DNA from: Candidatus Rokuibacteriota bacterium
GTDB lineage: Bacteria; Methylomirabilota; Methylomirabilia; Rokubacteriales; CSP1-6
Reading direction: 5' to 3'
NCBI GenBank assembly: GCA_016188005.1
Contig: JACPIQ010000086.1
Span: 62,001-126,000 of the forward strand
DNA length: 64,000 nucleotides
Part shown: positions 1 to 64,000 of the stretch, piece by piece
Numbering within the stretch: the stretch's first letter is position 1
How the letters are laid out: every line of letters starts with the position of its first letter
Notes under the pieces: model-generated
Database searches by the model: none
Told to the model about the DNA's origin: nothing
The model's input: the letters and a program-made list of their open reading frames with translations, nothing else
Position numbers and translations under genes: made by a program

Positions 1-1
1 C

Positions 2-559
2 TGCCTGGGGCTTCTGCTCGCCGTCACCTCCGCCCAGGCCGAGCCCCGGCGCTGGACTGTCGTCGCGGGGAGGAGCCAGGTGTGGCTCACCGCCTCCTTC
101 CCGCTCGGAGACTTCACCGGGCGAACGGAGGACCTGGGCGGCGAATTCCTCGCCGATCCCACCGATATCCGGCAGGGGGTGACGGGGACCCTCCGGGTCA
201 ACGCCACGACACTGCGCACGGGCGTTGACGGGCGGGACCGGGACATGCGCCAGGCGCTCGGCGTGGACGGCCATCCCGAGATCCGCTTCGTTGTCCAGGC
301 CGTCGAGCCGTCGTTCAGCTCCATCACGGAGGCCGCCGACGTGCTCCTGGCCATCACGGGGTCCATGATCATCCGCGGAGTGGAGCGCCCCATGACGGTT
401 CCGGGTCGCGTGCGCTTCCGGAGCGACCAGCTCTGGGTGCGCGGCGAGTCCCGCCTGAGAATGACCGACTTCGGGATCACGCCCCCCCGACGGCTCTTCC
501 TCACCGTCCGCGACGAGGTGGGCGTGGCTTTCGACGTCACGCTCGCACCTGCCCAGTAG
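2..559 (+). CDS. YceI-family periplasmic protein, 5' partial
   Basis: The reading frame is open from the left edge, so the true start lies outside the window. The first visible residues are the end of a signal peptide (hydrophobic CLGLLLAV followed by an AQA/E cleavage site), so the product is exported. The remaining ~160 residues have the YceI lipocalin-like pattern: a buildup of beta strands, the segment FPLGDFTG, a central GHPEIRF (here VDGHPEIRF) and a C-terminal DEVGVAFDVTL. YceI proteins bind long isoprenoid or amide ligands in the periplasm, but the ligand cannot be read from sequence. The gene is followed by a GC-rich inverted repeat near 563-576 that may end transcription. Family confidence is high; function is not assigned. 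Confidence 0.8.
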   Translation, partial: CLGLLLAVTSAQAEPRRWTVVAGRSQVWLTASFPLGDFTGRTEDLGGEFLADPTDIRQGVTGTLRVNATTLRTGVDGRDRDMRQALGVDGHPEIRFVVQAVEPSFSSITEAADVLLAITGSMIIRGVERPMTVPGRVRFRSDQLWVRGESRLRMTDFGITPPRRLFLTVRDEVGVAFDVTLAPAQ

Positions 560-562
560 CCC

Positions 563-576
563 GCCCCCCTGGGGGC
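563..576. terminator. Short GC inverted repeat after the YceI gene
   Basis: GCCCCC and GGGGGC face each other across a very short loop four bases after the YceI stop codon. There is no U-tract, so this is at best a weak hairpin. The remaining intergenic stretch to the sigma factor gene (about 577-772) holds no ORF that I can support, and I could not pick a convincing promoter in it. Confidence 0.3.
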
Positions 577-772
577 CCGGGGCCGAATAGGCCCACTCGC
601 TGACGCGTCTACCGTCCATGGGGGCATCCGGGACGACCCCACCGACCCGTCGGGGCCTGCCCGAACGGAGTTTCCCTGAAACGGCGGGGGGCTCGGTCCA
701 CTCTAAAGTCCTACGGGAGCGTGATCCATTCCGGGTCACTGGCCCCTAGACTCGCGGGAGACGAGGCAAACG

Positions 773-2290
<1,518 letters not shown>

Positions 2291-2365
2291 CGCCGGGGGC
2301 GGAGGCGGGCCCATCTGCGGAGGTACGGCGCCCTCGCACGCAGAGCGGCCCGTTTGAGCGGGGTG

Positions 2366-3916
2366 CTACACGGGCATGATCCCGTGCTTCTTCCAGGGAC
2401 GCTGCACCTGCTTCGTGCGCGCCATCTCCAACGCCCGGATGACCACGGGCCGGGTCTCCCGCGGGTCGATCACGTCGTCGATGAAGGCCCCCCCGGCGGC
2501 GATATACGGGTTGATCAGCTTCCGGAAGTCCTCGACCCGCCGGGCCCGCTCCGCGTCGGGATCCGCCGCGGCCGCGATCTCCTTCCGGAAGATGATGTTG
2601 GTCCCGCCCTCGGGCCCCATCACGGAGATCTCCGCCGTGGGCCACGCCACGATGAGGTCCGGCTCGTAGGCCTTGCCGCACATGACGAAGTAGCCCGCGC
2701 CATAGGCCTTCCGCAGGACGACGGTGACCTTGGGCACCGTGGCCTCGCTCACCGCGTAGAGCATCTTGGCCCCGTGACGGATGATGCCCTGCCGCTCCAC
2801 CTTGGAGCCCACCAGGAACCCCGGCACGTCCTGCAGGAACACGAGCGGGATGTGAAAGGCGTCACAGAGCATGATGAAGCGCGCGGCCTTGTCGGCCGAA
2901 TCCACGTCCAGCGCCCCGCCCAGCACCATGGGCTGGTTGGCCACGATCCCCACGGGGCGGCCGCCCAGGCGGGCCAGGCCGGTGATGAGGTTCCGGGCCC
3001 ACGCGGGCTTGATCTCGAAGAAGCGGCCGCCGTCCACGACGTGCGCGATGACCTTCTTCATGTCGTAGGCCTTGCGGGCGCTGTCGGGCACGATGCTCAG
3101 CAGCGCCTCGTCCATCCGGTCGGCGGGATCCCCGCAGGGAGCGACGGGCGGCTGCTCCAGGTTGGAACCGGGGAAGAATGACAGGTACTCCTTGATGGCG
3201 TCGATGCACGCCGCGTCGTCGGTCACCTCGAGGTCGGCCACCCCCGAGACCTCGGTGTGCACCTTCGATCCGCCCAGCTCCTCGGGGGTGATGTCCTCGC
3301 CCACCACGGCCTTGACGAGCGGAGGCCCGCCCAGCGCCATGTGGCTCGTCCCCTTCACCATGAGGACGAAGTCCGAGAGCGCCGGGATGTAGGCCGTGCC
3401 GGCGGCGCCCGGGCCCATCATGGCGGCCACCATCGGGACGACCCCGGACATGATGGATTCCTCCCGGAACAGGAAGCCCGACTGGGCGAAGGTCGAGCCG
3501 ATGGCCTCCTGGATGCGCGCCCCCGCCGAGTCGATCAGCCAGACCATGGGCATGCGCTTGGTGAGCGCGATCTCCCGGGCGCGATTGCACTTGATCTCGG
3601 CGGTGCGCCCCATGGACCCCGCCATCACCGTGAAGTCGTACGCGATGACGGACGCCAGGCGGCCGTTGATCTTGCCGAAGCCCGTCACGACGCCATCGGC
3701 AGGCGTCTCCTTGCCGCGCATGGCCGGCGAGATGTTGGCATGCGTCGCCAGGATGCCGATCTCGCTGAACGAGCCAGGGTCGAAGAGCCGGTCGAGCCGC
3801 TCCCGGACCGTCAGCTTCCCGTCGGCGTGCTGCCGGGCGATGGCCTCGGGCCCGCCCATGCCCGTGGCACGCTCACGGCGCGCCTTGAGATCATCCACCA
3901 GCTCCTTCATTCCCAT
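2366..3916 (-). CDS. Acyl-CoA carboxylase, carboxyltransferase subunit (PccB type)
   Basis: The 516-residue product matches the usual length of the propionyl/methylcrotonyl-CoA carboxylase beta subunit. It moves the carboxyl group from biotin to an acyl-CoA. The N-terminal segment (KLTVRERLDRLFDPGSF, then TPADGVVTGFGKINGR) and the crotonase-like core with AGARIQE, GGSKVHTE and FLQDVPGF are typical, as is the C-terminal RKAYGAGYFVM and DPRETRPVV. The start was set at MGMKELVDD because family homology begins there; the longer open frame upstream is a shadow of the DinB-like gene. It lies downstream of the biotin carboxylase and carrier genes on the same strand, so the enzyme set is complete. 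The preferred acyl-CoA is not determined. Confidence 0.9.
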   Translation of the reverse strand: MGMKELVDDLKARRERATGMGGPEAIARQHADGKLTVRERLDRLFDPGSFSEIGILATHANISPAMRGKETPADGVVTGFGKINGRLASVIAYDFTVMAGSMGRTAEIKCNRAREIALTKRMPMVWLIDSAGARIQEAIGSTFAQSGFLFREESIMSGVVPMVAAMMGPGAAGTAYIPALSDFVLMVKGTSHMALGGPPLVKAVVGEDITPEELGGSKVHTEVSGVADLEVTDDAACIDAIKEYLSFFPGSNLEQPPVAPCGDPADRMDEALLSIVPDSARKAYDMKKVIAHVVDGGRFFEIKPAWARNLITGLARLGGRPVGIVANQPMVLGGALDVDSADKAARFIMLCDAFHIPLVFLQDVPGFLVGSKVERQGIIRHGAKMLYAVSEATVPKVTVVLRKAYGAGYFVMCGKAYEPDLIVAWPTAEISVMGPEGGTNIIFRKEIAAAADPDAERARRVEDFRKLINPYIAAGGAFIDDVIDPRETRPVVIRALEMARTKQVQRPWKKHGIMPV

Positions 3917-3999
3917 GAGCACATCCCTTTCGCCGGCGACGGGCGGGCCCTGTGACCGCCCATGTCCGCTCGCCTCGGCTGCGGCCGCGGCTCGCCCGG

Positions 4000-4515
4000 C
4001 TAGCCCTTCACCTGCCCGGAGACGATCAGGTGGTAGAGGGCCAGGTCGGTGGCCGGCGGGGAACCGCTCACCATGGTCAGCATCGTGGCGACCTCGCTTC
4101 GATGATGCGTGGCGTGATTGGCCACGTGCTGGAGCAGCTGCCAGAGAGGGAGCGTGTACGGCTCGCCCCGGATGTTCCGGTACGCCACCAGCCGGGCGAG
4201 GCCGTCTCCGGGTAGCCCCTCGACGAACGCCCGCTGCTCCGACTCGAAGGCGTCCCAGCGGGCCCGCAGGTCGGCGAGCGTGGCGAAGTCTCGGCCGGCG
4301 GGCAGCCCCGTCGGGGAGCGGCCCTGCCAGCGCTCGAGCCACACCCAGTCCGCGGCGTAGATGTGCCCCAGCATGCCCTTGAGCGTCGGAAAGCTCCACT
4401 GGGTGCCCAGATCGCGGGCGGCCGTCTCGTCTCCGAGCGCCGCCGTGACGTCGAAGAGCCTTCGGTTCGCCCACCAGTGGAACTGGTAGAGCCCGCGGAT
4501 CATCTCGAGGGTCAT
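4000..4515 (-). CDS. DinB-fold (YfiT/DinB family) metal-binding protein
   Basis: The 171-residue protein has the four-helix DinB fold pattern. It contains an early WANRRLFDV, a GHIYAADWVWLERW helix and the late HVANHATHHRSEV helix, which supply the His residues that bind a metal in this family. Such proteins often act as thiol-dependent transferases or are damage-induced, and no substrate can be inferred here. It sits between the biotin carrier gene (10 bp upstream) and the carboxyltransferase gene and is probably co-transcribed. GGAGG lies just ahead of the ATG. Its role in a carboxylase operon is unclear. Confidence 0.8.
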   Translation of the reverse strand: MTLEMIRGLYQFHWWANRRLFDVTAALGDETAARDLGTQWSFPTLKGMLGHIYAADWVWLERWQGRSPTGLPAGRDFATLADLRARWDAFESEQRAFVEGLPGDGLARLVAYRNIRGEPYTLPLWQLLQHVANHATHHRSEVATMLTMVSGSPPATDLALYHLIVSGQVKG

Positions 4516-4525
4516 GGTGGCCTCC

Positions 4526-4741
4526 TCAGTCCAACACCGCGACCGTGTCCCCCTCCTGGACGGTCTGCCCCTCGGCCACCCTGATCTCCCTCACGGTGCC
4601 CGCGCGGGGGGCCTCCACGGGGATCTCCATCTTCATGGACTCCAGCACGATGACCGGATCGCCGCTTGCCACCTCGTCACCGGCCTTGGTCGTGATCTGG
4701 AAGACCACCCCCGTGATGTGCGCCTTGACGTCCTCAGCCAT
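4526..4741 (-). CDS. Biotin carboxyl carrier protein (stand-alone biotinyl domain)
   Basis: The 71-residue protein is a bare biotinyl/lipoyl domain. ESMKMEIPV places the biotinylated lysine at residue 37. It carries carboxybiotin between the biotin carboxylase and the carboxyltransferase encoded on either side. The ATG overlaps the 3' end of the biotin carboxylase gene by 8 bp, indicating translational coupling. It lacks the long Pro/Ala-rich linker of AccB, which fits an acyl-CoA carboxylase rather than the fatty-acid acetyl-CoA carboxylase. Confidence 0.9.
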   Translation of the reverse strand: MAEDVKAHITGVVFQITTKAGDEVASGDPVIVLESMKMEIPVEAPRAGTVREIRVAEGQTVQEGDTVAVLD

Positions 4742-6077
4742 TGAACGCTCCTTCCTCGACCATCTGTGTGTGGACCCTGCCTTCCCGGAACGCGGCGCTC
4801 TGGAGCACCCGCCGGTGGAACGGGATCACGGTGGCGACCCCCTCGACGACGACGGCGCCGAGGGCGGCCTCCATGCGGGCGCGCGCCTCCTCCCGCGAGG
4901 AGCCCCAGGCGATCAGCTTGGCCAGCAACGGATCGTAGTGTACCGAAACCTCGACCCCTTCGGCGACCCCGCACTCGAGCCTGACTCCCGGCCCCACGGG
5001 CAGGATCAGACGGGCGATCCGGCCGGGCGAGGGCATGAAGCCCCTGGCCGGGTTCTCGGCGTAGATCCGGCACTCGATGGCGGCGCCGCGCTGCGGGATC
5101 TCCTCCTGCGCCCACGGCAGCCGCTCGCCGGCGGCCACCCGGAGCTGGGCCGAGACCAGGTCGAGCCCGGTCACTTCCTCGGTCACGGGATGCTCCACCT
5201 GGAGCCGCGTGTTCATCTCCAGGAAGTAGGCGTCCTGCCCCTGGACGATGAACTCCATCGTGCCGGCGTTCACGTAGCCCACGGCGCGGGCCCCGGCCAC
5301 GGCGGCCGTGGTGAGGCGCTCCTTCAGCGCGGGATCGAGCCCCGGTGCCGGGCTCTCCTCGAGGAGCTTCTGGTGCCGGCGCTGGATCGAGCACTCCCGC
5401 TCGTGCAGGTGGACGACGTGGCCGTCCCGGTCCCCGAACACCTGCACCTCGATGTGCCGCGGCCTGTCGAGATAACGCTCCACGAAGAGGGCCGCCGACC
5501 CGAAGGCGGCCTGGGCCCGCCGCTGGGCCGTGGCGAAGGCGGCCGCCAGGCCGGCAGCCTCGGCGACGCGCACCATCCCGATGCCCCCGCCGCCGGCAGC
5601 GGCCTTCAGCATCACGGGGTAGCCGATCTGCCCTGCGAGCTCTGTCGCGCGCTCGATCGTCTCGAGCGCCCCGTCGCTGCCGGGGACCACGGGAACGCCC
5701 GCGGCGGCCATGAGCCAGCGTGCCTGGATCTTGTCGCCCATCTGCTGGATGACCCGCCACGGCGGGCCCACGAAGACGAACCCCGCCTCCTCGCACGCCT
5801 TGGCGAAGCGCCAGTTCTCCGAGAGGAAGCCGTAGCCGGGGTGGATGGCCTCGACCCGCCCCGCGCGCGCGGCCTCCAGGACCCGCGCGGGGGCGAGATA
5901 GCTGTCGCGGGCTGGCGCCGGGCCGATGGGAATCGCCTCGTCGGCCTCCCTCACGTGGGGCCAGTCGACGTCGGCCTCCGAGTGGACCGCCACCGCGCGG
6001 ATGCCGAGGGCCCGACAGCCCCGGATGATGCGGCAGGCGATCTCTCCGCGATTGGCGATCAGGACGCTGTGGAACAC
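4734..6077 (-). CDS. Biotin carboxylase subunit of acyl-CoA carboxylase
   Basis: The 447-residue ATP-grasp enzyme carboxylates biotin using ATP and bicarbonate. It has the N-terminal IANRGEIACRIIR, the HPGYGFLSEN motif, a Gly-rich ATP lid (KAAAGGGGIGM), the FVERYLDRPRHIEVQVFGD segment, HLHERECSIQRRHQK and the MNTRLQVEHPVTEE metal and biotin site. The start codon is GTG, chosen because VFHSVLIANRGEIA matches the family N-terminus. It leads the four-gene carboxylase group. Upstream is an ~89-bp gap to the Liv permease gene, so it may be co-transcribed with the transporter. Confidence 0.93.
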   Translation of the reverse strand: MFHSVLIANRGEIACRIIRGCRALGIRAVAVHSEADVDWPHVREADEAIPIGPAPARDSYLAPARVLEAARAGRVEAIHPGYGFLSENWRFAKACEEAGFVFVGPPWRVIQQMGDKIQARWLMAAAGVPVVPGSDGALETIERATELAGQIGYPVMLKAAAGGGGIGMVRVAEAAGLAAAFATAQRRAQAAFGSAALFVERYLDRPRHIEVQVFGDRDGHVVHLHERECSIQRRHQKLLEESPAPGLDPALKERLTTAAVAGARAVGYVNAGTMEFIVQGQDAYFLEMNTRLQVEHPVTEEVTGLDLVSAQLRVAAGERLPWAQEEIPQRGAAIECRIYAENPARGFMPSPGRIARLILPVGPGVRLECGVAEGVEVSVHYDPLLAKLIAWGSSREEARARMEAALGAVVVEGVATVIPFHRRVLQSAAFREGRVHTQMVEEGAFNG

Positions 6078-6166
6078 CAGGCCTCAGGCGCACGCGACCG
6101 CGTGATGTGATGGCACGGCTGTGCGCGGAGTGTAGCCGAAGGCTCCGCGGAAGGCAAACGGCCCCG

Positions 6167-7048
6167 CTACACGCGCTCCTTGAACTCCTTGCCCAAGAGC
6201 CCCTCGGGACGGACCAGCAGCACCACGATGATGATCAGGAAGGCCAGCGTGTTCTTGAACTGGATGGTGAAGTAGGCGCCCGTGAGGCTCTCGGCCACCC
6301 CCAGGATCAGCGCCCCCAGCACCGCCCCGGGCAGGCTGTTGAGCCCCCCCAGCACCGCCGCCGCGAACCCCTTGAGGAAGGGATCGAGCATGAAGAAGGG
6401 GTCCAGCAGGAGCGCCGGTGCCAGGAAGATGCCGGCCACCACGCCCAGCGCCGAGGCCGCGCCCCAGGACACCGAGAGGACGAGCCGCGTCGGGATGCCG
6501 AGCGTCTGCGCCGCCATCACGTTCTCCGAGGTCGCACGCATGGCCAGCCCGAGCCGCGTCTTCTGGACGAGCAGGTAGAGGAGCACGCTGCCCAGGACGC
6601 CGGCCGCCATGGTGGCGAGCGCCAGCTGGCTCACCACCACGGCGCCCAGCTGGTAGGTCTTCGTGTCCGAGATCGGGAACGGGAGCGACACCGGCTCCGC
6701 TCCCCAGAGGTACACGACCATCCCCTGGATGATCAGCGCCAGGCCCAGCGTGAGGATCACCATGCCAAGCAGGTTGGCCCCCGCGCGCTGCGCCCGGACG
6801 AGCACGGAAAAGTAGAAGGCGATCCCCACCGCCGCTCCCACGCCGAGGCTCCCCAGGAACGCCACGGGGAAGGAGTAGTTGTTGGAGAGCAGGGAGAAGG
6901 AGACGAACGTGGCCAGGGTTGCCACGTCGCCGTGGGCGAAGTTCAGCACCCGCGTCGAGCGGTAGATGAGTACGATGCCGAGCGCCACGAGTGCATACAG
7001 GCTCCCCGCCGAGAGCCCGGTGAGCGTGTACTGGAGCAGCTTGTCCAC
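6167..7048 (-). CDS. livH: Liv-type ABC transporter permease (LivH)
   Basis: The 293-residue polytopic inner-membrane protein begins with a GTG codon. It shows the LivH signature (GLSAGSLYALVALGIVLIYRSTRVLNFAHGD) at residues 11-41, about eight hydrophobic segments, and a C-terminal GGLNSLPGAVLGALILGV and RPEGLLGKE. It pairs with the LivM-type permease encoded upstream to form the channel of an importer for branched-chain amino acids or related carboxylates. A ~200-bp non-coding spacer separates it from livM, which is unusual because livH and livM are usually adjacent. Confidence 0.92.
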   Translation of the reverse strand: MDKLLQYTLTGLSAGSLYALVALGIVLIYRSTRVLNFAHGDVATLATFVSFSLLSNNYSFPVAFLGSLGVGAAVGIAFYFSVLVRAQRAGANLLGMVILTLGLALIIQGMVVYLWGAEPVSLPFPISDTKTYQLGAVVVSQLALATMAAGVLGSVLLYLLVQKTRLGLAMRATSENVMAAQTLGIPTRLVLSVSWGAASALGVVAGIFLAPALLLDPFFMLDPFLKGFAAAVLGGLNSLPGAVLGALILGVAESLTGAYFTIQFKNTLAFLIIIVVLLVRPEGLLGKEFKERV

Positions 7049-7249
7049 CGGCCTACCGGGCCCGCCGGGACAAACGGCGAGCCAGACGAGGCCCCGTGGT
7101 GCGAGCCGCAGCCACAGGCGAGGCGAGCGACGAAGGAGGCTGCGGCGACCGAGAACGTGGCCGGGCGAGCCGGAGCCGAAGGCCAGGCGAGCAGACCCGG
7201 GAAGCCGGCGAGCCTGAGCGAGCCATGGCGAGGCCAGCTGCCCCGGCGG
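7049..7249. other. GC-rich spacer with repeated GCGAGC/GGCGAGG words
   Basis: This 201-bp stretch lies between two permease genes that normally touch. It holds many copies of short words such as GCGAGC, GGCGAG and GGAGCCG and contains no ORF that I can support. It resembles the dispersed repeats at 8240-8350, 18364-18498 and 18732-18826 in composition but not in clear alignment. It may be a decayed copy of that family. Confidence 0.4.
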
Positions 7250-8230
7250 TCATCGGAAGGGCCAGAGCTGGAAATAGAGCCGCGTCTTGAGCCACAGCCC
7301 GAACAGCCCCAGGGGCTGGAACATCAGGACCAGGAGGATGGTCAGCCCGTACACCACCGGCACCATCTCCCGGAAGTTGGCGAAGACCTTGGGCACCAGG
7401 ATGACGAAGGCCGCCCCCAGGATCGAGCCCTCGATGGAGGCCACCCCGCCGATGATCACCGCCACGAAGAGCGTGATGGACTCGAGGATGTTGAAGATCT
7501 GGGGCTCGATGTGCCCCAGCACCTGCGCGTACAGCGCCCCATGTACCCCCGCGTAGAACGACGAGAGCGCGAAGGCCAGCAGCTTGTAGCGCGTCAGGTT
7601 GACCCCGTTGACCTCGGCTGCGATGTCCGAGTCCCGGATGGCGACGAAGGCCCGGCCCACGAAGGATGAGATGAGGTTGTAGGTCGCCAGGGTAAAGCCG
7701 GCGAGGAGGAGCAGGTACACGCAGTACTCGTAGCGCGTGCTCGACAGCCCGAGCATCGGCTTGAGCTTCGCGATGGCCAGCCCCGATCGCCCGCCGGAGA
7801 GCACCTCCCAGTTGACGAAGATCTGGTACACCGCCACCCCGAACCCCAGGGTCGCGATGGAGAGGTACGGCCCCTTGAGCCTGAGCGAGGGGAAGCCCAC
7901 CACCACCCCCGCCAGCGCCGCCAGGAGGCCGGCGCCCGCGAGGGCCGCGAGGAACGGCGCCCCCCAGATGCGGAAGTGTCCAAAGCTGAAGGCGCCGATG
8001 GCGAGGAAGCCCGCCTGGCCGAAGGAAATCTGCCCGGTGTAGCCGATGAGCAGGTTCTGCCCCAGCACCCCGATGGAGTACAGCGCCACCAGCGTGCCGA
8101 TGAAGACCATGTAGTCCGGCGCCACCCACGGGAACACGGCGACGGCCGCCAGGAGCAGCGCCAGCAGGGCGCGCGTGATGCGCTTGCGGGCGAAGCCCAC
8201 GTCCTGCCGGTAGGACTCGACGAGGTCCAT
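7250..8230 (-). CDS. livM: Liv-type ABC transporter permease (LivM)
   Basis: The 326-residue polytopic protein contains the LivM core (IGVLGQNLLIGYTGQISFGQAGF at about residues 53-75), SLRLKGPYLSIATLGF, the cytoplasmic AIRDSDIAAEVNGVN loop that contacts the ATPase, and GGVASIEGSILGAAF. About nine or ten membrane segments are visible. It forms the heterodimeric channel with LivH. It is separated from the acyl-CoA ligase gene upstream by a 122-bp block that is almost entirely a GC-rich repeat. Confidence 0.92.
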   Translation of the reverse strand: MDLVESYRQDVGFARKRITRALLALLLAAVAVFPWVAPDYMVFIGTLVALYSIGVLGQNLLIGYTGQISFGQAGFLAIGAFSFGHFRIWGAPFLAALAGAGLLAALAGVVVGFPSLRLKGPYLSIATLGFGVAVYQIFVNWEVLSGGRSGLAIAKLKPMLGLSSTRYEYCVYLLLLAGFTLATYNLISSFVGRAFVAIRDSDIAAEVNGVNLTRYKLLAFALSSFYAGVHGALYAQVLGHIEPQIFNILESITLFVAVIIGGVASIEGSILGAAFVILVPKVFANFREMVPVVYGLTILLVLMFQPLGLFGLWLKTRLYFQLWPFR

Positions 8231-8250
8231 GCGCGCTTACGCTCGCGGGA

Positions 8251-8350
8251 TTCCCATATCCGCTCGGCTCGCCTCCGGCTACGCCTCGCCCCCTCGCTCC
8301 GCTCGGCGCATCCCCGTATCCGCTCGGCTCGCCTCCGGCTGCGCCTCGCC
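8251..8350. repeat. Dispersed GC-rich repeat, two units in direct orientation (period 60)
   Basis: The segment starting TATCCGCTCGG at 8257 recurs at 8317, near-identical over about 34 bases, with CCCTCGCTCCGCTCGG between the units. The same words occur about 10 kb away at 18732-18826, and a related reverse-orientation form occurs at 18364-18498. It lies directly after the stop codon of the acyl-CoA ligase gene. Read in the direction of that gene, it begins GGCGAGGCGCAGCCGGAGG. I see no coding function. Confidence 0.85.
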
Positions 8351-8352
8351 CA

Positions 8353-10161
8353 TCAGCCGCTGTAGAGCCTCGTGATGAGATCGGCGTAGCGCGTCTCGAG
8401 AGAGCGCCGCTTCACCTTCTTCGTCGGCGTCACGTCGCCCTCCTCCTCGTAGAAGCGCCGAGGGAGCAGCGCGATCTTCTTGACGCTCTCGACCTGGGAC
8501 AGCGTCCGGTTGACCTTGTCCACCTCGGCCTCGATGAGCCGGACAACCTCGGGGTTCTGGGTCAGGTCCTGGAAGGTCGTGAACGGGAGCCGGTGGTCCT
8601 GGGCGTACTTGGTGACGTTGTCCTCGTCGATGAGGAGGAGGGCCACGAGGTACTTCCGGCGGTCACCGACCACCACGGCGTCCTGGATGTACGGGCTGAA
8701 CTTGAGCTTGTTCTCGATGTACGCGGGCGTGATATTCTTGCCCCCGGCCGTGATGATGATGTCCTTCTTCCGGTCGAGGATCTTGAGGTAGCCGTCCTCC
8801 CACGCGCCCACATCGCCGGTGTGCAGCCACCCGTCCCGGTCCACGGTCTGCGCCGTGAGGTCGGGATCCTTGAAGTACCCCTTGAAGACGTGGGGGCCGC
8901 GCGTGAGGATCTCGCCGTCGTCGGCCAGCATCACCTCGACCCCCGGAATCGCCTGCCCCACCGTGCCCACCCGGGGGTGCTCCACCCGGTTCACCGAGAT
9001 GACGCCGGTGGATTCCGTCTGCCCGTACCCCTCGATGAGCGGGATGCCCAGGGCGTGGTAGTACTCGAACAGCTCGGGCGAGGCGGGCGCGGCGCCGCAC
9101 ACGGCGATGCGCGTGCGGTCGAAGCCCAGCCGGCGCTTGAGCGGCGCCAGCACGGCCCAGTATGCCAGGCGATACAGGAGCCGCAGCCCGAGGGAGGGGC
9201 CCCGGGGGGAGTACTTCACGCGCGCGTACCGCCGCCCGACCGTCACGGCCATCCGGTACAGCGCGCGCTTCAGCCGCGTGGAATCGGCCATGCGCAGGTC
9301 CACGGTCGAGGCGAGCTTCTCCCAGATACGCGGCACGCTGGCGAAGTAGGTCGGCGAGACCTCGCGCAGGTTCTGGAACAGCGTGTCCATGCTCTCCACG
9401 AAGTTGACGACGTACCCGATCCTGATCGCCTGGAAGACGGAGATGAGGTTCTCGTAGATGTGGGCGAAGGGCAGGTACGAGACCACCTCGTCGTCGGGCG
9501 CGCCGGGATTGACGGCCATCAAGGCGTCCGTGGTCCAGAGGATCGATGCGTGGGAGAGCATGGCCCCCTTGGGCGGCCCCGTGGTTCCCGACGTGTAGAT
9601 GATCATCGCCGTGTCGTGGGGTGCGACGGTCCGCCGCCGCTCCTCCACCGCACCGGGATGCACCTCGGCGAATGCCATTCCTCGCTTCAGGAAGTCGTCG
9701 AAGAAGACGACCCGGTCGTCCGTGAAGCCCCAGAGCCCCTTGGCGTCCCACACCACCACCCGCTCGACCTTCGTCTCGCCCACGATGGTCAGCACCTTGT
9801 CCAGCTGCTCCTCGTTCTCGAGGAAGATCAGGCGGGCCTCGGAGTGGTTCAGGAGGTACCTGATCTGCTCCGGCGCCGACGTCGGGTAGATGCCGCAGGT
9901 CACTCCCCGCGCGGTCTGGATCCCGACGTGGCAGTAGAGCCACTCCGGGCGGTTCTCCCCCAGCACCGCCACGTTCTCCTGCGGGCGGAGCCCGAAGGCC
10001 AGGAGCGCGGCCGCGACCTTGTCCACCTCCTCGCCGTACTGGCGCCAGGTCACCCGGTGCCAGACGCCGTACTCCTTGTACCGGAGCGCCAGCCGGTCGC
10101 CCAGCTCTGCGACCCGCTCCGCGAAGAGCGCCGCCAGCGTGGTCCCGTGCGCGTCCGTCAT
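8353..10161 (-). CDS. Long-chain-type acyl-CoA synthetase (AMP-forming)
   Basis: The 602-residue ANL-superfamily enzyme converts a carboxylic acid, ATP and CoA into acyl-CoA. The P-loop-like YTSGTTGPPKGAM is at about residue 185, followed by VEGYGQTESTG (here IEGYGQTEST), the TGDVGAWEDGYLKILDRKKD hinge and a C-terminal domain with AGGKNITPAYIE and TPTKKVKR. The length fits FadD/FACL enzymes. The start was set at MTDAHGTT, whose ATG overlaps the livF stop as TGATG and has AGAGGAGG at ideal spacing; the longer frame upstream overlaps livF. Its place inside a Liv transporter operon suggests that the importer brings in a carboxylic acid for activation, as seen for aromatic or fatty acids elsewhere. 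The substrate is inference. Confidence 0.92.
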   Translation of the reverse strand: MTDAHGTTLAALFAERVAELGDRLALRYKEYGVWHRVTWRQYGEEVDKVAAALLAFGLRPQENVAVLGENRPEWLYCHVGIQTARGVTCGIYPTSAPEQIRYLLNHSEARLIFLENEEQLDKVLTIVGETKVERVVVWDAKGLWGFTDDRVVFFDDFLKRGMAFAEVHPGAVEERRRTVAPHDTAMIIYTSGTTGPPKGAMLSHASILWTTDALMAVNPGAPDDEVVSYLPFAHIYENLISVFQAIRIGYVVNFVESMDTLFQNLREVSPTYFASVPRIWEKLASTVDLRMADSTRLKRALYRMAVTVGRRYARVKYSPRGPSLGLRLLYRLAYWAVLAPLKRRLGFDRTRIAVCGAAPASPELFEYYHALGIPLIEGYGQTESTGVISVNRVEHPRVGTVGQAIPGVEVMLADDGEILTRGPHVFKGYFKDPDLTAQTVDRDGWLHTGDVGAWEDGYLKILDRKKDIIITAGGKNITPAYIENKLKFSPYIQDAVVVGDRRKYLVALLLIDEDNVTKYAQDHRLPFTTFQDLTQNPEVVRLIEAEVDKVNRTLSQVESVKKIALLPRRFYEEEGDVTPTKKVKRRSLETRYADLITRLYSG

Positions 10162-10940
10162 CACCAGCGCCTCCTCTTGCGGTAGAGCCGCCACCCCTTG
10201 GCCGGCGTCTCGGCCGCCCCGAGCCCGAGATAGACCTCCCGCACGTCCTCGTTCTCGCCGAGCTCACGCGCCGTCCCCTCCAGCACGACGCGCCCGGCCT
10301 CCATGATGGCTCCCCGCTGCGCCGCCTGCAGCGCCAGTCGCGCGTTCTGCTCGACGAGCAAGATGGTCGTCCCCGTCCGGCTGATCGTGGCCAGCGCCTC
10401 GTAGACGTTCTTTGCGATCCGAGGGGCCAGCCCCAGCGATGGCTCGTCGAGCATGAGGAGCCGCGGCCGCCGCAGCATGGCCCGCCCGAGCGCCAGCATC
10501 TGCTGCTCGCCCCCGGAGAGAGTCTCCGCCTCCTGGCGCGCGCGCTCCTTGAGGATCGGGAACATGCCGTAGACGAACCCGAGATCCGTGGCGGTCCCGG
10601 CATCCCGCCGCCCCCAGAGCCCCAGCGCCAGGTTCTCCGCGACGGTGAGCTCCTTGAAGAGCCCCCGGTCCTCGGGCACGTAGACGATCCCGAGGCGGGC
10701 GACGGCCTCAGGCTGCCACCCGTCGATGCGCCGGCCGCCGAACAAGATCTGCCCCTTCTTCGGCTGATCCTTCAGCAGCCCCGCGATGGTCCTGAGCAGC
10801 GTGGTCTTCCCCGCCCCGTTGGGGCCGAGCACGGTGAAGATCTCCCCTTCGTGGACCTCGAGCGAGACCCCGAACAACGCGTAGATCCGGTCGAAGTAGA
10901 GCGTCTCGATGCTCGAGACCTGGAGGAGCACTGTCGTCAT
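10161..10940 (-). CDS. livF: Liv-type ABC transporter ATP-binding protein (LivF)
   Basis: The 259-residue ATPase has Walker A GPNGAGKTT (about residues 38-46), Q-loop region YVPEDRGLF, signature LSGGEQQMLALGRAM, Walker B LLMLDEPSLGL and an H-loop region where VEQNA replaces the usual His segment, as normal for LivF. It energises the importer together with LivG. The C-terminus carries a short basic extension (KGWRLYRKRRRW) beyond the usual end. Its TGA overlaps the ATG of the acyl-CoA ligase. Confidence 0.93.
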   Translation of the reverse strand: MTTVLLQVSSIETLYFDRIYALFGVSLEVHEGEIFTVLGPNGAGKTTLLRTIAGLLKDQPKKGQILFGGRRIDGWQPEAVARLGIVYVPEDRGLFKELTVAENLALGLWGRRDAGTATDLGFVYGMFPILKERARQEAETLSGGEQQMLALGRAMLRRPRLLMLDEPSLGLAPRIAKNVYEALATISRTGTTILLVEQNARLALQAAQRGAIMEAGRVVLEGTARELGENEDVREVYLGLGAAETPAKGWRLYRKRRRW

Positions 10941-11013
10941 GGATCGTCCGCCCGGCAGCCGGGCCTGTTCGCGCTAGCGCTCATCGGGTCCTGGACGCAG
11001 CCCGCGCGTCTCA

Positions 11014-11766
11014 TCACTCGCCCAGGTACGCCTTGATGACGTCGGGGTGACGCTGCACCTCCGCGGGCGTGCCCTCGGCGATCTTCACCCCGTGGTCCAG
11101 CGCCACCATCCGCCCGGCCAGGCGCGAGGCCACGCGCAGGTCGTGCTCCACGAGGAGGATCGTGATCCCGAAGCGCCCGCGGATCTCGTGGATCCAGTAG
11201 CTGAACTCCTCCTTCTCCTCCTGGGTGAGGCCCGACACCGGCTCGTCCAGCAACAGGAGTCGCGGCTCCGTCGCCAGGGCCCGGCCCAGCTCCACCCGCT
11301 TCTGGACCCCGTAGGGGCAATCGGCCACCCGGCCCTTCCGCACCGCCTCGAGGTTGAGGAACTCGATGATCTCCTCGCAGCGCCGCCGGTGGCGGTTCTC
11401 CTCCCCCCTGAGCCGCAGCACGGCGTGGAGGAAGTTCTTCCTGAAGTGCAGGTGCCGGCCGACCATGAGGTTGTCCAGCACCGACATGTTGTGGAAGAGC
11501 CGAAGGTTCTGGAAGGTGCGGGCGACACCGAGACGGGTGATGGCGTCCGGCGACCGGCCCAGGAGACTCTCCCCACGGAACGCGAGAGCTCCCGCCGTCG
11601 GCGTGTAGATACCCGTGATGCAGTTGAACAGCGACGTCTTGCCCGAGCCATTGGGCCCGATGACCGCCAGCGTCTCCCCCTCCGCGATCGCGAGCCCCAC
11701 CTCCTGCAGCGCGCGGATCCCCCCGAAGTGGAGCGAGAGGTCCTTGACCTCGAGCAGAGCCCCCAT
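11014..11766 (-). CDS. livG: Liv-type ABC transporter ATP-binding protein (LivG)
   Basis: The 250-residue ATPase has Walker A GPNGSGKTS, the LivG insert with VARTFQNLRLFHNMSVLDNLMVG, a diverged signature (CPYGVQKRVELGRAL instead of LSGGQ), Walker B LLLLDEPVSGL and the H-loop LLVEHDL. The relaxed signature is common in LivG. It pairs with LivF. It starts 110 bp after the binding-protein gene and is followed by a 73-bp gap to livF. Confidence 0.93.
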   Translation of the reverse strand: MGALLEVKDLSLHFGGIRALQEVGLAIAEGETLAVIGPNGSGKTSLFNCITGIYTPTAGALAFRGESLLGRSPDAITRLGVARTFQNLRLFHNMSVLDNLMVGRHLHFRKNFLHAVLRLRGEENRHRRRCEEIIEFLNLEAVRKGRVADCPYGVQKRVELGRALATEPRLLLLDEPVSGLTQEEKEEFSYWIHEIRGRFGITILLVEHDLRVASRLAGRMVALDHGVKIAEGTPAEVQRHPDVIKAYLGE

Positions 11767-11875
11767 GGCTCAGGGCGGCGCGGTGACGGTCGGCGGGGGA
11801 ATGCGGCGCGAGCGAGCGGGGGAGCGCCCCTCGGGCGCCCCCCCGGCTGTCCCGGTCAGTGGCCAGCTCCCTCGT

Positions 11876-13072
11876 CTAGAAGTGGGGCGGGAAGGGCTGG
11901 TAGCCCGTGATGACGGTGAAGGAGGCGTCGGCCGCCTTCTTGGCCTGCGCCATCCGGATCGGGTTGAGACCGTGCCGGCGGTTCGGCCCCCAGGTGATGG
12001 GTGCCGTCAGCTTCTCGGGCGTCCAGTCCTTGATGCTCTCCATGGCCTCGATGAAGCCGTCGCGCGTCAGGTTTCGCCCCGCGCGCTTCAGCCCCTCCAC
12101 CGTCGCCATCATTCCGACCACGCCGGCCAGGGCAAAGCTCTCGCGCCCCTTCAGCTTCGGGTCCTGCTTCACGATGATGTCGATGATGCGGTCGGCCTCC
12201 GGCTCGCCCGGCACCGCACCGGTCAGGTTGTAATAGGCTCCTTCCCAGAGTTCGCCCAGGAGCCTGAACATCACGTGCCGGTCACCCAGGGGAAATGAGG
12301 CGAAGATCTTCGGCCGGTAGCCGGCCTTCGCCATCTCCTTGATGAGCCCCGCCCCGTGGGTCGCGGTGGAATAGATGATGACGGCGTCCGCCCCCGACTC
12401 CTTGACCTTGAGGGCATGCGTGCTGAGCTCGCGGTCGGCGACCTCGTAGGAGACCTCCGCCGCCAGCGACACCGCGCCGCCGAGCTTGCTCACGCCCCGC
12501 TTCACGCCGTCGAGGCCACCCTTGCCGTAGTCGTCGTTCTGGTAGAAGATCGCGAGCTTCTTGGCCCCGCCGAGCTTGGCGGCCTGCTGGACGAGGAAGG
12601 CTCCCTCGTCGCCGTAGTCGGGGTAGACCATGAAGACGGTGCGGAGCTTCTCCCTGGGCTGCTTGGCGAAGACCTGCGGGTTGCCATACGGCCAGATGGT
12701 GGGCAGCTTGGCGTCGGCCACGTTGTCCTTGTTGGCGTTGAGGACAGCCGTCCCGAGCAGCCCGACCAGCGCGAACACCGAATCCTTCATCTCGTTGACG
12801 TTGGCGACGGCGCGGCCGGGGTTGTAGCCGTCGTCCTTGAGGACGGTCTTGAGCTTGCGGCCGTGGACACCACCCTGCTCGTTGACGTACTTCGCCCACG
12901 CCTCCGCGCCCAGCGCCGTCGTCCCCCAGGCCGCAGCCGGGCCGGAGAGCGGGGTGGTCAAGCCGAGGGTGACCTCGGTGTCGGTGACGCCGGGGGTCTT
13001 GGGCTGGGCCAGGGCCGGCGTCACGCCGAGAGCGACGACGAGCAACGCGGCTCCGAGAAGTCTCAGTTTCAT
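11876..13072 (-). CDS. Liv-type ABC transporter substrate-binding protein
   Basis: The 398-residue periplasmic protein begins with a signal peptide (MKLRLLGAALLVVALGVTPA, cleavage after ALA) and continues with the type I binding fold of the LivJ/Peripla_BP_6 family: TDTEVTLGLTTPLSGPAAAWG, FYQNDDYGKGGLDGVK and AVIIYSTATHGAGLIKEM. Family members bind amino acids, amides, or aliphatic and aromatic acids, so the ligand is open. It is the first gene of the importer cluster livJ-G-F-fadD-M-H, and a strong promoter would be expected upstream, though I did not find a clear one in 13073-13143. Confidence 0.92.
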   Translation of the reverse strand: MKLRLLGAALLVVALGVTPALAQPKTPGVTDTEVTLGLTTPLSGPAAAWGTTALGAEAWAKYVNEQGGVHGRKLKTVLKDDGYNPGRAVANVNEMKDSVFALVGLLGTAVLNANKDNVADAKLPTIWPYGNPQVFAKQPREKLRTVFMVYPDYGDEGAFLVQQAAKLGGAKKLAIFYQNDDYGKGGLDGVKRGVSKLGGAVSLAAEVSYEVADRELSTHALKVKESGADAVIIYSTATHGAGLIKEMAKAGYRPKIFASFPLGDRHVMFRLLGELWEGAYYNLTGAVPGEPEADRIIDIIVKQDPKLKGRESFALAGVVGMMATVEGLKRAGRNLTRDGFIEAMESIKDWTPEKLTAPITWGPNRRHGLNPIRMAQAKKAADASFTVITGYQPFPPHF

Positions 13073-13143
13073 GGGTGGGCCTCCTCCTGCGGGTTGCGCT
13101 CCTGAAAAAGGCTAGCCGAGTATAGGAATGGCCGCCTGCAAAG

Positions 13144-14358
13144 TCAACGCGCTTGACCCCTTGGCGGTTCCGGCTCGGCCCGTGATGCCCCTCTCCCGGT
13201 GCGGCGCCGGCCGGACAGCAGGCTCGCGGGGAGCACCGCCTCGTCCCCGAATCGCGCCTGCAGCCGGTCGAGGGCGCCGGCCAGTCGCTCCCGTCGCACC
13301 GCGTCGGGGGCCAGGAGCGACAGCTGCCCGCGCGCTGCCGGCCCCAGTCCTGCGGCCGAGATCCCGATCAGTCTGACCGGCTGCGTCAGCCGCAGGCGCT
13401 CCAGGAGGGCGCTCGCCTCCCGATAGATGACGAGCCCGTCCTGGGTCGGCTCGGTGCTGTGGGCGCGCGTGAGTGTGGAGAAATCGGCGAAGCGGACCTT
13501 GAGCGTCACCACGCGGGCGGCGTAGCCCTCGCTCCGGAGCTCACGGGCGATGCGCTCCGCCTGGGCGCGGAGCGTGGCCTGCAGCCGCGCGGGGTCGCGG
13601 TGGTCGGCGTCGAACGTCTCCTCGGCGCCCATGGACTTGGGCGGGGCGAAGGGCTCCACGGGCCGCTCGTCCAGTCCGCGCGCCAGGGCGCTGAGGGCTG
13701 CGCCGGATGCGCCGAAGCGCGCCGCGAGGTGGGCCACCGGCACCTGCGCGAGCTGGCCGATGGTGCTGATCCCCATGGCCCCGAGCGCCCGCTCCGTCGC
13801 GCCTCCGACTCCCCAGAGCCGCCCAATGGGCAGCGGTGCCAGGAACTCGGCCTCGCCTCCGGGCGGGACCACCACGAGCCCGTCCGGCTTGCGCAGGTCG
13901 GAGGCCACCTTGGCGACGAACTTGTTGGCGGCCACGCCCACGGAAGCCGTCAGTTGAATCCCGGCCCGGACCCGCCGCTTGATCTCGGCGGCGATGGCCC
14001 GGCCAGGGCCGAACAGCGCGCGGCTCTCGGTAACGTCCAGGAAGGCCTCATCGATGGAGAGCGGCTCGAGGCGCGGCGTGAAGTCGGACAGGATGGCCAT
14101 GATCTCGCGTGAGACGCGGGCGTACTTGTCACGGTCCACGGGAAGGAAGACGGCGTCCGGACAGAGGCGAGCCGCGCGCCCGATGGGCATGGCCGAGTGC
14201 ACCCCGAATCGGCGCGCCTCGTAGGAGGCGGCCGAGACGACCCCGCGTCCCCCGGGCGAGGCGCCCACGATGACCGGCCGGCCGAGGAGCTCGGGGCGGT
14301 CGCGCTGCTCGACGGACGCGTAGAAGGCGTCCATGTCCACGTGGAGGATCGTCCGCAC
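13144..14358 (-). CDS. dinB: DNA polymerase IV (Y-family)
   Basis: The 404-residue translesion polymerase has the catalytic VDMDAFYASVEQ at residues 7-18 with its two metal-binding aspartates, and SIDEAFLD in the palm. The fingers segment reads VSAASYEARRFGVHSAMP. The thumb has ASVGVAANKFVAKVASD, and the little finger domain follows from about 230. The GTG start was chosen because VRTILHVDMDAFY is the family N-terminus; the open frame upstream is a shadow of the HD gene. The last ~45 residues are Arg/Pro-rich and lack a clear beta-clamp-binding motif. It lies 26 bp after the HD protein gene. Confidence 0.92.
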   Translation of the reverse strand: MRTILHVDMDAFYASVEQRDRPELLGRPVIVGASPGGRGVVSAASYEARRFGVHSAMPIGRAARLCPDAVFLPVDRDKYARVSREIMAILSDFTPRLEPLSIDEAFLDVTESRALFGPGRAIAAEIKRRVRAGIQLTASVGVAANKFVAKVASDLRKPDGLVVVPPGGEAEFLAPLPIGRLWGVGGATERALGAMGISTIGQLAQVPVAHLAARFGASGAALSALARGLDERPVEPFAPPKSMGAEETFDADHRDPARLQATLRAQAERIARELRSEGYAARVVTLKVRFADFSTLTRAHSTEPTQDGLVIYREASALLERLRLTQPVRLIGISAAGLGPAARGQLSLLAPDAVRRERLAGALDRLQARFGDEAVLPASLLSGRRRTGRGASRAEPEPPRGQAR

Positions 14359-14384
14359 CGCGGGTGGAGATCCGGCCACCGGGG

Positions 14385-14954
14385 CTACTGCGGGGCGCCC
14401 CCGAGGCCCAGGCGCGGGGCGGCAGCGGTGAGGGCCTCGATCAGGAAGGCCAGATGCTCGTCCAGCGGGATCCCCAGCTCCTCCGCGCCGCGATACACGT
14501 CGGCGCGGTTCACCGTCCGGGCAAAGCCCTTGTCCTTGAGCTTCTTCAGCACCGAGCCGACCTCGAGCCCGTGGATGCTCCTGCCGGGCCGAACCAGCGC
14601 GCACGCGGTGAGGAAGCCGGCGGGCTCGTCGCAGGCGTAGAGGGCCCGGTCCAGGCGGGAGAGGCGGGGACAGCCGGAATAGTCAGCATGCCCCAGGATC
14701 GCGTAGACGGTCGGCTCCGGCACCCCGCGGGCGCGGAGAATCTCCGCTCCCTTCATCGGGTGCTGGGGCGCGGTCGGATGCACCTCGTAGTCGAAGTCGT
14801 GGAGCAGCCCCGCGATGCCCCACGTCTCGGGGTCCCCGTCGTAGCGGGCCGCGTAGGCCTGCATCGCGGCCTCCACGGCCAGGGCGTGCTTGCGGAGGTT
14901 GTCAGACCGGGTGAACTCGGTGAGGAGCCCCCAGGCTCCATCCCGATTCATCAT
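14385..14954 (-). CDS. HD-domain protein, predicted phosphohydrolase
   Basis: The 189-residue protein has the HD superfamily layout: an early RSDNLRKHALAVEAAM, the LLHDFDYEVHP metal site at about residues 50-60, and a later GHADYSG and DRALYACDEPAGF. This resembles the small HDIG-type hydrolases of unknown substrate (often annotated HAD/HD family, YqeK-like). The ATG overlaps the stop of the small HTH gene as ATGA, so the two are translationally coupled. The next gene encodes DNA polymerase IV, which hints at nucleotide or damage metabolism but proves nothing. Confidence 0.8.
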   Translation of the reverse strand: MMNRDGAWGLLTEFTRSDNLRKHALAVEAAMQAYAARYDGDPETWGIAGLLHDFDYEVHPTAPQHPMKGAEILRARGVPEPTVYAILGHADYSGCPRLSRLDRALYACDEPAGFLTACALVRPGRSIHGLEVGSVLKKLKDKGFARTVNRADVYRGAEELGIPLDEHLAFLIEALTAAAPRLGLGGAPQ

Positions 14955-15136
14955 GGTGTGCGGTGAGCGGCCTGCCGGAGACGCCACTTGTCGATGGACT
15001 TCTTGGAGAAGAGCCACTGCCCGTCGTGGTGGAGCGAGGGGATCTGGCGCTCGGCCGCCAGCCGGGCCACGGTCTGCTCGTCCATGGCCAGGTACCTGGA
15101 AGCCTCCTTCACGGTCATCGCGTCCTTGGGAACCAC
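14951..15136 (-). CDS. Small excisionase/MerR-like helix-turn-helix protein
   Basis: The 61-residue protein is a single winged-helix domain of the HTH_17/excisionase type: MTVKEASRYLAMDEQTVARLA is the HTH, and IPSLHHDGQWLFSKKSIDKW is the wing and C-terminal helix. Such proteins bind DNA or serve as adaptors. The start could be the GTG at 15136 (good GGAGGAG ahead) or the ATG at 15118, and the family N-terminus favours either. It is coupled by a 4-bp overlap to the HD gene. No integrase or other mobile-element gene lies near, so it is unlikely to be a phage excisionase. Confidence 0.75.
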   Translation of the reverse strand: MVPKDAMTVKEASRYLAMDEQTVARLAAERQIPSLHHDGQWLFSKKSIDKWRLRQAAHRTP

Positions 15137-15199
15137 TCCTGTCTCTCCTCCCGTCTGGGGCGGCCGGCGTCACGCCGGGCCGCGCGTCGGTCTCGCGCG

Positions 15200-15871
15200 T
15201 CAGTCTCCCGCGGGCGTGGGCGTCTTGACCCCCTGCTTGAGCGCCTCCACCTCCACCTCCAGGGCATGGATGCGGTCGAGCAAGCTCTCCACGGTCCGCG
15301 CCAGTGGGTCGGGGAGATCCACCTGGTCGAGGTCGATCCCGCCCTTCACGCGCTGGCCGTTGCGGTATGTTACCCGTCCCGGCACGCCCACCACAACCGA
15401 GTTCTCGGGCACCTCGCGCACGACCACCGACCCGGCCCCGATCCGGCTGCCCGCTCCGATGCTGAAGGCCCCGAGGATCTTGGCCCCCGCGCCGACGACG
15501 ACGTTGTCTCCGAGCGTGGGATGGCGCTTCTCCCGCCTGAGGCTCGTGCCCCCGAGCGTCACCCCCTGGAGGAGGGTGACGTTCTCGCCGACCTCCGACG
15601 TCTCGCCGATGACCACGCCCATGCCGTGGTCGATGAAGAGCCCGTCGCCGAGCTGCGCGGCCGGATGGATCTCGATGCCGGTCAGGAACCGGCTGAGATG
15701 GGACACGAAGCGCGCTGCGGTGAGCCAGCCCTGCCGCCACAGCCAGTGGGCGAGGCGATGGTGCCAGATCGCGTGTACGCCGGGGTAGCAGAGTATGACC
15801 TCCAGCGCGGAGCGTGCCGCCGGGTCGCGCTCGAGCACCGTTCGAACATCCCGCCTCATCCGGTCAAGCAT
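15200..15871 (-). CDS. cysE: Serine O-acetyltransferase (CysE/EpsC type)
   Basis: The 223-residue enzyme acetylates serine for cysteine synthesis. The N-terminal helical part contains [20 protein letters not shown] and HRLAHWLW. The hexapeptide left-handed beta-helix follows ([59 protein letters not shown]), with the catalytic His/Asp pair in [12 protein letters not shown]. The C-terminal ~40 residues form a helical tail. The length fits the shorter EpsC-type form. It follows the nifU-like gene by 15 bp, giving a nifS-nifU-cysE order that joins cysteine supply to cysteine use. Confidence 0.93.
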
Positions 15872-15886
15872 GTCGCGCTCCCGTGA

Positions 15887-16264
15887 TCATGTTCTCCCCG
15901 CCCGCCCGAGGGCGTCCCGCGCCGCCGCCCTGATGGCCGCCGACACCACCTCGGCCGCGTGCGCCCGATCCTCCGGCAGCCCCCCCACGGCCCGCTCGAC
16001 CCGCGCGCTGCTCAGCTCCACCAGCTCCGCCAGCTGGGCTCCCGTGATCAGCTCGGTCCCGGCGCTGGAGGTGGCGATGGTGGGCCCGCACCCGTAGGAC
16101 TGGAAGCGCGCCTCCACCACCTGACCGCCCCGCACCCGCAGGTACACGCGCGCCAGGTCCATGCACTCCGGGTACTCGCCCTCGCCCACCCCGTCGGGCT
16201 CCCGCATCATGCCCGCATTCCGTGGATTCCGGAAGTGGTCCACGAGCGTCTCGCTGTACCGCAC
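15887..16264 (-). CDS. NifU/IscU-like scaffold lacking the third cysteine
   Basis: The 125-residue protein aligns to Fe-S scaffold proteins over its whole length (VRYSETLVDHFRNPRNAG at the N-terminus, then GYGCGPTIATSS-like text). Two of the three cluster cysteines are present, in YPECMDLA and SYGCGPTIATSS. The third, which should be in an HCS motif, is replaced: the segment reads LPEDRAHAAEVVSAAI, so HC becomes HA. The first motif also has ECMD instead of ECGD. The GTG start shares one base with the stop of the adjacent desulfurase gene. It may be a sulfur acceptor or an assembly partner rather than a classical scaffold. Confidence 0.82.
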   Translation of the reverse strand: MRYSETLVDHFRNPRNAGMMREPDGVGEGEYPECMDLARVYLRVRGGQVVEARFQSYGCGPTIATSSAGTELITGAQLAELVELSSARVERAVGGLPEDRAHAAEVVSAAIRAAARDALGRAGRT

Positions 16265-17418
16265 TAGACCCTCGCGGGGGACAGGCTTCGCAGCCTGGCC
16301 ACCAGCGGCACCACCGCCTCGATGACGTAGTCGATGTCCTCGGCCGTCGTGCTCCGGCCCAGCGAGCAGCGCACGGAGCCCATGGCCCAGTCCACCGGCA
16401 CGCCCATGGCCACGAGGACGTAGGACGGCTCCACGTTGCCCGAGGTGCACGCCGAGCCGGCCGACACGCCGATCCCCTTGAGGTCGAGCCCGAGCACGAT
16501 GGACTCGGACTCCACGTGGCGGAAGCACACGTTACACGTCCCCGGGAGCCGCCGGGTCGGATGCCCGTTGAGACGCACCTCGTGCGAAACCGCGCTGATG
16601 CCCTGCCAGAGTCGGTCGCGGAGCGCGGCGAGGCGGGGCGCTTCGGCCTCCATGTCGCGCCCCCGGATCTCCACCGCGCGGCCCAGGCCCACGATGCCCG
16701 GCACGTTCTCCGTGCCGGCCCGCCGGTGGCGCTCGTGCTCCCCGCCGTGCTGGACGGCGACCAGCTTCGTCCCCTTCCGTATGTACAGGCCGGCGACGCC
16801 CTTCGGTCCGTAGATCTTGTGGCCCGAGAAGGACAGAAGGTCGATGCCGAAGCCCTCCACGTCGACGAGGATCTTGCCGAAGGTCTGCACCGCGTCCACG
16901 TGGAAGGGGATCCCGCGCTCGCGCGTCAAGGCGCCGACGGCGGCCACCGGCTGGAGGGTCCCCACCTCGGAGTTGGCGTGCATGAGGGACACCAGGATCG
17001 TGTCCGGCCGGAGCGCCCGCTTCACGTCGTCGGGGTCCACCATCCCATATCCGTCCACCGGCACGTACGTCGCCTCGAAGCCCTGTGTCTCCAGCGTCTG
17101 GCAGGTTCGCAGGACCGCGTGGTGCTCGATGGCGGAGGTGATGATGTGCCCGTGCCCGCGGGCCGCCGCCACCCCCTTGATGGCGAAGTTGTCGGACTCG
17201 GTGCCGCCCGAGGTGAAGACGATCTCGTCCCTGCCGGTGCGGAGGAAGCCCGCCACCTGCTCGCGGGCGGTCTCCACGCCGTCGCGGGCCTCCCGCCCGA
17301 AGGCATGGACGCTCGACGGGTTGCCGAAGCGTTCGCCGAAGTAGGGCAGCATGGCCTCCAGCACCTCCGGGTGCACCGGCGTGGAGGCATTGTGATCGAG
17401 ATAGACGCGGCGGTTCAT
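16264..17418 (-). CDS. Cysteine desulfurase (NifS/IscS type), catalytically complete
   Basis: The 384-residue PLP enzyme removes sulfur from cysteine. It has YLDHNASTPVHPEV, GGTESDN, the catalytic His in SAIEHHAVL (residue 99), DAVQTFGK for PLP, the Schiff-base lysine in SFSGHKIYGPKG (residue 201) and the persulfide cysteine in SAGSACTSG. All expected residues are present, unlike the isc-operon copy at 22441-23667. AGGAG precedes the ATG. It is followed by the nifU-like and cysE genes and starts 37 bp from the divergent tusD-like gene, so it is the natural sulfur donor for that relay. Confidence 0.93.
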   Translation of the reverse strand: MNRRVYLDHNASTPVHPEVLEAMLPYFGERFGNPSSVHAFGREARDGVETAREQVAGFLRTGRDEIVFTSGGTESDNFAIKGVAAARGHGHIITSAIEHHAVLRTCQTLETQGFEATYVPVDGYGMVDPDDVKRALRPDTILVSLMHANSEVGTLQPVAAVGALTRERGIPFHVDAVQTFGKILVDVEGFGIDLLSFSGHKIYGPKGVAGLYIRKGTKLVAVQHGGEHERHRRAGTENVPGIVGLGRAVEIRGRDMEAEAPRLAALRDRLWQGISAVSHEVRLNGHPTRRLPGTCNVCFRHVESESIVLGLDLKGIGVSAGSACTSGNVEPSYVLVAMGVPVDWAMGSVRCSLGRSTTAEDIDYVIEAVVPLVARLRSLSPARV

Positions 17419-17446
17419 TGACGCTCCTCTCTCACGATGTTAGGCT
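17418..17446 (+). promoter_or_regulatory. Promoter for the tusDCB-like genes
   Basis: TTGACG at 17418-17423 and TAGGCT at 17441-17446 are separated by exactly 17 bases. The ATG of the tusD-like gene comes 9 bases after the -10 box, so the mRNA would have almost no leader. The -35 box touches the start codon of the divergent desulfurase gene. The call rests on spacing and -35 quality; the -10 is weak. Confidence 0.5.
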
Positions 17447-17455
17447 GACCTCGCC

Positions 17456-17773
17456 ATGGATCTCGCCGGTCGCAAGCTCGGCCTCATGGTTTCCACGGAG
17501 CCCGCCCACCCGAACCTCCAGACGGCCCTGGGCCTGTCGGAGGCGGCGCTCGCGCGCGGGGCCGAGGTGTACCTCTACCTGATCGACGACGGCGTCGTGG
17601 CCGTCGAGGACGTGCGCGTCCAGGCGCTGGCGGAGCGCGGAGCCAGGCTCTTCGTGTGCGCCTACGGCTGCCAGAAGCGGCGACTGCCGCTCTCCGAGCG
17701 AGCCACCAACTGCGGGCTCGTGGTGCTCACCGACATCATCGCGGGCACGGACCGCTTCCTGGCCCTCAACTAG
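17456..17773 (+). CDS. DsrE/TusD-like sulfur-relay protein
   Basis: The 105-residue protein has the DsrE fold pattern: LGLMVSTEPAHPNLQTALGLSEAAL, then VYLYLIDDGV, then RLFVCAYGCQKRRLP. Cys68 in VCAYGCQKR corresponds in position to the persulfide cysteine of TusD/DsrE; Cys72 and Cys86 are extra. It would accept a persulfide and pass it on as part of a TusBCD or DsrEFH heterohexamer. It is the first of three small + strand genes encoding all three subunit types, next to a cysteine desulfurase. Confidence 0.75.
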   Translation: MDLAGRKLGLMVSTEPAHPNLQTALGLSEAALARGAEVYLYLIDDGVVAVEDVRVQALAERGARLFVCAYGCQKRRLPLSERATNCGLVVLTDIIAGTDRFLALN

Positions 17774-17777
17774 CCGC

Positions 17778-18134
17778 GTGGCTGGCAACGAGTCCGTGCT
17801 CGCCATGATCTCGGAGGATCCCCGGACGTCGCACCGGGCCAACGAGGCCATGCGCATCGCCCTCGGCGTCGTGGCCGGCGAGAACGACGTCGCCATCGTG
17901 CTGACGGACGGGGCCGTCCACCTGCTCGACGACGAGACCGACGACCTTGTGGACGGCGATGACATCGCCCGGTACCGCTCCGCCCTGAGGAAGCTCGACG
18001 TCCCCTTCCACGTCGACGCGAGCGCCATCCCGGCGGGGCCCGACTGGAACGGCGAGGGGCACAGGATCATCCCCGTGACGCCCGAGGCCATCGCGCGGCT
18101 CGCAGCCTCCGCCCGGCGCTTCGTCATCTTCTGA
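17778..18134 (+). CDS. DsrF/TusC-like sulfur-relay protein
   Basis: The 118-residue protein belongs to the DsrE/F superfamily. SEDPRTSHRANEAMRIALGV and DVAIVLTDGAVHLL are the hallmark alpha/beta elements, and the end reads ARRFVIF. It has no cysteine, as is common for the TusC/DsrF subunit. It begins with GTG four bases after the tusD-like stop, and its TGA overlaps the next ATG (TGATG). It probably forms a complex with the flanking products. Confidence 0.72.
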   Translation: MAGNESVLAMISEDPRTSHRANEAMRIALGVVAGENDVAIVLTDGAVHLLDDETDDLVDGDDIARYRSALRKLDVPFHVDASAIPAGPDWNGEGHRIIPVTPEAIARLAASARRFVIF

Positions 18135-18364
18135 TGCCTCGCTACCTGCATCTCCTGAAGTCCGACTCCGGACAGCTGGCGGCGCCCGTGATCGAAAGCA
18201 TCGGGCGCGAGCCAGACTCCTCGGTAACGGTCGTCCTGCTGGACGACGCCCCACCCCCGCCGCTGCCCCACACCGCCCGCCTCCTGCGGCTGGGCGACGC
18301 CCCCCTCGACTACTCCGGGCTGCTCGACCTCATCTTCGAAGCCGACCGCGTGATCGTGTGGTAG
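18134..18364 (+). CDS. DsrH/TusB-like sulfur-relay protein
   Basis: The 76-residue protein starts PRYLHLLKSDSG, the DsrH/TusB signature, and has the short Rossmann-like pattern of that family (VTVVLLDDAP, FEADRVIVW). It lacks the cysteine that DsrH proteins of sulfur oxidisers carry, which leans towards a TusB-like structural role in tRNA thiolation. Its stop codon runs directly into the 48-bp tandem repeat. No tusA, tusE, mnmA or dsrAB was seen in the window. Confidence 0.72.
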   Translation: MPRYLHLLKSDSGQLAAPVIESIGREPDSSVTVVLLDDAPPPPLPHTARLLRLGDAPLDYSGLLDLIFEADRVIVW

Positions 18365-18498
18365 GGCGAGGTGAGGCGCGCCACGCGCCGAGCCGAGCGG
18401 AGATGGTGGGAGGGCGAGGTGAGGCGCGCCACGCGCCGAGCCGAGCGGAGATGGTGGGAGGGCGAGGTGAGGCGCGCCACGCGCCGAGCCGAGCGGAT
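18364..18498 (+). repeat. 48-bp tandem repeat, about 2.8 copies, each with a hairpin
   Basis: Units begin GGGCGAGGTGAGG at 18364, 18412 and 18460. The first two are identical, and the third stops near 18498. Each holds the inverted repeat GGCGCG-CCA-CGCGCC. Reverse-complemented, the unit shares ATNTCCGCTCGGCTCG and CCTCGCCC ends with the repeats at 8251-8350 and 18732-18826 but has a different middle. It follows the tusB-like stop codon directly. Confidence 0.9.
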
Positions 18499-18519
18499 GT
18501 GGCAGTCGTCCCCGTCTCT

Positions 18520-18720
18520 TCATCGGTCCCGCCACTCGTCGAGCCACTTCATCTGGATCGCCTCCAGTATTCCCTCGCTGGAGGCCTTCGGATCGTCGCC
18601 GAACCCGGGGAGCTCCACGGTCCACCGGTGCAGGTCACTGAACCGCACCGTCAGCGGGTCGGTGTCCGGGTGCCGCTCCGACAGCGCGAGCGCGATCTCC
18701 TCGGCATCCGCCCACTTCAT
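18520..18720 (-). CDS. iscX: IscX, Fe-S assembly adaptor
   Basis: The 66-residue acidic protein matches IscX at nearly full length: KWADAEEIALALSERHPDTDPLTVRFSDLHRWTVELPGF with the DP and RF positions, then EAIQMKWLDEW. IscX binds the desulfurase and iron and tunes cluster assembly. It is the last gene of the isc operon and overlaps the ferredoxin stop by 4 bp (ATGA). Its presence confirms the operon as the classical Isc type. Confidence 0.93.
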   Translation of the reverse strand: MKWADAEEIALALSERHPDTDPLTVRFSDLHRWTVELPGFGDDPKASSEGILEAIQMKWLDEWRDR

Positions 18721-19132
18721 AGCTCGCTCACGCTCGCCCCCTCGCTCCGCTCGGGGGGATCTCCATATCCGCTCGCCTCGCCTCCGGCTGCGGCTCGCCC
18801 CCTCGCTCCGCTCGGGGGGATCTCCACCACCACGTCGCCGCGGACGATGGCCTGGCAGCCGAGGCGCGAGCGCAGCGTCAGACCCTCCGCCGTGTCGAGC
18901 CTGTCCTCCTCGTCCGCCTCCATCGGCGACAGGTTGCCCTCTCCCTCACGGACGATGACGTGGCAGGTGGTGCAGGCGCAGGCGCCGCCGCAATTGTGCT
19001 CCAGGGGAACGCTGCTCGCCAGCGCGATGTCGAGCAGCGAGCCCGGGCGGCCGTGGTCGGCCAGCGGGTACTTCTCGTCGTCCACCTCGACGGTGACGTG
19101 CAGCGGAAGGAAGGTCACCTTGTGCGTCGCCA

Positions 19133-19133
<1 letters not shown>
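18717..19133 (-). CDS. fdx: Isc-type [2Fe-2S] ferredoxin with repeat-derived C-terminal tail
   Basis: The 138-residue protein has the adrenodoxin-like cluster site: Cys-x5-Cys-x2-Cys in HNCGGACACTTCH, and the fourth ligand in SRLGCQAIV. It supplies electrons to the Isc machinery. A normal Isc ferredoxin would stop just after VVVEIPP. Here about 30 more residues (from SGARGRAAAGG to VSEL) are encoded by the GC-rich repeat at 18732-18826, which has replaced the original end. The ATG overlaps the hscA stop (TGATG); a GTG one codon earlier is possible. Confidence 0.9.
18732..18826. repeat. Dispersed GC-rich repeat, two units (period 61), inside fdx coding end
   Basis: An identical 34-base stretch beginning GCTCGCCCCCTCGCTCCG occurs at 18732-18765 and 18793-18826. 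Between the two lies ATATCCGCTCGCCTCGCCTC, which matches the element at 8251-8350. The copies lie at the 3' end of the ferredoxin gene and are translated in its frame. Confidence 0.88.
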
Positions 19134-20936
<1,803 letters not shown>

Positions 20937-20959
<23 letters not shown>

Positions 20960-21524
20960 GCCCCTCCTCTTCTTCTCCCAGGGCGTCACTCAAGTCCTCG
21001 ATCACCGTGCCCAGGTAGGCCCGGGCGGCGAGCCGCTGCTTGAACCAGTCGAGGAGCCCCCGGCGGTCTCCCTGCCCATCCACCGCCGCGTCCCACGCCG
21101 GGGCCCGGGCGGCGATGGCCTCCTCCTCGCTGGCCCGGCGTGCGATGAGCCGCTGGCGCTCCGCGTCGAGCCGCTGGCGGGAGGCCTCGTCGAGCCCCGC
21201 GGCCCGGGCCTCCTGGAGCGCTTCCTGCACCTCCAGCATCTCCTCGAGGAGATCCATGGGCGCCCGCGGCCTCGCCTCGTCGCCCTCCCGGCCTTCCTCC
21301 AGGGCGACGAGGTACTCGACCCGGCCCAGCGGGTCTCGGAGCGCCCGATACGCCCGATTGACGAGCGCGGAGGCCGACAGCGCCCGGGCCTGGGCCTCTT
21401 CGGACGCCCCCTGGTGGAAGTCCGGATGGTGGACACGCGAGAGCTCGTAGAAGCGGCGCCGGAGCTCCTCCGGGTCCAGCCGGAGCTTCCTCGGCAGCCC
21501 GAACACCGCGAAGTAGTCGTTCAT
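20937..21524 (-). CDS. hscB: HscB, J-domain co-chaperone
   Basis: The 195-residue protein has an N-terminal J domain (MNDYFAVFGLPRKLRLD, then the HPD motif in VHHPDFHQ at about residues 32-34) and a C-terminal HSCB coiled-coil oligomerisation domain rich in Glu, Leu and Ala (LEEMLEVQEALQEA). It brings IscU to HscA and stimulates ATP hydrolysis. It overlaps hscA by 23 bp and follows iscA after a 99-bp gap that holds two hairpins. Confidence 0.92.
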
Positions 21525-21541
21525 GTTCTCTCGACATGCGA

Positions 21542-21606
21542 ACGGGCCCGCCGGGGGCCCGTCCGCGTGCTCTGCCGGCCGCCGGTCGGTGTCGCGCCCG
21601 GCGGCC
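21542..21606. promoter_or_regulatory. Two hairpins between iscA and hscB
   Basis: ACGGGCCC (21542-21549) pairs with GGGCCCGT (21555-21562), and GGCCGCCGG (21577-21585) pairs with CCGGCGGCC (21598-21606). Both are perfect stems with 5- and 12-base loops and no U-tract. They fill the only sizeable gap in the operon and could trim transcription or mark an mRNA processing point, lowering expression of the chaperones relative to iscRSUA. Confidence 0.5.
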
Positions 21607-21623
21607 GCGACACGCCCGCGTCC

Positions 21624-21950
21624 CTAAGCCGAGAACGACGTCCCGCAGCCGCAGCTCGACTTGGCATTGGGGTTGACGAAGGTGAAGCCTCCCGTCAGCC
21701 CCTCGGTGACGTAGTCCAGCGTCGTCCCGTTCAGGTAGAGATAGCTCTTGGCGTCGCAGACCACCTGGACCCCGTCGATGTCGAACTTCTTGTCGTGGGG
21801 GCCCACCTCGGAGTCGAACTCCAGCGAATACGAGAGCCCCGAGCAGCCTCCGCCCTTGACCCCGACCCGCAGGTAGACGTTCTCCAGCTGCTGCGCCTGC
21901 ATGAGCTGCTTCACCTGCTTCGCCGCCTTCTCGGTCAGTGCCAGTGCCAT
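21624..21950 (-). CDS. iscA: IscA, A-type Fe-S carrier
   Basis: The 108-residue HesB/IscA protein has the three conserved cysteines: the first in GGGCSGLSY and the pair in the C-terminal SSCGCGTSF. It carries Fe-S clusters or iron from IscU to target apoproteins. The length is normal. It is the fourth gene of the isc operon, 40 bp after iscU. Confidence 0.94.
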   Translation of the reverse strand: MALALTEKAAKQVKQLMQAQQLENVYLRVGVKGGGCSGLSYSLEFDSEVGPHDKKFDIDGVQVVCDAKSYLYLNGTTLDYVTEGLTGGFTFVNPNAKSSCGCGTSFSA

Positions 21951-21990
21951 GAGAGATCGCGCCTCCTTGCGAGCGTGAGTGCGGCCGGCC

Positions 21991-22407
21991 TCAGGAGGCG
22001 CCGGCCCGGGCCTCGGCCACCGCCGCCGTCCACTTCTCCTTGTAGTCCTGGAGCGCCGCCTTGATGGCGTCCTCGGCCAGGACCGAGCAGTGGATCTTCA
22101 CGGGCGGCAGCTTGAGCTCGTTGACGATGTCCGTGTTCTTGATGCTCGCGGCCTCGTCCACCGTGCGCCCCTTCAGCCACTCGGTGGCCAGGCTGGAGGA
22201 GGCGATGGCGCTGCCGCACCCGAAGGTCTTGAATTTCGCGTCCTCGATGACCCCCGTCTGCACGTTCACCTTGATCTGGAGCTTCATGACGTCGCCGCAC
22301 TCCGGTGCCCCGACGAGCCCCGTCCCCACCCCGGGGGTGTCCTTGGAGAAGGACCCGACATTCCGGGGATTGCTGTAGTGGTCGATGACCTTGTCGCTGT
22401 ATGGCAT
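21991..22407 (-). CDS. iscU: IscU, Fe-S cluster scaffold
   Basis: The 138-residue scaffold has all three cluster cysteines (APECGDVMKL, TFGCGSAIASSS, IHCSVLAEDA), the conserved Asp in ECGD, and the HscA-binding LPPVKIH motif. It builds [2Fe-2S] and [4Fe-4S] clusters with sulfur from a desulfurase. The complete ligand set contrasts with the NifU-like protein at 15887-16264. It lies 33 bp after iscS. Confidence 0.95.
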   Translation of the reverse strand: MPYSDKVIDHYSNPRNVGSFSKDTPGVGTGLVGAPECGDVMKLQIKVNVQTGVIEDAKFKTFGCGSAIASSSLATEWLKGRTVDEAASIKNTDIVNELKLPPVKIHCSVLAEDAIKAALQDYKEKWTAAVAEARAGAS

Positions 22408-22440
22408 GCCGATATGCCTCCTCCCGCGCGGGCGGCCGCC

Positions 22441-23667
22441 CTACTCCGCCTTCCAGTGCATGGACTTCAGGTTGACCCCTTCCCTGGCCATCTCGTAGAG
22501 CGGCGACATCTCCCGGAGCCGGTGGATCACCTCGACGGTGCGCCGCGCCACGAACTCCACCTCCTCCTCGGTCGTGAACCGGTGCAGGCCGAAGCGGATC
22601 GAGGAGTGGGCCAGCTCGGCGTCCACCCCGAGAGCGGAGATGACGTAGGAAGGCTCCAGCGTCGCCGAGGTGCAGGCCGAGCCGGAGGAGAGGGCCGCTT
22701 CCTTGTTGAGCCCCATCAGCATCGACTCCCCCTCCACGTAGGCGAAGGAGATGTTCAGGTTGTGCGGCAGTCGCTTCTCGGGGTGGCCGTTGAGGTAGGC
22801 CTCGTCCACCTGGGACAGGACCTGGTCCTGGAGCCGATCCCGGAGCGCGGCGAGTCGCCGGCTCTCCTCCGGCATGAGCTCCCGGCACAGCTCCGCCGCC
22901 CGGCCGAAGCCCACGGCCAGCGGCACCGGGACCGTGCCCGACCGCATGCCGCGCTCGTGCCCGCCCCCATCGATCATCGGCGAGATCCGCACCCTGGGGT
23001 TCTTGCGCCGGACATAGAGCGCCCCGATCCCCTTGGGGCCGTAGATCAGGTGCGACGTGCAGGAGAGGAGGTCGATCCCCATCGCCTCCACGTCCACGGG
23101 GATCTTTCCCACGGCCTGGGTGGCATCCGTGTGGAAGACGATGCCCGCCTCCTTCGCCAGGCGGCCGATCTCGGCGATGGGCTGGATCGTGCCGATCTCG
23201 TTGTTGGCGAACATCACCGAGATCAGGATCGTCTTCGGGGTGAGCGCGCTCCGGACCGCCTCCACGTCCACGAGGCCGTCGGTCCCCACCTTGACGTAGG
23301 TCACCGCGAACCCCTGCCGCTCGAGGCGCTTGCACACGTCCAGCCCGGCGCGCTGCTCGATGGTGGTGGTGACGATGTGATTGCCCTTCTCCCGGTACAT
23401 CTCGGCCACGCCCTTGAGCGCCAGGTTGATGGACTCGGTCCCGCCCGAGGTGAAGACGAGCTCCTTCGGGTCGCGCGCCCCGACGAGCCGCGCCACCTGC
23501 TCCCGGGCCCTGTCCAGCCCGGTCTCCGCCTCCCAGCCGAAGGGGTGGTTGCGGCTGGCCGGGTGCCCGAACTTCTCGGTGAAGTACGGGAGCATGGCAT
23601 CGAGGACGCGGGGATCCACCTGCGTCGTGGACTGGCTGTCCATGAAGATCGGAAGCTTCGGCGCCAT
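22441..23667 (-). CDS. iscS: IscS-like protein of the isc operon lacking the PLP lysine
   Basis: The 408-residue protein aligns with IscS throughout: FMDSQSTTQVDPRV, GGTESIN, ATQAVGKIP, and the persulfide cysteine in SSGSACTSATLEP. Two key catalytic residues are missing. The Schiff-base lysine (SHK in IscS) is Leu207 in CTSHLIYGPKG, encoded CAC-CTG, and the catalytic histidine of the EHK segment is Gln105 in TTIEQRAGLD. Normal PLP chemistry seems unlikely. It may act as a persulfide carrier or structural partner for IscU, fed by the complete enzyme at 16264-17418. It follows iscR by 13 bp. Confidence 0.88.
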   Translation of the reverse strand: MAPKLPIFMDSQSTTQVDPRVLDAMLPYFTEKFGHPASRNHPFGWEAETGLDRAREQVARLVGARDPKELVFTSGGTESINLALKGVAEMYREKGNHIVTTTIEQRAGLDVCKRLERQGFAVTYVKVGTDGLVDVEAVRSALTPKTILISVMFANNEIGTIQPIAEIGRLAKEAGIVFHTDATQAVGKIPVDVEAMGIDLLSCTSHLIYGPKGIGALYVRRKNPRVRISPMIDGGGHERGMRSGTVPVPLAVGFGRAAELCRELMPEESRRLAALRDRLQDQVLSQVDEAYLNGHPEKRLPHNLNISFAYVEGESMLMGLNKEAALSSGSACTSATLEPSYVISALGVDAELAHSSIRFGLHRFTTEEEVEFVARRTVEVIHRLREMSPLYEMAREGVNLKSMHWKAE

Positions 23668-23680
23668 CGCAGTCGGTCTC

Positions 23681-24118
23681 CTATCTCGTCGCGCTCAGCG
23701 TGGGCAGCGGTGCCACCGGGTCGGCGCCGAGCTCGGCCAGCGTCATCGTGTCCAGCAGGTGGCTGATGCTCGCCTGGATCTTCTCCACCGGGCGGCGCAA
23801 GTTGCAGCGAACATACTGCGGGCAGTCATCCGCCGTCATGCAGCTGACGATCTCGAGAGGCCCTTCGAGGGCCCGAACCACCTGCCCCACCGTGATCTGG
23901 TCCTGGGCCCGGCCCAGCAGGTACCCCCCCTTGGGACCGTTGTGGCTGACGATGAGCTTCTTCTTCGCCAGGCGCTGGAGGATCTTCGCGAGCAGCTCGG
24001 GCGGGATGTTGAACTCCTCGGCGATGCGCTTGGCGCTGACCGCCTCCTCATCGGCCTTGGCGGCGATGTAGTGGATGGCCATCAGCCCGTAATCAGCCTT
24101 CTTGGTGAAGCGAAGCAT
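23681..24118 (-). CDS. iscR: IscR, Rrf2-family Fe-S sensing repressor
   Basis: The 145-residue winged-helix regulator begins LRFTKKADYGLMAIHYIA with the recognition HTH in VSAKRIAEEFNIPPELLAKILQ. Three cysteines spaced C-x5-C-x5-C (CMTADDCPQYVRC), matching the [2Fe-2S] ligands of E. coli IscR, lie at about residues 92-104. When loaded with its cluster, IscR represses its own operon. A matching operator lies over the promoter immediately upstream. It is the first gene of the isc operon. Confidence 0.95.
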   Translation of the reverse strand: MLRFTKKADYGLMAIHYIAAKADEEAVSAKRIAEEFNIPPELLAKILQRLAKKKLIVSHNGPKGGYLLGRAQDQITVGQVVRALEGPLEIVSCMTADDCPQYVRCNLRRPVEKIQASISHLLDTMTLAELGADPVAPLPTLSATR

Positions 24119-24155
24119 GCGGTTCCCTGCCCCTCCTGCGTATCCGACCTTTTAG

Positions 24156-24180
24156 ATCCCCGACCCTTCCAGTCGGATTC
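24156..24180 (-). promoter_or_regulatory. IscR type-1-like operator
   Basis: The 25-base site has the dyad CCGACT...GGGTCGG. It matches the E. coli type-1 IscR consensus (YYGACT in the left half, GTCRRS in the right, with A/T-leaning centre) at all core positions. It overlaps the -10 box of the iscR promoter. A second half-site (TATCCGACC at 24141-24149) lies downstream. This implies Fe-S-dependent autorepression of the isc operon. Confidence 0.72.
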
Positions 24181-24205
24181 TGGCCCAGCGGGAAGACCCT
24201 GTCAA
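24177..24205 (-). promoter_or_regulatory. isc operon promoter
   Basis: Read on the minus strand, TTGACA (24205-24200) is followed after exactly 17 bases by CAGAAT (24182-24177). The -35 is perfect and the -10 keeps four of six consensus bases. The IscR-like site overlaps the -10 and start point. The iscR ATG is about 60 bases downstream. Confidence 0.7.
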
Positions 24206-24234
24206 GCCTCATGTTCACCGGGGGGAGGGCCCAG

Positions 24235-25221
24235 CTAGCCCCAGGTCTCCCTGAGGAGGCGCGCGGCGTCTTCGGGGGACGTCTCGGTAACGTAGATGCC
24301 GCCCACCCGGGTCAGTCGATCAGGCTGGGGGATCACCTCCAGATGCCAGTGGTAGTCCTCGGCGATGGTCGCCCACTCGCCGGGCAGCACCTTGGAGGCC
24401 CGGTTGGGAGCCGTGTAGAGGGTCATCTCGAACGAGGGATCGCCGAGACTCCGCTCGAGGGCCCGGAAGTAGCCCCCCAGCAAGACAGCCAGGTCGGAGA
24501 CGCTCTCCGGGGTGAGCGAGTCCTCGTAGGCGCAAGCGTGCTGGCGGGGCAGGAACCAGGCCTCGTGGGGCGCGCGCGCGGAATACGGCACCAGAGCCAC
24601 GAAGTGGGCCGTCTCCTGGATCACCCGGGCACCCTCCGCCGTTTCCTGGCGGAAGATGTCGCAGTAGACGCAGCGCCGCTTGTACTGGTAGTACTCGCGC
24701 GCCTCGGTGAGCTTGCGCCGCACCTCGTCGAAGATGATGGGGATGGCGACCAGCCGCGAGTACGGGTGGCTGATCCGCGCACCGGGTTTGCGGTGGCGCC
24801 GGGTGATCAGGATGTCCCGGATGGCGAGGTCGCGCTTGAGGTCGCGGATCCGTTCGGCCCACATCCACAGGACCTGCTCCCACTGCCGCTCGGTCATGCT
24901 GGCAGGGGTGTCCTCGTGACGCGGACTCTCGACGATGAGCTCGGTGGCGCCCCGCGGGGAGATCCTGTCGTACATCCCGATGCCCTCGCGCGCCAGGGCC
25001 AGCTCGATCCGGAAGTATGGATCCGCCTCGGGGATCACCCGCACCGACCACCCCGGGCCGTCGGCCGTGGACCCGTCCTTGCGGTAGGACGCGATCGCGG
25101 GCGGCGTCAGCGCCTCGTGACCGGGGCAGAACGGGCACACCTGCCCCACCGGCGGCGAGCCCCCGGCGGGACGCACCAGCACCCACTGCCCGCGAGTGGG
25201 ATCCTTCCTCAGGTCCCCCAT
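24235..25221 (-). CDS. GalT-like nucleotidyltransferase with altered active site
   Basis: The 328-residue protein has the galactose-1-phosphate uridylyltransferase layout: PTRGQWVLVRP at the start, a CPFCPGHE zinc motif, RCVYCDI, and DYHWHLEVIP near the end, which resembles the second HIT half. The nucleophile motif, normally HPHxQ, reads HPYSR (GARISHPYSRLVAIP). The catalytic His is Tyr and the Gln is Arg, each one base change away. It may be inactive as a transferase or have another activity. It runs divergently from the selenocysteine glutaredoxin gene and alone. Confidence 0.82.
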   Translation of the reverse strand: MGDLRKDPTRGQWVLVRPAGGSPPVGQVCPFCPGHEALTPPAIASYRKDGSTADGPGWSVRVIPEADPYFRIELALAREGIGMYDRISPRGATELIVESPRHEDTPASMTERQWEQVLWMWAERIRDLKRDLAIRDILITRRHRKPGARISHPYSRLVAIPIIFDEVRRKLTEAREYYQYKRRCVYCDIFRQETAEGARVIQETAHFVALVPYSARAPHEAWFLPRQHACAYEDSLTPESVSDLAVLLGGYFRALERSLGDPSFEMTLYTAPNRASKVLPGEWATIAEDYHWHLEVIPQPDRLTRVGGIYVTETSPEDAARLLRETWG

Positions 25222-25233
25222 GACCCGGCCACC

Positions 25234-25256
25234 TTAGAGAACCCCCGCGGGCAAGT
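25234..25256 (-). promoter_or_regulatory. Possible promoter of the GalT-like gene
   Basis: On the minus strand TTGACT is followed after about 17 bases by TAAGGT, roughly 15 bases ahead of the ATG of the GalT-like gene. The -35 has five of six consensus bases; the -10 is poor. Boundaries are approximate. Confidence 0.4.
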
Positions 25257-25335
25257 CAAGAACGAGGAGGACAGCCACCGCATCCCGCTGCAGCCCGGCA
25301 GGGCCCTGCTGTATCTTATGAAGGAGGAGGTGCCC

Positions 25336-25575
25336 ATGACCGTGCCTGCCGTGGTGGTTTATTCGAGCCCGACCTGAGTGCCCTGCCGTCAGGCGAAAGA
25401 GTTTCTTTCGTCTCAGGGCGTGGCCTTCCGCGACGTCAACGTGATGGAGGACGCCGAGGCCAGGCTGGACCTGGTCCGGCTCACCGGTCAGATGGCGGTG
25501 CCCGTGATCTTGGTGGGCGACGAGGTGGTGCGTGGCTTCGACAAGCCCCGGCTCCGGGCCCTCCTCGGAATCTAG
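25336..25575 (+). CDS. Selenocysteine glutaredoxin/NrdH-like protein (UGA at codon 14)
   Basis: The 79-residue thioredoxin-fold protein is read through an in-frame TGA (25375-25377). Around it the text is VVVYSSPT-U-VPCRQAKEFL, where the redox motif CxxC of NrdH/glutaredoxins becomes UVPC. After the UGA the fold continues normally with AFRDVNVMEDAEARL, the cis-proline TVP-like MAVPVILVG and the final EVVRGFDKPRLRALL. AAGGAGGAGG precedes the ATG at good spacing, while the short 13-codon product would be useless. A SECIS-like stem-loop lies at 25391-25413. It would be a small cytosolic thiol-selenol reductant. It converges with the TPR gene. Confidence 0.88.
25391..25413 (+). promoter_or_regulatory. 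SECIS-like element of the Sec glutaredoxin
   Basis: AGGCGAAAG (25391-25399) pairs with CTTTCGTCT (25405-25413), a 9-bp stem with one G-U pair and a five-base AGUUU loop. The loop starts 22 bases after the UGA and has G as its second base. Bacterial SECIS models ask for a loop at about 16-37 bases with G in the first two positions, so it fits. Confidence 0.72.
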
Positions 25576-25583
25576 GGGGGTTG

Positions 25584-26939
25584 TCAGTTGCCCTTCTCGC
25601 GCTGGTTCCGGAGCTTGCGCAGGTGCAGCCGCGCCACGTCCACCCAGTCCTTTTCGGAGGGCTGTGACCCGGCCAGCTGGATGTAGCGCTCCCACAGGGT
25701 GACCGCCTCGCGGGCATCCACCTTCTCGTAGACCAGCGCCAGGTTGTAGAGGGCGCCCGTGTGACGGGGATCCTGCTCGACAATCTTTCGGTACTCGCCG
25801 ATGGCGTCCTGGTAGAGACCCTTGTCCTCGTACACCTCGGCCAGCCCCATCCGCGCCTCGAGATGGCGCCCGTCCAGCTCGATGGCCTTCTTGTAGGCAT
25901 TCACCGACTCGTAGTAGAGCCCCTTCTCGGCGTAATAGATCCTGCCCAGGCTGACGTGCACCTTGGCGTTGAACGGGTTGTGCAGGAGCGCCTTCTGGTA
26001 GGCGCTCACCGCGCCGTTCACGTCCCCCTTCGAGGCGCGCGCATCCCCGAGCCCCACGTGGGCCTCGGCATAGAAGGGGCGTAGCTCGAGCGCCTTGCCG
26101 TAGGCCTCCACCGCCTGTTCGAAGAGGCGCCGCGGGGCCGTCAGGAAGTGGTCGCCCAGCGACTTGAAGGGCTCGGGGAAGGTGGGGTCCTGCTGGGTGG
26201 AGGCCCGGAACTGGGCGGCGGCCTTCCATCGGTTGCCGAGAGCCTGGTGGACGAGCCCCAGGGAGTACTGCGCGACGACGAACTGGGCGTCGACCTCGAG
26301 GGCGCGGGCCAGCAGCTCCGCGGCCGCCTCGTTGCCGTCCGGGACCCCGCGGGCAGCGGCGATCTGCGCCCGGACGAATGCCTCCCACGCGCGGGGTGAC
26401 GCGGTGGGGGCAGCGCGCTTTTGCAGCCGCGCGGCCTCGGCCTCCGTCACCGGGACCTTGAGGGCGCGCGCGTAGGCGGCCGGCAGGCCGCGGAGCCGCT
26501 CGAGGAGGGCCCCTTCCGGCACCGGCTGCGCCTCCAGCGCCACGCGCTCGACGCGCTCCCCCTTGAGCTCGAGGTAGCGCGGCTGCAGGGAAAGTTCGCC
26601 GGCGACGCGGCGGACCTCGCCGTAGAGGGTGATGTCGGAGCGCAGGGCGCGCGCCGCCTGGAGTGCCGCCTGCTCGTCCCACGCCTCGGGCTGCGGGAGC
26701 TGACGGAGCCGGGGCCGCTCGATCTGGACCAGAGCCGGGAGGGTGACAAGCGACAGGCTGAGGGCCTGCGCCACGCTCTCCCCCAGCCACTGCTCCTCCC
26801 GCCCCAGGTCCACCGGGGCGAAGGGCAGCACGAGGACGGCGCGCGGCCTGGCCAGCGCGGAAGGCGCCTGCGCCAGCAGCAGGGCCGCAATGACCGCCGG
26901 AAGGATCCCCCGGCTAGAGTGCCTCTCGTGGGCTCGCAT
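25584..26939 (-). CDS. Exported TPR-repeat protein of the MoxR/VWA operon
   Basis: The 451-residue protein has a signal peptide (ILPAVIAALLLAQAPSALA, cleaved after ALA). A ~150-residue domain follows that resembles TolB/CsgG-like N-terminal modules (AVLVLPFAPVDL). At least six tetratricopeptide repeats run from about residue 200 to 430 (AQYSLGLVHQALGN, EAHVGLGDARASKGD, VHVSLGRIYYAEKG, ARMGLAEVYEDKG, ALYNLALVYEKV). It probably serves as a periplasmic scaffold for the membrane VWA proteins. Its start overlaps the VWA gene by 26 bp. The stop faces the Sec glutaredoxin 9 bp away. Confidence 0.85.
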   Translation of the reverse strand: MRAHERHSSRGILPAVIAALLLAQAPSALARPRAVLVLPFAPVDLGREEQWLGESVAQALSLSLVTLPALVQIERPRLRQLPQPEAWDEQAALQAARALRSDITLYGEVRRVAGELSLQPRYLELKGERVERVALEAQPVPEGALLERLRGLPAAYARALKVPVTEAEAARLQKRAAPTASPRAWEAFVRAQIAAARGVPDGNEAAAELLARALEVDAQFVVAQYSLGLVHQALGNRWKAAAQFRASTQQDPTFPEPFKSLGDHFLTAPRRLFEQAVEAYGKALELRPFYAEAHVGLGDARASKGDVNGAVSAYQKALLHNPFNAKVHVSLGRIYYAEKGLYYESVNAYKKAIELDGRHLEARMGLAEVYEDKGLYQDAIGEYRKIVEQDPRHTGALYNLALVYEKVDAREAVTLWERYIQLAGSQPSEKDWVDVARLHLRKLRNQREKGN

Positions 26940-29900
26940 GTCCTGGCCCTCCTCCCCCGGGAGCGCCTCTGAGGCGAGCCAGGGCCCGCGACAGCACGCC
27001 GGCCCCCACCCGTCTCATGGCGATCTCGGGAATCAGCAGCGCGGCCACCAGCCCGACCAGCCACGGCCACAGATCCAGGGTGAGGCGCGAGCGCCGCCTC
27101 TGCTGGAGGAACGCGTCCCGCGGCTGCGCGAGCGCACTGCCCCCCGTGATCTCCGACAGCTCGCGGAGCAGGGTCTCGTCCACGCCCAGATCCCTGAACT
27201 CCTGCGCATACGGTACCACCAGCCCGGCGAGCTGGGAGCCGATCATCTGCTCACCGCGGCGCTGCGCCATCCCCACCAGGTACACCCCCTCCTGGGAGGC
27301 CGGGAATCGGCCACGGTAGCGCCCCGGCGCGACCTGCTCCAGCTCCACCACGTCGCGTTGCTTGTCGGGGGAGACGACGCCCACCTGGGAGTCCAGGAAG
27401 TTGATGAACTCGCCCTTGCTGTCCACGGCGTCGACGACCACCTCGCCGCGGTCGTCCAGCCGTGCCACCGACGCGACGGTGTCGCTGCGCGTGCCCGAGC
27501 GCACGGTCCAGCGCGTGAGCTGGGACCAGAACTTGGTGAAGCCCGGCCAGCGCTGCCAGAGCACCGCCCACTTCGCCTTGGCGTCCGAGGTGAAGGCCAC
27601 GGACCGGCCGAGGCCGTAGCGCCAGGTGGCCAGGAGCGGATCCTCCTGGTGGGTCATGAGCACCATCTCGGCCGTGCCCTTGAGGCTGGTGGCCACGTAG
27701 CCGCCCAGCGGAGGCGCCTGGCGCCAGTCGATCTCCTGGACGGCCTCGTGCGCCGGGCTCGCCAGCGTGGCCCTGAAGGGCTGCTCCACCAGCGACGCCT
27801 TCGACGCCAGCTGCGTCTCGAGGGTGAAGATGCGCGGGATCGTCGAGTCGTCCTCGGTATAGTAGAAGCGCCCGCGGCCCCACTTGGCGATGTCGAACAT
27901 GAGCTGCACGTCGGCATCCTTGCCGATCGCCACCGTGGACACCGTGATCTTGTCCTTGGCCATGCGGCGGACGAGTCCGGCGAAGTCGCCCCGCGTCATC
28001 TGCCCGTCGGAGAGGAAGATGACGTGCTTGAGGAGCGCCGGCCGTTCGAAGAGGAGCTGGTAGGACTCCTTGAGGGCGGGATAGCCGTCGGTCCCGCCGC
28101 CGGCCTTGATGGTCGCGATGGCGCTGTGGATGGCCTGCTTGTCCCGCGCCGGGCGAATGGGCGAGTCCCAGACGAACTCGGTATCCCAGCTCATGATCCC
28201 GACCTCGTTGCGCTCGTCCAGCAGGTCCACCACCAGGTGCGCGGCCTCCTTGGCGATGTCCAGCTTCGTGACCTTGCTGTCCGTGGTCATGGCCATGGAG
28301 CCGGACCGGTCGATGGACAGCACCACCGCCAGGCTGGGGATCTCGAGCTTCTGCTTCACCTCCATCGTCACCGGAAGAGCTTCCTCGATGGGCGTGCGGT
28401 AGTAGCCCCCCAGCCCGAAGCTCTCCTCGCCTCCGAGCATCATCAGCCCGCCGCCCTGGTCGCGGACGTAGTCGCGGATGTTCTCCATCTGCTTCTTGCC
28501 GAGCTTGAGCGAGGAGACGTTCGAGAGGATGATCCCGTCGTACTTCGCGAGCCCTGCGGCATCCTTGGGAATGCGGCCCGGCTCGACCACCTCCACGTCC
28601 ACGTGCTGGGTGCGGAGCGCGGCGGCCAGGGCCTGCCCCTGGCTCCGGTCCTTCTCCGCCATGAGCACCAGCGGGCGGCCGCGCACCACGATGGTGCCCA
28701 CGGCGCGGTTGTTCTCCTCGATGGTGTCCCCCTCCACCTCGATGGCGGCCTGATAGACGTGGATCCCGCTCCGCTCGAGCGACTGCCGGTATGTGTAGAC
28801 GTTCTTGCCGGCGGACAGCCGGACCACCTGGGAGCCCAGGAACTCTCCGTTGCGGAAGAGCGAGAGCCGCCCCTGGGTGTCGGCCTGGCTCCAGGCCACG
28901 ACCTTCGCCTGGAAGGGCTCCCCGAACTTCACCTCGTGGGGCAGCACCATGGACTCCACCACGACCTCCTGGGAGAAGGTCAGCGGGGCCGGCACGTAGT
29001 AGATGTCGGCGCCCGCGTCCTTGGCGGCCTGCGCCACCGCCAGTGCGTCGCCCGCGTTCTGCCGTCCGTCGGTGAGGAGCACGAAGCGATTCGCCTGGCC
29101 CGGCGGTGCCGTGGCCAGCGCCAGCTGGAGGGCCTGCGCCAGGTTGGTACCGCGGCCCGGCGGGCGCACCTGCGGCCGCTCCAGCCTCGGGGAGGGGCGC
29201 AGCGGCTGATCCACCACGGCCTCTTCCCCGAACACGATGAGCCCCGTCTGGTCCCGCTGCCGCATGGCCGCGGCCGACTGCGCGGCGAAGCGGAAGGCGT
29301 TCTCGCGGGCCGCCAGGCTCACGCTGTCGGAGACGTCCAGCAGGAAGAGCACGTTGAGCTGGTCCACCCAGCGCGGGGCCACGGGCCGGGCGAGCGCCAC
29401 CAGCAAGGCCGCCACGAGCACGCAGCGCAGCCCGAGCGCCCAGCGGTCCCCGGCGGCGTGCGGCAGGCCGAGCCGGCCGGCGGTCTGGCGCCGCCAGTAG
29501 AGGAGTCCCTCGAGCGCCAGCACGAGGAGGGCCAGCAGGACGAAGTACGGCCAGAGCTCGCGTAGCACCGCCACCGGAGCCGTCTCGGCACGCGCGCCCT
29601 CGACGACGGCCGGCAGGGGCCGTGGCGTCAGGTCGGACTCCTCGGCGTTCATGAGGTTGACGGCGACCCGCGTCTCACCCCGCGTGGTGCCCACGCTGTA
29701 CACGCCCACCTCGTCGGTGTCGGTGAAGCTCGCGACGCCCCGCGTGACCTGCGCCTGGGTGCTCCGGCCCGACGGTGTCGTCACGGTCGCGGTGGTGACG
29801 CCGTGCTCCACCGGCAACAGGATCGGCCGGCCCGCCTGGAGTTGCAGGCTCGACTGGTCGAGGCCCGCGGGGTGAAGCCAGCGCAGGCTCTTGGAGAGCA

Positions 29901-31314
29901 TGAGCGGGAAGGCGACCCGGAGCGGGAAGTCGGACTTGAACAGGTCGAAGCCGAAGAACACCGCCTTGCGCTCCTGCTCCTCCAGCACGTAGATGAGGGG
30001 ACCGCCCACGGCCTCCACCAGCGTCTTCCCGGCGGCCAGCGGCCGGACCCGCAGCGCCTCCTCGATGGCGACCTTGGCGAAGTCGATCTGGCGCATGATC
30101 GGGTGCGCCCGGTCCCAGTCCATGATCACGGGCCCCTCGAGACGCCCCAGGACCTCCAGCGGCACGTCCGGCGGGGCCGTGTTGACGAGCACGAAGCGCC
30201 CGTTCCCGATCCGCGGCGGGCTCGCGCTGTCCACGACCACGACGTCGAACCCCTCCATGCCCCCCTGGTAGGCGTCCGGCGTGCGCGTCTCCAGCTGCAC
30301 CTGCGGATCGGTGCGAAGGACCTTCTCGAGGAAGAGGTTGCCAGGGCTCACCAGCAGCACCGCGATCGCCCGCGGCGGCGGGATCACCGCGTGCGCCACG
30401 TTGTCGGCCTCGAGGTCGTCCGACACGTCGATGCGGGCGCGCACGACGCCTCCGCCCGGGTGGCTGAACGGCAGCACGAGCGCGCGCCTCACCTGGGGTT
30501 CGAGGGCCAGGGACTTCTCCGCGATGAGCTCGCCGTCCAGGGTGAGCGTCAGCGTGAAGGTCTGGGGCTCCTGGGAGAAGTTCACCACCGAGAGGAAGGC
30601 CTGCGACTCGAAGGAGCCGAAGTAGTTTCGGCGCACGGCCAGGTTCGTGATGGCCACGTTGCGCCCTCGCTCGCCCACCCCGACCCACCGGACGCGGACG
30701 TCGTCGCCCTGGGCCTGGAGGGCGGCCGGGTGCGCGCCGTCGGTGAAGACGTGGATCTCCGCTCTGGCGTCCGAGCCCACCAGCGCGCGAGCGGTCCGGA
30801 CCCCGTCACCCAGGCGATCGGGCAGGTCTCGCGCACGCAGCCCGCGGAGGGCCGCGACGACGACATCACGGTCGCGGGTGAACGGCACCGGCACCTTCGG
30901 CTGGATGCCGGACTCGATCACCATGACCTCGGCGCCAGCGCCCAGGCGGCCCACGAGGTCCAGCGCCTGCCGCTGCGCGCGAGCGAAGCGCGACGGGCTC
31001 ACGTCGCGGGCCTGCATGGAGGCGGAGGTGTCCATCACGACGACGATCTTCTTGGCCCCGTAGCCCATCACCGTCACGGCCGGCCGCGCCAGGGCCACGG
31101 TGAGCGCAAGGAGCGCCAGGATCTGGAGCCACATGAGGGGATCGCGCTGCAGGCGCTGGAAGAAGGCCGAGGCCTCGCGGTCGCGGAGCGAGGGGTCCCA
31201 CAGGAGGAGACTCGACACGCTCTGCTGTCGTCGCCTGACCTTCAGGAAGTACAGGAGCAGCAGCGGGACGGCCAGGGTCGCCAGCAGCAGGGAGAACGGG
31301 CTGAGGAAGCTCAT
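26914..31314 (-). CDS. Giant membrane protein with three VWA domains (BatA-like fusion)
   Basis: The 1466-residue protein begins like BatA, with two membrane helices (about residues 6-24 and 58-79) and a first VWA domain with MIDAS DTSAS at 95-99. A second helix-anchored unit starts near 580 and has a VWA-type DVSDS near 655. A glutamine-amidotransferase-like Rossmann segment (YDGIILSNVSSLKL, GGGLMMLGGEESFG) lies around 930-980. A third VWA follows, with DRSGS near 1000 and GGGTDGYPAL. A final helix is near 1415-1440. Two proteins usually encoded separately appear fused. The ATG overlaps the DUF58 stop (ATGA). The operon suggests envelope or metal-linked assembly with MoxR. Confidence 0.88.
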   Translation of the reverse strand: MSFLSPFSLLLATLAVPLLLLYFLKVRRRQQSVSSLLLWDPSLRDREASAFFQRLQRDPLMWLQILALLALTVALARPAVTVMGYGAKKIVVVMDTSASMQARDVSPSRFARAQRQALDLVGRLGAGAEVMVIESGIQPKVPVPFTRDRDVVVAALRGLRARDLPDRLGDGVRTARALVGSDARAEIHVFTDGAHPAALQAQGDDVRVRWVGVGERGRNVAITNLAVRRNYFGSFESQAFLSVVNFSQEPQTFTLTLTLDGELIAEKSLALEPQVRRALVLPFSHPGGGVVRARIDVSDDLEADNVAHAVIPPPRAIAVLLVSPGNLFLEKVLRTDPQVQLETRTPDAYQGGMEGFDVVVVDSASPPRIGNGRFVLVNTAPPDVPLEVLGRLEGPVIMDWDRAHPIMRQIDFAKVAIEEALRVRPLAAGKTLVEAVGGPLIYVLEEQERKAVFFGFDLFKSDFPLRVAFPLMLSKSLRWLHPAGLDQSSLQLQAGRPILLPVEHGVTTATVTTPSGRSTQAQVTRGVASFTDTDEVGVYSVGTTRGETRVAVNLMNAEESDLTPRPLPAVVEGARAETAPVAVLRELWPYFVLLALLVLALEGLLYWRRQTAGRLGLPHAAGDRWALGLRCVLVAALLVALARPVAPRWVDQLNVLFLLDVSDSVSLAARENAFRFAAQSAAAMRQRDQTGLIVFGEEAVVDQPLRPSPRLERPQVRPPGRGTNLAQALQLALATAPPGQANRFVLLTDGRQNAGDALAVAQAAKDAGADIYYVPAPLTFSQEVVVESMVLPHEVKFGEPFQAKVVAWSQADTQGRLSLFRNGEFLGSQVVRLSAGKNVYTYRQSLERSGIHVYQAAIEVEGDTIEENNRAVGTIVVRGRPLVLMAEKDRSQGQALAAALRTQHVDVEVVEPGRIPKDAAGLAKYDGIILSNVSSLKLGKKQMENIRDYVRDQGGGLMMLGGEESFGLGGYYRTPIEEALPVTMEVKQKLEIPSLAVVLSIDRSGSMAMTTDSKVTKLDIAKEAAHLVVDLLDERNEVGIMSWDTEFVWDSPIRPARDKQAIHSAIATIKAGGGTDGYPALKESYQLLFERPALLKHVIFLSDGQMTRGDFAGLVRRMAKDKITVSTVAIGKDADVQLMFDIAKWGRGRFYYTEDDSTIPRIFTLETQLASKASLVEQPFRATLASPAHEAVQEIDWRQAPPLGGYVATSLKGTAEMVLMTHQEDPLLATWRYGLGRSVAFTSDAKAKWAVLWQRWPGFTKFWSQLTRWTVRSGTRSDTVASVARLDDRGEVVVDAVDSKGEFINFLDSQVGVVSPDKQRDVVELEQVAPGRYRGRFPASQEGVYLVGMAQRRGEQMIGSQLAGLVVPYAQEFRDLGVDETLLRELSEITGGSALAQPRDAFLQQRRRSRLTLDLWPWLVGLVAALLIPEIAMRRVGAGVLSRALARLRGAPGGGGPGHASPREAL

Positions 31315-32204
31315 GCGAGCAGGAAGCCCTTGAGCTGCCCCAGCATGAACTCCTCCACCGGCGTGTCGGTCACCACCCGGTGGTAACTGATCTCGTTGGC
31401 CCGACAGAAGCCCTCGGCGCGCTCGAGGAAGTCGTGGAGCCGCTGCCGGTACGCCCGCAGCGCCTCCCCGTCCAGGGTGAGGTCCCGCTCCTCACCCGTC
31501 TCGGAGTCCAGCAGGCGCAGGTCCCCGCCGAAGGCGGGGCTCATCTCCTCCGGGGCGAGGAGATGGATGACGTGGACGTCGAAGCGCCGCTCCAGCAGCG
31601 CCTTGAGGCCGCGCTCGTACCCGGCCGGGTCCAGCAGGTCCGAGACCAGCACCGCCAGTCCTGCCTCCCGGGCCCGGAGCGCGTACGTCGCGAGGCTCTC
31701 ATTGAGCGACGTGGCGCCTCCGGATTGGAGCCGGCCGAGGAAGTCCATCAGCGGCATGGCCTGCGTGCGGCCGCGGGTGGGGGCCCACCCCTCGGCGAGC
31801 CGGTCACGGAGGGCCCCCACGCCCACGCGCTCGTGATTGACGAGCCCCACGAAGCCCAGCGCCGCGGCCAGGCGCGCCGCGTAGGCGAGCTTGGAGGGAT
31901 CGCCGATACCCATGGAGGCGGAGGCGTCCAGGAGCAGGTGCAGACACAGGTCCTCCTCGTCCACGAAGAGCTTGACGTAGAGCCGGTCGAGGCGGCCGTA
32001 GATGTTCCAGTCCACGTAGCGGAGGTCGTCGCCCCAGCCGTAAGGGCGGTAGTCCGAGAACTCGACACTCATGCCCTTGCGGGGGCTGCGCCGTTCGCCC
32101 TTCACCCGCCCGCGGAACGACCGCCTCGAGAGGAGGGCGAGCCGCTCCAGCTGAGCCAGGAAGTCCGTCGAGAGCAGCTCCTGCCCTCTGGCCGCCGTCG
32201 CCAC
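31311..32204 (-). CDS. DUF58-family protein
   Basis: The 297-residue protein has the DUF58 hallmark SVEFSDYRPYGWGDDLRYVDWNIYGRLDRLYVKLF (split in the protein around residues 45-80) and a VWA-like half with LLLDASASMGIG. DUF58 proteins are regular partners of MoxR ATPases. It starts with GTG 4 bp after the preceding gene and overlaps the VWA fusion gene. It is cytosolic, with no membrane helices visible. Confidence 0.9.
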   Translation of the reverse strand: MATAARGQELLSTDFLAQLERLALLSRRSFRGRVKGERRSPRKGMSVEFSDYRPYGWGDDLRYVDWNIYGRLDRLYVKLFVDEEDLCLHLLLDASASMGIGDPSKLAYAARLAAALGFVGLVNHERVGVGALRDRLAEGWAPTRGRTQAMPLMDFLGRLQSGGATSLNESLATYALRAREAGLAVLVSDLLDPAGYERGLKALLERRFDVHVIHLLAPEEMSPAFGGDLRLLDSETGEERDLTLDGEALRAYRQRLHDFLERAEGFCRANEISYHRVVTDTPVEEFMLGQLKGFLLA

Positions 32205-32208
32205 GCGG

Positions 32209-33678
32209 CTATTTCTCGTCCAGGGACTGGAAGTACTGCTTGACCTGGGTCTGGAAGTCTCGCGGGACCTGCTCCCGCGCGATGGCCTCTTCCATCATCT
32301 TGCGGTACTGCCCGACCACACCCAGGTACTGCAGACGGGAGGGCAGGTTCGCGCCCCGGCCGAGCAGGTTGGTGTCGAACCCTTCCTTCCGCCCCGCGCG
32401 CGACTCCCCATCGACACCGACGTCGAAGGGGTTGGCCCGGAGCCGCTGGGTGGGGTCGCCCTTGCGGCTCGGGCTCTTCCCCTTGCCCGGATAGAGCCCC
32501 TCGCCGCCCTCGGGGAAGTCGCCCTCCTCCCCGGGGCCGCCCTGCCCCTGCCCGCGGTCTCTCTGCGCGCCGCGCCGGTCGGTCTCGCGCCCGCCGCGCA
32601 GCCCCTTGCCGTCGCGCCCCCCCTCCTCCAGGGACCGCAGCTTCGAGAGCGCGCGCTCCATGGCCTCCATGGCCTTGTCCGTCTGGCCCTGCTCCAGCGC
32701 CTCCATCCCCTCGCCGACGTCCCCGGCCCATGGGTTCTCCGCTCCGCCCTTGCGCCCGAGCCGCTCCATCTCGTTCAGCAGCTCGCGGAGCTTCTCCGGG
32801 GAGAGCTGGTCGGGACGCAGGCCCCCGCGCAGCGCCTTGGTCCGCTGGAACATGACCTTGTACTGGCTCTGGGTGAAGTCGCGCTGCAGGTCAGGCAAGC
32901 GGTCCACCTGCTCGAGCATCCGGATGCGCTCGTCGCCCTTCTTGAGGAATGAGTTGAAGTCGGGGCTCCGGCTGGCAAGGGAGGTGTCCTTGAAGATCGC
33001 CGTCAGGTCTCCCGGCTGCGTCTGTCCGCCCGCGCCTTGCCGCGGCACGAGACTCCGCTCCTGCACGTCGGCGCGCGGGAAGGCCTCTCGCTTGGATGCC
33101 CGGGGCCGCTCGTCCTGCTGGAGCGGCCCCGAGCGCTCCGGAGCCTTCTCTTCGTCCTCGTCGGTCTTGGCCGAGAAGTTGGGCAAGCCGCCCTTGGGCA
33201 GCGGGATCGGCGGGGCCAAGGCGAGGATGAGCCCGAGAGCCAGGGGCACGGGGATGAATTTCGCCTCACGCGGCAGGAGCCGCCGGATGATGCGCCGGCT
33301 CTCCAGCCGCTCGGCCCTGGCGAGCGTGTCGGCCACCAGGGCCTCGACGAGGGGAGTCCGGTCGGGACGCTCCGCCCACTCCAGACAGGTGGCCAGCCGA
33401 TCCTGGAAGCCGAGGCCCCTGTCGGCGAGCCGGGCCGCCTCGCCGGCGGGCACGCGCTTGAGGGCACCCACGAGGGCACCTGCACCAGCGCCCAGGACCA
33501 GGAGCCCCCCGGCCATTGCCATGGCGGCGGCCCCCAGCGTCTCCCTCAGCGCCAGCACCACCGCAGCCACGAGCGCGGCCACGAACAGCCCGCGCAGGGC
33601 GAAGAACTCCGCCCGGCGCAACCGCACCTGCCCTGTGACGTTCCGGACCAGCCGGTGGAGGATACCTGGATCGGCCAT
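32209..33678 (-). CDS. Membrane-anchored charged protein of the MoxR operon, DUF4175-like
   Basis: The 489-residue protein has two N-terminal helices (about residues 27-45 and 52-72), a further hydrophobic helix near 155-175 (VPLALGLILALAPP), then a long Gln/Arg/Glu-rich cytosolic or periplasmic part. Low-complexity tracts occur (GGRETDRRGAQRDRG; GEEGDFPEGGEG). The arrangement recalls the DUF4175 proteins that accompany MoxR/DUF58/VWA genes, but the match is by pattern only. The start at MADPGILHR follows the MoxR stop closely. Confidence 0.7.
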   Translation of the reverse strand: MADPGILHRLVRNVTGQVRLRRAEFFALRGLFVAALVAAVVLALRETLGAAAMAMAGGLLVLGAGAGALVGALKRVPAGEAARLADRGLGFQDRLATCLEWAERPDRTPLVEALVADTLARAERLESRRIIRRLLPREAKFIPVPLALGLILALAPPIPLPKGGLPNFSAKTDEDEEKAPERSGPLQQDERPRASKREAFPRADVQERSLVPRQGAGGQTQPGDLTAIFKDTSLASRSPDFNSFLKKGDERIRMLEQVDRLPDLQRDFTQSQYKVMFQRTKALRGGLRPDQLSPEKLRELLNEMERLGRKGGAENPWAGDVGEGMEALEQGQTDKAMEAMERALSKLRSLEEGGRDGKGLRGGRETDRRGAQRDRGQGQGGPGEEGDFPEGGEGLYPGKGKSPSRKGDPTQRLRANPFDVGVDGESRAGRKEGFDTNLLGRGANLPSRLQYLGVVGQYRKMMEEAIAREQVPRDFQTQVKQYFQSLDEK

Positions 33679-33695
33679 CGCCCTCCCCTTCTGGG

Positions 33696-34733
<1,038 letters not shown>

Positions 34734-34783
34734 TCGAGCTCCTTTCGCATCAGTGGGTCTGACGGCAGCGCGACATCGAAGTC

Positions 34784-34812
34784 ATGATATGGGTCGTTCC
34801 GCGACCCGTCAA
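34784..34812 (-). promoter_or_regulatory. moxR operon promoter with dyad in the spacer
   Basis: On the minus strand TTGACG (34812-34807) and TATCAT (34789-34784) are 17 bases apart. The spacer contains the inverted repeat GGGTCG-N5-CGACCC at 34791-34807, whose outer arm touches the -35, suggesting an operator. The ATG of moxR is about 50 bases downstream, with AAAGGAG ahead of it. Confidence 0.65.
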
Positions 34813-34829
34813 CCTGAAGGCCCCCCGGT

Positions 34830-35891
34830 TCAGGCTCCTCGCAGGACCCCGCATAGCTTTCCGTACAGCGCGAGGTAACCCCCGAGCTCGCGCTCCGGGC
34901 CGAAGCGCTCGCGGACGCGGGCCCGCGCCGTCTCTCCGAGCCGACGGCGCAGCTCGCGGTCGCCGAGAAGGAGGTCGAGCTTGCGCGCGAACGTTTCCGG
35001 CCCGGCGAAGAGCAGTCCGGTGACGCCGTCCTCGACCAGCGAGCGGTTGCCCGCGATGTCCGAGGCCAGCACGGCGCGCCCGAGGGCCATCGCCTCGAGC
35101 ACGGAATTGGCCATGCCTCCCTCGGAGATGGAGCAGTTGAGCACGACGTCCGCGGCCTCCAGGAGCCCGCGCATGCGCTGGTGCGGCACTGCCCCGAGGA
35201 AGCGGGCCCAGGGGCGCCCGCGGATCGCGGCGAGCAGCGCTTCGCCCTCGGCCGGGTCGAGGATGGGCCCCACGTAGCGCAGCTCGAGGCCCGGGTGGCG
35301 CAGCGCCAGCGCGTCCACGGGAGCCAGCGGGAAGAGCGGGGCCTTCACCATCCGGATGCCCGCCGGAAAGAGCAGCGAGGGACCCGACGGCGGCGGTGGC
35401 GCGACGGCGAGCCAGTGCGCCGCGCCCTGGCCTGGCTCCTCGTCGTCGAACGATGCGCTCTGTGGCACCACGTGGAGCCGGTCGGCCATCCCGGGAAGCG
35501 CCTCGATGATCCGCGAGGCCATGGACCGGTGGAACACAGTGATGCCGGCGGCTGCCTCGAGGGTCTCGCGCACGACGTCGGCGCGCTCCGGATCGAAGAG
35601 GTCGTGGTTGGCGTCCGTCCCGGTGATGGTCAGGAGCAGCGGCAAGCCCGCGGTGCGCGCGAGCCGGAGAGCCAGCGGGCCCACGCGGTAGGCGTGGAAG
35701 GCGTGCACGAGCGCGGGGGCAAAGGCCAGGATCTCCTGCTCGATGAGACCCGCGGGCATCCGCGACACGTCCCAGACGCCCAGCTCCATGCCGCGGCTCC
35801 TGAGGCCCCGCGCGATGCGCTCCACGGTGATGGCATTGCCCCGCACGGATGGATGGGCGAAGGGAGTCAGCAAGGCCACTCGCGGCGCCAT
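34830..35891 (-). CDS. GT4-type glycosyltransferase, SenB-like
   Basis: The 353-residue enzyme has a GT-B fold: N-terminal VALLTPFAHPSVRGNAITVERIARGL, central LLTITGTDANHDLFD, HVVPQSASF, and the donor-site pattern SEGGMANSVLEAMALGRAVLASDIAGN with the conserved E-x7-E. The N-terminal half (GN-x-iT, HAfHA, lTGTD, a late IxQS-like VVPQSA) resembles SenB, the selenosugar synthase that uses selenophosphate. No SenA homologue is seen. It stands just upstream of the moxR promoter and 0.5 kb from the selenium transporter. The alternative is an ordinary cell-envelope glycosyltransferase. Confidence 0.7.
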   Translation of the reverse strand: MAPRVALLTPFAHPSVRGNAITVERIARGLRSRGMELGVWDVSRMPAGLIEQEILAFAPALVHAFHAYRVGPLALRLARTAGLPLLLTITGTDANHDLFDPERADVVRETLEAAAGITVFHRSMASRIIEALPGMADRLHVVPQSASFDDEEPGQGAAHWLAVAPPPPSGPSLLFPAGIRMVKAPLFPLAPVDALALRHPGLELRYVGPILDPAEGEALLAAIRGRPWARFLGAVPHQRMRGLLEAADVVLNCSISEGGMANSVLEAMALGRAVLASDIAGNRSLVEDGVTGLLFAGPETFARKLDLLLGDRELRRRLGETARARVRERFGPERELGGYLALYGKLCGVLRGA

Positions 35892-36113
35892 GCTCGCCAA
35901 GCCTACACTCCCCTCGGGGCCCTCGCAATCCTCGACCGCCGGCCGGGGTCCCCTGAGACGCCCCGCACCGGGGCCGCCGTCGCCGCTCTGCACCCATCGC
36001 CCCCCGGCCGCCCTCTTAAGGACGGCTGGCGATCTCCCGCGGCTGTGGTAAGGTCTGTCCGGGTGCCGGCCACTCACGGGTCCGCCGACGAGGCGCGACC
36101 AACGGAGAGGTGG

Positions 36114-36377
36114 ATGGACGAGGACTCATCCGAGCTGCACTGTCGGGAGTGCGTGGACCTGCTGGCCGACTACGTGGACGGAACCCTGCCGAAGGCGCAA
36201 GCGGAGTTGCTGGACTGGCACCTGGATGGCTGCGCGCCCTGCGTCGCCTTCGTCAACACCTACAAGGGCACCGTCGACGCGGCCAGGCGGCTGCGCGAGA
36301 CGAAGATCCCCCCCGAACTGCACCGCAAGCTGGTAACCTTTCTCAAGCGCCCCGCCCAGACGGAGTCGTGGCCCTAG
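36114..36377 (+). CDS. Small zinc-finger (ZAS/zf-HC2) anti-sigma-like protein
   Basis: The 87-residue protein has the zinc-binding anti-sigma pattern: HCRECVDLLADYVDGTLP, then WHLDGCAPCVAFV (H-x3-C-x2-C). It lacks a membrane helix and a long effector domain, and is only a ZAS module plus a C-terminal helix. GGAGAGG precedes the ATG. No ECF sigma gene adjoins it. It lies on the opposite strand from all neighbours, with a weak possible promoter (TAAGGT near 36050). Confidence 0.75.
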   Translation: MDEDSSELHCRECVDLLADYVDGTLPKAQAELLDWHLDGCAPCVAFVNTYKGTVDAARRLRETKIPPELHRKLVTFLKRPAQTESWP

Positions 36378-36431
36378 CTCGGGGGGTCGGTGGCCCCGGC
36401 GCCTCGCGGTCGAGGAAATCCGAGACACGTC

Positions 36432-37271
36432 TCAGACCACGCGGCGGCGGAGGTAGGCGCTGAGCGCGTCCACCAGCGTGACCATCGCGTAGACGGCGAG
36501 GATCAGCGTCAGCAGCTCGCGCTCGAGGAAGAGGCTGATGGCGACGTGGATGCGCTGCCCGAGCCCTCCCGCGCCCACCAGCCCCAGGATCGCCGCCGCC
36601 CGGATATTGACCTCCCAGCGGTACAGCGCGTAAGAGAGGAACTGCGGGGCCGCCTGGGGGAGCATGCCGTAGAGGAGGATGCGGAGGCGACCGGCCCCGG
36701 TGGAGGCAAGCGCCTCCAGGGGACGCGGATCCACATCCTCCAGCGTCTCGCCGAAGAGCTTTCCCAGCACCCCGGCCGTGTGAAAGCCGAGCGCCAGCGC
36801 GCCAGGGAAGGGCCCCAACCCGACCACGAAGACGAAGATCACGGCCCACAGCAGCTCGGGGATCGTGCGCAGGAAGGCCAGGAGCGCCCTGCCGGCCGCG
36901 CAGACGGCCATGCGGCCGAGCCGGGCGGCCGGGGAGAGGCGGCGGCTTTCGTAGAGGACGCCGCGATAGAGGAGCGTGCGCGTGGCGACCAGCGAGAGGG
37001 GCAGGGCAAGACCCACGGCGAGGAGCGAGCCGACGAAGGAGATGGCGAAGGTCTCGACAGCGCCCTGGGCGTCGCTCGCCAGCGCCGCGCGCGACAGGTC
37101 GGGCGGGAAGAGCCGCGCCACGTAGGCCACCATCTGGCCCGCCGCCTCGCCGGCCAGCAGGCCCCTGAGGTCCACCTCCGTACCCTGATAGGACCACGCG
37201 ACGAGGCCCGCCCCCGCCGCGAGGGTGAGCCACCTGGCGCGTGCGTGACCGCGCGGGCGGGCCGGGATCAT
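36432..37271 (-). CDS. PhnE-like ABC permease of the selenium locus (second)
   Basis: The 279-residue integral membrane protein has five or six helices and the EAA-loop text EALASTGAGRLRILLYGMLPQ followed by AAAILGLVGAGGLGQRI, typical of PhnE-type permeases. Its start overlaps the preceding permease stop (ATGA). Together with the first permease, PhnC-like ATPase and PhnD-like binding protein it forms one importer. The position beside selD suggests selenium oxyanion uptake. Confidence 0.87.
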   Translation of the reverse strand: MIPARPRGHARARWLTLAAGAGLVAWSYQGTEVDLRGLLAGEAAGQMVAYVARLFPPDLSRAALASDAQGAVETFAISFVGSLLAVGLALPLSLVATRTLLYRGVLYESRRLSPAARLGRMAVCAAGRALLAFLRTIPELLWAVIFVFVVGLGPFPGALALGFHTAGVLGKLFGETLEDVDPRPLEALASTGAGRLRILLYGMLPQAAPQFLSYALYRWEVNIRAAAILGLVGAGGLGQRIHVAISLFLERELLTLILAVYAMVTLVDALSAYLRRRVV

Positions 37272-38119
37272 CGCAGGAACGGGGCGCGCAACCGGCCGCT
37301 CACCAGATCCACGCCCGTGACCAGCACGAAGAGCATCATCAGCAGGGTCGCCACCTCGTCGAACTGGAACATCCGCATGGACAGCTCGATCTGCTGGCCG
37401 AGCCCGCCGGCGCCGACCAGGCCCAGGATCGACGAGGCGCGGATGGCGCACTCCCAGCGGTAGAGCGTGTAGGAGACGAAGGAGGGCAGGGCCTGCGGCA
37501 CCAGCCCGTAGAGGACGATCCCGGGCCGGGCCGCACCACTGGCATGCAGCGCCTCGAGGGGGCGCGGGTTCGCCGATTCCAGGATCTCGGAGTAGACCTT
37601 CGCGAGCATCCCCCCGTACGCCACGCCGATCGCGAGAACGCCGGGGAAGGGCCCGAGGCCCACGGCGCGGACGAAGAGCAGCGCCCACACGTACTCCGGG
37701 ATGGAACGGAAGACCGAGGAGAGCGCCCGGGCCACCGCATAGGGCACGAAGCCGACGAGCCAGCGGCCCGGCCGGCTCCGCCGCTCGTGGAGCACGCCAC
37801 TCCAGGACAGGGTCGAGGTGCCGATGAGCCCCAGAGGCAGGCCGATGAGGACCGCGATGACCATCCCCATCACCGAGATCTGCACTGTCTCGAGGACCGG
37901 CCGGACCATGAGTCCGAGGAAGTCGAGCGACAGCCGCGGCGGCAGGCTCCCGCGCAGGAAGCGGAGCACGTTGTCCAGCGCATCGCCCTCGAGGAGACGC
38001 CTGGGATCAGCCTGTGCCACGTGGAGCGAGCCCACGAGGGCGATCAGGAGGGCGCCCGTCAGGACGTACGGGAAGGCGGACTTACGGGCCGAAGCCGGGA
38101 AGCGGTCGGCAGGCAGCAC
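37268..38119 (-). CDS. PhnE-like ABC permease of the selenium locus (first)
   Basis: The 283-residue membrane protein has the PhnE layout: VLETVQISVMGMVIAVLIGLP, VGLGPFPGVLAIGVAYGG and the EAA loop EALHASGAARPGIVLYGLVPQ with SSILGLVGAGGLGQQI. The GTG start (VLPADRF) was chosen to avoid a long overlap with the ATPase gene; it still overlaps that gene by 38 bp. An upstream start is possible. It forms the channel with the second permease. Confidence 0.85.
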   Translation of the reverse strand: MLPADRFPASARKSAFPYVLTGALLIALVGSLHVAQADPRRLLEGDALDNVLRFLRGSLPPRLSLDFLGLMVRPVLETVQISVMGMVIAVLIGLPLGLIGTSTLSWSGVLHERRSRPGRWLVGFVPYAVARALSSVFRSIPEYVWALLFVRAVGLGPFPGVLAIGVAYGGMLAKVYSEILESANPRPLEALHASGAARPGIVLYGLVPQALPSFVSYTLYRWECAIRASSILGLVGAGGLGQQIELSMRMFQFDEVATLLMMLFVLVTGVDLVSGRLRAPFLR

Positions 38120-38909
38120 CGAAGGGCCCTGGGCCGTGGCGCAGCGGCTCCCGGTCGGCGTCCTCGCCCGGGTCACCGGCGTAGAGCCCCGCGAGAAGCT
38201 CACCGGTCACCTTCTCGGGAGCGAGGTCGAAGCGCACCCGACCATCGCGGACGCCGACGATGCGCGGGAAGCAGGCCAGGGCCAGGTCCACGCTGTGCAG
38301 GTTCACGAGGAGCGTCTTCCGCGAATGGGCCGACAGCTCGGTCAGGAGCGCCACGATGCTCACGGCCAGCGAGGGGTCCACGGAGGAGACCGGCTCGTCG
38401 GCGAGGATGATGTCGGGGTTCTGCACGAGCACGCGGGCGATGGCCACCCGCTGCTGCTGGCCGCCAGACAGCTCGTCGGTGCGAGCGTGCAGCTTCTCCG
38501 GGATGCCCACCTGCGCCAGCGCCCGGCCGGCTCCCTCGGCGTCCTGCGGACGGAAGAAGGAGTACAGCGCCCGCGCCGTGGACCAGCGCCCGAGATGCCC
38601 GGCGAGCACGTTGTGCACGACGCGGAGCCGGCCCACCAGATTGTGCTGCTGGTAGATCGTGCCGATCCGCATCCGTGCCCGGCGAAGCTGGGTGTCCGAC
38701 AGCGAGGCCACGTCCGTCCCGGCGAGCCTCACGGTCCCGGATGTGGGGCGCAACGTGAGGTTCATGGTCCGGAAGAGCGTGGTCTTTCCGGCCCCGCTCG
38801 GGCCGATGACGGCAACCTGCTCACCCGGGCCCACCGTCAGCGAGAGGCCGTCCAGGGCGACCGTCCCGTCGGCGAAGGCCTTGCAGACGTCCCGGAGCTC
38901 GTACGTCAC
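38082..38909 (-). CDS. PhnC-like ABC ATPase of the selenium locus
   Basis: The 275-residue ATPase has Walker A GPSGAGKTT (about residues 36-44), Q-loop YQQHNLVGRL, signature LSGGQQQRVAIARVL, Walker B IILADEPVSSVDP and the H-loop NLHSVDLAL. The PhnC-like fingerprint QQHNLV is clear. The last ~40 residues are a Pro/Gly-rich tail that overlaps the next gene. Its ATG overlaps the binding-protein stop (ATGA). Confidence 0.9.
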   Translation of the reverse strand: MTYELRDVCKAFADGTVALDGLSLTVGPGEQVAVIGPSGAGKTTLFRTMNLTLRPTSGTVRLAGTDVASLSDTQLRRARMRIGTIYQQHNLVGRLRVVHNVLAGHLGRWSTARALYSFFRPQDAEGAGRALAQVGIPEKLHARTDELSGGQQQRVAIARVLVQNPDIILADEPVSSVDPSLAVSIVALLTELSAHSRKTLLVNLHSVDLALACFPRIVGVRDGRVRFDLAPEKVTGELLAGLYAGDPGEDADREPLRHGPGPFGAACRPLPGFGP

Positions 38910-39805
38910 CGCAGCAGCCCCGCGGCGATGGCCGCCTCCTCGGTCGCCTTCCAGTCGGCGTCAATGGCGCGGATGTACTTCCTGGTGCGGTGCAGGTCGA
39001 GGAGCTTTCGGTGCTCCGGGTTCCCGTGGTCGAGCTTGAGGAAGGCCGCCGTGATTCGATCCAGGAGTCCCTGGTCCAGCTCCCCGCGCGCGGTCCAGAC
39101 ATAGTCCACGTAGGGCGGCGTCGTGTGGAAGACGGCCACCCTCGACGGATCCACCTTCTTCTGCTGGACCAGCTTGTCCCAGACCAGGAAGTTCAGCGCG
39201 CCGGCGTCCACCTTGCCCGACTCCACCCACAGCGCCGTGGCGTCGTGCGCGCCCGAGAAGGCCACCTGCCTGAAGTCCTTCTCGGGCGTGATTCGCGCCT
39301 GGAGGAGGAAGTAGCGGGGCATCAGGTGGCCGGAGGTGGAGGACACCGAGCCGAAGGAGAAGGTCTTGCCCCGGAGGGCCTCGAGGCTCTTGATGCCCGA
39401 GCCCGGGCGCGCCACGAAGACCGACTTGAACTCGGCATCTTCCTGGCGAAGAACCAGCCGCCGCGCCGTGCCGGCGGTGCGCCGCACGGCCTGCACCGAC
39501 GTGAAGCCCCCGTACCAGACGAGGTCCAGCTTCCGGGCGGCGAGCCCCTCGACCGTCGCGGCATAGTCGACCACCGGGGTGAACCGGACCTTCATGCGAA
39601 GCTCGCGCGAGAGGTACTCGGCGAAGGGGGTGTAGATGCGCGCGAGCTCGCTGGGACTCTCGTCAGGGATCGCCGAGACCCTCAACACCTCGGGGGTCTC
39701 GCCCCCGGCCAGGGCGACTTCCGCCGCCGCCAGCATCAGCACCGCCGCCGTGAGGACCGCCCTCAGGAGCGCGAGTAGCGCCGGACGACTCAGATGCAAT
39801 CCCAT
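38906..39805 (-). CDS. PhnD-like periplasmic binding protein, putative selenium oxyanion binder
   Basis: The 299-residue protein has a signal peptide (ALLRAVLTAAVLMLAAAEVALA, cleaved after ALA) and the PhnD fold: LRVSAIPDESPSELARIYTPFAEYL, DLVWYGGFTSVQA, FSFGSVSSTSGHLMPRYFL and GALNFLVWDKL. Proteins of this clade next to selD have been called putative selenate transporters. The match to phosphonate, phosphite and selenate binders cannot be separated without alignment. It heads the four-gene importer after a 132-bp gap from selD. Confidence 0.8.
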   Translation of the reverse strand: MGLHLSRPALLALLRAVLTAAVLMLAAAEVALAGGETPEVLRVSAIPDESPSELARIYTPFAEYLSRELRMKVRFTPVVDYAATVEGLAARKLDLVWYGGFTSVQAVRRTAGTARRLVLRQEDAEFKSVFVARPGSGIKSLEALRGKTFSFGSVSSTSGHLMPRYFLLQARITPEKDFRQVAFSGAHDATALWVESGKVDAGALNFLVWDKLVQQKKVDPSRVAVFHTTPPYVDYVWTARGELDQGLLDRITAAFLKLDHGNPEHRKLLDLHRTRKYIRAIDADWKATEEAAIAAGLLR

Positions 39806-39854
39806 ACCGCCGTTGGGATGCGGACTCGGGCGAGCGGGATTCGCTCCCAGCTCA

Positions 39855-39871
39855 CATCGGCATGACCGATG
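39855..39871. terminator. Hairpin between selD and the transporter genes
   Basis: CATCGG (39855-39860) pairs with CCGATG (39866-39871) across a five-base loop. It lies 67 bases after the selD stop and lacks a U-tract. It could weaken read-through into the transporter genes or be regulatory. Confidence 0.35.
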
Positions 39872-39937
39872 CTCGGCGCACGGACGAATCGAGCAGGTCT
39901 ATGGCACGAGCCACCGCGGGCAGTGGCTCCGGCCGTC

Positions 39938-41014
39938 TCAGGACACGGCGATCTTCACCGCGGCCGTCACCTCCCCGATCTCCCAGCAACGCTCCCCGCG
40001 GCGAGCGAAACCCTCCAGCACGCCGCTGCGGCGCGCGGCCGGGGCCGAGAAAAGCAGCCCGCCTGAGGTCTCGGCCTCGAAGAGGAGTCCGACGAGGGCC
40101 TCGCTGACGGCGGCGTCGATGGCGAGCCGTCCGCTCTGGCCGAAGGTCTGCTCGATGTGACGCCGGTTGCGCTTCATGCCGCCGCTCCAATGCCCCTTCT
40201 CCGCCAGGGCCAGCGCCCCCGGCAGCACCGGCAGATCTCTCGCGGAGAGCGCGATGCCGGCCTGAGAGGCCTCCACCATCTCGGCGGCGTGGCCCAGGAG
40301 ACCGAAGCCGGTGACGTCGGTGGCGCCTCGGACGCCGGCCTCCTGCGCGACCTCCGCGGCCGCCCGGTTCAGGCGCAGCATGCTCTCGACGGCGCCGTCC
40401 AGCGTCGCGGGATCACAGGCGTCCGCCTTCGCCGCCGTGGCGATGACGCCGGTGCCCAGCGGCTTGGAGAGGAAGAGGCGCTCGCCCGGCAGCAGCCCGC
40501 CCTTGATGAAGATCCGCGAGGGGTGGACCCGCCCCGTGACGCACAGCCCGTACTTGGGCTCGGCGTCCACGACGGTGTGGCCGCCGGCGATGACTCCCCC
40601 GGCCTCGCGCACCTTGTCGGCACCCCCGCGGAAGATGGCCGCGATGATCTCCTTGGGGAGGTCCCGCGGAAAGCCTGCCACGTTCAGGGCGAAGACCACC
40701 TGCCCGCCCATGGCGTACACGTCGGACATGGCGTTGGCGGCCGCGATGGCGCCGTAGCGGTAGGGGTCGTCGACGATGGGGGGGAAGAAGTCCACCGTCT
40801 CCACCACCGCGACCTCGTCGCTGATGCGATAGACCGCGGCATCGTCGCTGGCCCCGAGTCCCACGAGCAGGTCGGGATGCTCCTCCTGCTTGAGCCCCGC
40901 AAGCACGTCCCGGAGATCCCCGGGACCCATCTTGGAGGCTCAGCCGGCGCAGGCCGCGTAGCTGGTGAGACGGATCTCCTTGCCGCTGCGGGGTGCTGGC
41001 GTCGAAGTGTCCAT
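39938..41014 (-). CDS. selD: Selenide, water dikinase; itself a selenoprotein (UGA at codon 25)
   Basis: The 358-residue enzyme makes selenophosphate from selenide and ATP. Its N-terminus reads RLTSYAACAG-U-ASKMGPGDL through an in-frame TGA at 40942-40940. SelD proteins have Cys or Sec exactly there, followed after two residues by the catalytic lysine (Lys28). Downstream are GASDDAAVYRI, VETVDFFPPIVDDPYRYG, AAANAMSDVYAMGG and the C-terminal PURM-like lobe. Starting at the later ATG (40930) would delete the active site. A SECIS-like hairpin lies at 40907-40926. It is downstream of a LysR regulator and upstream of the PhnDCE-type importer. Confidence 0.93.
40907..40926 (-). promoter_or_regulatory. 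SECIS-like element of selD
   Basis: On the minus strand GTCCCGG (40926-40920) pairs perfectly with CCGGGAC (40913-40907) around the six-base loop GGAUCU. The loop begins 20 bases after the UGA and starts with GG, which fits bacterial SECIS rules. Confidence 0.72.
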
Positions 41015-41064
41015 GGGCTCCAGAGGCCTCGTGACGTTTGGATGCGGAAGACGCCTGCGCGGCT

Positions 41065-41967
41065 TCAGTCGCGCTCGGCCGACTCGGCGTCCAGGAAAGC
41101 CCGGAACGCCTCGGCCAGCGGCGAGCGGCTCCGGTCCCTGTGGGTCACCACGTGGAATGCTCGCGTCACCTGAAGGTCCTTCACGCCGAGACACCACAGG
41201 AGCCCGTGCCGGCACTCCTCCTCGACGGCGCGCCGGGAGAGCACCGAGATGCCGACGCCCGCCTTGACGGCCTGCTTGATGGCCTGGGTCGAGCCCATCT
41301 CGCCCACGATCCGGAAGGCGTCGAGGCCGAGACCCGCCGCCTGGAGGGCCGCCTCCAGCGCCGCGCGACTCCCCGACCCGCGCTCCCGGATCAGCAGCGG
41401 CTCGGAGGCGAGCTCCTCGAGGCTCACCTGCGTGCGGCCGTGCCAGGGATGGCCGACGGGCACCACGACGACCTCCTCGTCCGGCATCAGCTCGCGGTAC
41501 TCCACCGCCCGGTGGACGAGCCGCGCGCCGACCACGCCGATCTCGGCGCGGCCCTCCACCACCCAGCCCACGACTTCCTGGCTGTCGCCGATCAGCAGCG
41601 TGATGGAGATCTCGGGGAACTTCTCCTTGAACCGCCCGATGAGGGGCGGCAGGACGTACTCGCCCGGAATCGTGCTCGCCCCCACGAGCAGCACGCCGCT
41701 CATCTTCCCCTGGAAGCTGTCCAGCGCCTGGCGCGCCTCGCGCGAGAGCGCCAGCATGCGCGTGGCATAGGAGACGAGCAGCTCTCCGGCGGGCGTCGCC
41801 GCCGCGCCGCGGCCGAGGCGGTCGAGCAGCCGCACGGCCAGCTCGCTCTCCAGGGTGCGGATGTGCTCCGACACTGTCGGCTGCGTCAGGCCCAGTGTCT
41901 CGGCGGCCCTCGAGAAGGACCCGAGTTCGGCGACCTTGACGAAGATCTCGAGCTGGCGGAGATCCAT
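41065..41967 (-). CDS. LysR-family regulator linked to selenium metabolism
   Basis: The 300-residue regulator has the LysR HTH (LRQLEIFVKVAELGSFSRAAETLGLTQPTVSEHI, in the first ~38 residues) and a periplasmic-binding-like effector domain from about 90 (LLVGASTIPGEYVLPPLIGRF, GVVGARL, PVGHPWHG). It matches the style of the selenium-metabolism LysR group that co-occurs with selD. It lies 50 bp upstream of selD and is co-directional with it. Its own promoter overlaps the gap after lpd. The effector is unknown. Confidence 0.85.
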   Translation of the reverse strand: MDLRQLEIFVKVAELGSFSRAAETLGLTQPTVSEHIRTLESELAVRLLDRLGRGAAATPAGELLVSYATRMLALSREARQALDSFQGKMSGVLLVGASTIPGEYVLPPLIGRFKEKFPEISITLLIGDSQEVVGWVVEGRAEIGVVGARLVHRAVEYRELMPDEEVVVVPVGHPWHGRTQVSLEELASEPLLIRERGSGSRAALEAALQAAGLGLDAFRIVGEMGSTQAIKQAVKAGVGISVLSRRAVEEECRHGLLWCLGVKDLQVTRAFHVVTHRDRSRSPLAEAFRAFLDAESAERD

Positions 41968-41977
41968 GACGGACCTG

Positions 41978-42006
41978 AGTATAGGGGGCGCTCCGGCGGC
42001 TGTCCA
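41978..42006 (-). promoter_or_regulatory. Promoter of the lysR-selD genes
   Basis: TGGACA (42006-42001) and TATACT (41983-41978), read on the minus strand, are 17 bases apart; each keeps five of six consensus bases. The lysR ATG is 10 bases after the -10, so the mRNA would be nearly leaderless. This separates the selenium genes from the pyruvate dehydrogenase operon. Confidence 0.68.
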
Positions 42007-42034
42007 GCCGGAGCGCGCGGACACGCACGACGCC

Positions 42035-43426
42035 CTACGTCTCCCGCAGGAAACTCGCCGCGGACTCCATGAGGCTCTCGGACAGCGTCGGGTGCGCGTG
42101 GATCGTCGCGGCCAGATCCTCGGCGCGGAGCGCATTCTCCACGGCCAGCGCGCCCTCGCCGATCAGCTCTCCCGCGCCGGGCCCCACGAGCCCGACGCCC
42201 AGGATCCGCCCCGAGGCGGGATCGATCACGAGCTTGGTCAGCCCGTCGGAGCGGCCCAGCGTCGCGGCCCGGCCCGAGGCCGCCCATGCGAGCCTGGCAA
42301 TCCGCACCGGGCGCCCCGCCGCCTGCGCCTCCGGCTCGGTGAGGCCGCACCACGCCAGCTCCGGATCCGTGAAGACCACCGCGGGCACGGCCCGGTTGTC
42401 GAAGGCCGACGGACGGCCCGCGATGGCCTCGGCCGCGACCTTGCCCTGCCGCATGGCGCGATGGGCCAGCATGGGTTCCCCCGTCACGTCGCCCACGGCG
42501 TAGATCCGCGGGTCCTCGCTACGGCAGCATTCGTCCACGGGAATCACGCCGCAGGCGTCCGGGCGGACGCGCGTGGTCTCGAGCCCGAGCCCCCCGCTCT
42601 GCGCCCGGCGTCCCACGGCCACCAGCACCCGGTCGAAGGTCTCGGCAGCGCGCCCCTCGAGGCGCGCCTCGACGCCGGCCCCGCTGTCCGCGAGCCCGGC
42701 CACGCGGGTGCCCAGGTGGATGGCGGCGAACAGCTTCTCGACGCTGCGGGCCACGGGCTGCACGAGGTCGCGATCCACCCCGGGGAGCAGTCCGTCCAGC
42801 ATCTCCACGAGGGTCACCAGACTGCCGAGCGCCGCGTAGACCGTACCCAGCTCGAGTCCGATGTAACCGCCGCCGATCACGAGGAGCCGTTCCGGCACCT
42901 CGGAGAGTGCCACCGCCGCCGTGGAGTCCATGACGCGCTCGCTCGGAGCCGGGCCGCCCGGAAGCATGACCGACGCGGCTCCAGTGGCGACGATGGCGTG
43001 GGCGAAGCGGAGCTTCTGCGGCTGGTCACCTTCCACCCGGAGCTCACGCGAGCCCTCGAACACGGCGCGGCCGCCGATCACCTCCACACCCTTGCCCCGG
43101 GCGACGGCCGCCAGGCCCCGCGCCAGCCGCCCCACGACCCGCTCGGTCGTCCAGCGGCGCAGGGCGTCCAGCGCGATGCGCGGCGCGCCGAAGTCCACTC
43201 CGAGCTCGCGGGCGCGCGCGGCCGTCGAGATGAGCCCGGCTACGTGAAGCAGCGCCTTGGACGGGATGCACCCCTCGTGCAGGCAGACGCCACCGAGCCG
43301 TGTGCCAGCGTCGATCACCACGGCCTCGAGACCCAGCTCGGCGCAGCGGAAGGCCGCCGAGTACCCGCCCGGGCCGCCGCCCACCACCGCGACGTCCACC
43401 TCGCGGACCAGATCGCCCATGACCAT
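42035..43426 (-). CDS. lpdA: Dihydrolipoamide dehydrogenase (E3)
   Basis: The 463-residue flavoprotein reoxidises lipoamide with NAD+. FAD-binding VAVVGGGPGGYSAA is at about residues 12-25, and the redox disulfide is in GGVCLHEGCIPSKAL. The NAD site reads LLVIGGGYIGLELG, and the C-terminal His-Glu base is in HAHPTLSESLMES. It closes the operon pdhA-pdhB-E2-lpd. Two start codons are possible (43426, 43420). Confidence 0.94.
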   Translation of the reverse strand: MVMGDLVREVDVAVVGGGPGGYSAAFRCAELGLEAVVIDAGTRLGGVCLHEGCIPSKALLHVAGLISTAARARELGVDFGAPRIALDALRRWTTERVVGRLARGLAAVARGKGVEVIGGRAVFEGSRELRVEGDQPQKLRFAHAIVATGAASVMLPGGPAPSERVMDSTAAVALSEVPERLLVIGGGYIGLELGTVYAALGSLVTLVEMLDGLLPGVDRDLVQPVARSVEKLFAAIHLGTRVAGLADSGAGVEARLEGRAAETFDRVLVAVGRRAQSGGLGLETTRVRPDACGVIPVDECCRSEDPRIYAVGDVTGEPMLAHRAMRQGKVAAEAIAGRPSAFDNRAVPAVVFTDPELAWCGLTEPEAQAAGRPVRIARLAWAASGRAATLGRSDGLTKLVIDPASGRILGVGLVGPGAGELIGEGALAVENALRAEDLAATIHAHPTLSESLMESAASFLRET

Positions 43427-43464
43427 CGCGGGCTGGACCTCGCGGCGCTACCGGCGCCGCCGCC

Positions 43465-44763
43465 TCACAGCTCCAGCAGGAGCTGGTCGGGACGCTCCAG
43501 CCGCCGCACGATGTCCGCGGCGAAGCGGGCGCCGTCGGCCCCGTCGCCGACGCGGTGGTCGAAGGTGAGGGCGAGTGGCAGAAGAAGGCGCGGGACGATC
43601 TGACCGTTGCGGACCGCCGGCTCCTGGCGCGCGCGCGCCACCCCGAGGATGGCGACCTCCGGGTAGTTGATGATGGGAAGGGCGCCGGTGCCGCCGAGGG
43701 CCCCGAGGTTGCTGATGGTGAAGGTGCCTCCCCGCAGATCCTCCAGCGTGGCCTTGCCCTCGCGCACGCGCCGGGCCAGCGTGCCCAGCTCGCGGGCAAT
43801 CTCCATCACGGGCTTCCGGTCCACGTCACGCAGGACGGGGACGATGAGCCCTCGGTCGGTCGCCACGGCCACGCCCAGGTGGTAGTAGCGCTTCAGGATC
43901 AGCTCGCCCGCCGGCGCGTCGAGGCTCGCGTTGAATTGCGGGTGCGCCCGGAGCGCCAGCGCGGCCGCCTTGAGCAGGAAGCTCGTGAGCGTGAGGGAGA
44001 CCCCGCGCTCGCGCGCGGCCGGGAGATTCCGCCGGATGAGGGTGTCCAGCTCGGTGATGTCGGCCCGATCGAAGTGGGTGACGTGGGGCACGAGCCGGGC
44101 CGAGAGCGTCATGCGCTCGGCGATGGTGCGTCTCAGGTGCGAGAGGGCCGCGCGCTCCACGGGCCCCCACTTCTCGAAGGCCGGCAGCGGCGGGGGCTCG
44201 AGACCCGCTGTGCCGAGCGGCGTGGCGAGCGCCGGCGCCGCCGCCGGTCCGGCCTCCTCCTCCTCCCCCCCGGCGGGGGCCGCCGCCGCTGCGCGCACGT
44301 CCTCATCCCGCACGCGGCCCCCTGGACCGCTGCCGCGAACGCTATGGAGATCCACCCCGAGCTCGCGAGCGAGGCGTCGGGTGGCCGGCGTCGCGGGCAC
44401 CGGCCCGGCCTCGCGGGCCGCGGCGGGAGCGGCCTCCTGCGTGGGCGGAGCCGGGGGCGGCGCGACGACCGCCGTCGCCGGGCCCGCAGCGGGAGGCGCC
44501 GCCGACGGGTGCGGCACCGCCCCGCCCGCCTCGGCGAAGGTGATGAGAACCTGGCCGACCTTCACGGTCTGGCCGGGCTGCACGTGGACCCGCTCGACCC
44601 GCCCCGTCGTCGGCGACGGGATCTCGACCTGTGCCTTGTCGGTCTCGACCTCGAGGAGCGGGGCGTCCTCGCGGATCAGATCGCCCTCGGCGACCAGCAC
44701 CTTGACGATCGCAGCCTCGGTGAGGCCCTCGCCCAGGTCGGGGAGCACGAATGGCCGCGCCAT
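43465..44763 (-). CDS. Dihydrolipoyl acyltransferase (E2) of pyruvate dehydrogenase-type complex
   Basis: The 432-residue protein has one N-terminal lipoyl domain (VETDKAQVEIPSP, lipoyl-Lys near 43), an Ala/Pro linker, the E1/E3-binding peripheral domain (TPATRRLARELGVDLHSVRGSGPGGRV), and the catalytic domain ending with the active-site DHRVGDGADGARF. The core reads HVTHFDRADITELD. A single lipoyl domain and the gene order suggest a PDH or branched-chain 2-oxoacid complex. The start at MARPFVLPDLGEG is the family N-terminus. Confidence 0.92.
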   Translation of the reverse strand: MARPFVLPDLGEGLTEAAIVKVLVAEGDLIREDAPLLEVETDKAQVEIPSPTTGRVERVHVQPGQTVKVGQVLITFAEAGGAVPHPSAAPPAAGPATAVVAPPPAPPTQEAAPAAAREAGPVPATPATRRLARELGVDLHSVRGSGPGGRVRDEDVRAAAAAPAGGEEEEAGPAAAPALATPLGTAGLEPPPLPAFEKWGPVERAALSHLRRTIAERMTLSARLVPHVTHFDRADITELDTLIRRNLPAARERGVSLTLTSFLLKAAALALRAHPQFNASLDAPAGELILKRYYHLGVAVATDRGLIVPVLRDVDRKPVMEIARELGTLARRVREGKATLEDLRGGTFTISNLGALGGTGALPIINYPEVAILGVARARQEPAVRNGQIVPRLLLPLALTFDHRVGDGADGARFAADIVRRLERPDQLLLEL

Positions 44764-44859
44764 GCTAGCGGTCCGCCTCGGAGATCCGGAGACGAGCCGC
44801 CGGCGGGGGCAGGGAGGCCTCCCGGGCGCCGCGCGTCGGAGAGCCACCGGGGCCGTGCA

Positions 44860-45840
44860 CTAGTAGGCCAGCGTCTCGCGGCACGCCGCGACGACGCGCG
44901 CCACGTCGGGGATCTGCACGCGCTCCCGGGCGAAGCCCACGAAGGAGACGTCGTAGGCGGTCACCCGGCGCACCGGTGCCTCCAGGGAGAGGAAGGCGCC
45001 CTCCATGATGCTGGCGGCGATCTCGGCCCCGGGCCCGAAGCTCCGCGTGGCCTCGTGCACCACCACCGCGCGGCCGGTCTTCGCGACGGAGGCGGTGAGG
45101 GTCTCGCGGTCCAGCGGCGAGAGGGTCAGGAGATCGATGACCTCGACCCCGACACCGTCCTCCACCGCCAGCTCCTCCCCGGCCTCACGGGCCACGCGGA
45201 GCATGGCGCCGTAGGCGATGAGCGTCAGGTCGCTCCCCTCCCGGTCGACGCGGGCCCGCCCGAGGGGCAGGGTCTCGATGTCGTCCGGCACCTCCTCCTT
45301 GGCGGCGTGGTAGAGCGCCTTGGCCTCGAAGAAGATGACGGGGTCCGGATCGCGGATGGCGCTGGCCAGGAGCGCCCGGGCATTGCGCGGCCCCGAGGGG
45401 ATCACCATCTTGAGGCCCGGGATGTGGGCGTAGAACTGCTCCTCGCTCTCCGTGTGGTGCTCGAGCGCGCGCACCCCGCCGCCGTAGGGCATCCGCATGA
45501 CCATCTGGCAGTGGAAGCGCCCCTGGGAGCGCTGGCGGTAGCGGGCGGCGTGGTTCTCGATCTGGTGGAAGCACTGGAAGGCGAAGCCCGAGAACTGGAT
45601 CTCGCACACGGGCTTGAGGCCGTACAGCGCCATCCCCACCGCGGTCCCGATGATCGCGGCCTCCGCCAGCGGGCTGTCGATCACGCGGGTGCCCCCGAAC
45701 TGCCGGTGCAGGTCCTCGGTGACGCGGAAGACACCACCGTCCACACCCACATCCTCGCCGAGGACGACCACCGCGTCGTCCCGCTCCATCTCCTGGAGCA
45801 GGGCGAGGTTCAGCGCCTTGACCATGTTCAGTTTGCCCAT
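44860..45840 (-). CDS. pdhB: 2-oxoacid dehydrogenase E1 component, beta subunit
   Basis: The 326-residue protein has the transketolase-like E1-beta features: LGEDVGVDGGVFRVTEDL, DSPLAEAAIIGTAVGMAL, FQCFHQIENHAARYR and the C-terminal EVIDLLTLSPLD. It forms the E1 heterotetramer with the alpha subunit. It starts 13 bp inside the alpha-subunit gene. Pyruvate versus branched-chain 2-oxoacid specificity is not settled. Confidence 0.92.
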   Translation of the reverse strand: MGKLNMVKALNLALLQEMERDDAVVVLGEDVGVDGGVFRVTEDLHRQFGGTRVIDSPLAEAAIIGTAVGMALYGLKPVCEIQFSGFAFQCFHQIENHAARYRQRSQGRFHCQMVMRMPYGGGVRALEHHTESEEQFYAHIPGLKMVIPSGPRNARALLASAIRDPDPVIFFEAKALYHAAKEEVPDDIETLPLGRARVDREGSDLTLIAYGAMLRVAREAGEELAVEDGVGVEVIDLLTLSPLDRETLTASVAKTGRAVVVHEATRSFGPGAEIAASIMEGAFLSLEAPVRRVTAYDVSFVGFARERVQIPDVARVVAACRETLAY

Positions 45841-46973
45841 CGGCTCGTCTTCCTCTGGCCCCGCATGGGCGTCGGCAGCGGGCGCTCCTCGTCCGGCCGG
45901 CGGGGCGCGTCGGCGCGGAGCCGCTCGGCCAGCTCGGCCCGCTGCGCCTCCAGCGCCGCGGAACGGTCGGCGTGGACATGATCGAAGATGGCCAGCGGAT
46001 CGGCCGCCGCCATGGCCTCGAAGCGCTCCACGGCAGCTGCAATCTCCTCGTCCACCCGCTCCTCGATCCCCTCCTCGAGCAGGTTCTTCTTCTCGAGGTA
46101 GGCCCGTACTCGCGGAAGCGGGTCCTTCCGCTCCCACGCTCGCACCTCCTCGTCCGAGCGGTAGCGCGTCGGATCGTCGGCGGTGGTGTGGACGCCCAGC
46201 CGGTACGTCATGCACTCGATCAGCGTGGGCCCCTCGCCCCGGCGCGCCCGCTCGACGCCCTCGCGGCTGGCGGCGTACACGGCCAGCAGGTCGTTGCCGT
46301 CCACCTGGATCCCGGGGAATCCGTAGGCCAGCGCCTTCTGAGCCAGCGTGGCCGAGTGCGTCTGCTTCTTGAGCGGGACAGAGATGGCCCACTGGTTGTT
46401 CTGGACGACGAAGACGGCCGGCACATGCCAGACGCCGGCGAAGTTCAGGGCTTCGTGGAAGTCCCCCTCGGAGGTCGCGCCGTCCCCGCAGAAGGCCATG
46501 ACGACGACCTCGTCGCCGCGGTACTGGGCGGCATAGGCCAGCCCCACCGCATGCGGGAGCTGGGTGGCCACGGGGATCGTGATCGGCAGGTCGTGCTGCT
46601 CCGGCGCGGGCTGGGCGCCCTCCAGACGGCCGGCGAAGAAGAGGAGCAGCTTCTCGATGGTCCAGCCGCGCCAGAGCATGGCGGCCGTCTCGCGGAAGGA
46701 AGGGACCATCCAGTCCGAGGGCCGGAGAGCGAAGACACTCCCCATCTGCGCGGCCTCCTGCCCCTTGATGGGCGCGAAGGTGCCGATGCGGCCCTGGCGC
46801 TGGAGCCGGACCATGCGCTCGTCCAGACGCCGGCCGAGCACCATGGCGCGGTACAGGCGCCTGAGCCCGTCCGCGGGGATCTCGGGCTCCAGCGCGGCGT
46901 CGAGATTGCCCTCGCTGTCCAGGATGGACAGGTATTCGATCTGGAACCGGGGCTCGAGCAGGGTCCTCGGCAT
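45828..46973 (-). CDS. pdhA: 2-oxoacid dehydrogenase E1 component, alpha subunit
   Basis: The 381-residue TPP enzyme has the thiamine-binding motif GDGATSEGDFHEALNFAGVW...QNN and the phosphorylation-loop-like YRLGVHTTADDPTRYRSDEEV, which is closer to the bacterial branched-chain/PDH alpha type. The N-terminal RFQIEYLSILDSEGN is also typical of PDH-type alpha subunits. The start was placed at MPRTLLEPRF; the upstream frame runs through a hairpin. It is the first gene of the complex. Confidence 0.92.
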   Translation of the reverse strand: MPRTLLEPRFQIEYLSILDSEGNLDAALEPEIPADGLRRLYRAMVLGRRLDERMVRLQRQGRIGTFAPIKGQEAAQMGSVFALRPSDWMVPSFRETAAMLWRGWTIEKLLLFFAGRLEGAQPAPEQHDLPITIPVATQLPHAVGLAYAAQYRGDEVVVMAFCGDGATSEGDFHEALNFAGVWHVPAVFVVQNNQWAISVPLKKQTHSATLAQKALAYGFPGIQVDGNDLLAVYAASREGVERARRGEGPTLIECMTYRLGVHTTADDPTRYRSDEEVRAWERKDPLPRVRAYLEKKNLLEEGIEERVDEEIAAAVERFEAMAAADPLAIFDHVHADRSAALEAQRAELAERLRADAPRRPDEERPLPTPMRGQRKTSRWAN

Positions 46974-46990
46974 GGCGGCGCCCCTGTCAT

Positions 46991-47042
46991 GGCCCGGCGC
47001 ACGGCGCCGGGCCAACAAGAAGGGGCCCCGAGGGGGGCCCCT
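46991..47042 (-). terminator. Tandem hairpins between fmdB and pdhA
   Basis: AGGGGCCCC (47021-47029) pairs with GGGGCCCCT (47034-47042). Read on the minus strand, that hairpin is followed by TTCTTGTT, as in an intrinsic terminator. A second perfect 10-bp stem (46991-47000 with 47004-47013, loop ACG) lies next, 18 bases before the pdhA ATG. The first probably ends the dcd-pup-fmdB transcript; the second may attenuate or stabilise the pdh leader. Confidence 0.65.
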
Positions 47043-47066
47043 GGCTATGCTCTCAGCACGTCCCCC

Positions 47067-47279
47067 CTAGCGGCAGCCACATCCGCCGCCCCCGCAACAG
47101 CCGCCGGCGGCGGGCCCCGGGGAGCCGTCGAACCGGTTCTGCGTGGCGGCGCCGAAGAGCGAGAGGAGGCGCATGACCTGCGGGCTCTCGCATTCGGGGC
47201 AGGTCACGGTCGCTCGCGCGTCCACCAGCTTCTCGAACTCCCTGTCGCATGCCCGGCAGCGATACTCGTAGATCGGCAA
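47067..47279 (-). CDS. FmdB-type zinc-ribbon protein
   Basis: The 70-residue protein has the FmdB zinc ribbon (MPIYEYRCRACDREFE, then CPECESPQVMRLLS) and a Gly/Cys-rich C-terminal tail (AAGGCCGGGGCGCR). FmdB-like proteins are possible regulators of unknown target. It begins 3 bp after the pup stop, so the two are co-transcribed. Confidence 0.88.
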   Translation of the reverse strand: MPIYEYRCRACDREFEKLVDARATVTCPECESPQVMRLLSLFGAATQNRFDGSPGPAAGGCCGGGGCGCR

Positions 47280-47282
47280 TGC

Positions 47283-47483
47283 CTACTCCCCCCCGCGCTG
47301 GACGTAGCTCTTGACGAACTCCTCGGCGTTCTCCTCGAGGATATCGTCGATCTCGTCCAGGAGATCGTCCAGGTCTTCCTTGATCTTCTTGCCCTTCTTG
47401 GCAAGCTCCGCGCTGCCCGCCGCGCCGTCGTCCCCCTCCGCGGGCTTGGTGGGCCTCGTCTCCTTCTTCTTCTGCTCAGCCAT
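47283..47483 (-). CDS. pup: Prokaryotic ubiquitin-like protein Pup, ending GGE
   Basis: The 66-residue protein is disordered and charged at the N-terminus (MAEQKKKETRPTKP). It then has the Pup coiled region (KKIKEDLDDLLDEIDDILEENAEEFVKSY) and terminates VQRGGE. The C-terminal Gly-Gly-Glu is the form that the ligase PafA can attach directly, without deamidation by Dop. Usual lengths are 60-70. The ATG at 47483 has AGGAGG about 11 bases upstream. No pafA, dop, mpa or proteasome gene is in the window, which is unusual because pup normally sits with prcBA. Confidence 0.9.
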   Translation of the reverse strand: MAEQKKKETRPTKPAEGDDGAAGSAELAKKGKKIKEDLDDLLDEIDDILEENAEEFVKSYVQRGGE

Positions 47484-47529
47484 GGGGCCGATCACCTCCT
47501 CGCCTCCCGCAGGAGGCCGACGCCGGGGC

Positions 47530-49314
47530 CTAGACGGTGGGCAGCACGATCCCCTGCTGCGCCTGGTACTTCCCCTGCCGGTCCGCGTAGGACGTCTCGC
47601 AGACCTCGTCTGACTCGAAGAATAACACCTGGGCGATACCCTCGTTGGCGTAGATTTTCGCCGGGAGCGGCGTGGTGTTGCTGATCTCCAGCGTGACGAA
47701 CCCCTCCCACTCCGGCTCGAAGGGGGTCACGTTGGTGATGATGCCGCAACGCGCGTACGTGGAGTTGTGGACGACGATGTCGTTGGCCAGGAAGTTGGCC
47801 GTCTCCGGCAGGGTGAGATCGTAGACCGTCCCCCACCCGTCCGGCCGGATCGCCGCCACCGTGTCCCAGAGGATGTCCGAGTCCGCTATCCGCCCGAGAC
47901 CCTCGTCGCTCAGCCGAAGAGCCATGTCCCGCGCCAGGGCTCGCGGCACGCCCTGCCGGGGGCTGGTGCTGGGCAGCCCCATGGTTCTCATGGAGACTCC
48001 CCTTCCGTGACAGGCCGCGCGGATGGTCGCCCAAGCCGCCGGAGGGAGGGTATCGAAGTTCGACTTCCGCTGAGGCTCCCGTTCGATCTTCTCCACCGCC
48101 TCGTCCAGTCGCCTCTGCTTCGCGGAGTCCGGCACGAAGCCGATGCGCTCGGCGAACCGACGGATGTGCTCCTTGCTCGTGATCGACAGGACGAAGGCGC
48201 CCCGGCCAGACTGCGTCGGGCGGGAGCGCAGCAGGGAAAGGATCTCGAAGCGCAGCAGGAGGTGCTGGACCTCCCGCGCGAGCCGTTCCGAGGTCGTGCA
48301 GAACTCGAGATGGATCGCGTCCCCGCTGATCGAGATCCCTCCGTCGCCGGAGAACAACGCCCGCAGAAACCGGGCGAGCAGGGCAGGCCGCAGCTCGAAC
48401 AGGACCGGCGGGACGAATTTGTCCGGAGACTTCACCGCCAGACCGTGTGAGTCGAGCCACGCGGCCAGTCGGTTGCGCTCCATGACTCCGCCGCGCCGCC
48501 CCCTGTTGGTGGCGTTGACCGACACGCGGGCCACGGGTCGCGGGACGCACCCGAACTGCTCTAGCGCCGTGGAGAAGTAGTCGCGCAGGACCGGATCCCC
48601 GCTCGTGTAGCGGGGAGACGAGCCCGGGGTGGCGCACTGTCCGTCGGAGATCATCAGGCCCAGGAGGTCTACCTCGGCCGGCGGCAGGCTCCTCTGCCCG
48701 AAGACGGGAATACGTCTGGGCACTCCGATCCGGTCGCCCGGCCTCAGGTGGCGCAGTTCCCGCCACCCCGTGTACGTCAGGAGGGGATGGTGAGGGGTGG
48801 CCCGCAGGGTTCGCCCGGTCCGAGTCACCAGCTGCCGGAGCGGCAAGACCCCCTGTCGGACGCCCTCCGCTACATCGGCGCGCGCCACGGCGCTGCCTTT
48901 GAGGGTGGCCGTCGCCCCCCCGCGGCCGAAGAGATCCTCGATGGGGACGAGCCGGCCGGACGAGGCGTCGACGATCTGGCTGTCTCCTGCGAGGCACTTC
49001 CCGAGACAGACGGTGATCACGTTGCGCGGGATCTTGAAGTATTCGACGGAGCGCCCGAGCGCGAAGGAGTTGGGCGGGATGATGCAGACTTCGCCCCGGA
49101 AGTCCACGAAGGAGCGCGGGTCGAAGGCCTTGGGATCGACGATGGTGTTGTTGATGTTAGTGAAGATCTTGAACTCATCGGAGATCCGCAGGTCATAGCC
49201 ATAGGAGGACACGCCGTAGGAGATGCCGCCCTGGCGCACCTGCCGCTCGGCGAACGGCTTGATCATGCCGTGCTCGAGCGACATCTTCTTGATCCAGCGA
49301 TCGCTCTTGACCAC
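47530..49314 (-). CDS. dcd: dCTP deaminase containing an intein
   Basis: The 594-residue precursor splits into a normal dCTP deaminase of 183 residues and a 411-residue intein. The extein begins [18 protein letters not shown], continues through [15 protein letters not shown], and stops at VITVCLGK; it resumes at [22 protein letters not shown]. The enzyme makes dUTP from dCTP. The GTG start was chosen on homology, though an upstream TTG (49353) is possible. It lies 67 bp after thrB and before pup. Confidence 0.92.
47764..48996 (-). mobile_element. Intein in dcd with LAGLIDADG homing endonuclease
   Basis: The insert starts with Cys in [22 protein letters not shown] (block A) and ends [21 protein letters not shown] (blocks F and G), followed by Ser as the +1 residue. 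[12 protein letters not shown] is block B. The middle has the paired endonuclease motifs LLGLMISDG and [13 protein letters not shown]. It sits between Lys and Ser of CLGK/STYARCG, a conserved active-site-near segment. All splicing residues (Cys1, HN, Ser+1) are present, so splicing should work. Confidence 0.93.
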
Positions 49315-49381
49315 CGTGCGCTTATGGTACCCGCCGGCAGCGGGATGGGTCAAGCCGTGAACGCCTGTCCACCGGTCCCCG

Positions 49382-50287
49382 CTAGCGCGCGACCTGCTCC
49401 ACGCTGGTGCCGGTGGTGTCGGCAGCGAGCGCGAGCGCTCGGCCCGCCACGCCGGCTCGGCGGAGGGCGCCCTCCATCGCGCGTCCCACGTCGTCCCCTG
49501 GCCCCCGAGCGACGGCCAGGACCGAGGGCCCGGCGCCGGACAGCGCGCAGGCGAGCGCGCCCGCGTGGACCGCGGCGGGGAGGACCCCGGCGAGCCACGG
49601 AAACAGCTTGAGGCGAAAGGGCTGATGGAGGCGGTCCTCCATCGCCACGCCGAGCAAGTCGGATTTGCCGGTCGCGAGCGCGGCGACGAGCAAGCTCACG
49701 CGCTGCAGGTTGAACACCGCGTCGGCCCGCGGATAGCTTTCGGGCAATGCCGCGCGGGCCTCGGCCGTGCAGCCCTCGGCCTCCGGCACGAGCACGACCC
49801 AGCAGAGGTCGGCCGGCACCGGCAGGGACGCCGCGGCCACGCGGTCGCCGGCCCAGCAGGAGACTGTCAGCCCGCCCAGGAGGGCCGCCGTCACGTTGTC
49901 GGGGTGCCCCTCGGCGCGGGCGGCAAGCCTGAGGAGGGCGTCCCGGTCGAGCGGCGCGCCGCAGAGGGCATTCCCCCCCACGAGGCCGCCCACCCAGGCC
50001 GCGGCGCTCGAGCCCAGCCCGCGGCTGGGCGGGATGCGGTTCACGCAGTGAAGCGTCACGCCCCGCCACGGACGCCCCGCAGCCTGGAAGGCCATGCGCG
50101 CACCCTTCACCACCACGTTGTCTTCTCCCGTCGCGAGCCGGCCTGCGCCCTCGCCCTCGATGGACACAGCCACCCCTTCGGATTCCTCGAACGCCATCTC
50201 GTTGTGGAGCCCGAGCGCCAGCCCCAGCACGTCGAAGCCCGGGCCCAGGTTGGCGGAGGTGGCGGGAACGCGGACGCGGACGCGCAT
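49382..50287 (-). CDS. thrB: Homoserine kinase
   Basis: The 301-residue GHMP kinase phosphorylates homoserine in threonine synthesis. It has [21 protein letters not shown] at the start, the GHMP motif [18 protein letters not shown], and [13 protein letters not shown] near the C-terminus. The ATG overlaps the ccdA stop (TGATG). It is followed by the dcd gene. Its place between thiol-export genes and dcd has no evident logic. Confidence 0.93.
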
Positions 50288-51024
50288 CAGAGGCGCCGCA
50301 GCAGCCACGCCGGCGTGAGGCCGATGGCCCACGCGTTCAGCACGACGTAGTAGTTGCTCGCGACCAGCAGCCCCACGGCGACGAGCAGGACGCCGGCCGC
50401 GCGCTCCACCACGGGGAGGAGCGGGCGGTAGCGTTTGAAGAACTTGAGAAAGCCGCCCAGCGCGAGCGAAAAGAGGAGGAAGGGCACGCCCAGCCCCGCC
50501 GAGTAGGCCAGGAGGAGGCCGACGCCCTCGCCCACGGTCCTGTCGTTGCTCGCCAGCGTGAGGATGGAGCCGAGGATGGGCCCCACGCATGGCGTCCAGC
50601 CGATGGCGAAGGTGAGCCCGACGGCGAAGGAGCCGAGGAGCCCGGTGGGCTTGCTCCGGATCCGGATCTGGTGCGTTCGCCCCAGGGCCGCGAACTTGAG
50701 GACGCCGGCGATGTACAGGCCGAAGACCACGATCAGGGTGCCGCCCGCAATCCGGATCCAGTCGCTGTAGTCCAGGAGGAATTGCCCGGCGGCGCTGAAC
50801 GAGGCCCCCAGGCTCACGAAGACCGTGCTGAAGCCCACGATGAAGGCCAGGGAGTGCAGCATCACCCGCGTCCGCGCCGCGGCCGTCACCTCCCCCGCCA
50901 GGCGATCCACTGACATGCCGGTGATGAATGAGAGATAGGAGGGGAACAACGGGAGGACGCAGGGCGAGAGGAAGGAGAAGAGGCCGGCAGTGAATGCGAC
51001 GAAGACACCAAGTGATTCAGTCAC
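50287..51024 (-). CDS. ccdA: CcdA-type cytochrome c biogenesis/thiol transport protein
   Basis: The 245-residue protein has six membrane helices and the two CcdA cysteines in LSPCVLPLFPSYLSF and GWTPCVGPILG. It moves electrons from cytosolic thioredoxin across the membrane to periplasmic proteins. It starts with GTG 10 bp after tlpA; AAAGGA precedes it. It would reduce the TlpA-like protein. Confidence 0.93.
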   Translation of the reverse strand: MTESLGVFVAFTAGLFSFLSPCVLPLFPSYLSFITGMSVDRLAGEVTAAARTRVMLHSLAFIVGFSTVFVSLGASFSAAGQFLLDYSDWIRIAGGTLIVVFGLYIAGVLKFAALGRTHQIRIRSKPTGLLGSFAVGLTFAIGWTPCVGPILGSILTLASNDRTVGEGVGLLLAYSAGLGVPFLLFSLALGGFLKFFKRYRPLLPVVERAAGVLLVAVGLLVASNYYVVLNAWAIGLTPAWLLRRL

Positions 51025-51034
51025 CTGGCATCCT

Positions 51035-51583
51035 TTACCTGAGCATGGACTCGAAGAGAGAGTGGGCGGGCTTGCCATCCCACTCCCGGGGCCCCAGCGC
51101 GATCAGCGTGAGATTCCCCTGCCTGTCGATGATCATGGTGGAGGGCACGGCCCGGACGCCGTAGAGGCTCGCCACCGTCCCCTTGGAGTCGAGCCCGACG
51201 GGGAAGGTGAGGCCGTGCTGCTTGACGAAGGGGACGACGACGGAGGCGCCCTCCGAGTCCATGGATACCGCCAGGACCACGAGCCCTTTCGCCCTGTACT
51301 TGCGGTAGAGGCGCTCCATGGCCGGCATCTCTTCCTTGCACGGAGGGCACCAGGTGGCCCAGAAATTGAGAAAGACAACTTTGCCCCTGAAGTCCGACAG
51401 CTTCACGGGTCCCTGGTCCGACGTGGGCGTCTGGAAGTCCCTGGCCTGCTGGAGACGCTGGAGCTTGATGAGATCCAGCGCCTGCACGGCCTCCTGCCCC
51501 GGCGCCGCGGGCGAGAGCGCCGCGAAGAGGACCGTTGCCAGGAGCGACAGCGCGAGGATCGCCGCACGGGCTCCACATGGCAT
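51035..51583 (-). CDS. TlpA/ResA-like periplasmic thioredoxin
   Basis: The 182-residue protein has a signal anchor (AAILALSLLATVLFAALSPA) and an AhpC/TSA-type thioredoxin domain with the active site FWATWCPPCKEEMPAM and a cis-proline in GVRAVPSTMIID. It probably reduces cytochrome c apoproteins or other periplasmic thiols using electrons from CcdA. It is the first gene of the minus-strand operon tlpA-ccdA-thrB-dcd-pup-fmdB. A TATACT box lies only 6 bases ahead of the ATG, so the transcript could be leaderless. Confidence 0.9.
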   Translation of the reverse strand: MPCGARAAILALSLLATVLFAALSPAAPGQEAVQALDLIKLQRLQQARDFQTPTSDQGPVKLSDFRGKVVFLNFWATWCPPCKEEMPAMERLYRKYRAKGLVVLAVSMDSEGASVVVPFVKQHGLTFPVGLDSKGTVASLYGVRAVPSTMIIDRQGNLTLIALGPREWDGKPAHSLFESMLR

Positions 51584-51589
51584 GGAGCC

Positions 51590-51595
51590 AGTATA
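51590..51595 (-). promoter_or_regulatory. TATACT -10 box of the tlpA gene
   Basis: TATACT on the minus strand ends 6 bases before the tlpA ATG. No good -35 is visible at 16-18 bases. If it is used, the mRNA would start at or near the ATG. Similar short spacing occurs ahead of the lysR gene and the 62671 gene. Confidence 0.4.
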
Positions 51596-51654
51596 CACGC
51601 GGCTCGCCGGCACCGTCCCCGGCGGAGCCGGCTGTGCTAGGGTTTAGAGCATCC

Positions 51655-52860
51655 ATGCCGCTCACCATCCTCGCCGATGACCTCACGGGCGCCTGCGACG
51701 CCGGCGCTCCCTTCGCGGGCCCCGGCCGCGTGGGCCTCTTCGTGGAGCCCGCCGCCCCCGGCGCGGACTGGAACGTCGCCTCCGTGGACACCGAGAGCCG
51801 CGCGCTCCCTCCTGCCGAGGCCGCCGACCGGATCCGCCGCGCCGCCGGCCGGATGGGTCCGCGCCTGCGCCACGGCCGCGTCTTCAAGAAGATCGACTCC
51901 AGCATGCGGGGCGCCGTCGGCGCCGAGGTGGTGGCCCTGTGCTCCGCCGCCGCGGCCAGGACGGCGCTGGTGTGCCCGGCCTTCCCGGCGGAGCGCCGGA
52001 CCGTGGTCGGGGGCATCCTGCGAATCCACGGCCTCCCCGCTCACGAGTCTCCGGTGGGACGCGACCCCGACTACCCCGCGCCGACCTCCGACCTCCTCGA
52101 GATCCTGGCCGGGCAGCTCGGGCATCCCGTGGGCCACGTCCCGCTCGAGACGGTCCGCCGCGGCGACGAGGCGCTCCGGCACGCGCTCGCGCGAGCAGCG
52201 CCTCCCCTCGTCGTCGCCGACGCCGTCACCGAGGCTGATCTCGACGCCCTCGCGCGGGCCGTCATCGCCCTGCCGGCCACGCTCCTGGCCGGCTCGGCTG
52301 GGCTGGCGCGCCGGCTCGCGAGCGCGCTCGGCCACGCCGGCGACCCCGCGCCCCTGCCGGCAGGGCGAGCCTGGCTCATCGTCGCCGGCAGCCTGCATCC
52401 CGCGACGACCGCGCAGATCGAGACGCTGGCTACCGCCGGCGTGACGGGCCTCTGGATCGAGCCCGGCGGTAGCCGACCAGATCCGGCGGGCATCGTCGCA
52501 GCGCTGGCCGCCGACGAGCCTGCGTTCGTGGCCGCGCGCGTGCCCGCCGCGTCGCCCGGACGGCTCGAGCGTGCCCAGATGGCCAAGCGCCTGGCCTGCG
52601 CCGCGACAGCAGCGCTCTCGGTGGCGACGCCAGCCCTGGTCTGCGCCACCGGAGGCGAGACCGCGCTGGCACTGACGCGCGCCCTGGGCGCCGCTCGGCT
52701 CGAGCTCCTGGGGGCGCCGGGGCCCGGGCTCGCGCTGGGCGAGATGATCGTCCCCGGCGCCTCGGGGCCCCGGAGGTCGGGGCGGAGGCTCCTCACCAAG
52801 GCGGGTGGCTTCGGCCCGCCGGAGCTGTTCGTCACCCTCATCACAGGAACCCGACGATGA
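51655..52860 (+). CDS. Four-carbon acid sugar kinase (DUF1537 family)
   Basis: The 401-residue kinase has the DUF1537 motifs LTILADDLTGACDAGAPF at the N-terminus, FKKIDSSMRGAVGAE, VCPAFPAERRTVVGG and the C-terminal nucleotide part with ATGGETALAL, GMIVPGAS-like LGEMIVPGAS and LLTKAGGFGP. Family members phosphorylate D-threonate, D-erythronate or L-erythronate ready for PdxA2-type dehydrogenation. Its stop overlaps the pdxA2 start (ATGA), which supports that pathway. The exact acid is not determined. Confidence 0.88.
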   Translation: MPLTILADDLTGACDAGAPFAGPGRVGLFVEPAAPGADWNVASVDTESRALPPAEAADRIRRAAGRMGPRLRHGRVFKKIDSSMRGAVGAEVVALCSAAAARTALVCPAFPAERRTVVGGILRIHGLPAHESPVGRDPDYPAPTSDLLEILAGQLGHPVGHVPLETVRRGDEALRHALARAAPPLVVADAVTEADLDALARAVIALPATLLAGSAGLARRLASALGHAGDPAPLPAGRAWLIVAGSLHPATTAQIETLATAGVTGLWIEPGGSRPDPAGIVAALAADEPAFVAARVPAASPGRLERAQMAKRLACAATAALSVATPALVCATGGETALALTRALGAARLELLGAPGPGLALGEMIVPGASGPRRSGRRLLTKAGGFGPPELFVTLITGTRR

Positions 52861-53897
52861 GCGCTCCTCTTCCCCGGCTCGGCATCACCATGGGCGACCC
52901 GGCCGGCGTCGGTCCGGAAATCACCGCCAAGGCGCTGGCCACCCCGCAGGTCGCCTCGACATGCCGGGCCCTCGTCGTGGGCGACGGCGCCACCCTCCAG
53001 GCAACCCTCGATCTCCTCCACTCCCCGCTGCGGCTCCACGCCGTGAGCGGCCTCGCCGAGTGCGCCTTCGCCCCCGGCACCATCGAATGCCTCGATCTCC
53101 GGAACGTGGATCCCGCGGCGCTTCCGAAGGGCGCGGTGAGCCCCGAGGCGGGGCGGGCCGCCTACGCCTACATCGAGCGAGCGGTGGCGCTGTGCCAGGA
53201 CGGCCAGCTCGACGCCATCGTCACCGCGCCCATCAACAAGGAGTCGCTGGCGGCGGGGGGATGCGAACACACCGGGCACACGGAGATCCTCGCCCGGCTC
53301 TCCGGGACGAGGGACTTCGCGATGCTGCTCGTGGCGCCGGACCTGCGGGTGATCCACGTCACGACCCATGTGGCGCTCAGGCGCGTGCCCGACCTCGTGA
53401 CCCGCGATCGCGTGCTCGGCGTCGTGCGTCTCGCCCACCGGGCCATGACGAGCCTCGGGGCCGCGCGCCCCAGGATCGCGGTGTGCGGGCTCAACCCCCA
53501 CGCGGGGGAGGGCGGTCTCTTCGGGGACGAGGAGCAGCGAGAGATCGTCCCGGCCGTGGAGGCCGCGCGCCTGGAAGGGCTCGAAGTCCACGGACCGCTG
53601 CCGGCGGACACTCTTTTCTCCCGCGCCCGCGGCGGAGAATTCGACATCGTCGTCGCCATGTACCACGACCAGGGGCATGTTCCGGTGAAGACGCTGGGCT
53701 TCACCTACGACCAGCAGAGCGGGACCTGGACGGGGCTGTCGGGGGTCAACGTGACGGTGGGGCTGCCCTTCCTGCGCGTGTCGGTGGATCACGGCACGGC
53801 CTTCGACCGGGCCTGGCAGGGCATCGCGAACCCCGAGAGCATGATCGAGGCGATCCAGCTGGCCGTGCGCATGCTCGGCCCGGCCCGGGCACCTTGA
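52857..53897 (+). CDS. PdxA-family 4-phospho-sugar-acid dehydrogenase (PdxA2-like)
   Basis: The 346-residue enzyme has the PdxA motifs ITMGDPAGVGPEITAKAL, VTAPINKESLAAGG, HTGHTEIL with the metal-binding His, GLNPHAGEGG, and MYHDQGHVPVKTLGF. Coupling to a DUF1537 kinase points to the PdxA2 branch, which oxidises and decarboxylates D-threonate 4-phosphate or D-erythronate 4-phosphate, rather than to vitamin B6 synthesis. Both options share the same fold. Confidence 0.88.
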   Translation: MSAPLPRLGITMGDPAGVGPEITAKALATPQVASTCRALVVGDGATLQATLDLLHSPLRLHAVSGLAECAFAPGTIECLDLRNVDPAALPKGAVSPEAGRAAYAYIERAVALCQDGQLDAIVTAPINKESLAAGGCEHTGHTEILARLSGTRDFAMLLVAPDLRVIHVTTHVALRRVPDLVTRDRVLGVVRLAHRAMTSLGAARPRIAVCGLNPHAGEGGLFGDEEQREIVPAVEAARLEGLEVHGPLPADTLFSRARGGEFDIVVAMYHDQGHVPVKTLGFTYDQQSGTWTGLSGVNVTVGLPFLRVSVDHGTAFDRAWQGIANPESMIEAIQLAVRMLGPARAP

Positions 53898-53922
53898 CAC
53901 GCCCGCCGGTCCTGCTTATAAG
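53894..53922 (+). promoter_or_regulatory. Promoter P1 of the peptide-type binding protein gene
   Basis: TTGACA (53894-53899) and TATAAG (53917-53922) are exactly 17 bases apart. The match is near-perfect to the sigma-70 consensus. Confidence 0.85.
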
Positions 53923-53950
53923 GAGCCATGAGTGGAACCCCGCGCCGACC

Positions 53951-53979
53951 TTGACAGTTTCCGGGGGCGAGACTATAAG
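53951..53979 (+). promoter_or_regulatory. Promoter P2 of the peptide-type binding protein gene
   Basis: TTGACA (53951-53956) and TATAAG (53974-53979) repeat the same hexamers and 17-base spacing 57 bases downstream of P1. The ATG at 54027 is about 47 bases past the -10. Tandem strong promoters suit a highly expressed binding protein. Confidence 0.85.
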
Positions 53980-54026
53980 GGGGCAACCGTCCAGTCGTTC
54001 CTGACACATCCCCAGGGAGGAAGTCC

Positions 54027-55817
54027 ATGGAAGAGCGCGAACTCAGGTCGCTGATCGTTCAGGTGAAGGCCGGCGCGCTGAGCCGCCGGCGCTTCGTCCA
54101 GATGATGGTGGGCCTCGGGCTCACCGCGCCGATGGCCGGCCAGATGCTGGCCTCGGCCGGGGTGGCCCAGGCGCAGGGCAAGCTCGCCTACAAACCGACG
54201 AAGCGGGGAGGCGGCGGGGCGCTCAAGGCGCTGTGGTGGCAGGGCGCCACCTTGCTGAACCCGCATTTCGCGGTGGGCACCAAGGACCAGGACGGCTCGC
54301 GGATCTTCTACGAGCCCCTGGCCTCCTGGGATCCCGACGGGACCCTCGTGCCGATCCTCGCCGCCGAGATCCCCTCGATCCAGAACGGCGGGCTCGCCCG
54401 GGACGGCAAGTCGGTGACGTGGAAGCTCAAGCGGGGCGTCTCGTGGCACGACGGCAAGCCCTTCACGGCCGACGACTGCGTCTTCAACTGGGAGTACGCG
54501 GCCGACCCCGCCACCGCGGCCGTCAGCATCGGCACCTACAAGGACGTGAAGGTCGAGAAGGTCGACAGCCACACCGTCAAGGTCCTCTTCCCGAAGCCCA
54601 CGCCCTTCTGGGCCGACGTCTTCTGCGGCGTGCGCGGCATGCTCATCCCCAAGCACCTCTTCGAGGCCTACAAGGGGGGCAAGAGCCGCGAGGCGCCCAA
54701 CAACCTCAAGCCGGTGGGCACCGGGGCCTACCGGTTCGTGGACTTCAAGCCCGGGGACGTGGTCCGGGGCGAGCTCAACCCCGCCTACCACATGCCCAAC
54801 CGGCCTTCCTTCGACACCATCGAGATGAAGGGGGGCGGCGATGCGATCTCGGCGGCCCGGGCCGTGATCCAGACCGCCGAGTACGACTACGCCTGGAACC
54901 TGCAGGTGGAGGACGAGATCCTCAAACGGCTCGAGCAGGGCGGCAAGGGGCGCGCCGACATCGTGGCCGGCGGCAACATCGAGCACATCCAGCTCAACAA
55001 CACCGACCCGTGGAAGGAGGTCGAGGGGGAGCGATCGAGCGCCAAGACGAAGCACCCCTTCCTCACCGACCCGGCCGTGCGCCTGGCGCTGAACCTCCTG
55101 GTGGATCGCGGGTCCGTCCAGGAGCAGATCTACGGCCGCACCGGCATCGCCACCGCCAACTTCCTCAACCAGCCGGCGCGCTTCGCCTCCAAGAACACGA
55201 GGTGGGATCTCAACATCGACAAGGCGAACCAGATCCTGGAAGCCGCGGGCTGGAAGAAGGGTCCGGACGGCCTCCGCGCCAAGGGAGGCGTCAAGCTCAA
55301 GATGGTGTTCCAGACCTCCATCAACGCCCCGCGGCAGAAGACGCAGCAGATCGTCAAGCAGGCGGCCGCCAGGGCCGGGATCGACATGGAGCTCAAGTCG
55401 GTGACCGCGTCCGTCTACTTCTCGTCGGACGTGGCCAACCCCGACACCTACACGAAGTTCTACACCGACATCCAGATGTACACGACCACGATGACACAGC
55501 CCGACGCCGAGCTGTTCATGAACCAGTTCACGTCCTGGGAGGTCGCCTCCAAGGCCAACAAGTGGCAGGGCCGGAACATCACGCGCTGGCGGAGCGAGGA
55601 GTACGACAAGACGTACCGCGCGGCGGAGAGCGAGCTGGATCCCGTCAAGCGCGCGGCGCTGTTCGTCAAGATGAACGATCTCGTGATCCAGAACGTCGTG
55701 GTCATCCCGGTGGTGTTCCGCCCCCGGGTGGCTGCCATCTCCAACCGGCTGCGGGCCGAGCAGAGCGGGTGGGACTCCGACTTCTGGAACCTGCCGAACT
55801 GGTACCGCGAGGGGTAG
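54027..55817 (+). CDS. Peptide-type ABC transporter substrate-binding protein (SBP family 5), Tat signal
   Basis: The 596-residue protein has a twin-arginine-like signal (LSRRRFVQMMVGLGLTAP, cleavage near VAQAQG) and the family 5 fold: LNPHFAVGTKDQDGSRIFYEPLA, VTWKLKRGVSWHDGKPFTADD, GTGAYRFVDFKPGD and late NDLVIQNVVVIPVVF. Family members bind peptides, nickel, or opines and other solutes; the ligand is open. AGGGAGGAAG precedes the ATG. Two strong promoters lie upstream, and a hairpin follows the stop. Confidence 0.92.
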   Translation: MEERELRSLIVQVKAGALSRRRFVQMMVGLGLTAPMAGQMLASAGVAQAQGKLAYKPTKRGGGGALKALWWQGATLLNPHFAVGTKDQDGSRIFYEPLASWDPDGTLVPILAAEIPSIQNGGLARDGKSVTWKLKRGVSWHDGKPFTADDCVFNWEYAADPATAAVSIGTYKDVKVEKVDSHTVKVLFPKPTPFWADVFCGVRGMLIPKHLFEAYKGGKSREAPNNLKPVGTGAYRFVDFKPGDVVRGELNPAYHMPNRPSFDTIEMKGGGDAISAARAVIQTAEYDYAWNLQVEDEILKRLEQGGKGRADIVAGGNIEHIQLNNTDPWKEVEGERSSAKTKHPFLTDPAVRLALNLLVDRGSVQEQIYGRTGIATANFLNQPARFASKNTRWDLNIDKANQILEAAGWKKGPDGLRAKGGVKLKMVFQTSINAPRQKTQQIVKQAAARAGIDMELKSVTASVYFSSDVANPDTYTKFYTDIQMYTTTMTQPDAELFMNQFTSWEVASKANKWQGRNITRWRSEEYDKTYRAAESELDPVKRAALFVKMNDLVIQNVVVIPVVFRPRVAAISNRLRAEQSGWDSDFWNLPNWYREG

Positions 55818-55833
55818 GCGGAGAGCCCTGACG

Positions 55834-55860
55834 GGGGGCCGGGCGCCCTGCCCGGCCCCC
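55834..55860 (+). terminator. Stem-loop between the binding protein and permease genes
   Basis: GGGGGCCGGGC (55834-55844) pairs perfectly with GCCCGGCCCCC (55850-55860) around a five-base loop. No U-tract follows. Such stems after binding-protein genes commonly protect the upstream mRNA and reduce read-through into the permeases. It lies 16 bp past the stop. Confidence 0.65.
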
Positions 55861-55867
55861 TCGCTCC

Positions 55868-56827
55868 ATGTCCAAGTACGTCCTCCGCCGCCTGCTGATC
55901 TCCATCCCCTCGCTCGTCGGGATCAGCGTCGTCCTCTTCGCGGTGCTCGCACTGGCGCCCGGCGACCCCTTCGAGGAGCTCGCCACCAACCCCAATGTCC
56001 CCCCCGAGGTGCGGGCCAACCTCCGTCTGCAGTTCGGCCTCGACGACCCCATCGCCATCCGCTACGTGCGCTGGTTCACCTCCATGCTCAAGGGGGACTG
56101 GGGCTTCTCCTTCGTGAGCCGCGTCGACGTGGACACTCTCATCCTGCAGCGCCTGCCGACGACCCTCTTCGTCCTGGGCTCCGCCCTGGTGCTGGGGATC
56201 CTGGTGGCGCTGCCCATCGGGATCCTGTCGGCCACGCGCCCGTACTCGGTCTTCGACCAGATCGCCACCACGCTGGCCTTCGTCGGCTTCTCGCTGCCCA
56301 CCTTCTTCACCGGGCTCCTCTTCATCCTCCTCTTCAGCATCTACCTCGACTGGCTCCCGTTCATCTACCGGGCCGACATCGACGCCCAGGGGCTCGCCTG
56401 GCTCTGGGCCAGCATCAAGCAGGGCATCATGCCCATCGCGGTGCTGGGGCTCTTCCAGGGCGCCACGCTCACCCGCTTCGTCCGCTCCTCGGTGCTGGAG
56501 GTGATCCGGCTCGACTACGTCAACACGGCCCGGGCCAAGGGGCTCTCGGAGCGCATCACCGTGGTCAAGCACGTGGTGCGGAACGCCCTCATCCCGGTCG
56601 TCACGCTGCTCGCGCTCCAGATCCCGGGCATCTTCGCCGGCGCGGTGGTGACCGAGCAGATCTTCCGCGTGCCTGGCATCGGCTCGCTCCTCATCGCCTC
56701 CATCCTGTCCAACGACACACCCGTCATCATGGCGGTCACCTTTGTCTTCTCGTGTCTGGTGGTGCTGTCCAACCTGCTGGCCGACATCGTCTACGGCTGG
56801 CTCGATCCCCGGATCTCGTACCGGTAG
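55868..56827 (+). CDS. Peptide-type ABC permease (DppB-like)
   Basis: The 319-residue protein starts MSKYVLRRLLISIPSLVGISVVLFAVLALAPGDP, the classical DppB N-terminus, and has six helices and the EAA motif YVNTARAKGLSERITVVKHVVRNALIP. It pairs with the DppC-like permease that follows. No ATP-binding partner (DppD/F) lies anywhere in the cluster. Confidence 0.93.
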   Translation: MSKYVLRRLLISIPSLVGISVVLFAVLALAPGDPFEELATNPNVPPEVRANLRLQFGLDDPIAIRYVRWFTSMLKGDWGFSFVSRVDVDTLILQRLPTTLFVLGSALVLGILVALPIGILSATRPYSVFDQIATTLAFVGFSLPTFFTGLLFILLFSIYLDWLPFIYRADIDAQGLAWLWASIKQGIMPIAVLGLFQGATLTRFVRSSVLEVIRLDYVNTARAKGLSERITVVKHVVRNALIPVVTLLALQIPGIFAGAVVTEQIFRVPGIGSLLIASILSNDTPVIMAVTFVFSCLVVLSNLLADIVYGWLDPRISYR

Positions 56828-56841
56828 CGCGGGACCGATCC

Positions 56842-57783
56842 ATGGCTCCCGACGGCATGGCAGCGGACGCGGTGGCAGGGAAGCTGGCGGTCCGCGCCGC
56901 GGGCGGAAGCGATTCGCTGTGGGCCGAGGCCTGGCGGCGCTTCCGCCGCCACCGGCTCGCCACGGTCGGCGCCCTGGTCCTCGGCGCCATGGTGCTCGCC
57001 GTGCTCGTCGGGCCCCTCGTCTATACCGTGCCGGTCAACGAGATCGACTTCAAGGCGAAGCTGAAGGCGCCGTCACGTTTCCATCCCCTGGGCACCGACG
57101 ACCTCGGCCAGGACCTGCTGGCGCGCATGCTCTACGGCGGTCGCATCTCGCTCGCCGTGGGCGTGGCCGCGATGCTCATCGCGATCACCGTCGGCACGGC
57201 CATCGGCGCCGCCTCCGGGCAGGCCGGCGGCGTCCTGGACAACGCGCTCATGCGCCTCACCGACCTCTTTCTGTCGCTGCCGCAGCTGCCGTTGCTGCTG
57301 CTGATCGTCTACCTCTTCCGGGACGCGCTCCGGAAGGCCTTCGGCCCCGAGCTGGGCATCTTCATCCTGATCGTCGCGGTGATCGGGGGCCTGCGCTGGA
57401 TGCCCGTCGCCCGGCTCGTCCGCGCCCAGTTCCTCACCCTGCGCGAGAAGGAGTTCGTTGAGGCGGCCCGGGGACTGGGAGCTCCGCCCCTTCGGCAGGT
57501 CGTCCGGCACATCCTCCCCAATGCCATCGGGCCGGTGATCGTGGCGGGGACCATCGACGTGGCCACGGCGATCATCGCCGAGTCCACGCTCTCCTTCCTG
57601 GGGCTGGGCTTCCCGCCGGACATCCCCACCTGGGGGCGAATCCTCTTCGACGCCAAGGACAATCTCGACTTCGCACCCCACTGGGCCATCTTCCCTGGGA
57701 CGGCGATCTTCCTGACCGTCCTGGCCATCAACTTCATCGGCGACGGGCTCCGGGACGCACTCGACCCGCGCAAGGTCCTGTAG
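56842..57783 (+). CDS. Peptide-type ABC permease (DppC-like)
   Basis: The 313-residue protein has a cytosolic start, a first helix VGALVLGAMVLAVLVGPLVYT, the HPLGTDDLGQDLLARMLYGGRISL loop and the EAA motif FVEAARGLGAPPLRQVVRHILPN, followed by STLSFLGLGFPPDIPTWG. These identify DppC-type permeases. The ATG at 56842 was chosen because the upstream extension overlaps the DppB-like gene. The amidase gene follows 27 bp later. Confidence 0.92.
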   Translation: MAPDGMAADAVAGKLAVRAAGGSDSLWAEAWRRFRRHRLATVGALVLGAMVLAVLVGPLVYTVPVNEIDFKAKLKAPSRFHPLGTDDLGQDLLARMLYGGRISLAVGVAAMLIAITVGTAIGAASGQAGGVLDNALMRLTDLFLSLPQLPLLLLIVYLFRDALRKAFGPELGIFILIVAVIGGLRWMPVARLVRAQFLTLREKEFVEAARGLGAPPLRQVVRHILPNAIGPVIVAGTIDVATAIIAESTLSFLGLGFPPDIPTWGRILFDAKDNLDFAPHWAIFPGTAIFLTVLAINFIGDGLRDALDPRKVL

Positions 57784-57810
57784 ACCGCCGCAGACCCGAG
57801 GAGGCCCGCC

Positions 57811-59247
57811 GTGAGTGACCGCGATCTCTGCTTCACGCCCGCCACCGAGCTCGCCCGGCTGTTCCGGGCCCGCAAGACCTCGCCGCTCGAGGTGATGCAG
57901 GCCACGCTGGCGCGCATCGACGCCGTGAACCCGACGCTCAACGCCTACGTCACCGTGGTCCGCGAACAGGCGCTCCAGGCCGCACGGCGCGCGACGACCG
58001 CCCTGGGGCGAAAGGGCGCGGCGCTGCCTCCACTTCACGGGGTGCCGGTGTCGATCAAGGATCTGACCCCCACCAGGGGCATCCGCACCACGTGGGGCTC
58101 CAAGATCTACGAGCATCACGTCCCCGAGGAGGACGCGCTGATCGTCCAGCGCCTGAAGGCGGCGGGCGCCATCGTCGTCGGGAAGACGAACACCCCGGAG
58201 TTCGGCGCCGGCGGCAACACCTTCAACGCCGTCTTCGGCGCGACGCGGAACCCGTGGAACCCCGCGCTGACCTGCGGCGGCTCCAGCGGCGGGGCGGCTG
58301 TGGCGCTGGCCACCGGCATGGGCCCCCTCGCGCAGGGCTCCGATCTCGGCGGCTCGCTCCGGATCCCCGCGGCCTTCTGCGGCGTCGTCGGCTTCCGCAC
58401 CACCCCGGGCCTCATCCCGAAATACCCGGTGGAGCTGGCATGGGACTCGCTCTCCGTCACCGGCCCCATGGCCCGGACGGTGGCCGACACCGCGCTCATG
58501 CTGTCGGTGATCGCCGGGCCGGACGACCGGGCGCCACTGTCCTATGACGTGGAGGCGCGCCGGTTCCTCCGGGCCGTGAAGGCGCCGTCGATCCGGGGCT
58601 GGCGCGTGGCCTGGACCCCCGATCTCGACGGGCTCGTCCCCGTCGATGCCGAGGTGGCGGCCGTGGCCGCGGGAGCGACGCGCCCCTTTCGTGCCCTCGG
58701 CGCCCGGGTCCAGGCCGCGTGCCCCGACTTCGGCGAGGTCAACGACATCGTGCTGGGCACCCGCGGACTCACCATGGTGGCGATGCACGCCGACAAGCTG
58801 CCCGAGTGGCGGGATGAGATGCAGAAGGGGCTCGTGTGGAACATCGAGCAGGGGCTCAAGCTCGCGCCCCGCGACATCGCCCGCGCGGAGAAGGCCAGGA
58901 CGGCGCTCTGGTACCGGGTCAGGGCCTTCATGGAGACGCACGATCTGCTCATCCTGCCGACGGTGGCCGTGCCGCCGTTCCCCGTCGAGAAGCCCTACCC
59001 TACCGAGATCAACGGCAAGCCGCTCGACAACTACACCCAGTGGTTCTTCCTGACCTACGGCATCACGGTCACGGGGCTCCCGGTCATCTCGGTACCCTGC
59101 GGCTTCACGCGGTCGGGGCTTCCGGTCGGACTGCAGATCGTCGGGCGACGCCGCCAGGAAGCCATGGTGCTCCGGGCCGCGGCGGCCTTCGAGGCGGCCT
59201 GTCCCTGGGCGGACAGGATCCCGCCCGCGGTGCCCGCACTCGCCTGA
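57811..59247 (+). CDS. Amidase-signature family hydrolase
   Basis: The 478-residue enzyme has the Ser-cisSer-Lys triad of the amidase signature family: Lys in VSIKDLTPTRG, Ser in CGGSSGGAAVAL and Ser in GSDLGGSLRIPAAFCG. Substrates range from amides to acylated amino acids; the peptide-type importer before it may deliver the substrate. It starts with GTG, with GAGGAGG ahead. It converges with the M20 peptidase gene. Confidence 0.9.
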   Translation: MSDRDLCFTPATELARLFRARKTSPLEVMQATLARIDAVNPTLNAYVTVVREQALQAARRATTALGRKGAALPPLHGVPVSIKDLTPTRGIRTTWGSKIYEHHVPEEDALIVQRLKAAGAIVVGKTNTPEFGAGGNTFNAVFGATRNPWNPALTCGGSSGGAAVALATGMGPLAQGSDLGGSLRIPAAFCGVVGFRTTPGLIPKYPVELAWDSLSVTGPMARTVADTALMLSVIAGPDDRAPLSYDVEARRFLRAVKAPSIRGWRVAWTPDLDGLVPVDAEVAAVAAGATRPFRALGARVQAACPDFGEVNDIVLGTRGLTMVAMHADKLPEWRDEMQKGLVWNIEQGLKLAPRDIARAEKARTALWYRVRAFMETHDLLILPTVAVPPFPVEKPYPTEINGKPLDNYTQWFFLTYGITVTGLPVISVPCGFTRSGLPVGLQIVGRRRQEAMVLRAAAAFEAACPWADRIPPAVPALA

Positions 59248-59280
59248 GGCGCACCTCGTGCGCGCGGGGCGGCGGGCCCC

Positions 59281-60609
59281 TCACGCCCCGGCGACGGCCA
59301 GGAGCATCTCGGTGTAGGCCCGGGCCCCCGCGACGACGTTCTCGAGCGAGATGCGCTCGTCGTTGCCGTGGATGCGCCGGACCTCGCCGTCGTCCAGGAC
59401 GAAGGGGCCGAAGCCGTAGCCGTGCAAGCCACAGCGCCGGAAGACCCAGTTGTCGGTGAAGCCCACGAGGATCTCCGGAACCACCACGACGCCCGGCGCC
59501 CGGCCGCGGAGCGCGTCGGCCAGGTGCTTGTAGAGCTCCGTGTCCGGCGGCGAGAGATTCGGCTGCTTGGGGGGCGAGGTGATCTCGACCTCCACCTCTC
59601 CGTCCGCCACGACCTGCCGCACCCAGTCCCGGATCTCCTCGGGGTCTTCGCCGGCGAGCATCCGGCAGTCGATCTCCGCCACGGCCTCGGGCGGGATGAC
59701 GTTGCGCTTCTCGCTGCCCTTGAGCATGGTCACGGCGAACGTGGTACGGACCATGGCCGCGTGGTGCGGGCTCCCGTAGAAGCGGGCACGGAAGGCCGGG
59801 TCCTGGAGGAAACGATCGAGGTCGTCGAGACCCGACGCCTGGTCTCCGGGCAGGACGGAGCCGAGCCGCGCGAAGTACTCCCGGGTCTCGGGCAGGATGC
59901 GGGGGGGGCGCTCCGCGGCCAGCAGGCGCCCCAGCGCGCGGATGAGCCGGTGCGGCGCCGTGTCCGGCCACGGCATGGAGCCGTGCCCGGGAGCGCTCCG
60001 CGCGGTGAGCCTGAGCGGCAGCCCCGTCTTCTCCGAGATCACGATGCTGCCCAGCGGCGCCTTCGCGCCGGGCCGGGCGGCGATGAAGCCCAGCTCGGAG
60101 AGCGCGTACTCGGCGCCGGCGAGCCACTGGCGCCGCTCGTCGGCGACCCACTGCGCGCCGAAGCGGCTCCCCGCCTCCTCGTCGGCCGTGGCGAGCAGGA
60201 TCAGGTCGCGCTTGAGGGGAACGCGCGCCCGCCGGAGGGCGAGCACCGCCGCCAGCTGGAGAACGCCGGTGGACTTCATGTCCAGCGCGCCGCGGCCGTA
60301 CAGGTAGCCGTCCTGGATCACGCCGCCGAAGGGATCCACGGTCCAGTAGCGGCGGGCCGCGTACACCACGTCGATGTGATGGTGGAGGACGATGCCGGGC
60401 AGCGACCCGTCGCCGCGAAGGCGCGCCACGAGGTTGCCGCGGCCCGGCGCGGACTCCACGATCTCGCATGTGAGGCCGTTGGCATCCAGCACCTGGGCGA
60501 GAAAGCGCGCGCCGTCGGTCTCCTTCCCCGGCGGGTTGGTCGTGTCCACCATCAGATAGCGCCGGAGGAGATCGACGGCCTCCTCGCCGAGGCTCTTCCA
60601 ATCCATCAT
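59281..60609 (-). CDS. M20-family metallopeptidase
   Basis: The 442-residue enzyme has the M20 metal and catalytic motifs: LHHHIDVV with the first His and Asp, the GRGALDMKST metal site, general base and Zn ligand in ATADEEAGSRFGAQW, and HG in the dimerisation domain. Typical products are carboxypeptidases, ArgE/DapE-like deacylases or acylamino-acid hydrolases. The start was set at MMDWKSLGEE; AGGAG lies ahead. It faces the amidase gene convergently. Confidence 0.88.
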   Translation of the reverse strand: MMDWKSLGEEAVDLLRRYLMVDTTNPPGKETDGARFLAQVLDANGLTCEIVESAPGRGNLVARLRGDGSLPGIVLHHHIDVVYAARRYWTVDPFGGVIQDGYLYGRGALDMKSTGVLQLAAVLALRRARVPLKRDLILLATADEEAGSRFGAQWVADERRQWLAGAEYALSELGFIAARPGAKAPLGSIVISEKTGLPLRLTARSAPGHGSMPWPDTAPHRLIRALGRLLAAERPPRILPETREYFARLGSVLPGDQASGLDDLDRFLQDPAFRARFYGSPHHAAMVRTTFAVTMLKGSEKRNVIPPEAVAEIDCRMLAGEDPEEIRDWVRQVVADGEVEVEITSPPKQPNLSPPDTELYKHLADALRGRAPGVVVVPEILVGFTDNWVFRRCGLHGYGFGPFVLDDGEVRRIHGNDERISLENVVAGARAYTEMLLAVAGA

Positions 60610-60694
60610 GAGGGGCTCCTGTCGGGGCAGAGATCCCGGCGGGGGACTGTCCACACGGGCCCGCGGCGTCCGGGCGATGCCGACGCCGAACCGC

Positions 60695-61069
60695 TCACTG
60701 CCGTGGCTCAATCACCCAGCCGAGGTCTCCGGTCTCACCGGAGTGGTAGAGCCGCGGGAGCCGGTTCAGCTCGCCGCTGCACGACCGGAAGTTGACCACC
60801 GCGCCTCGCCAGCCCAGCGCCGCGACCTCCGCGAGCAGCCCGGCGGCGTAGTGGGACACGGACGAGCCCTCGAGGCCGTGAAGGATGAGGACGAAGGGGC
60901 CGCGACCGCCCACGAGCCTGTCGAGGTCGAGGAAGTCGCCGTCCGGCGTCTCCCCGCGCTCCCGCCGTAGCGCGGGACGGGGCGGGCGCCGCACCAGCGG
61001 CCCCCAGATGGTCTAGAGATGGCGCCCGCGGTACCACCAGGGCGGCCGGTACTCCGCCGCGTCAGCCAC
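60695..61069 (-). pseudogene. Broken YheT-like alpha/beta hydrolase (amber codon and 3' truncation)
   Basis: The frame carries the YheT N-terminus EYRPPWWYRGRHL, then a TAG at 61015-61013 where the family has Gln, and then TIWGPLVRRPP, GPFVLILHGLEGSSVSHYAAGL and the RSCSGELNRLPRLYHSGETGDLGWVI segment. It ends with a TGA after about 120 codons, while a complete member has about 320. The catalytic Asp and His are therefore missing. It looks like a decayed gene remnant between the UGSC and M20 genes. Confidence 0.8.
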
Positions 61070-61088
61070 GCCGGCGGATCCGGCCGCG

Positions 61089-61625
61089 CTACTCCTGCCC
61101 CTGGAGGATCAGCTTCACGACCTCCGGCGCGATCTCCCGCGCGCGCTGGTCGAGCTGGGCCTCGGTGAGGTTGGCGATGGGATGGGGCATGGACAGGAAG
61201 CGATAATCCGGAACACCCCACGACCGGGCCATGGCGCGGCCCGTGCTCTCGAAGACGTCGGTCACGATGGCCGCCGCCGGGACGCCGACCTTCTCGAAGA
61301 GGATTCCGTCGAGCACACTGCCCGACGAGCAGGACCCTCAGTCGCCGATGCCGGCGACCACCACGTCCACGCCCCGCTTGGCCTCGTCGATGATCTCGTC
61401 GTGGGCGGGAACGCTCGAGTTGCGCTTGCGCCACATGCGCGCCTCGGCAGCGCCGTACTCGTGGACGAGGATATCGCCGATCTTCCGGAGCAGGCGGTCG
61501 GAGTTGAACTTGGTGTTCTCGACGAGCCCGATCCGCCGTCCCTTGAGGGACTCGGGGCGAGCGACGTAGGTGAGGGGCTGCAGCCGGGGTTCGACGGTCG
61601 GATCGAGGATCTCGAAGCCTGCCAT
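61089..61625 (-). CDS. UGSC-family selenoprotein (UGA at codon 96)
   Basis: The 178-residue protein reads VDVVVAGIGD-U-GSCSSGSVLDGIL through a TGA at 61340-61338, giving the U-G-S-C motif that names this family. Before it is LVENTKFNSDRLLRKIGD, after it VPAAAIVTDVFESTGRAMA and MPHPIANLTEAQLD. Reading stops at TAG (61089). The ATG (61625) overlaps the stop of the partner gene (TGATG) and has AGGAGG ahead. A SECIS-like hairpin lies at 61307-61327. The function of the family is unknown, though Sec-Gly-Ser-Cys suggests a redox or reductase role. Confidence 0.9.
61307..61327 (-). promoter_or_regulatory. SECIS-like element of the UGSC gene
   Basis: On the minus strand CGTCGGGCA (61327-61319) pairs with TGCTCGACG (61315-61307) with one G-U pair, around a GUG triloop. 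The loop starts 19 bases after the UGA and begins with G, in line with bacterial SECIS rules. Confidence 0.7.
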
Positions 61626-62671
61626 CACGCCCTCCTGTCCTTGATGAGTGTGGTCACGGCCTCGGAAGCCTTGCGGCTGCCCCAGCCGGGGATGTAGGCG
61701 GAGAAGGCGCCGGCGCGGCCGCCGGCGGCCACCACCAGGATGTCCGCAGGACTCGCCACGAGGGGGCGGCGCGCCCGCTCGTCCCCGGCCTCAACGGGGC
61801 CCGCCAGGCGCTCGGTCCGCTTGAGATGCGCGACCGTGTTCTGGGTGTGCTCGAAGACGAAGGACCGGACGTCGGCCTTGGACCAGCCCTCGGCCGAGAT
61901 GGTGCGCATGTGCTCGCCGGCCAGGACCAGCGCGTACTGCGACTGGCCCACCACGTTGCCGGAGATGCGCATGTCGTCGCAGCACGTGGTGAGCAAGCCC
62001 GCCGCGGTGCTCGAGAGCTGGTTGTAGAACTGGTGCGGCGCCTCCGCCGCCATGACCGTCACCGTGCTCTGCTCCGCCCTGAAGCCGCGCTCGACGTGCA
62101 GCGGCGTCCAGGGGCTATCCAGCTCGTTCTCGGCGATGACGTAGCTGAGCTTGCCCGGGTGGCCGAGGGTGCCGCGATCGAGCGTGCCCGGACGCGAGCC
62201 GATGACGTTGCGCATGACGAGGCGCACCGCGCGGCCGACCGTGGCGTTGGCACGCCAGCCGGGACCGAAGAGGTTGTCGCCGCAGTTGAAGTCCAGCTCC
62301 CGCGCGATGGGGCCGTTGACGATCATGAGCACCGCGGCGCCGGCCGTGGAGGTACCCGGGCCGTGGTAGGCCCAGCGCGGATCGCCGATCCCCTCGATGG
62401 CCGCCACCACCACCGGCATGAAGGCGGGCCGGCAGCCGGCCATCACCGCGTTGATGGCCACCTTCTCGGCCGTCACCGCCACCTGGCGGTTCGTGATGAA
62501 GGCGAGCTCCTCCCCGGGCGCGAGCTCCGCCGCTTCCAGCATGTCGCGGACCGCGGCTTCGGTGGGCGGCACCACAGGGAGCCCGTCGGTCCAGCCCTTC
62601 TCGAAGCACAGCTCCATGGCCTGGGCGAGATCGGTGACGGCATGGCGGGTGGAGGTCAGCGAAGTCGTCAT
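61625..62671 (-). CDS. UGSC-partner protein of unknown function
   Basis: The 348-residue protein has LCFEKGWTDGLPVVPPTEAAV near the N-terminus, VAINAVMAGCRPAFMPVV, ELDFNCGDNLFGPG and LLTTCCDDMRISGN, with four or more cysteines. I do not recognise a named family. It directly precedes the UGSC selenoprotein and overlaps it by one base, so the two probably work together. A perfect TATAAT lies 7 bases ahead of the ATG. It follows the nitrilase gene by 44 bp. Confidence 0.82.
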   Translation of the reverse strand: MTTSLTSTRHAVTDLAQAMELCFEKGWTDGLPVVPPTEAAVRDMLEAAELAPGEELAFITNRQVAVTAEKVAINAVMAGCRPAFMPVVVAAIEGIGDPRWAYHGPGTSTAGAAVLMIVNGPIARELDFNCGDNLFGPGWRANATVGRAVRLVMRNVIGSRPGTLDRGTLGHPGKLSYVIAENELDSPWTPLHVERGFRAEQSTVTVMAAEAPHQFYNQLSSTAAGLLTTCCDDMRISGNVVGQSQYALVLAGEHMRTISAEGWSKADVRSFVFEHTQNTVAHLKRTERLAGPVEAGDERARRPLVASPADILVVAAGGRAGAFSAYIPGWGSRKASEAVTTLIKDRRA

Positions 62672-62678
62672 GGCCCGG

Positions 62679-62684
62679 ATTATA
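62679..62684 (-). promoter_or_regulatory. TATAAT -10 box ahead of the UGSC-partner gene
   Basis: A perfect TATAAT on the minus strand is followed after 7 bases by the ATG at 62671. There is no Shine-Dalgarno sequence in between, and no good -35. The arrangement fits a leaderless transcript starting at the ATG. Confidence 0.5.
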
Positions 62685-62715
62685 CCGCCAGGCGCAAGGG
62701 GGCTGCGGCTTCGGG

Positions 62716-63759
62716 TCAGCGGCGCTCCCGCTCTTGCTCGGCGCGCTCGGGCTCGCTGGCGGCGAGGTCGAGCCCGCAGCCGGCGGGCGCGGGAAGCGGG
62801 CCCTGCGAGGCCGCCAGGCCCACCGCGCGCTCCAGCGGGCGGCCGTCGATGTGGAGCTGAAGGATGTCGGGACGCGAGTAGTGGCCCCCGACGTCGCATC
62901 CGGCCTTGGCAGCCAGCACGGCCTCCAGCGAACCGTGCGCCGTGAGGATCGTCTCGCCCTTGGCGGGCCCGGCGATGATTTCGCCACGCGGATCGATGAT
63001 GGCGCTGTCCCCCGTGTGATGGAAGGTGGCCAGCTCCCGGTAGCGCTCCGGGGTGTCGTCGGGGAGCCGCACGCCTCCCACCATCACGACATACGCCGCG
63101 GCCTGGGAGGCGAAGGCGCGCGACAGGAGCAGCTGGCGTGGCCACACCGACACCGGCGCGGGGGGCACGACGGAGGGCTCGCGCCCGGGCCAGGCCGCCA
63201 CGTGGACCTGCGTCCCTTGCGCCATGAGCGCATAGCCGGGCAACACCATGTTGTGCTCCCAGCAGTTGAGCCCGCTGAGCCGGCCGTAGGGGCGGTCGTA
63301 GGTGCGCAGGCCCCGGGCGTCGCCCTCGCCCCAGATCGCGCGCTCGGCGTGGGTCGGCTTGAGCTTGCGATGCCGCCCGAGGATCGCGCCGTCGCGCCCG
63401 ATGAAGAGCAGCGTGCAGTACACTGTCCCCCGCGTGCGCGGGTCCAGCTCGACGACGCCGATGACCACGTCGATGCCCGCCCGGCGCGCGGTGCCGCAGA
63501 GGCGGTCGGTGGTGGGGCTCGGGATCTCGACGGCATTGGCCAGGTACTCGGCAGCCGCCTTCCACCACAGCGGGCCCGGCGAGCTGAAGGCAAAGAAGGG
63601 GTAGCCGGGCAGCCAGGTCTCGCCGAAGGCCGCGAGCGTCGCGCCCCGGGCCGCCGCCTCTTCGATGAGACGGCAGGCCTTCTCGGTGGAGGCCTCGCGA
63701 TCGAACGGGATGGGTGCCGCCTGCACGGCCGCCAGGGTAAACTCCTGGTAATGGGTCAT
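62716..63759 (-). CDS. Nitrilase
   Basis: The 347-residue enzyme has the C-N hydrolase triad: Glu in AAFGETWLPGYPFFAF, Lys in GRHRKLKPTHAER and Cys in LSGLNCWEHNMVL. The text matches aliphatic or aryl nitrilases that turn nitriles into acids. It starts at MTHYQEFT, with GGAGGATGAG ahead. It leads the nitrilase-partner-UGSC run. Confidence 0.92.
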   Translation of the reverse strand: MTHYQEFTLAAVQAAPIPFDREASTEKACRLIEEAAARGATLAAFGETWLPGYPFFAFSSPGPLWWKAAAEYLANAVEIPSPTTDRLCGTARRAGIDVVIGVVELDPRTRGTVYCTLLFIGRDGAILGRHRKLKPTHAERAIWGEGDARGLRTYDRPYGRLSGLNCWEHNMVLPGYALMAQGTQVHVAAWPGREPSVVPPAPVSVWPRQLLLSRAFASQAAAYVVMVGGVRLPDDTPERYRELATFHHTGDSAIIDPRGEIIAGPAKGETILTAHGSLEAVLAAKAGCDVGGHYSRPDILQLHIDGRPLERAVGLAASQGPLPAPAGCGLDLAASEPERAEQERERR

Positions 63760-63946
63760 CGCTCATCCTCCGGGATGCGGCCCTGCGCGCAGGGCCGGCT
63801 GGACCTCGGCCCACGCTAGCAGCGCGCGGCCGTGGGCGCAAGCCGCGGGCCCGACCAGTCCGGATCTCGACGCTCGAGTGGCCGGCAGCCATCCCGGCGC
63901 GCGGGGGGGCACCGATGCTGAGGCGATCGAGTCACGGGGAGGCGCC

Positions 63947-64000
63947 ATGGGCAGCAACGCGGTGACAGGGACGCCCCGGGCGTCGGGGCGAGAGCCGGAA
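63947..64000 (+). CDS. Possible gene start, truncated by window end
   Basis: An ATG at 63947 follows GGGGAGG at ideal spacing, and the frame stays open to the window edge (MGSNAVTGTPRASGRE...). Only 18 codons are visible, so no family can be named. The 63760-63946 stretch before it contains no other gene that I can support. Confidence 0.35.
   Translation, partial: MGSNAVTGTPRASGREPE

Follow-up and report, generated by a model that had tools for sequence, protein, structure and literature searches.

Within the window (the whole stretch of DNA analysed, 64,000 nucleotides), positions 25336-25575 almost certainly hold a real selenocysteine (Sec) glutaredoxin gene, in which the UGA at 25375-25377 is decoded as Sec, as judged from comparative sequence data. 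The protein is a further Sec-glutaredoxin, from the Rokubacteria lineage of Methylomirabilota, and its kind is already known. The more interesting part of the finding is the clade-wide, Sec-only and syntenic conservation of the gene.

Reading frame, start codon and conservation

The coding sequence (25336..25575, + strand) runs from ATG 25336 to a TAG stop (25573-25575) and comprises 79 residues with TGA translated as Sec. The frame contains a single TGA, at codon 14, and the product reads MTVPAVVVYSSPT-U-VPCRQAKEFLSSQGVAFRDVNVMEDAEARLDLVRLTGQMAVPVILVGDEVVRGFDKPRLRALLGI. This codon (25375..25377, +) provides Sec14, first residue of a U14-V-P-C17 motif, and so occupies the position of the first Cys of CxxC, as an earlier note on this DNA had claimed. 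In the alignment suggested there, translated homologues carry U in column 14, followed by xxC, and Cys-type glutaredoxins carry Cys in the same column. The codon for the resolving Cys17 (25384..25386, +) likewise specifies Cys in the listed Sec homologues. The codon for Pro56 (25501..25503, +), within MAVPV, marks the sole invariant column of the mixed Sec/Cys alignment (rows L023 and L055, in the wrong frame, left out); we take Pro56 to be the cis-Pro of the thioredoxin fold. A Shine-Dalgarno sequence, AAGGAGGAGG (25321..25330, +), can be read directly 5 nt upstream of the ATG, and most orthologues have a GGAG-type site ahead of their start codon. The promoter scan gave no match.

A GTG at 25378 abuts the TGA on its 3' side and thus offers gene callers a false start. 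The resulting ORF of 65 codons has no active-site half, in line with the predicted loss of the N-terminal part in standard gene calling. Immediate adjacency to the TGA is what speaks for this GTG as the true start, with the upstream frame not translated as part of the gene, but at least eight residues before the UGA are conserved in orthologues (VVVYSSPT; V-V-Y-S-S-P-T and variants) along with the ATG and its ribosome site, so that a start further downstream is ruled out. Moreover, many orthologues offer no further start codon until 15-39 codons past the UGA, the shortened protein would lose both the first beta strand and the catalytic residue, and the only fitting ribosome site is the one before the upstream ATG, as previously noted, with none suiting GTG 25378. 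A start at the GTG is therefore extremely improbable.

Across the phylum (95 genomes), exactly one in-frame TGA is found in each of the 48 matches with E<=1e-15. In a search of 60 relatives, matches at E<=1e-6 occur in 50 genomes. Full-length matches without a stop are confined there to two remote CGYC glutaredoxins of 32-34% identity; three short stop-free matches cover sequence after, or partly after, the UGA only, and one of the three was resolved. Two genomes from the same genus have orthologues of 91-94% identity, and Candidatus Rokubacteria bacterium GWC2_70_16 is a relative with a 94% identical protein. A broad contig scan returned chiefly thioredoxin-like proteins of CxPC type from Streptomyces, which have Cys in this column, and one Rokubacteria record. 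A bacterial selenoprotein is recognised by a UGA in the column where homologues have Sec or Cys and by conservation on either side, and both are found here; homologues keep VVVYSSPT before the TGA, not the unrelated sequence that would have counted against the earlier reading. As far as these genome sequences indicate, the gene is retained by almost the whole lineage, and no close Cys version was found among the 60 relatives. Its surroundings are equally stable: a divergent galT-like gene (24235..25221, -) adjoins it at 22 of 24 orthologous loci, and a convergent gene for a TPR-repeat protein (25584..26939, -) at 23 of 24.

These data also refute a pseudogene or a misread base. The one point for a TGC/TGT codon mutated or misread to TGA is that Cys relatives have TGC/TGT in the matching column, but the identical TGA recurs in dozens of independently assembled genomes, and the coding sequence on both sides as well as the hairpin described below are conserved, which leaves such an error a practically nil probability.

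A second group of Sec-glutaredoxin paralogues (L052-L056, L046) has the motif U-Q/R-S-C (YWSTTUQSC), is 55-59% identical and shares the same SECIS core.

Selenocysteine machinery and SECIS-type hairpin

The genome (5.37 Mb, 98% complete) contains selA, selB, selC and selD. The first three, whose absence had been named as fatal to the Sec reading, form a cluster within 5 kb on contig C4. SelA scores 502 bits and SelB 364 bits across the full model, and the tRNA-Sec encoded by selC has the anticodon UCA. The selenophosphate synthetase gene selD lies in the window (40037..41014, -; TIGR00476, 354 bits vs cut-off 125), with its start at 41014 and its low end set at the limit of homology. SelA is present in 57 of the 60 relatives' genomes, so that presence or absence of the machinery is unusable as a contrast; no SelA match was obtained in G023, G032 and G033, three relatives with the gene, two of them 77-81% complete and G032 rated 100%, which is a point against the Sec reading.

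SelD is itself a selenoprotein, with an in-frame UGA at codon 25 in the context YAACAGUASKMGP. A UGSC-family selenoprotein is encoded at 61089-61628 (-), with its UGA at 61338-61340 (NF041046, 137.9 bits vs cut-off 125). Together with the Sec-glutaredoxin, these make three selenoprotein genes within 64 kb.

UGA in frame in all three genes could also suggest that the codon is read as another amino acid, through a Trp or Gly code or a suppressor tRNA. However, among 18 genes of the window examined UGA is the stop in nine and UAG in nine, so UGA is without global reassignment; furthermore, the family-supported in-frame UGAs sit at known Sec positions, and a tRNA-Sec with UCA anticodon is present besides SelA, SelB and SelD. 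We regard this alternative as exceedingly unlikely and retain decoding as Sec.

A bacterial SECIS-type hairpin occupies 25391..25413 (+), with a 7 bp core (25393-25399/25405-25411) and the apical loop G at 25401, as determined by RNAfold, covariation and a recoding null. RNAfold finds a 10-bp upper stem (25391-25400/25404-25413) with an MFE of -25.2 kcal/mol (z -2.9). The spacing of 13 nt from the UGA given in the earlier note stands; the stem was counted there as 9 bp. The published bSECIS model (PMC13188914) comprises an upper stem of 4-16 bp, a loop of 3-9 nt with G in the first two positions, a UGA-to-loop distance of 16-37 nt and an MFE <= -7.5 kcal/mol. The present hairpin lies within every one of these limits, with 10 bp (core 7), a 3-5 nt loop (GUU/AGUUU), 22-23 nt and -25.2 kcal/mol. 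Outer RNAfold pairs beyond 25391-25413 are unconserved and were excluded from the SECIS.

Covariation was counted over 64 homologues (62 distinct sequences) aligned without gaps. In the 7-bp core, 99.5% of the cells are paired; compensatory changes occur at four of the seven pairs, e.g. CG to AU to UA in columns 20/36, and 43 cells are altered on both sides. None of 500 shuffles reached the observed covariation, and slid registers came nowhere near it. For the recoding null, the protein was kept fixed and synonymous codons were drawn anew according to local usage. The 7-bp core then arises in 0.18% of the draws for the present gene, and the intact core of 62 out of 66 homologues compares with a null mean of 0.33 and a maximum of 2 (300 draws). 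With the null so far below the observed count, the hairpin is not due to chance. It also imposes the otherwise avoided codons AAA, TTT and CTT: in the genes of the window (GC3 94%) they account for 1/118, 0/140 and 10/483 of the codons of their amino acids. An Rfam search gave no SECIS match, and its two weak matches are attributable to chance. More than 60 naturally varied SECIS hairpins on such codons are good material for studying the requirements of SelB.

A search of the genome with the hairpin model detected two further selenoprotein genes. One (L142, G000:C87:6381-6431) encodes a Sec glutaredoxin domain (PGUSSC) fused to DinB_2 (about 240 residues); its SECIS hairpin is shaped like that of the Sec-glutaredoxin. 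The fusion recurs in many relatives (related loci L085-L089, L091), matches no NCBIfam model at cut-off and was found in no publication; from its sequence, it is possibly an undescribed selenoprotein fusion. The other (L143, G000:C138:7324-7374, -) encodes an ArsC-related selenoprotein (HRPGUQTC; NF041106, 141 bits).

Family assignment and known relatives

With Cys set at U, residues 6-65 match the Pfam model Glutaredoxin (PF00462) with 66.4 bits (cut-off 22.9, E=2.6e-18). The match spans the UGA, in agreement with the homology noted earlier on both of its sides. A Sec-glutaredoxin is defined by PF00462 above the curated cut-off plus a UxxC motif, and the protein has both. NCBIfam models were likewise scored with Sec14 replaced by Cys in the query (NrdH, YruB), and none attains its own cut-off on the protein. 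The best is YruB (TIGR02196; 80.9 bits over residues 6-77, cut-off 88.55). NrdH redoxins (TIGR02194; PDB 4hs1, 4f2i) resemble the protein in fold, size and a likely link to thioredoxin reductase (TrxR). However, identity with NrdH was rejected at 54.1 bits vs a cut-off of 85.75, with a C-terminal VVRGFDKPR in place of the WSGFRPD-type motif of NrdH, and no nrd gene was recognised beside the gene. Of the initial label "glutaredoxin/NrdH-like", the glutaredoxin part is therefore upheld by Pfam and the NrdH part is not. Uxx-star proteins are also glutaredoxin-like with Sec, but the Rokubacteria protein retains the resolving Cys; membership was rejected for NF041212 (53.6 bits vs cut-off 66) and for NF041114 and NF041211, which score lower still. 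As no NCBIfam model is reached at cut-off, automatic annotation probably truncates or misnames the protein.

The closest PDB sequence is Grx1 of Clostridium (Alkaliphilus) oremlandii (7c10, 7c12, 7c13; E=3.7e-16, 49% identity in the alignment). We take 7c10-7c13 to be the structure entries of this Grx1, with which the matching sequence features agree. Both proteins are alike in size, fold, Sec as first residue of UxxC and GFD near the C terminus, whereas the motif is UPxC in C. oremlandii and UVPC in the Rokubacteria protein. C. oremlandii Grx1 is a native selenoprotein, was crystallised as a Cys variant and has been proposed to reduce MsrA, which is a selenoprotein there (PMC7642778). In contrast to that MsrA, the MsrA of the present genome showed no in-frame stop in our search, which argues neither for nor against MsrA as client.

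Reports of Sec-glutaredoxins in Geobacter and clostridia go back to about 2006, with Geobacter sulfurreducens, Alkaliphilus metalliredigens and Moorella thermoacetica listed (PMC1794560), and a 2026 review lists them as verified (PMC13188914). Compared by listing alone, the former belong, like the present protein, to the glutaredoxin family with Sec. They are recorded there from a few Firmicutes and Geobacter only, whereas the present gene is kept across a Rokubacteria family and has several paralogue groups. A literature search of partial coverage found no publication describing the Rokubacteria group. A Sec-glutaredoxin in this lineage agrees with a Methylomirabilota genome of 63 predicted selenoproteins, a count given here as cited in PMC13188914.

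Proposed chemistry and wider context

The product would be a cytosolic thiol/selenol-disulfide oxidoreductase of the glutaredoxin fold, complete only if UGA 25375-25377 is decoded as Sec. The hairpin, its covariation and the machinery are seen in the sequences; SelB with Sec-tRNA-Sec would recognise the hairpin 13 nt downstream of the UGA, bind it and permit read-through. By analogy with U/CxxC chemistry and C. oremlandii Grx1, the selenolate of Sec14 would act as the nucleophile on a disulfide or an oxidised thiol in the client, leaving Cys17 to resolve the resulting selenenylsulfide. The conserved neighbours, galT and the TPR gene, give no pointer to this client.

Thioredoxin reductase or a donor of thioredoxin type, and not glutathione, probably returns the oxidised protein to its reduced form. 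Glutathione synthetase (GshB, PF02955) has no match in the 98% complete genome and TrxR has a clear match over cut-off, which together make glutathione unlikely as reductant. A donor of TrxR type, or another one independent of glutathione, is accordingly somewhat favoured, a preference that hangs on the one GshB result. The same Sec protein could instead be glutathione-dependent or handle metals or metalloids, which would alter the reductant step only. Pfam Glutaredoxin is over its cut-off and UXX-star relatives have been suggested to bind metal (PMC13188914), but against this stand the absent GshB and the conserved resolving Cys17, expected in dithiol chemistry; we consider it an unlikely, though not negligible, alternative to the TrxR-linked donor.

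The gene could tentatively represent a glutaredoxin subfamily of Rokubacteria that has no name yet, uses Sec only and keeps a constant place between galT and the TPR gene, accompanied by sister paralogues that include the Grx-DinB fusion, with near-identical SECIS elements, and all of these might serve a glutathione-independent selenol redox network. We think this wider reading conceivable, at somewhat less than even chances. Here a small redox enzyme keeps Sec across a soil and groundwater lineage known almost solely from metagenomes.

Upstream in the window, 15887-24118 (-) contains two iron-sulfur assembly gene sets close together, with DsrE-like ORFs between them. The first (15887-17418) comprises a cysteine desulfurase and an IscU-like gene, the second (18717-24118) iscR-iscS-iscU-iscA-hscB-hscA-fdx; all of these names derive from the translations.
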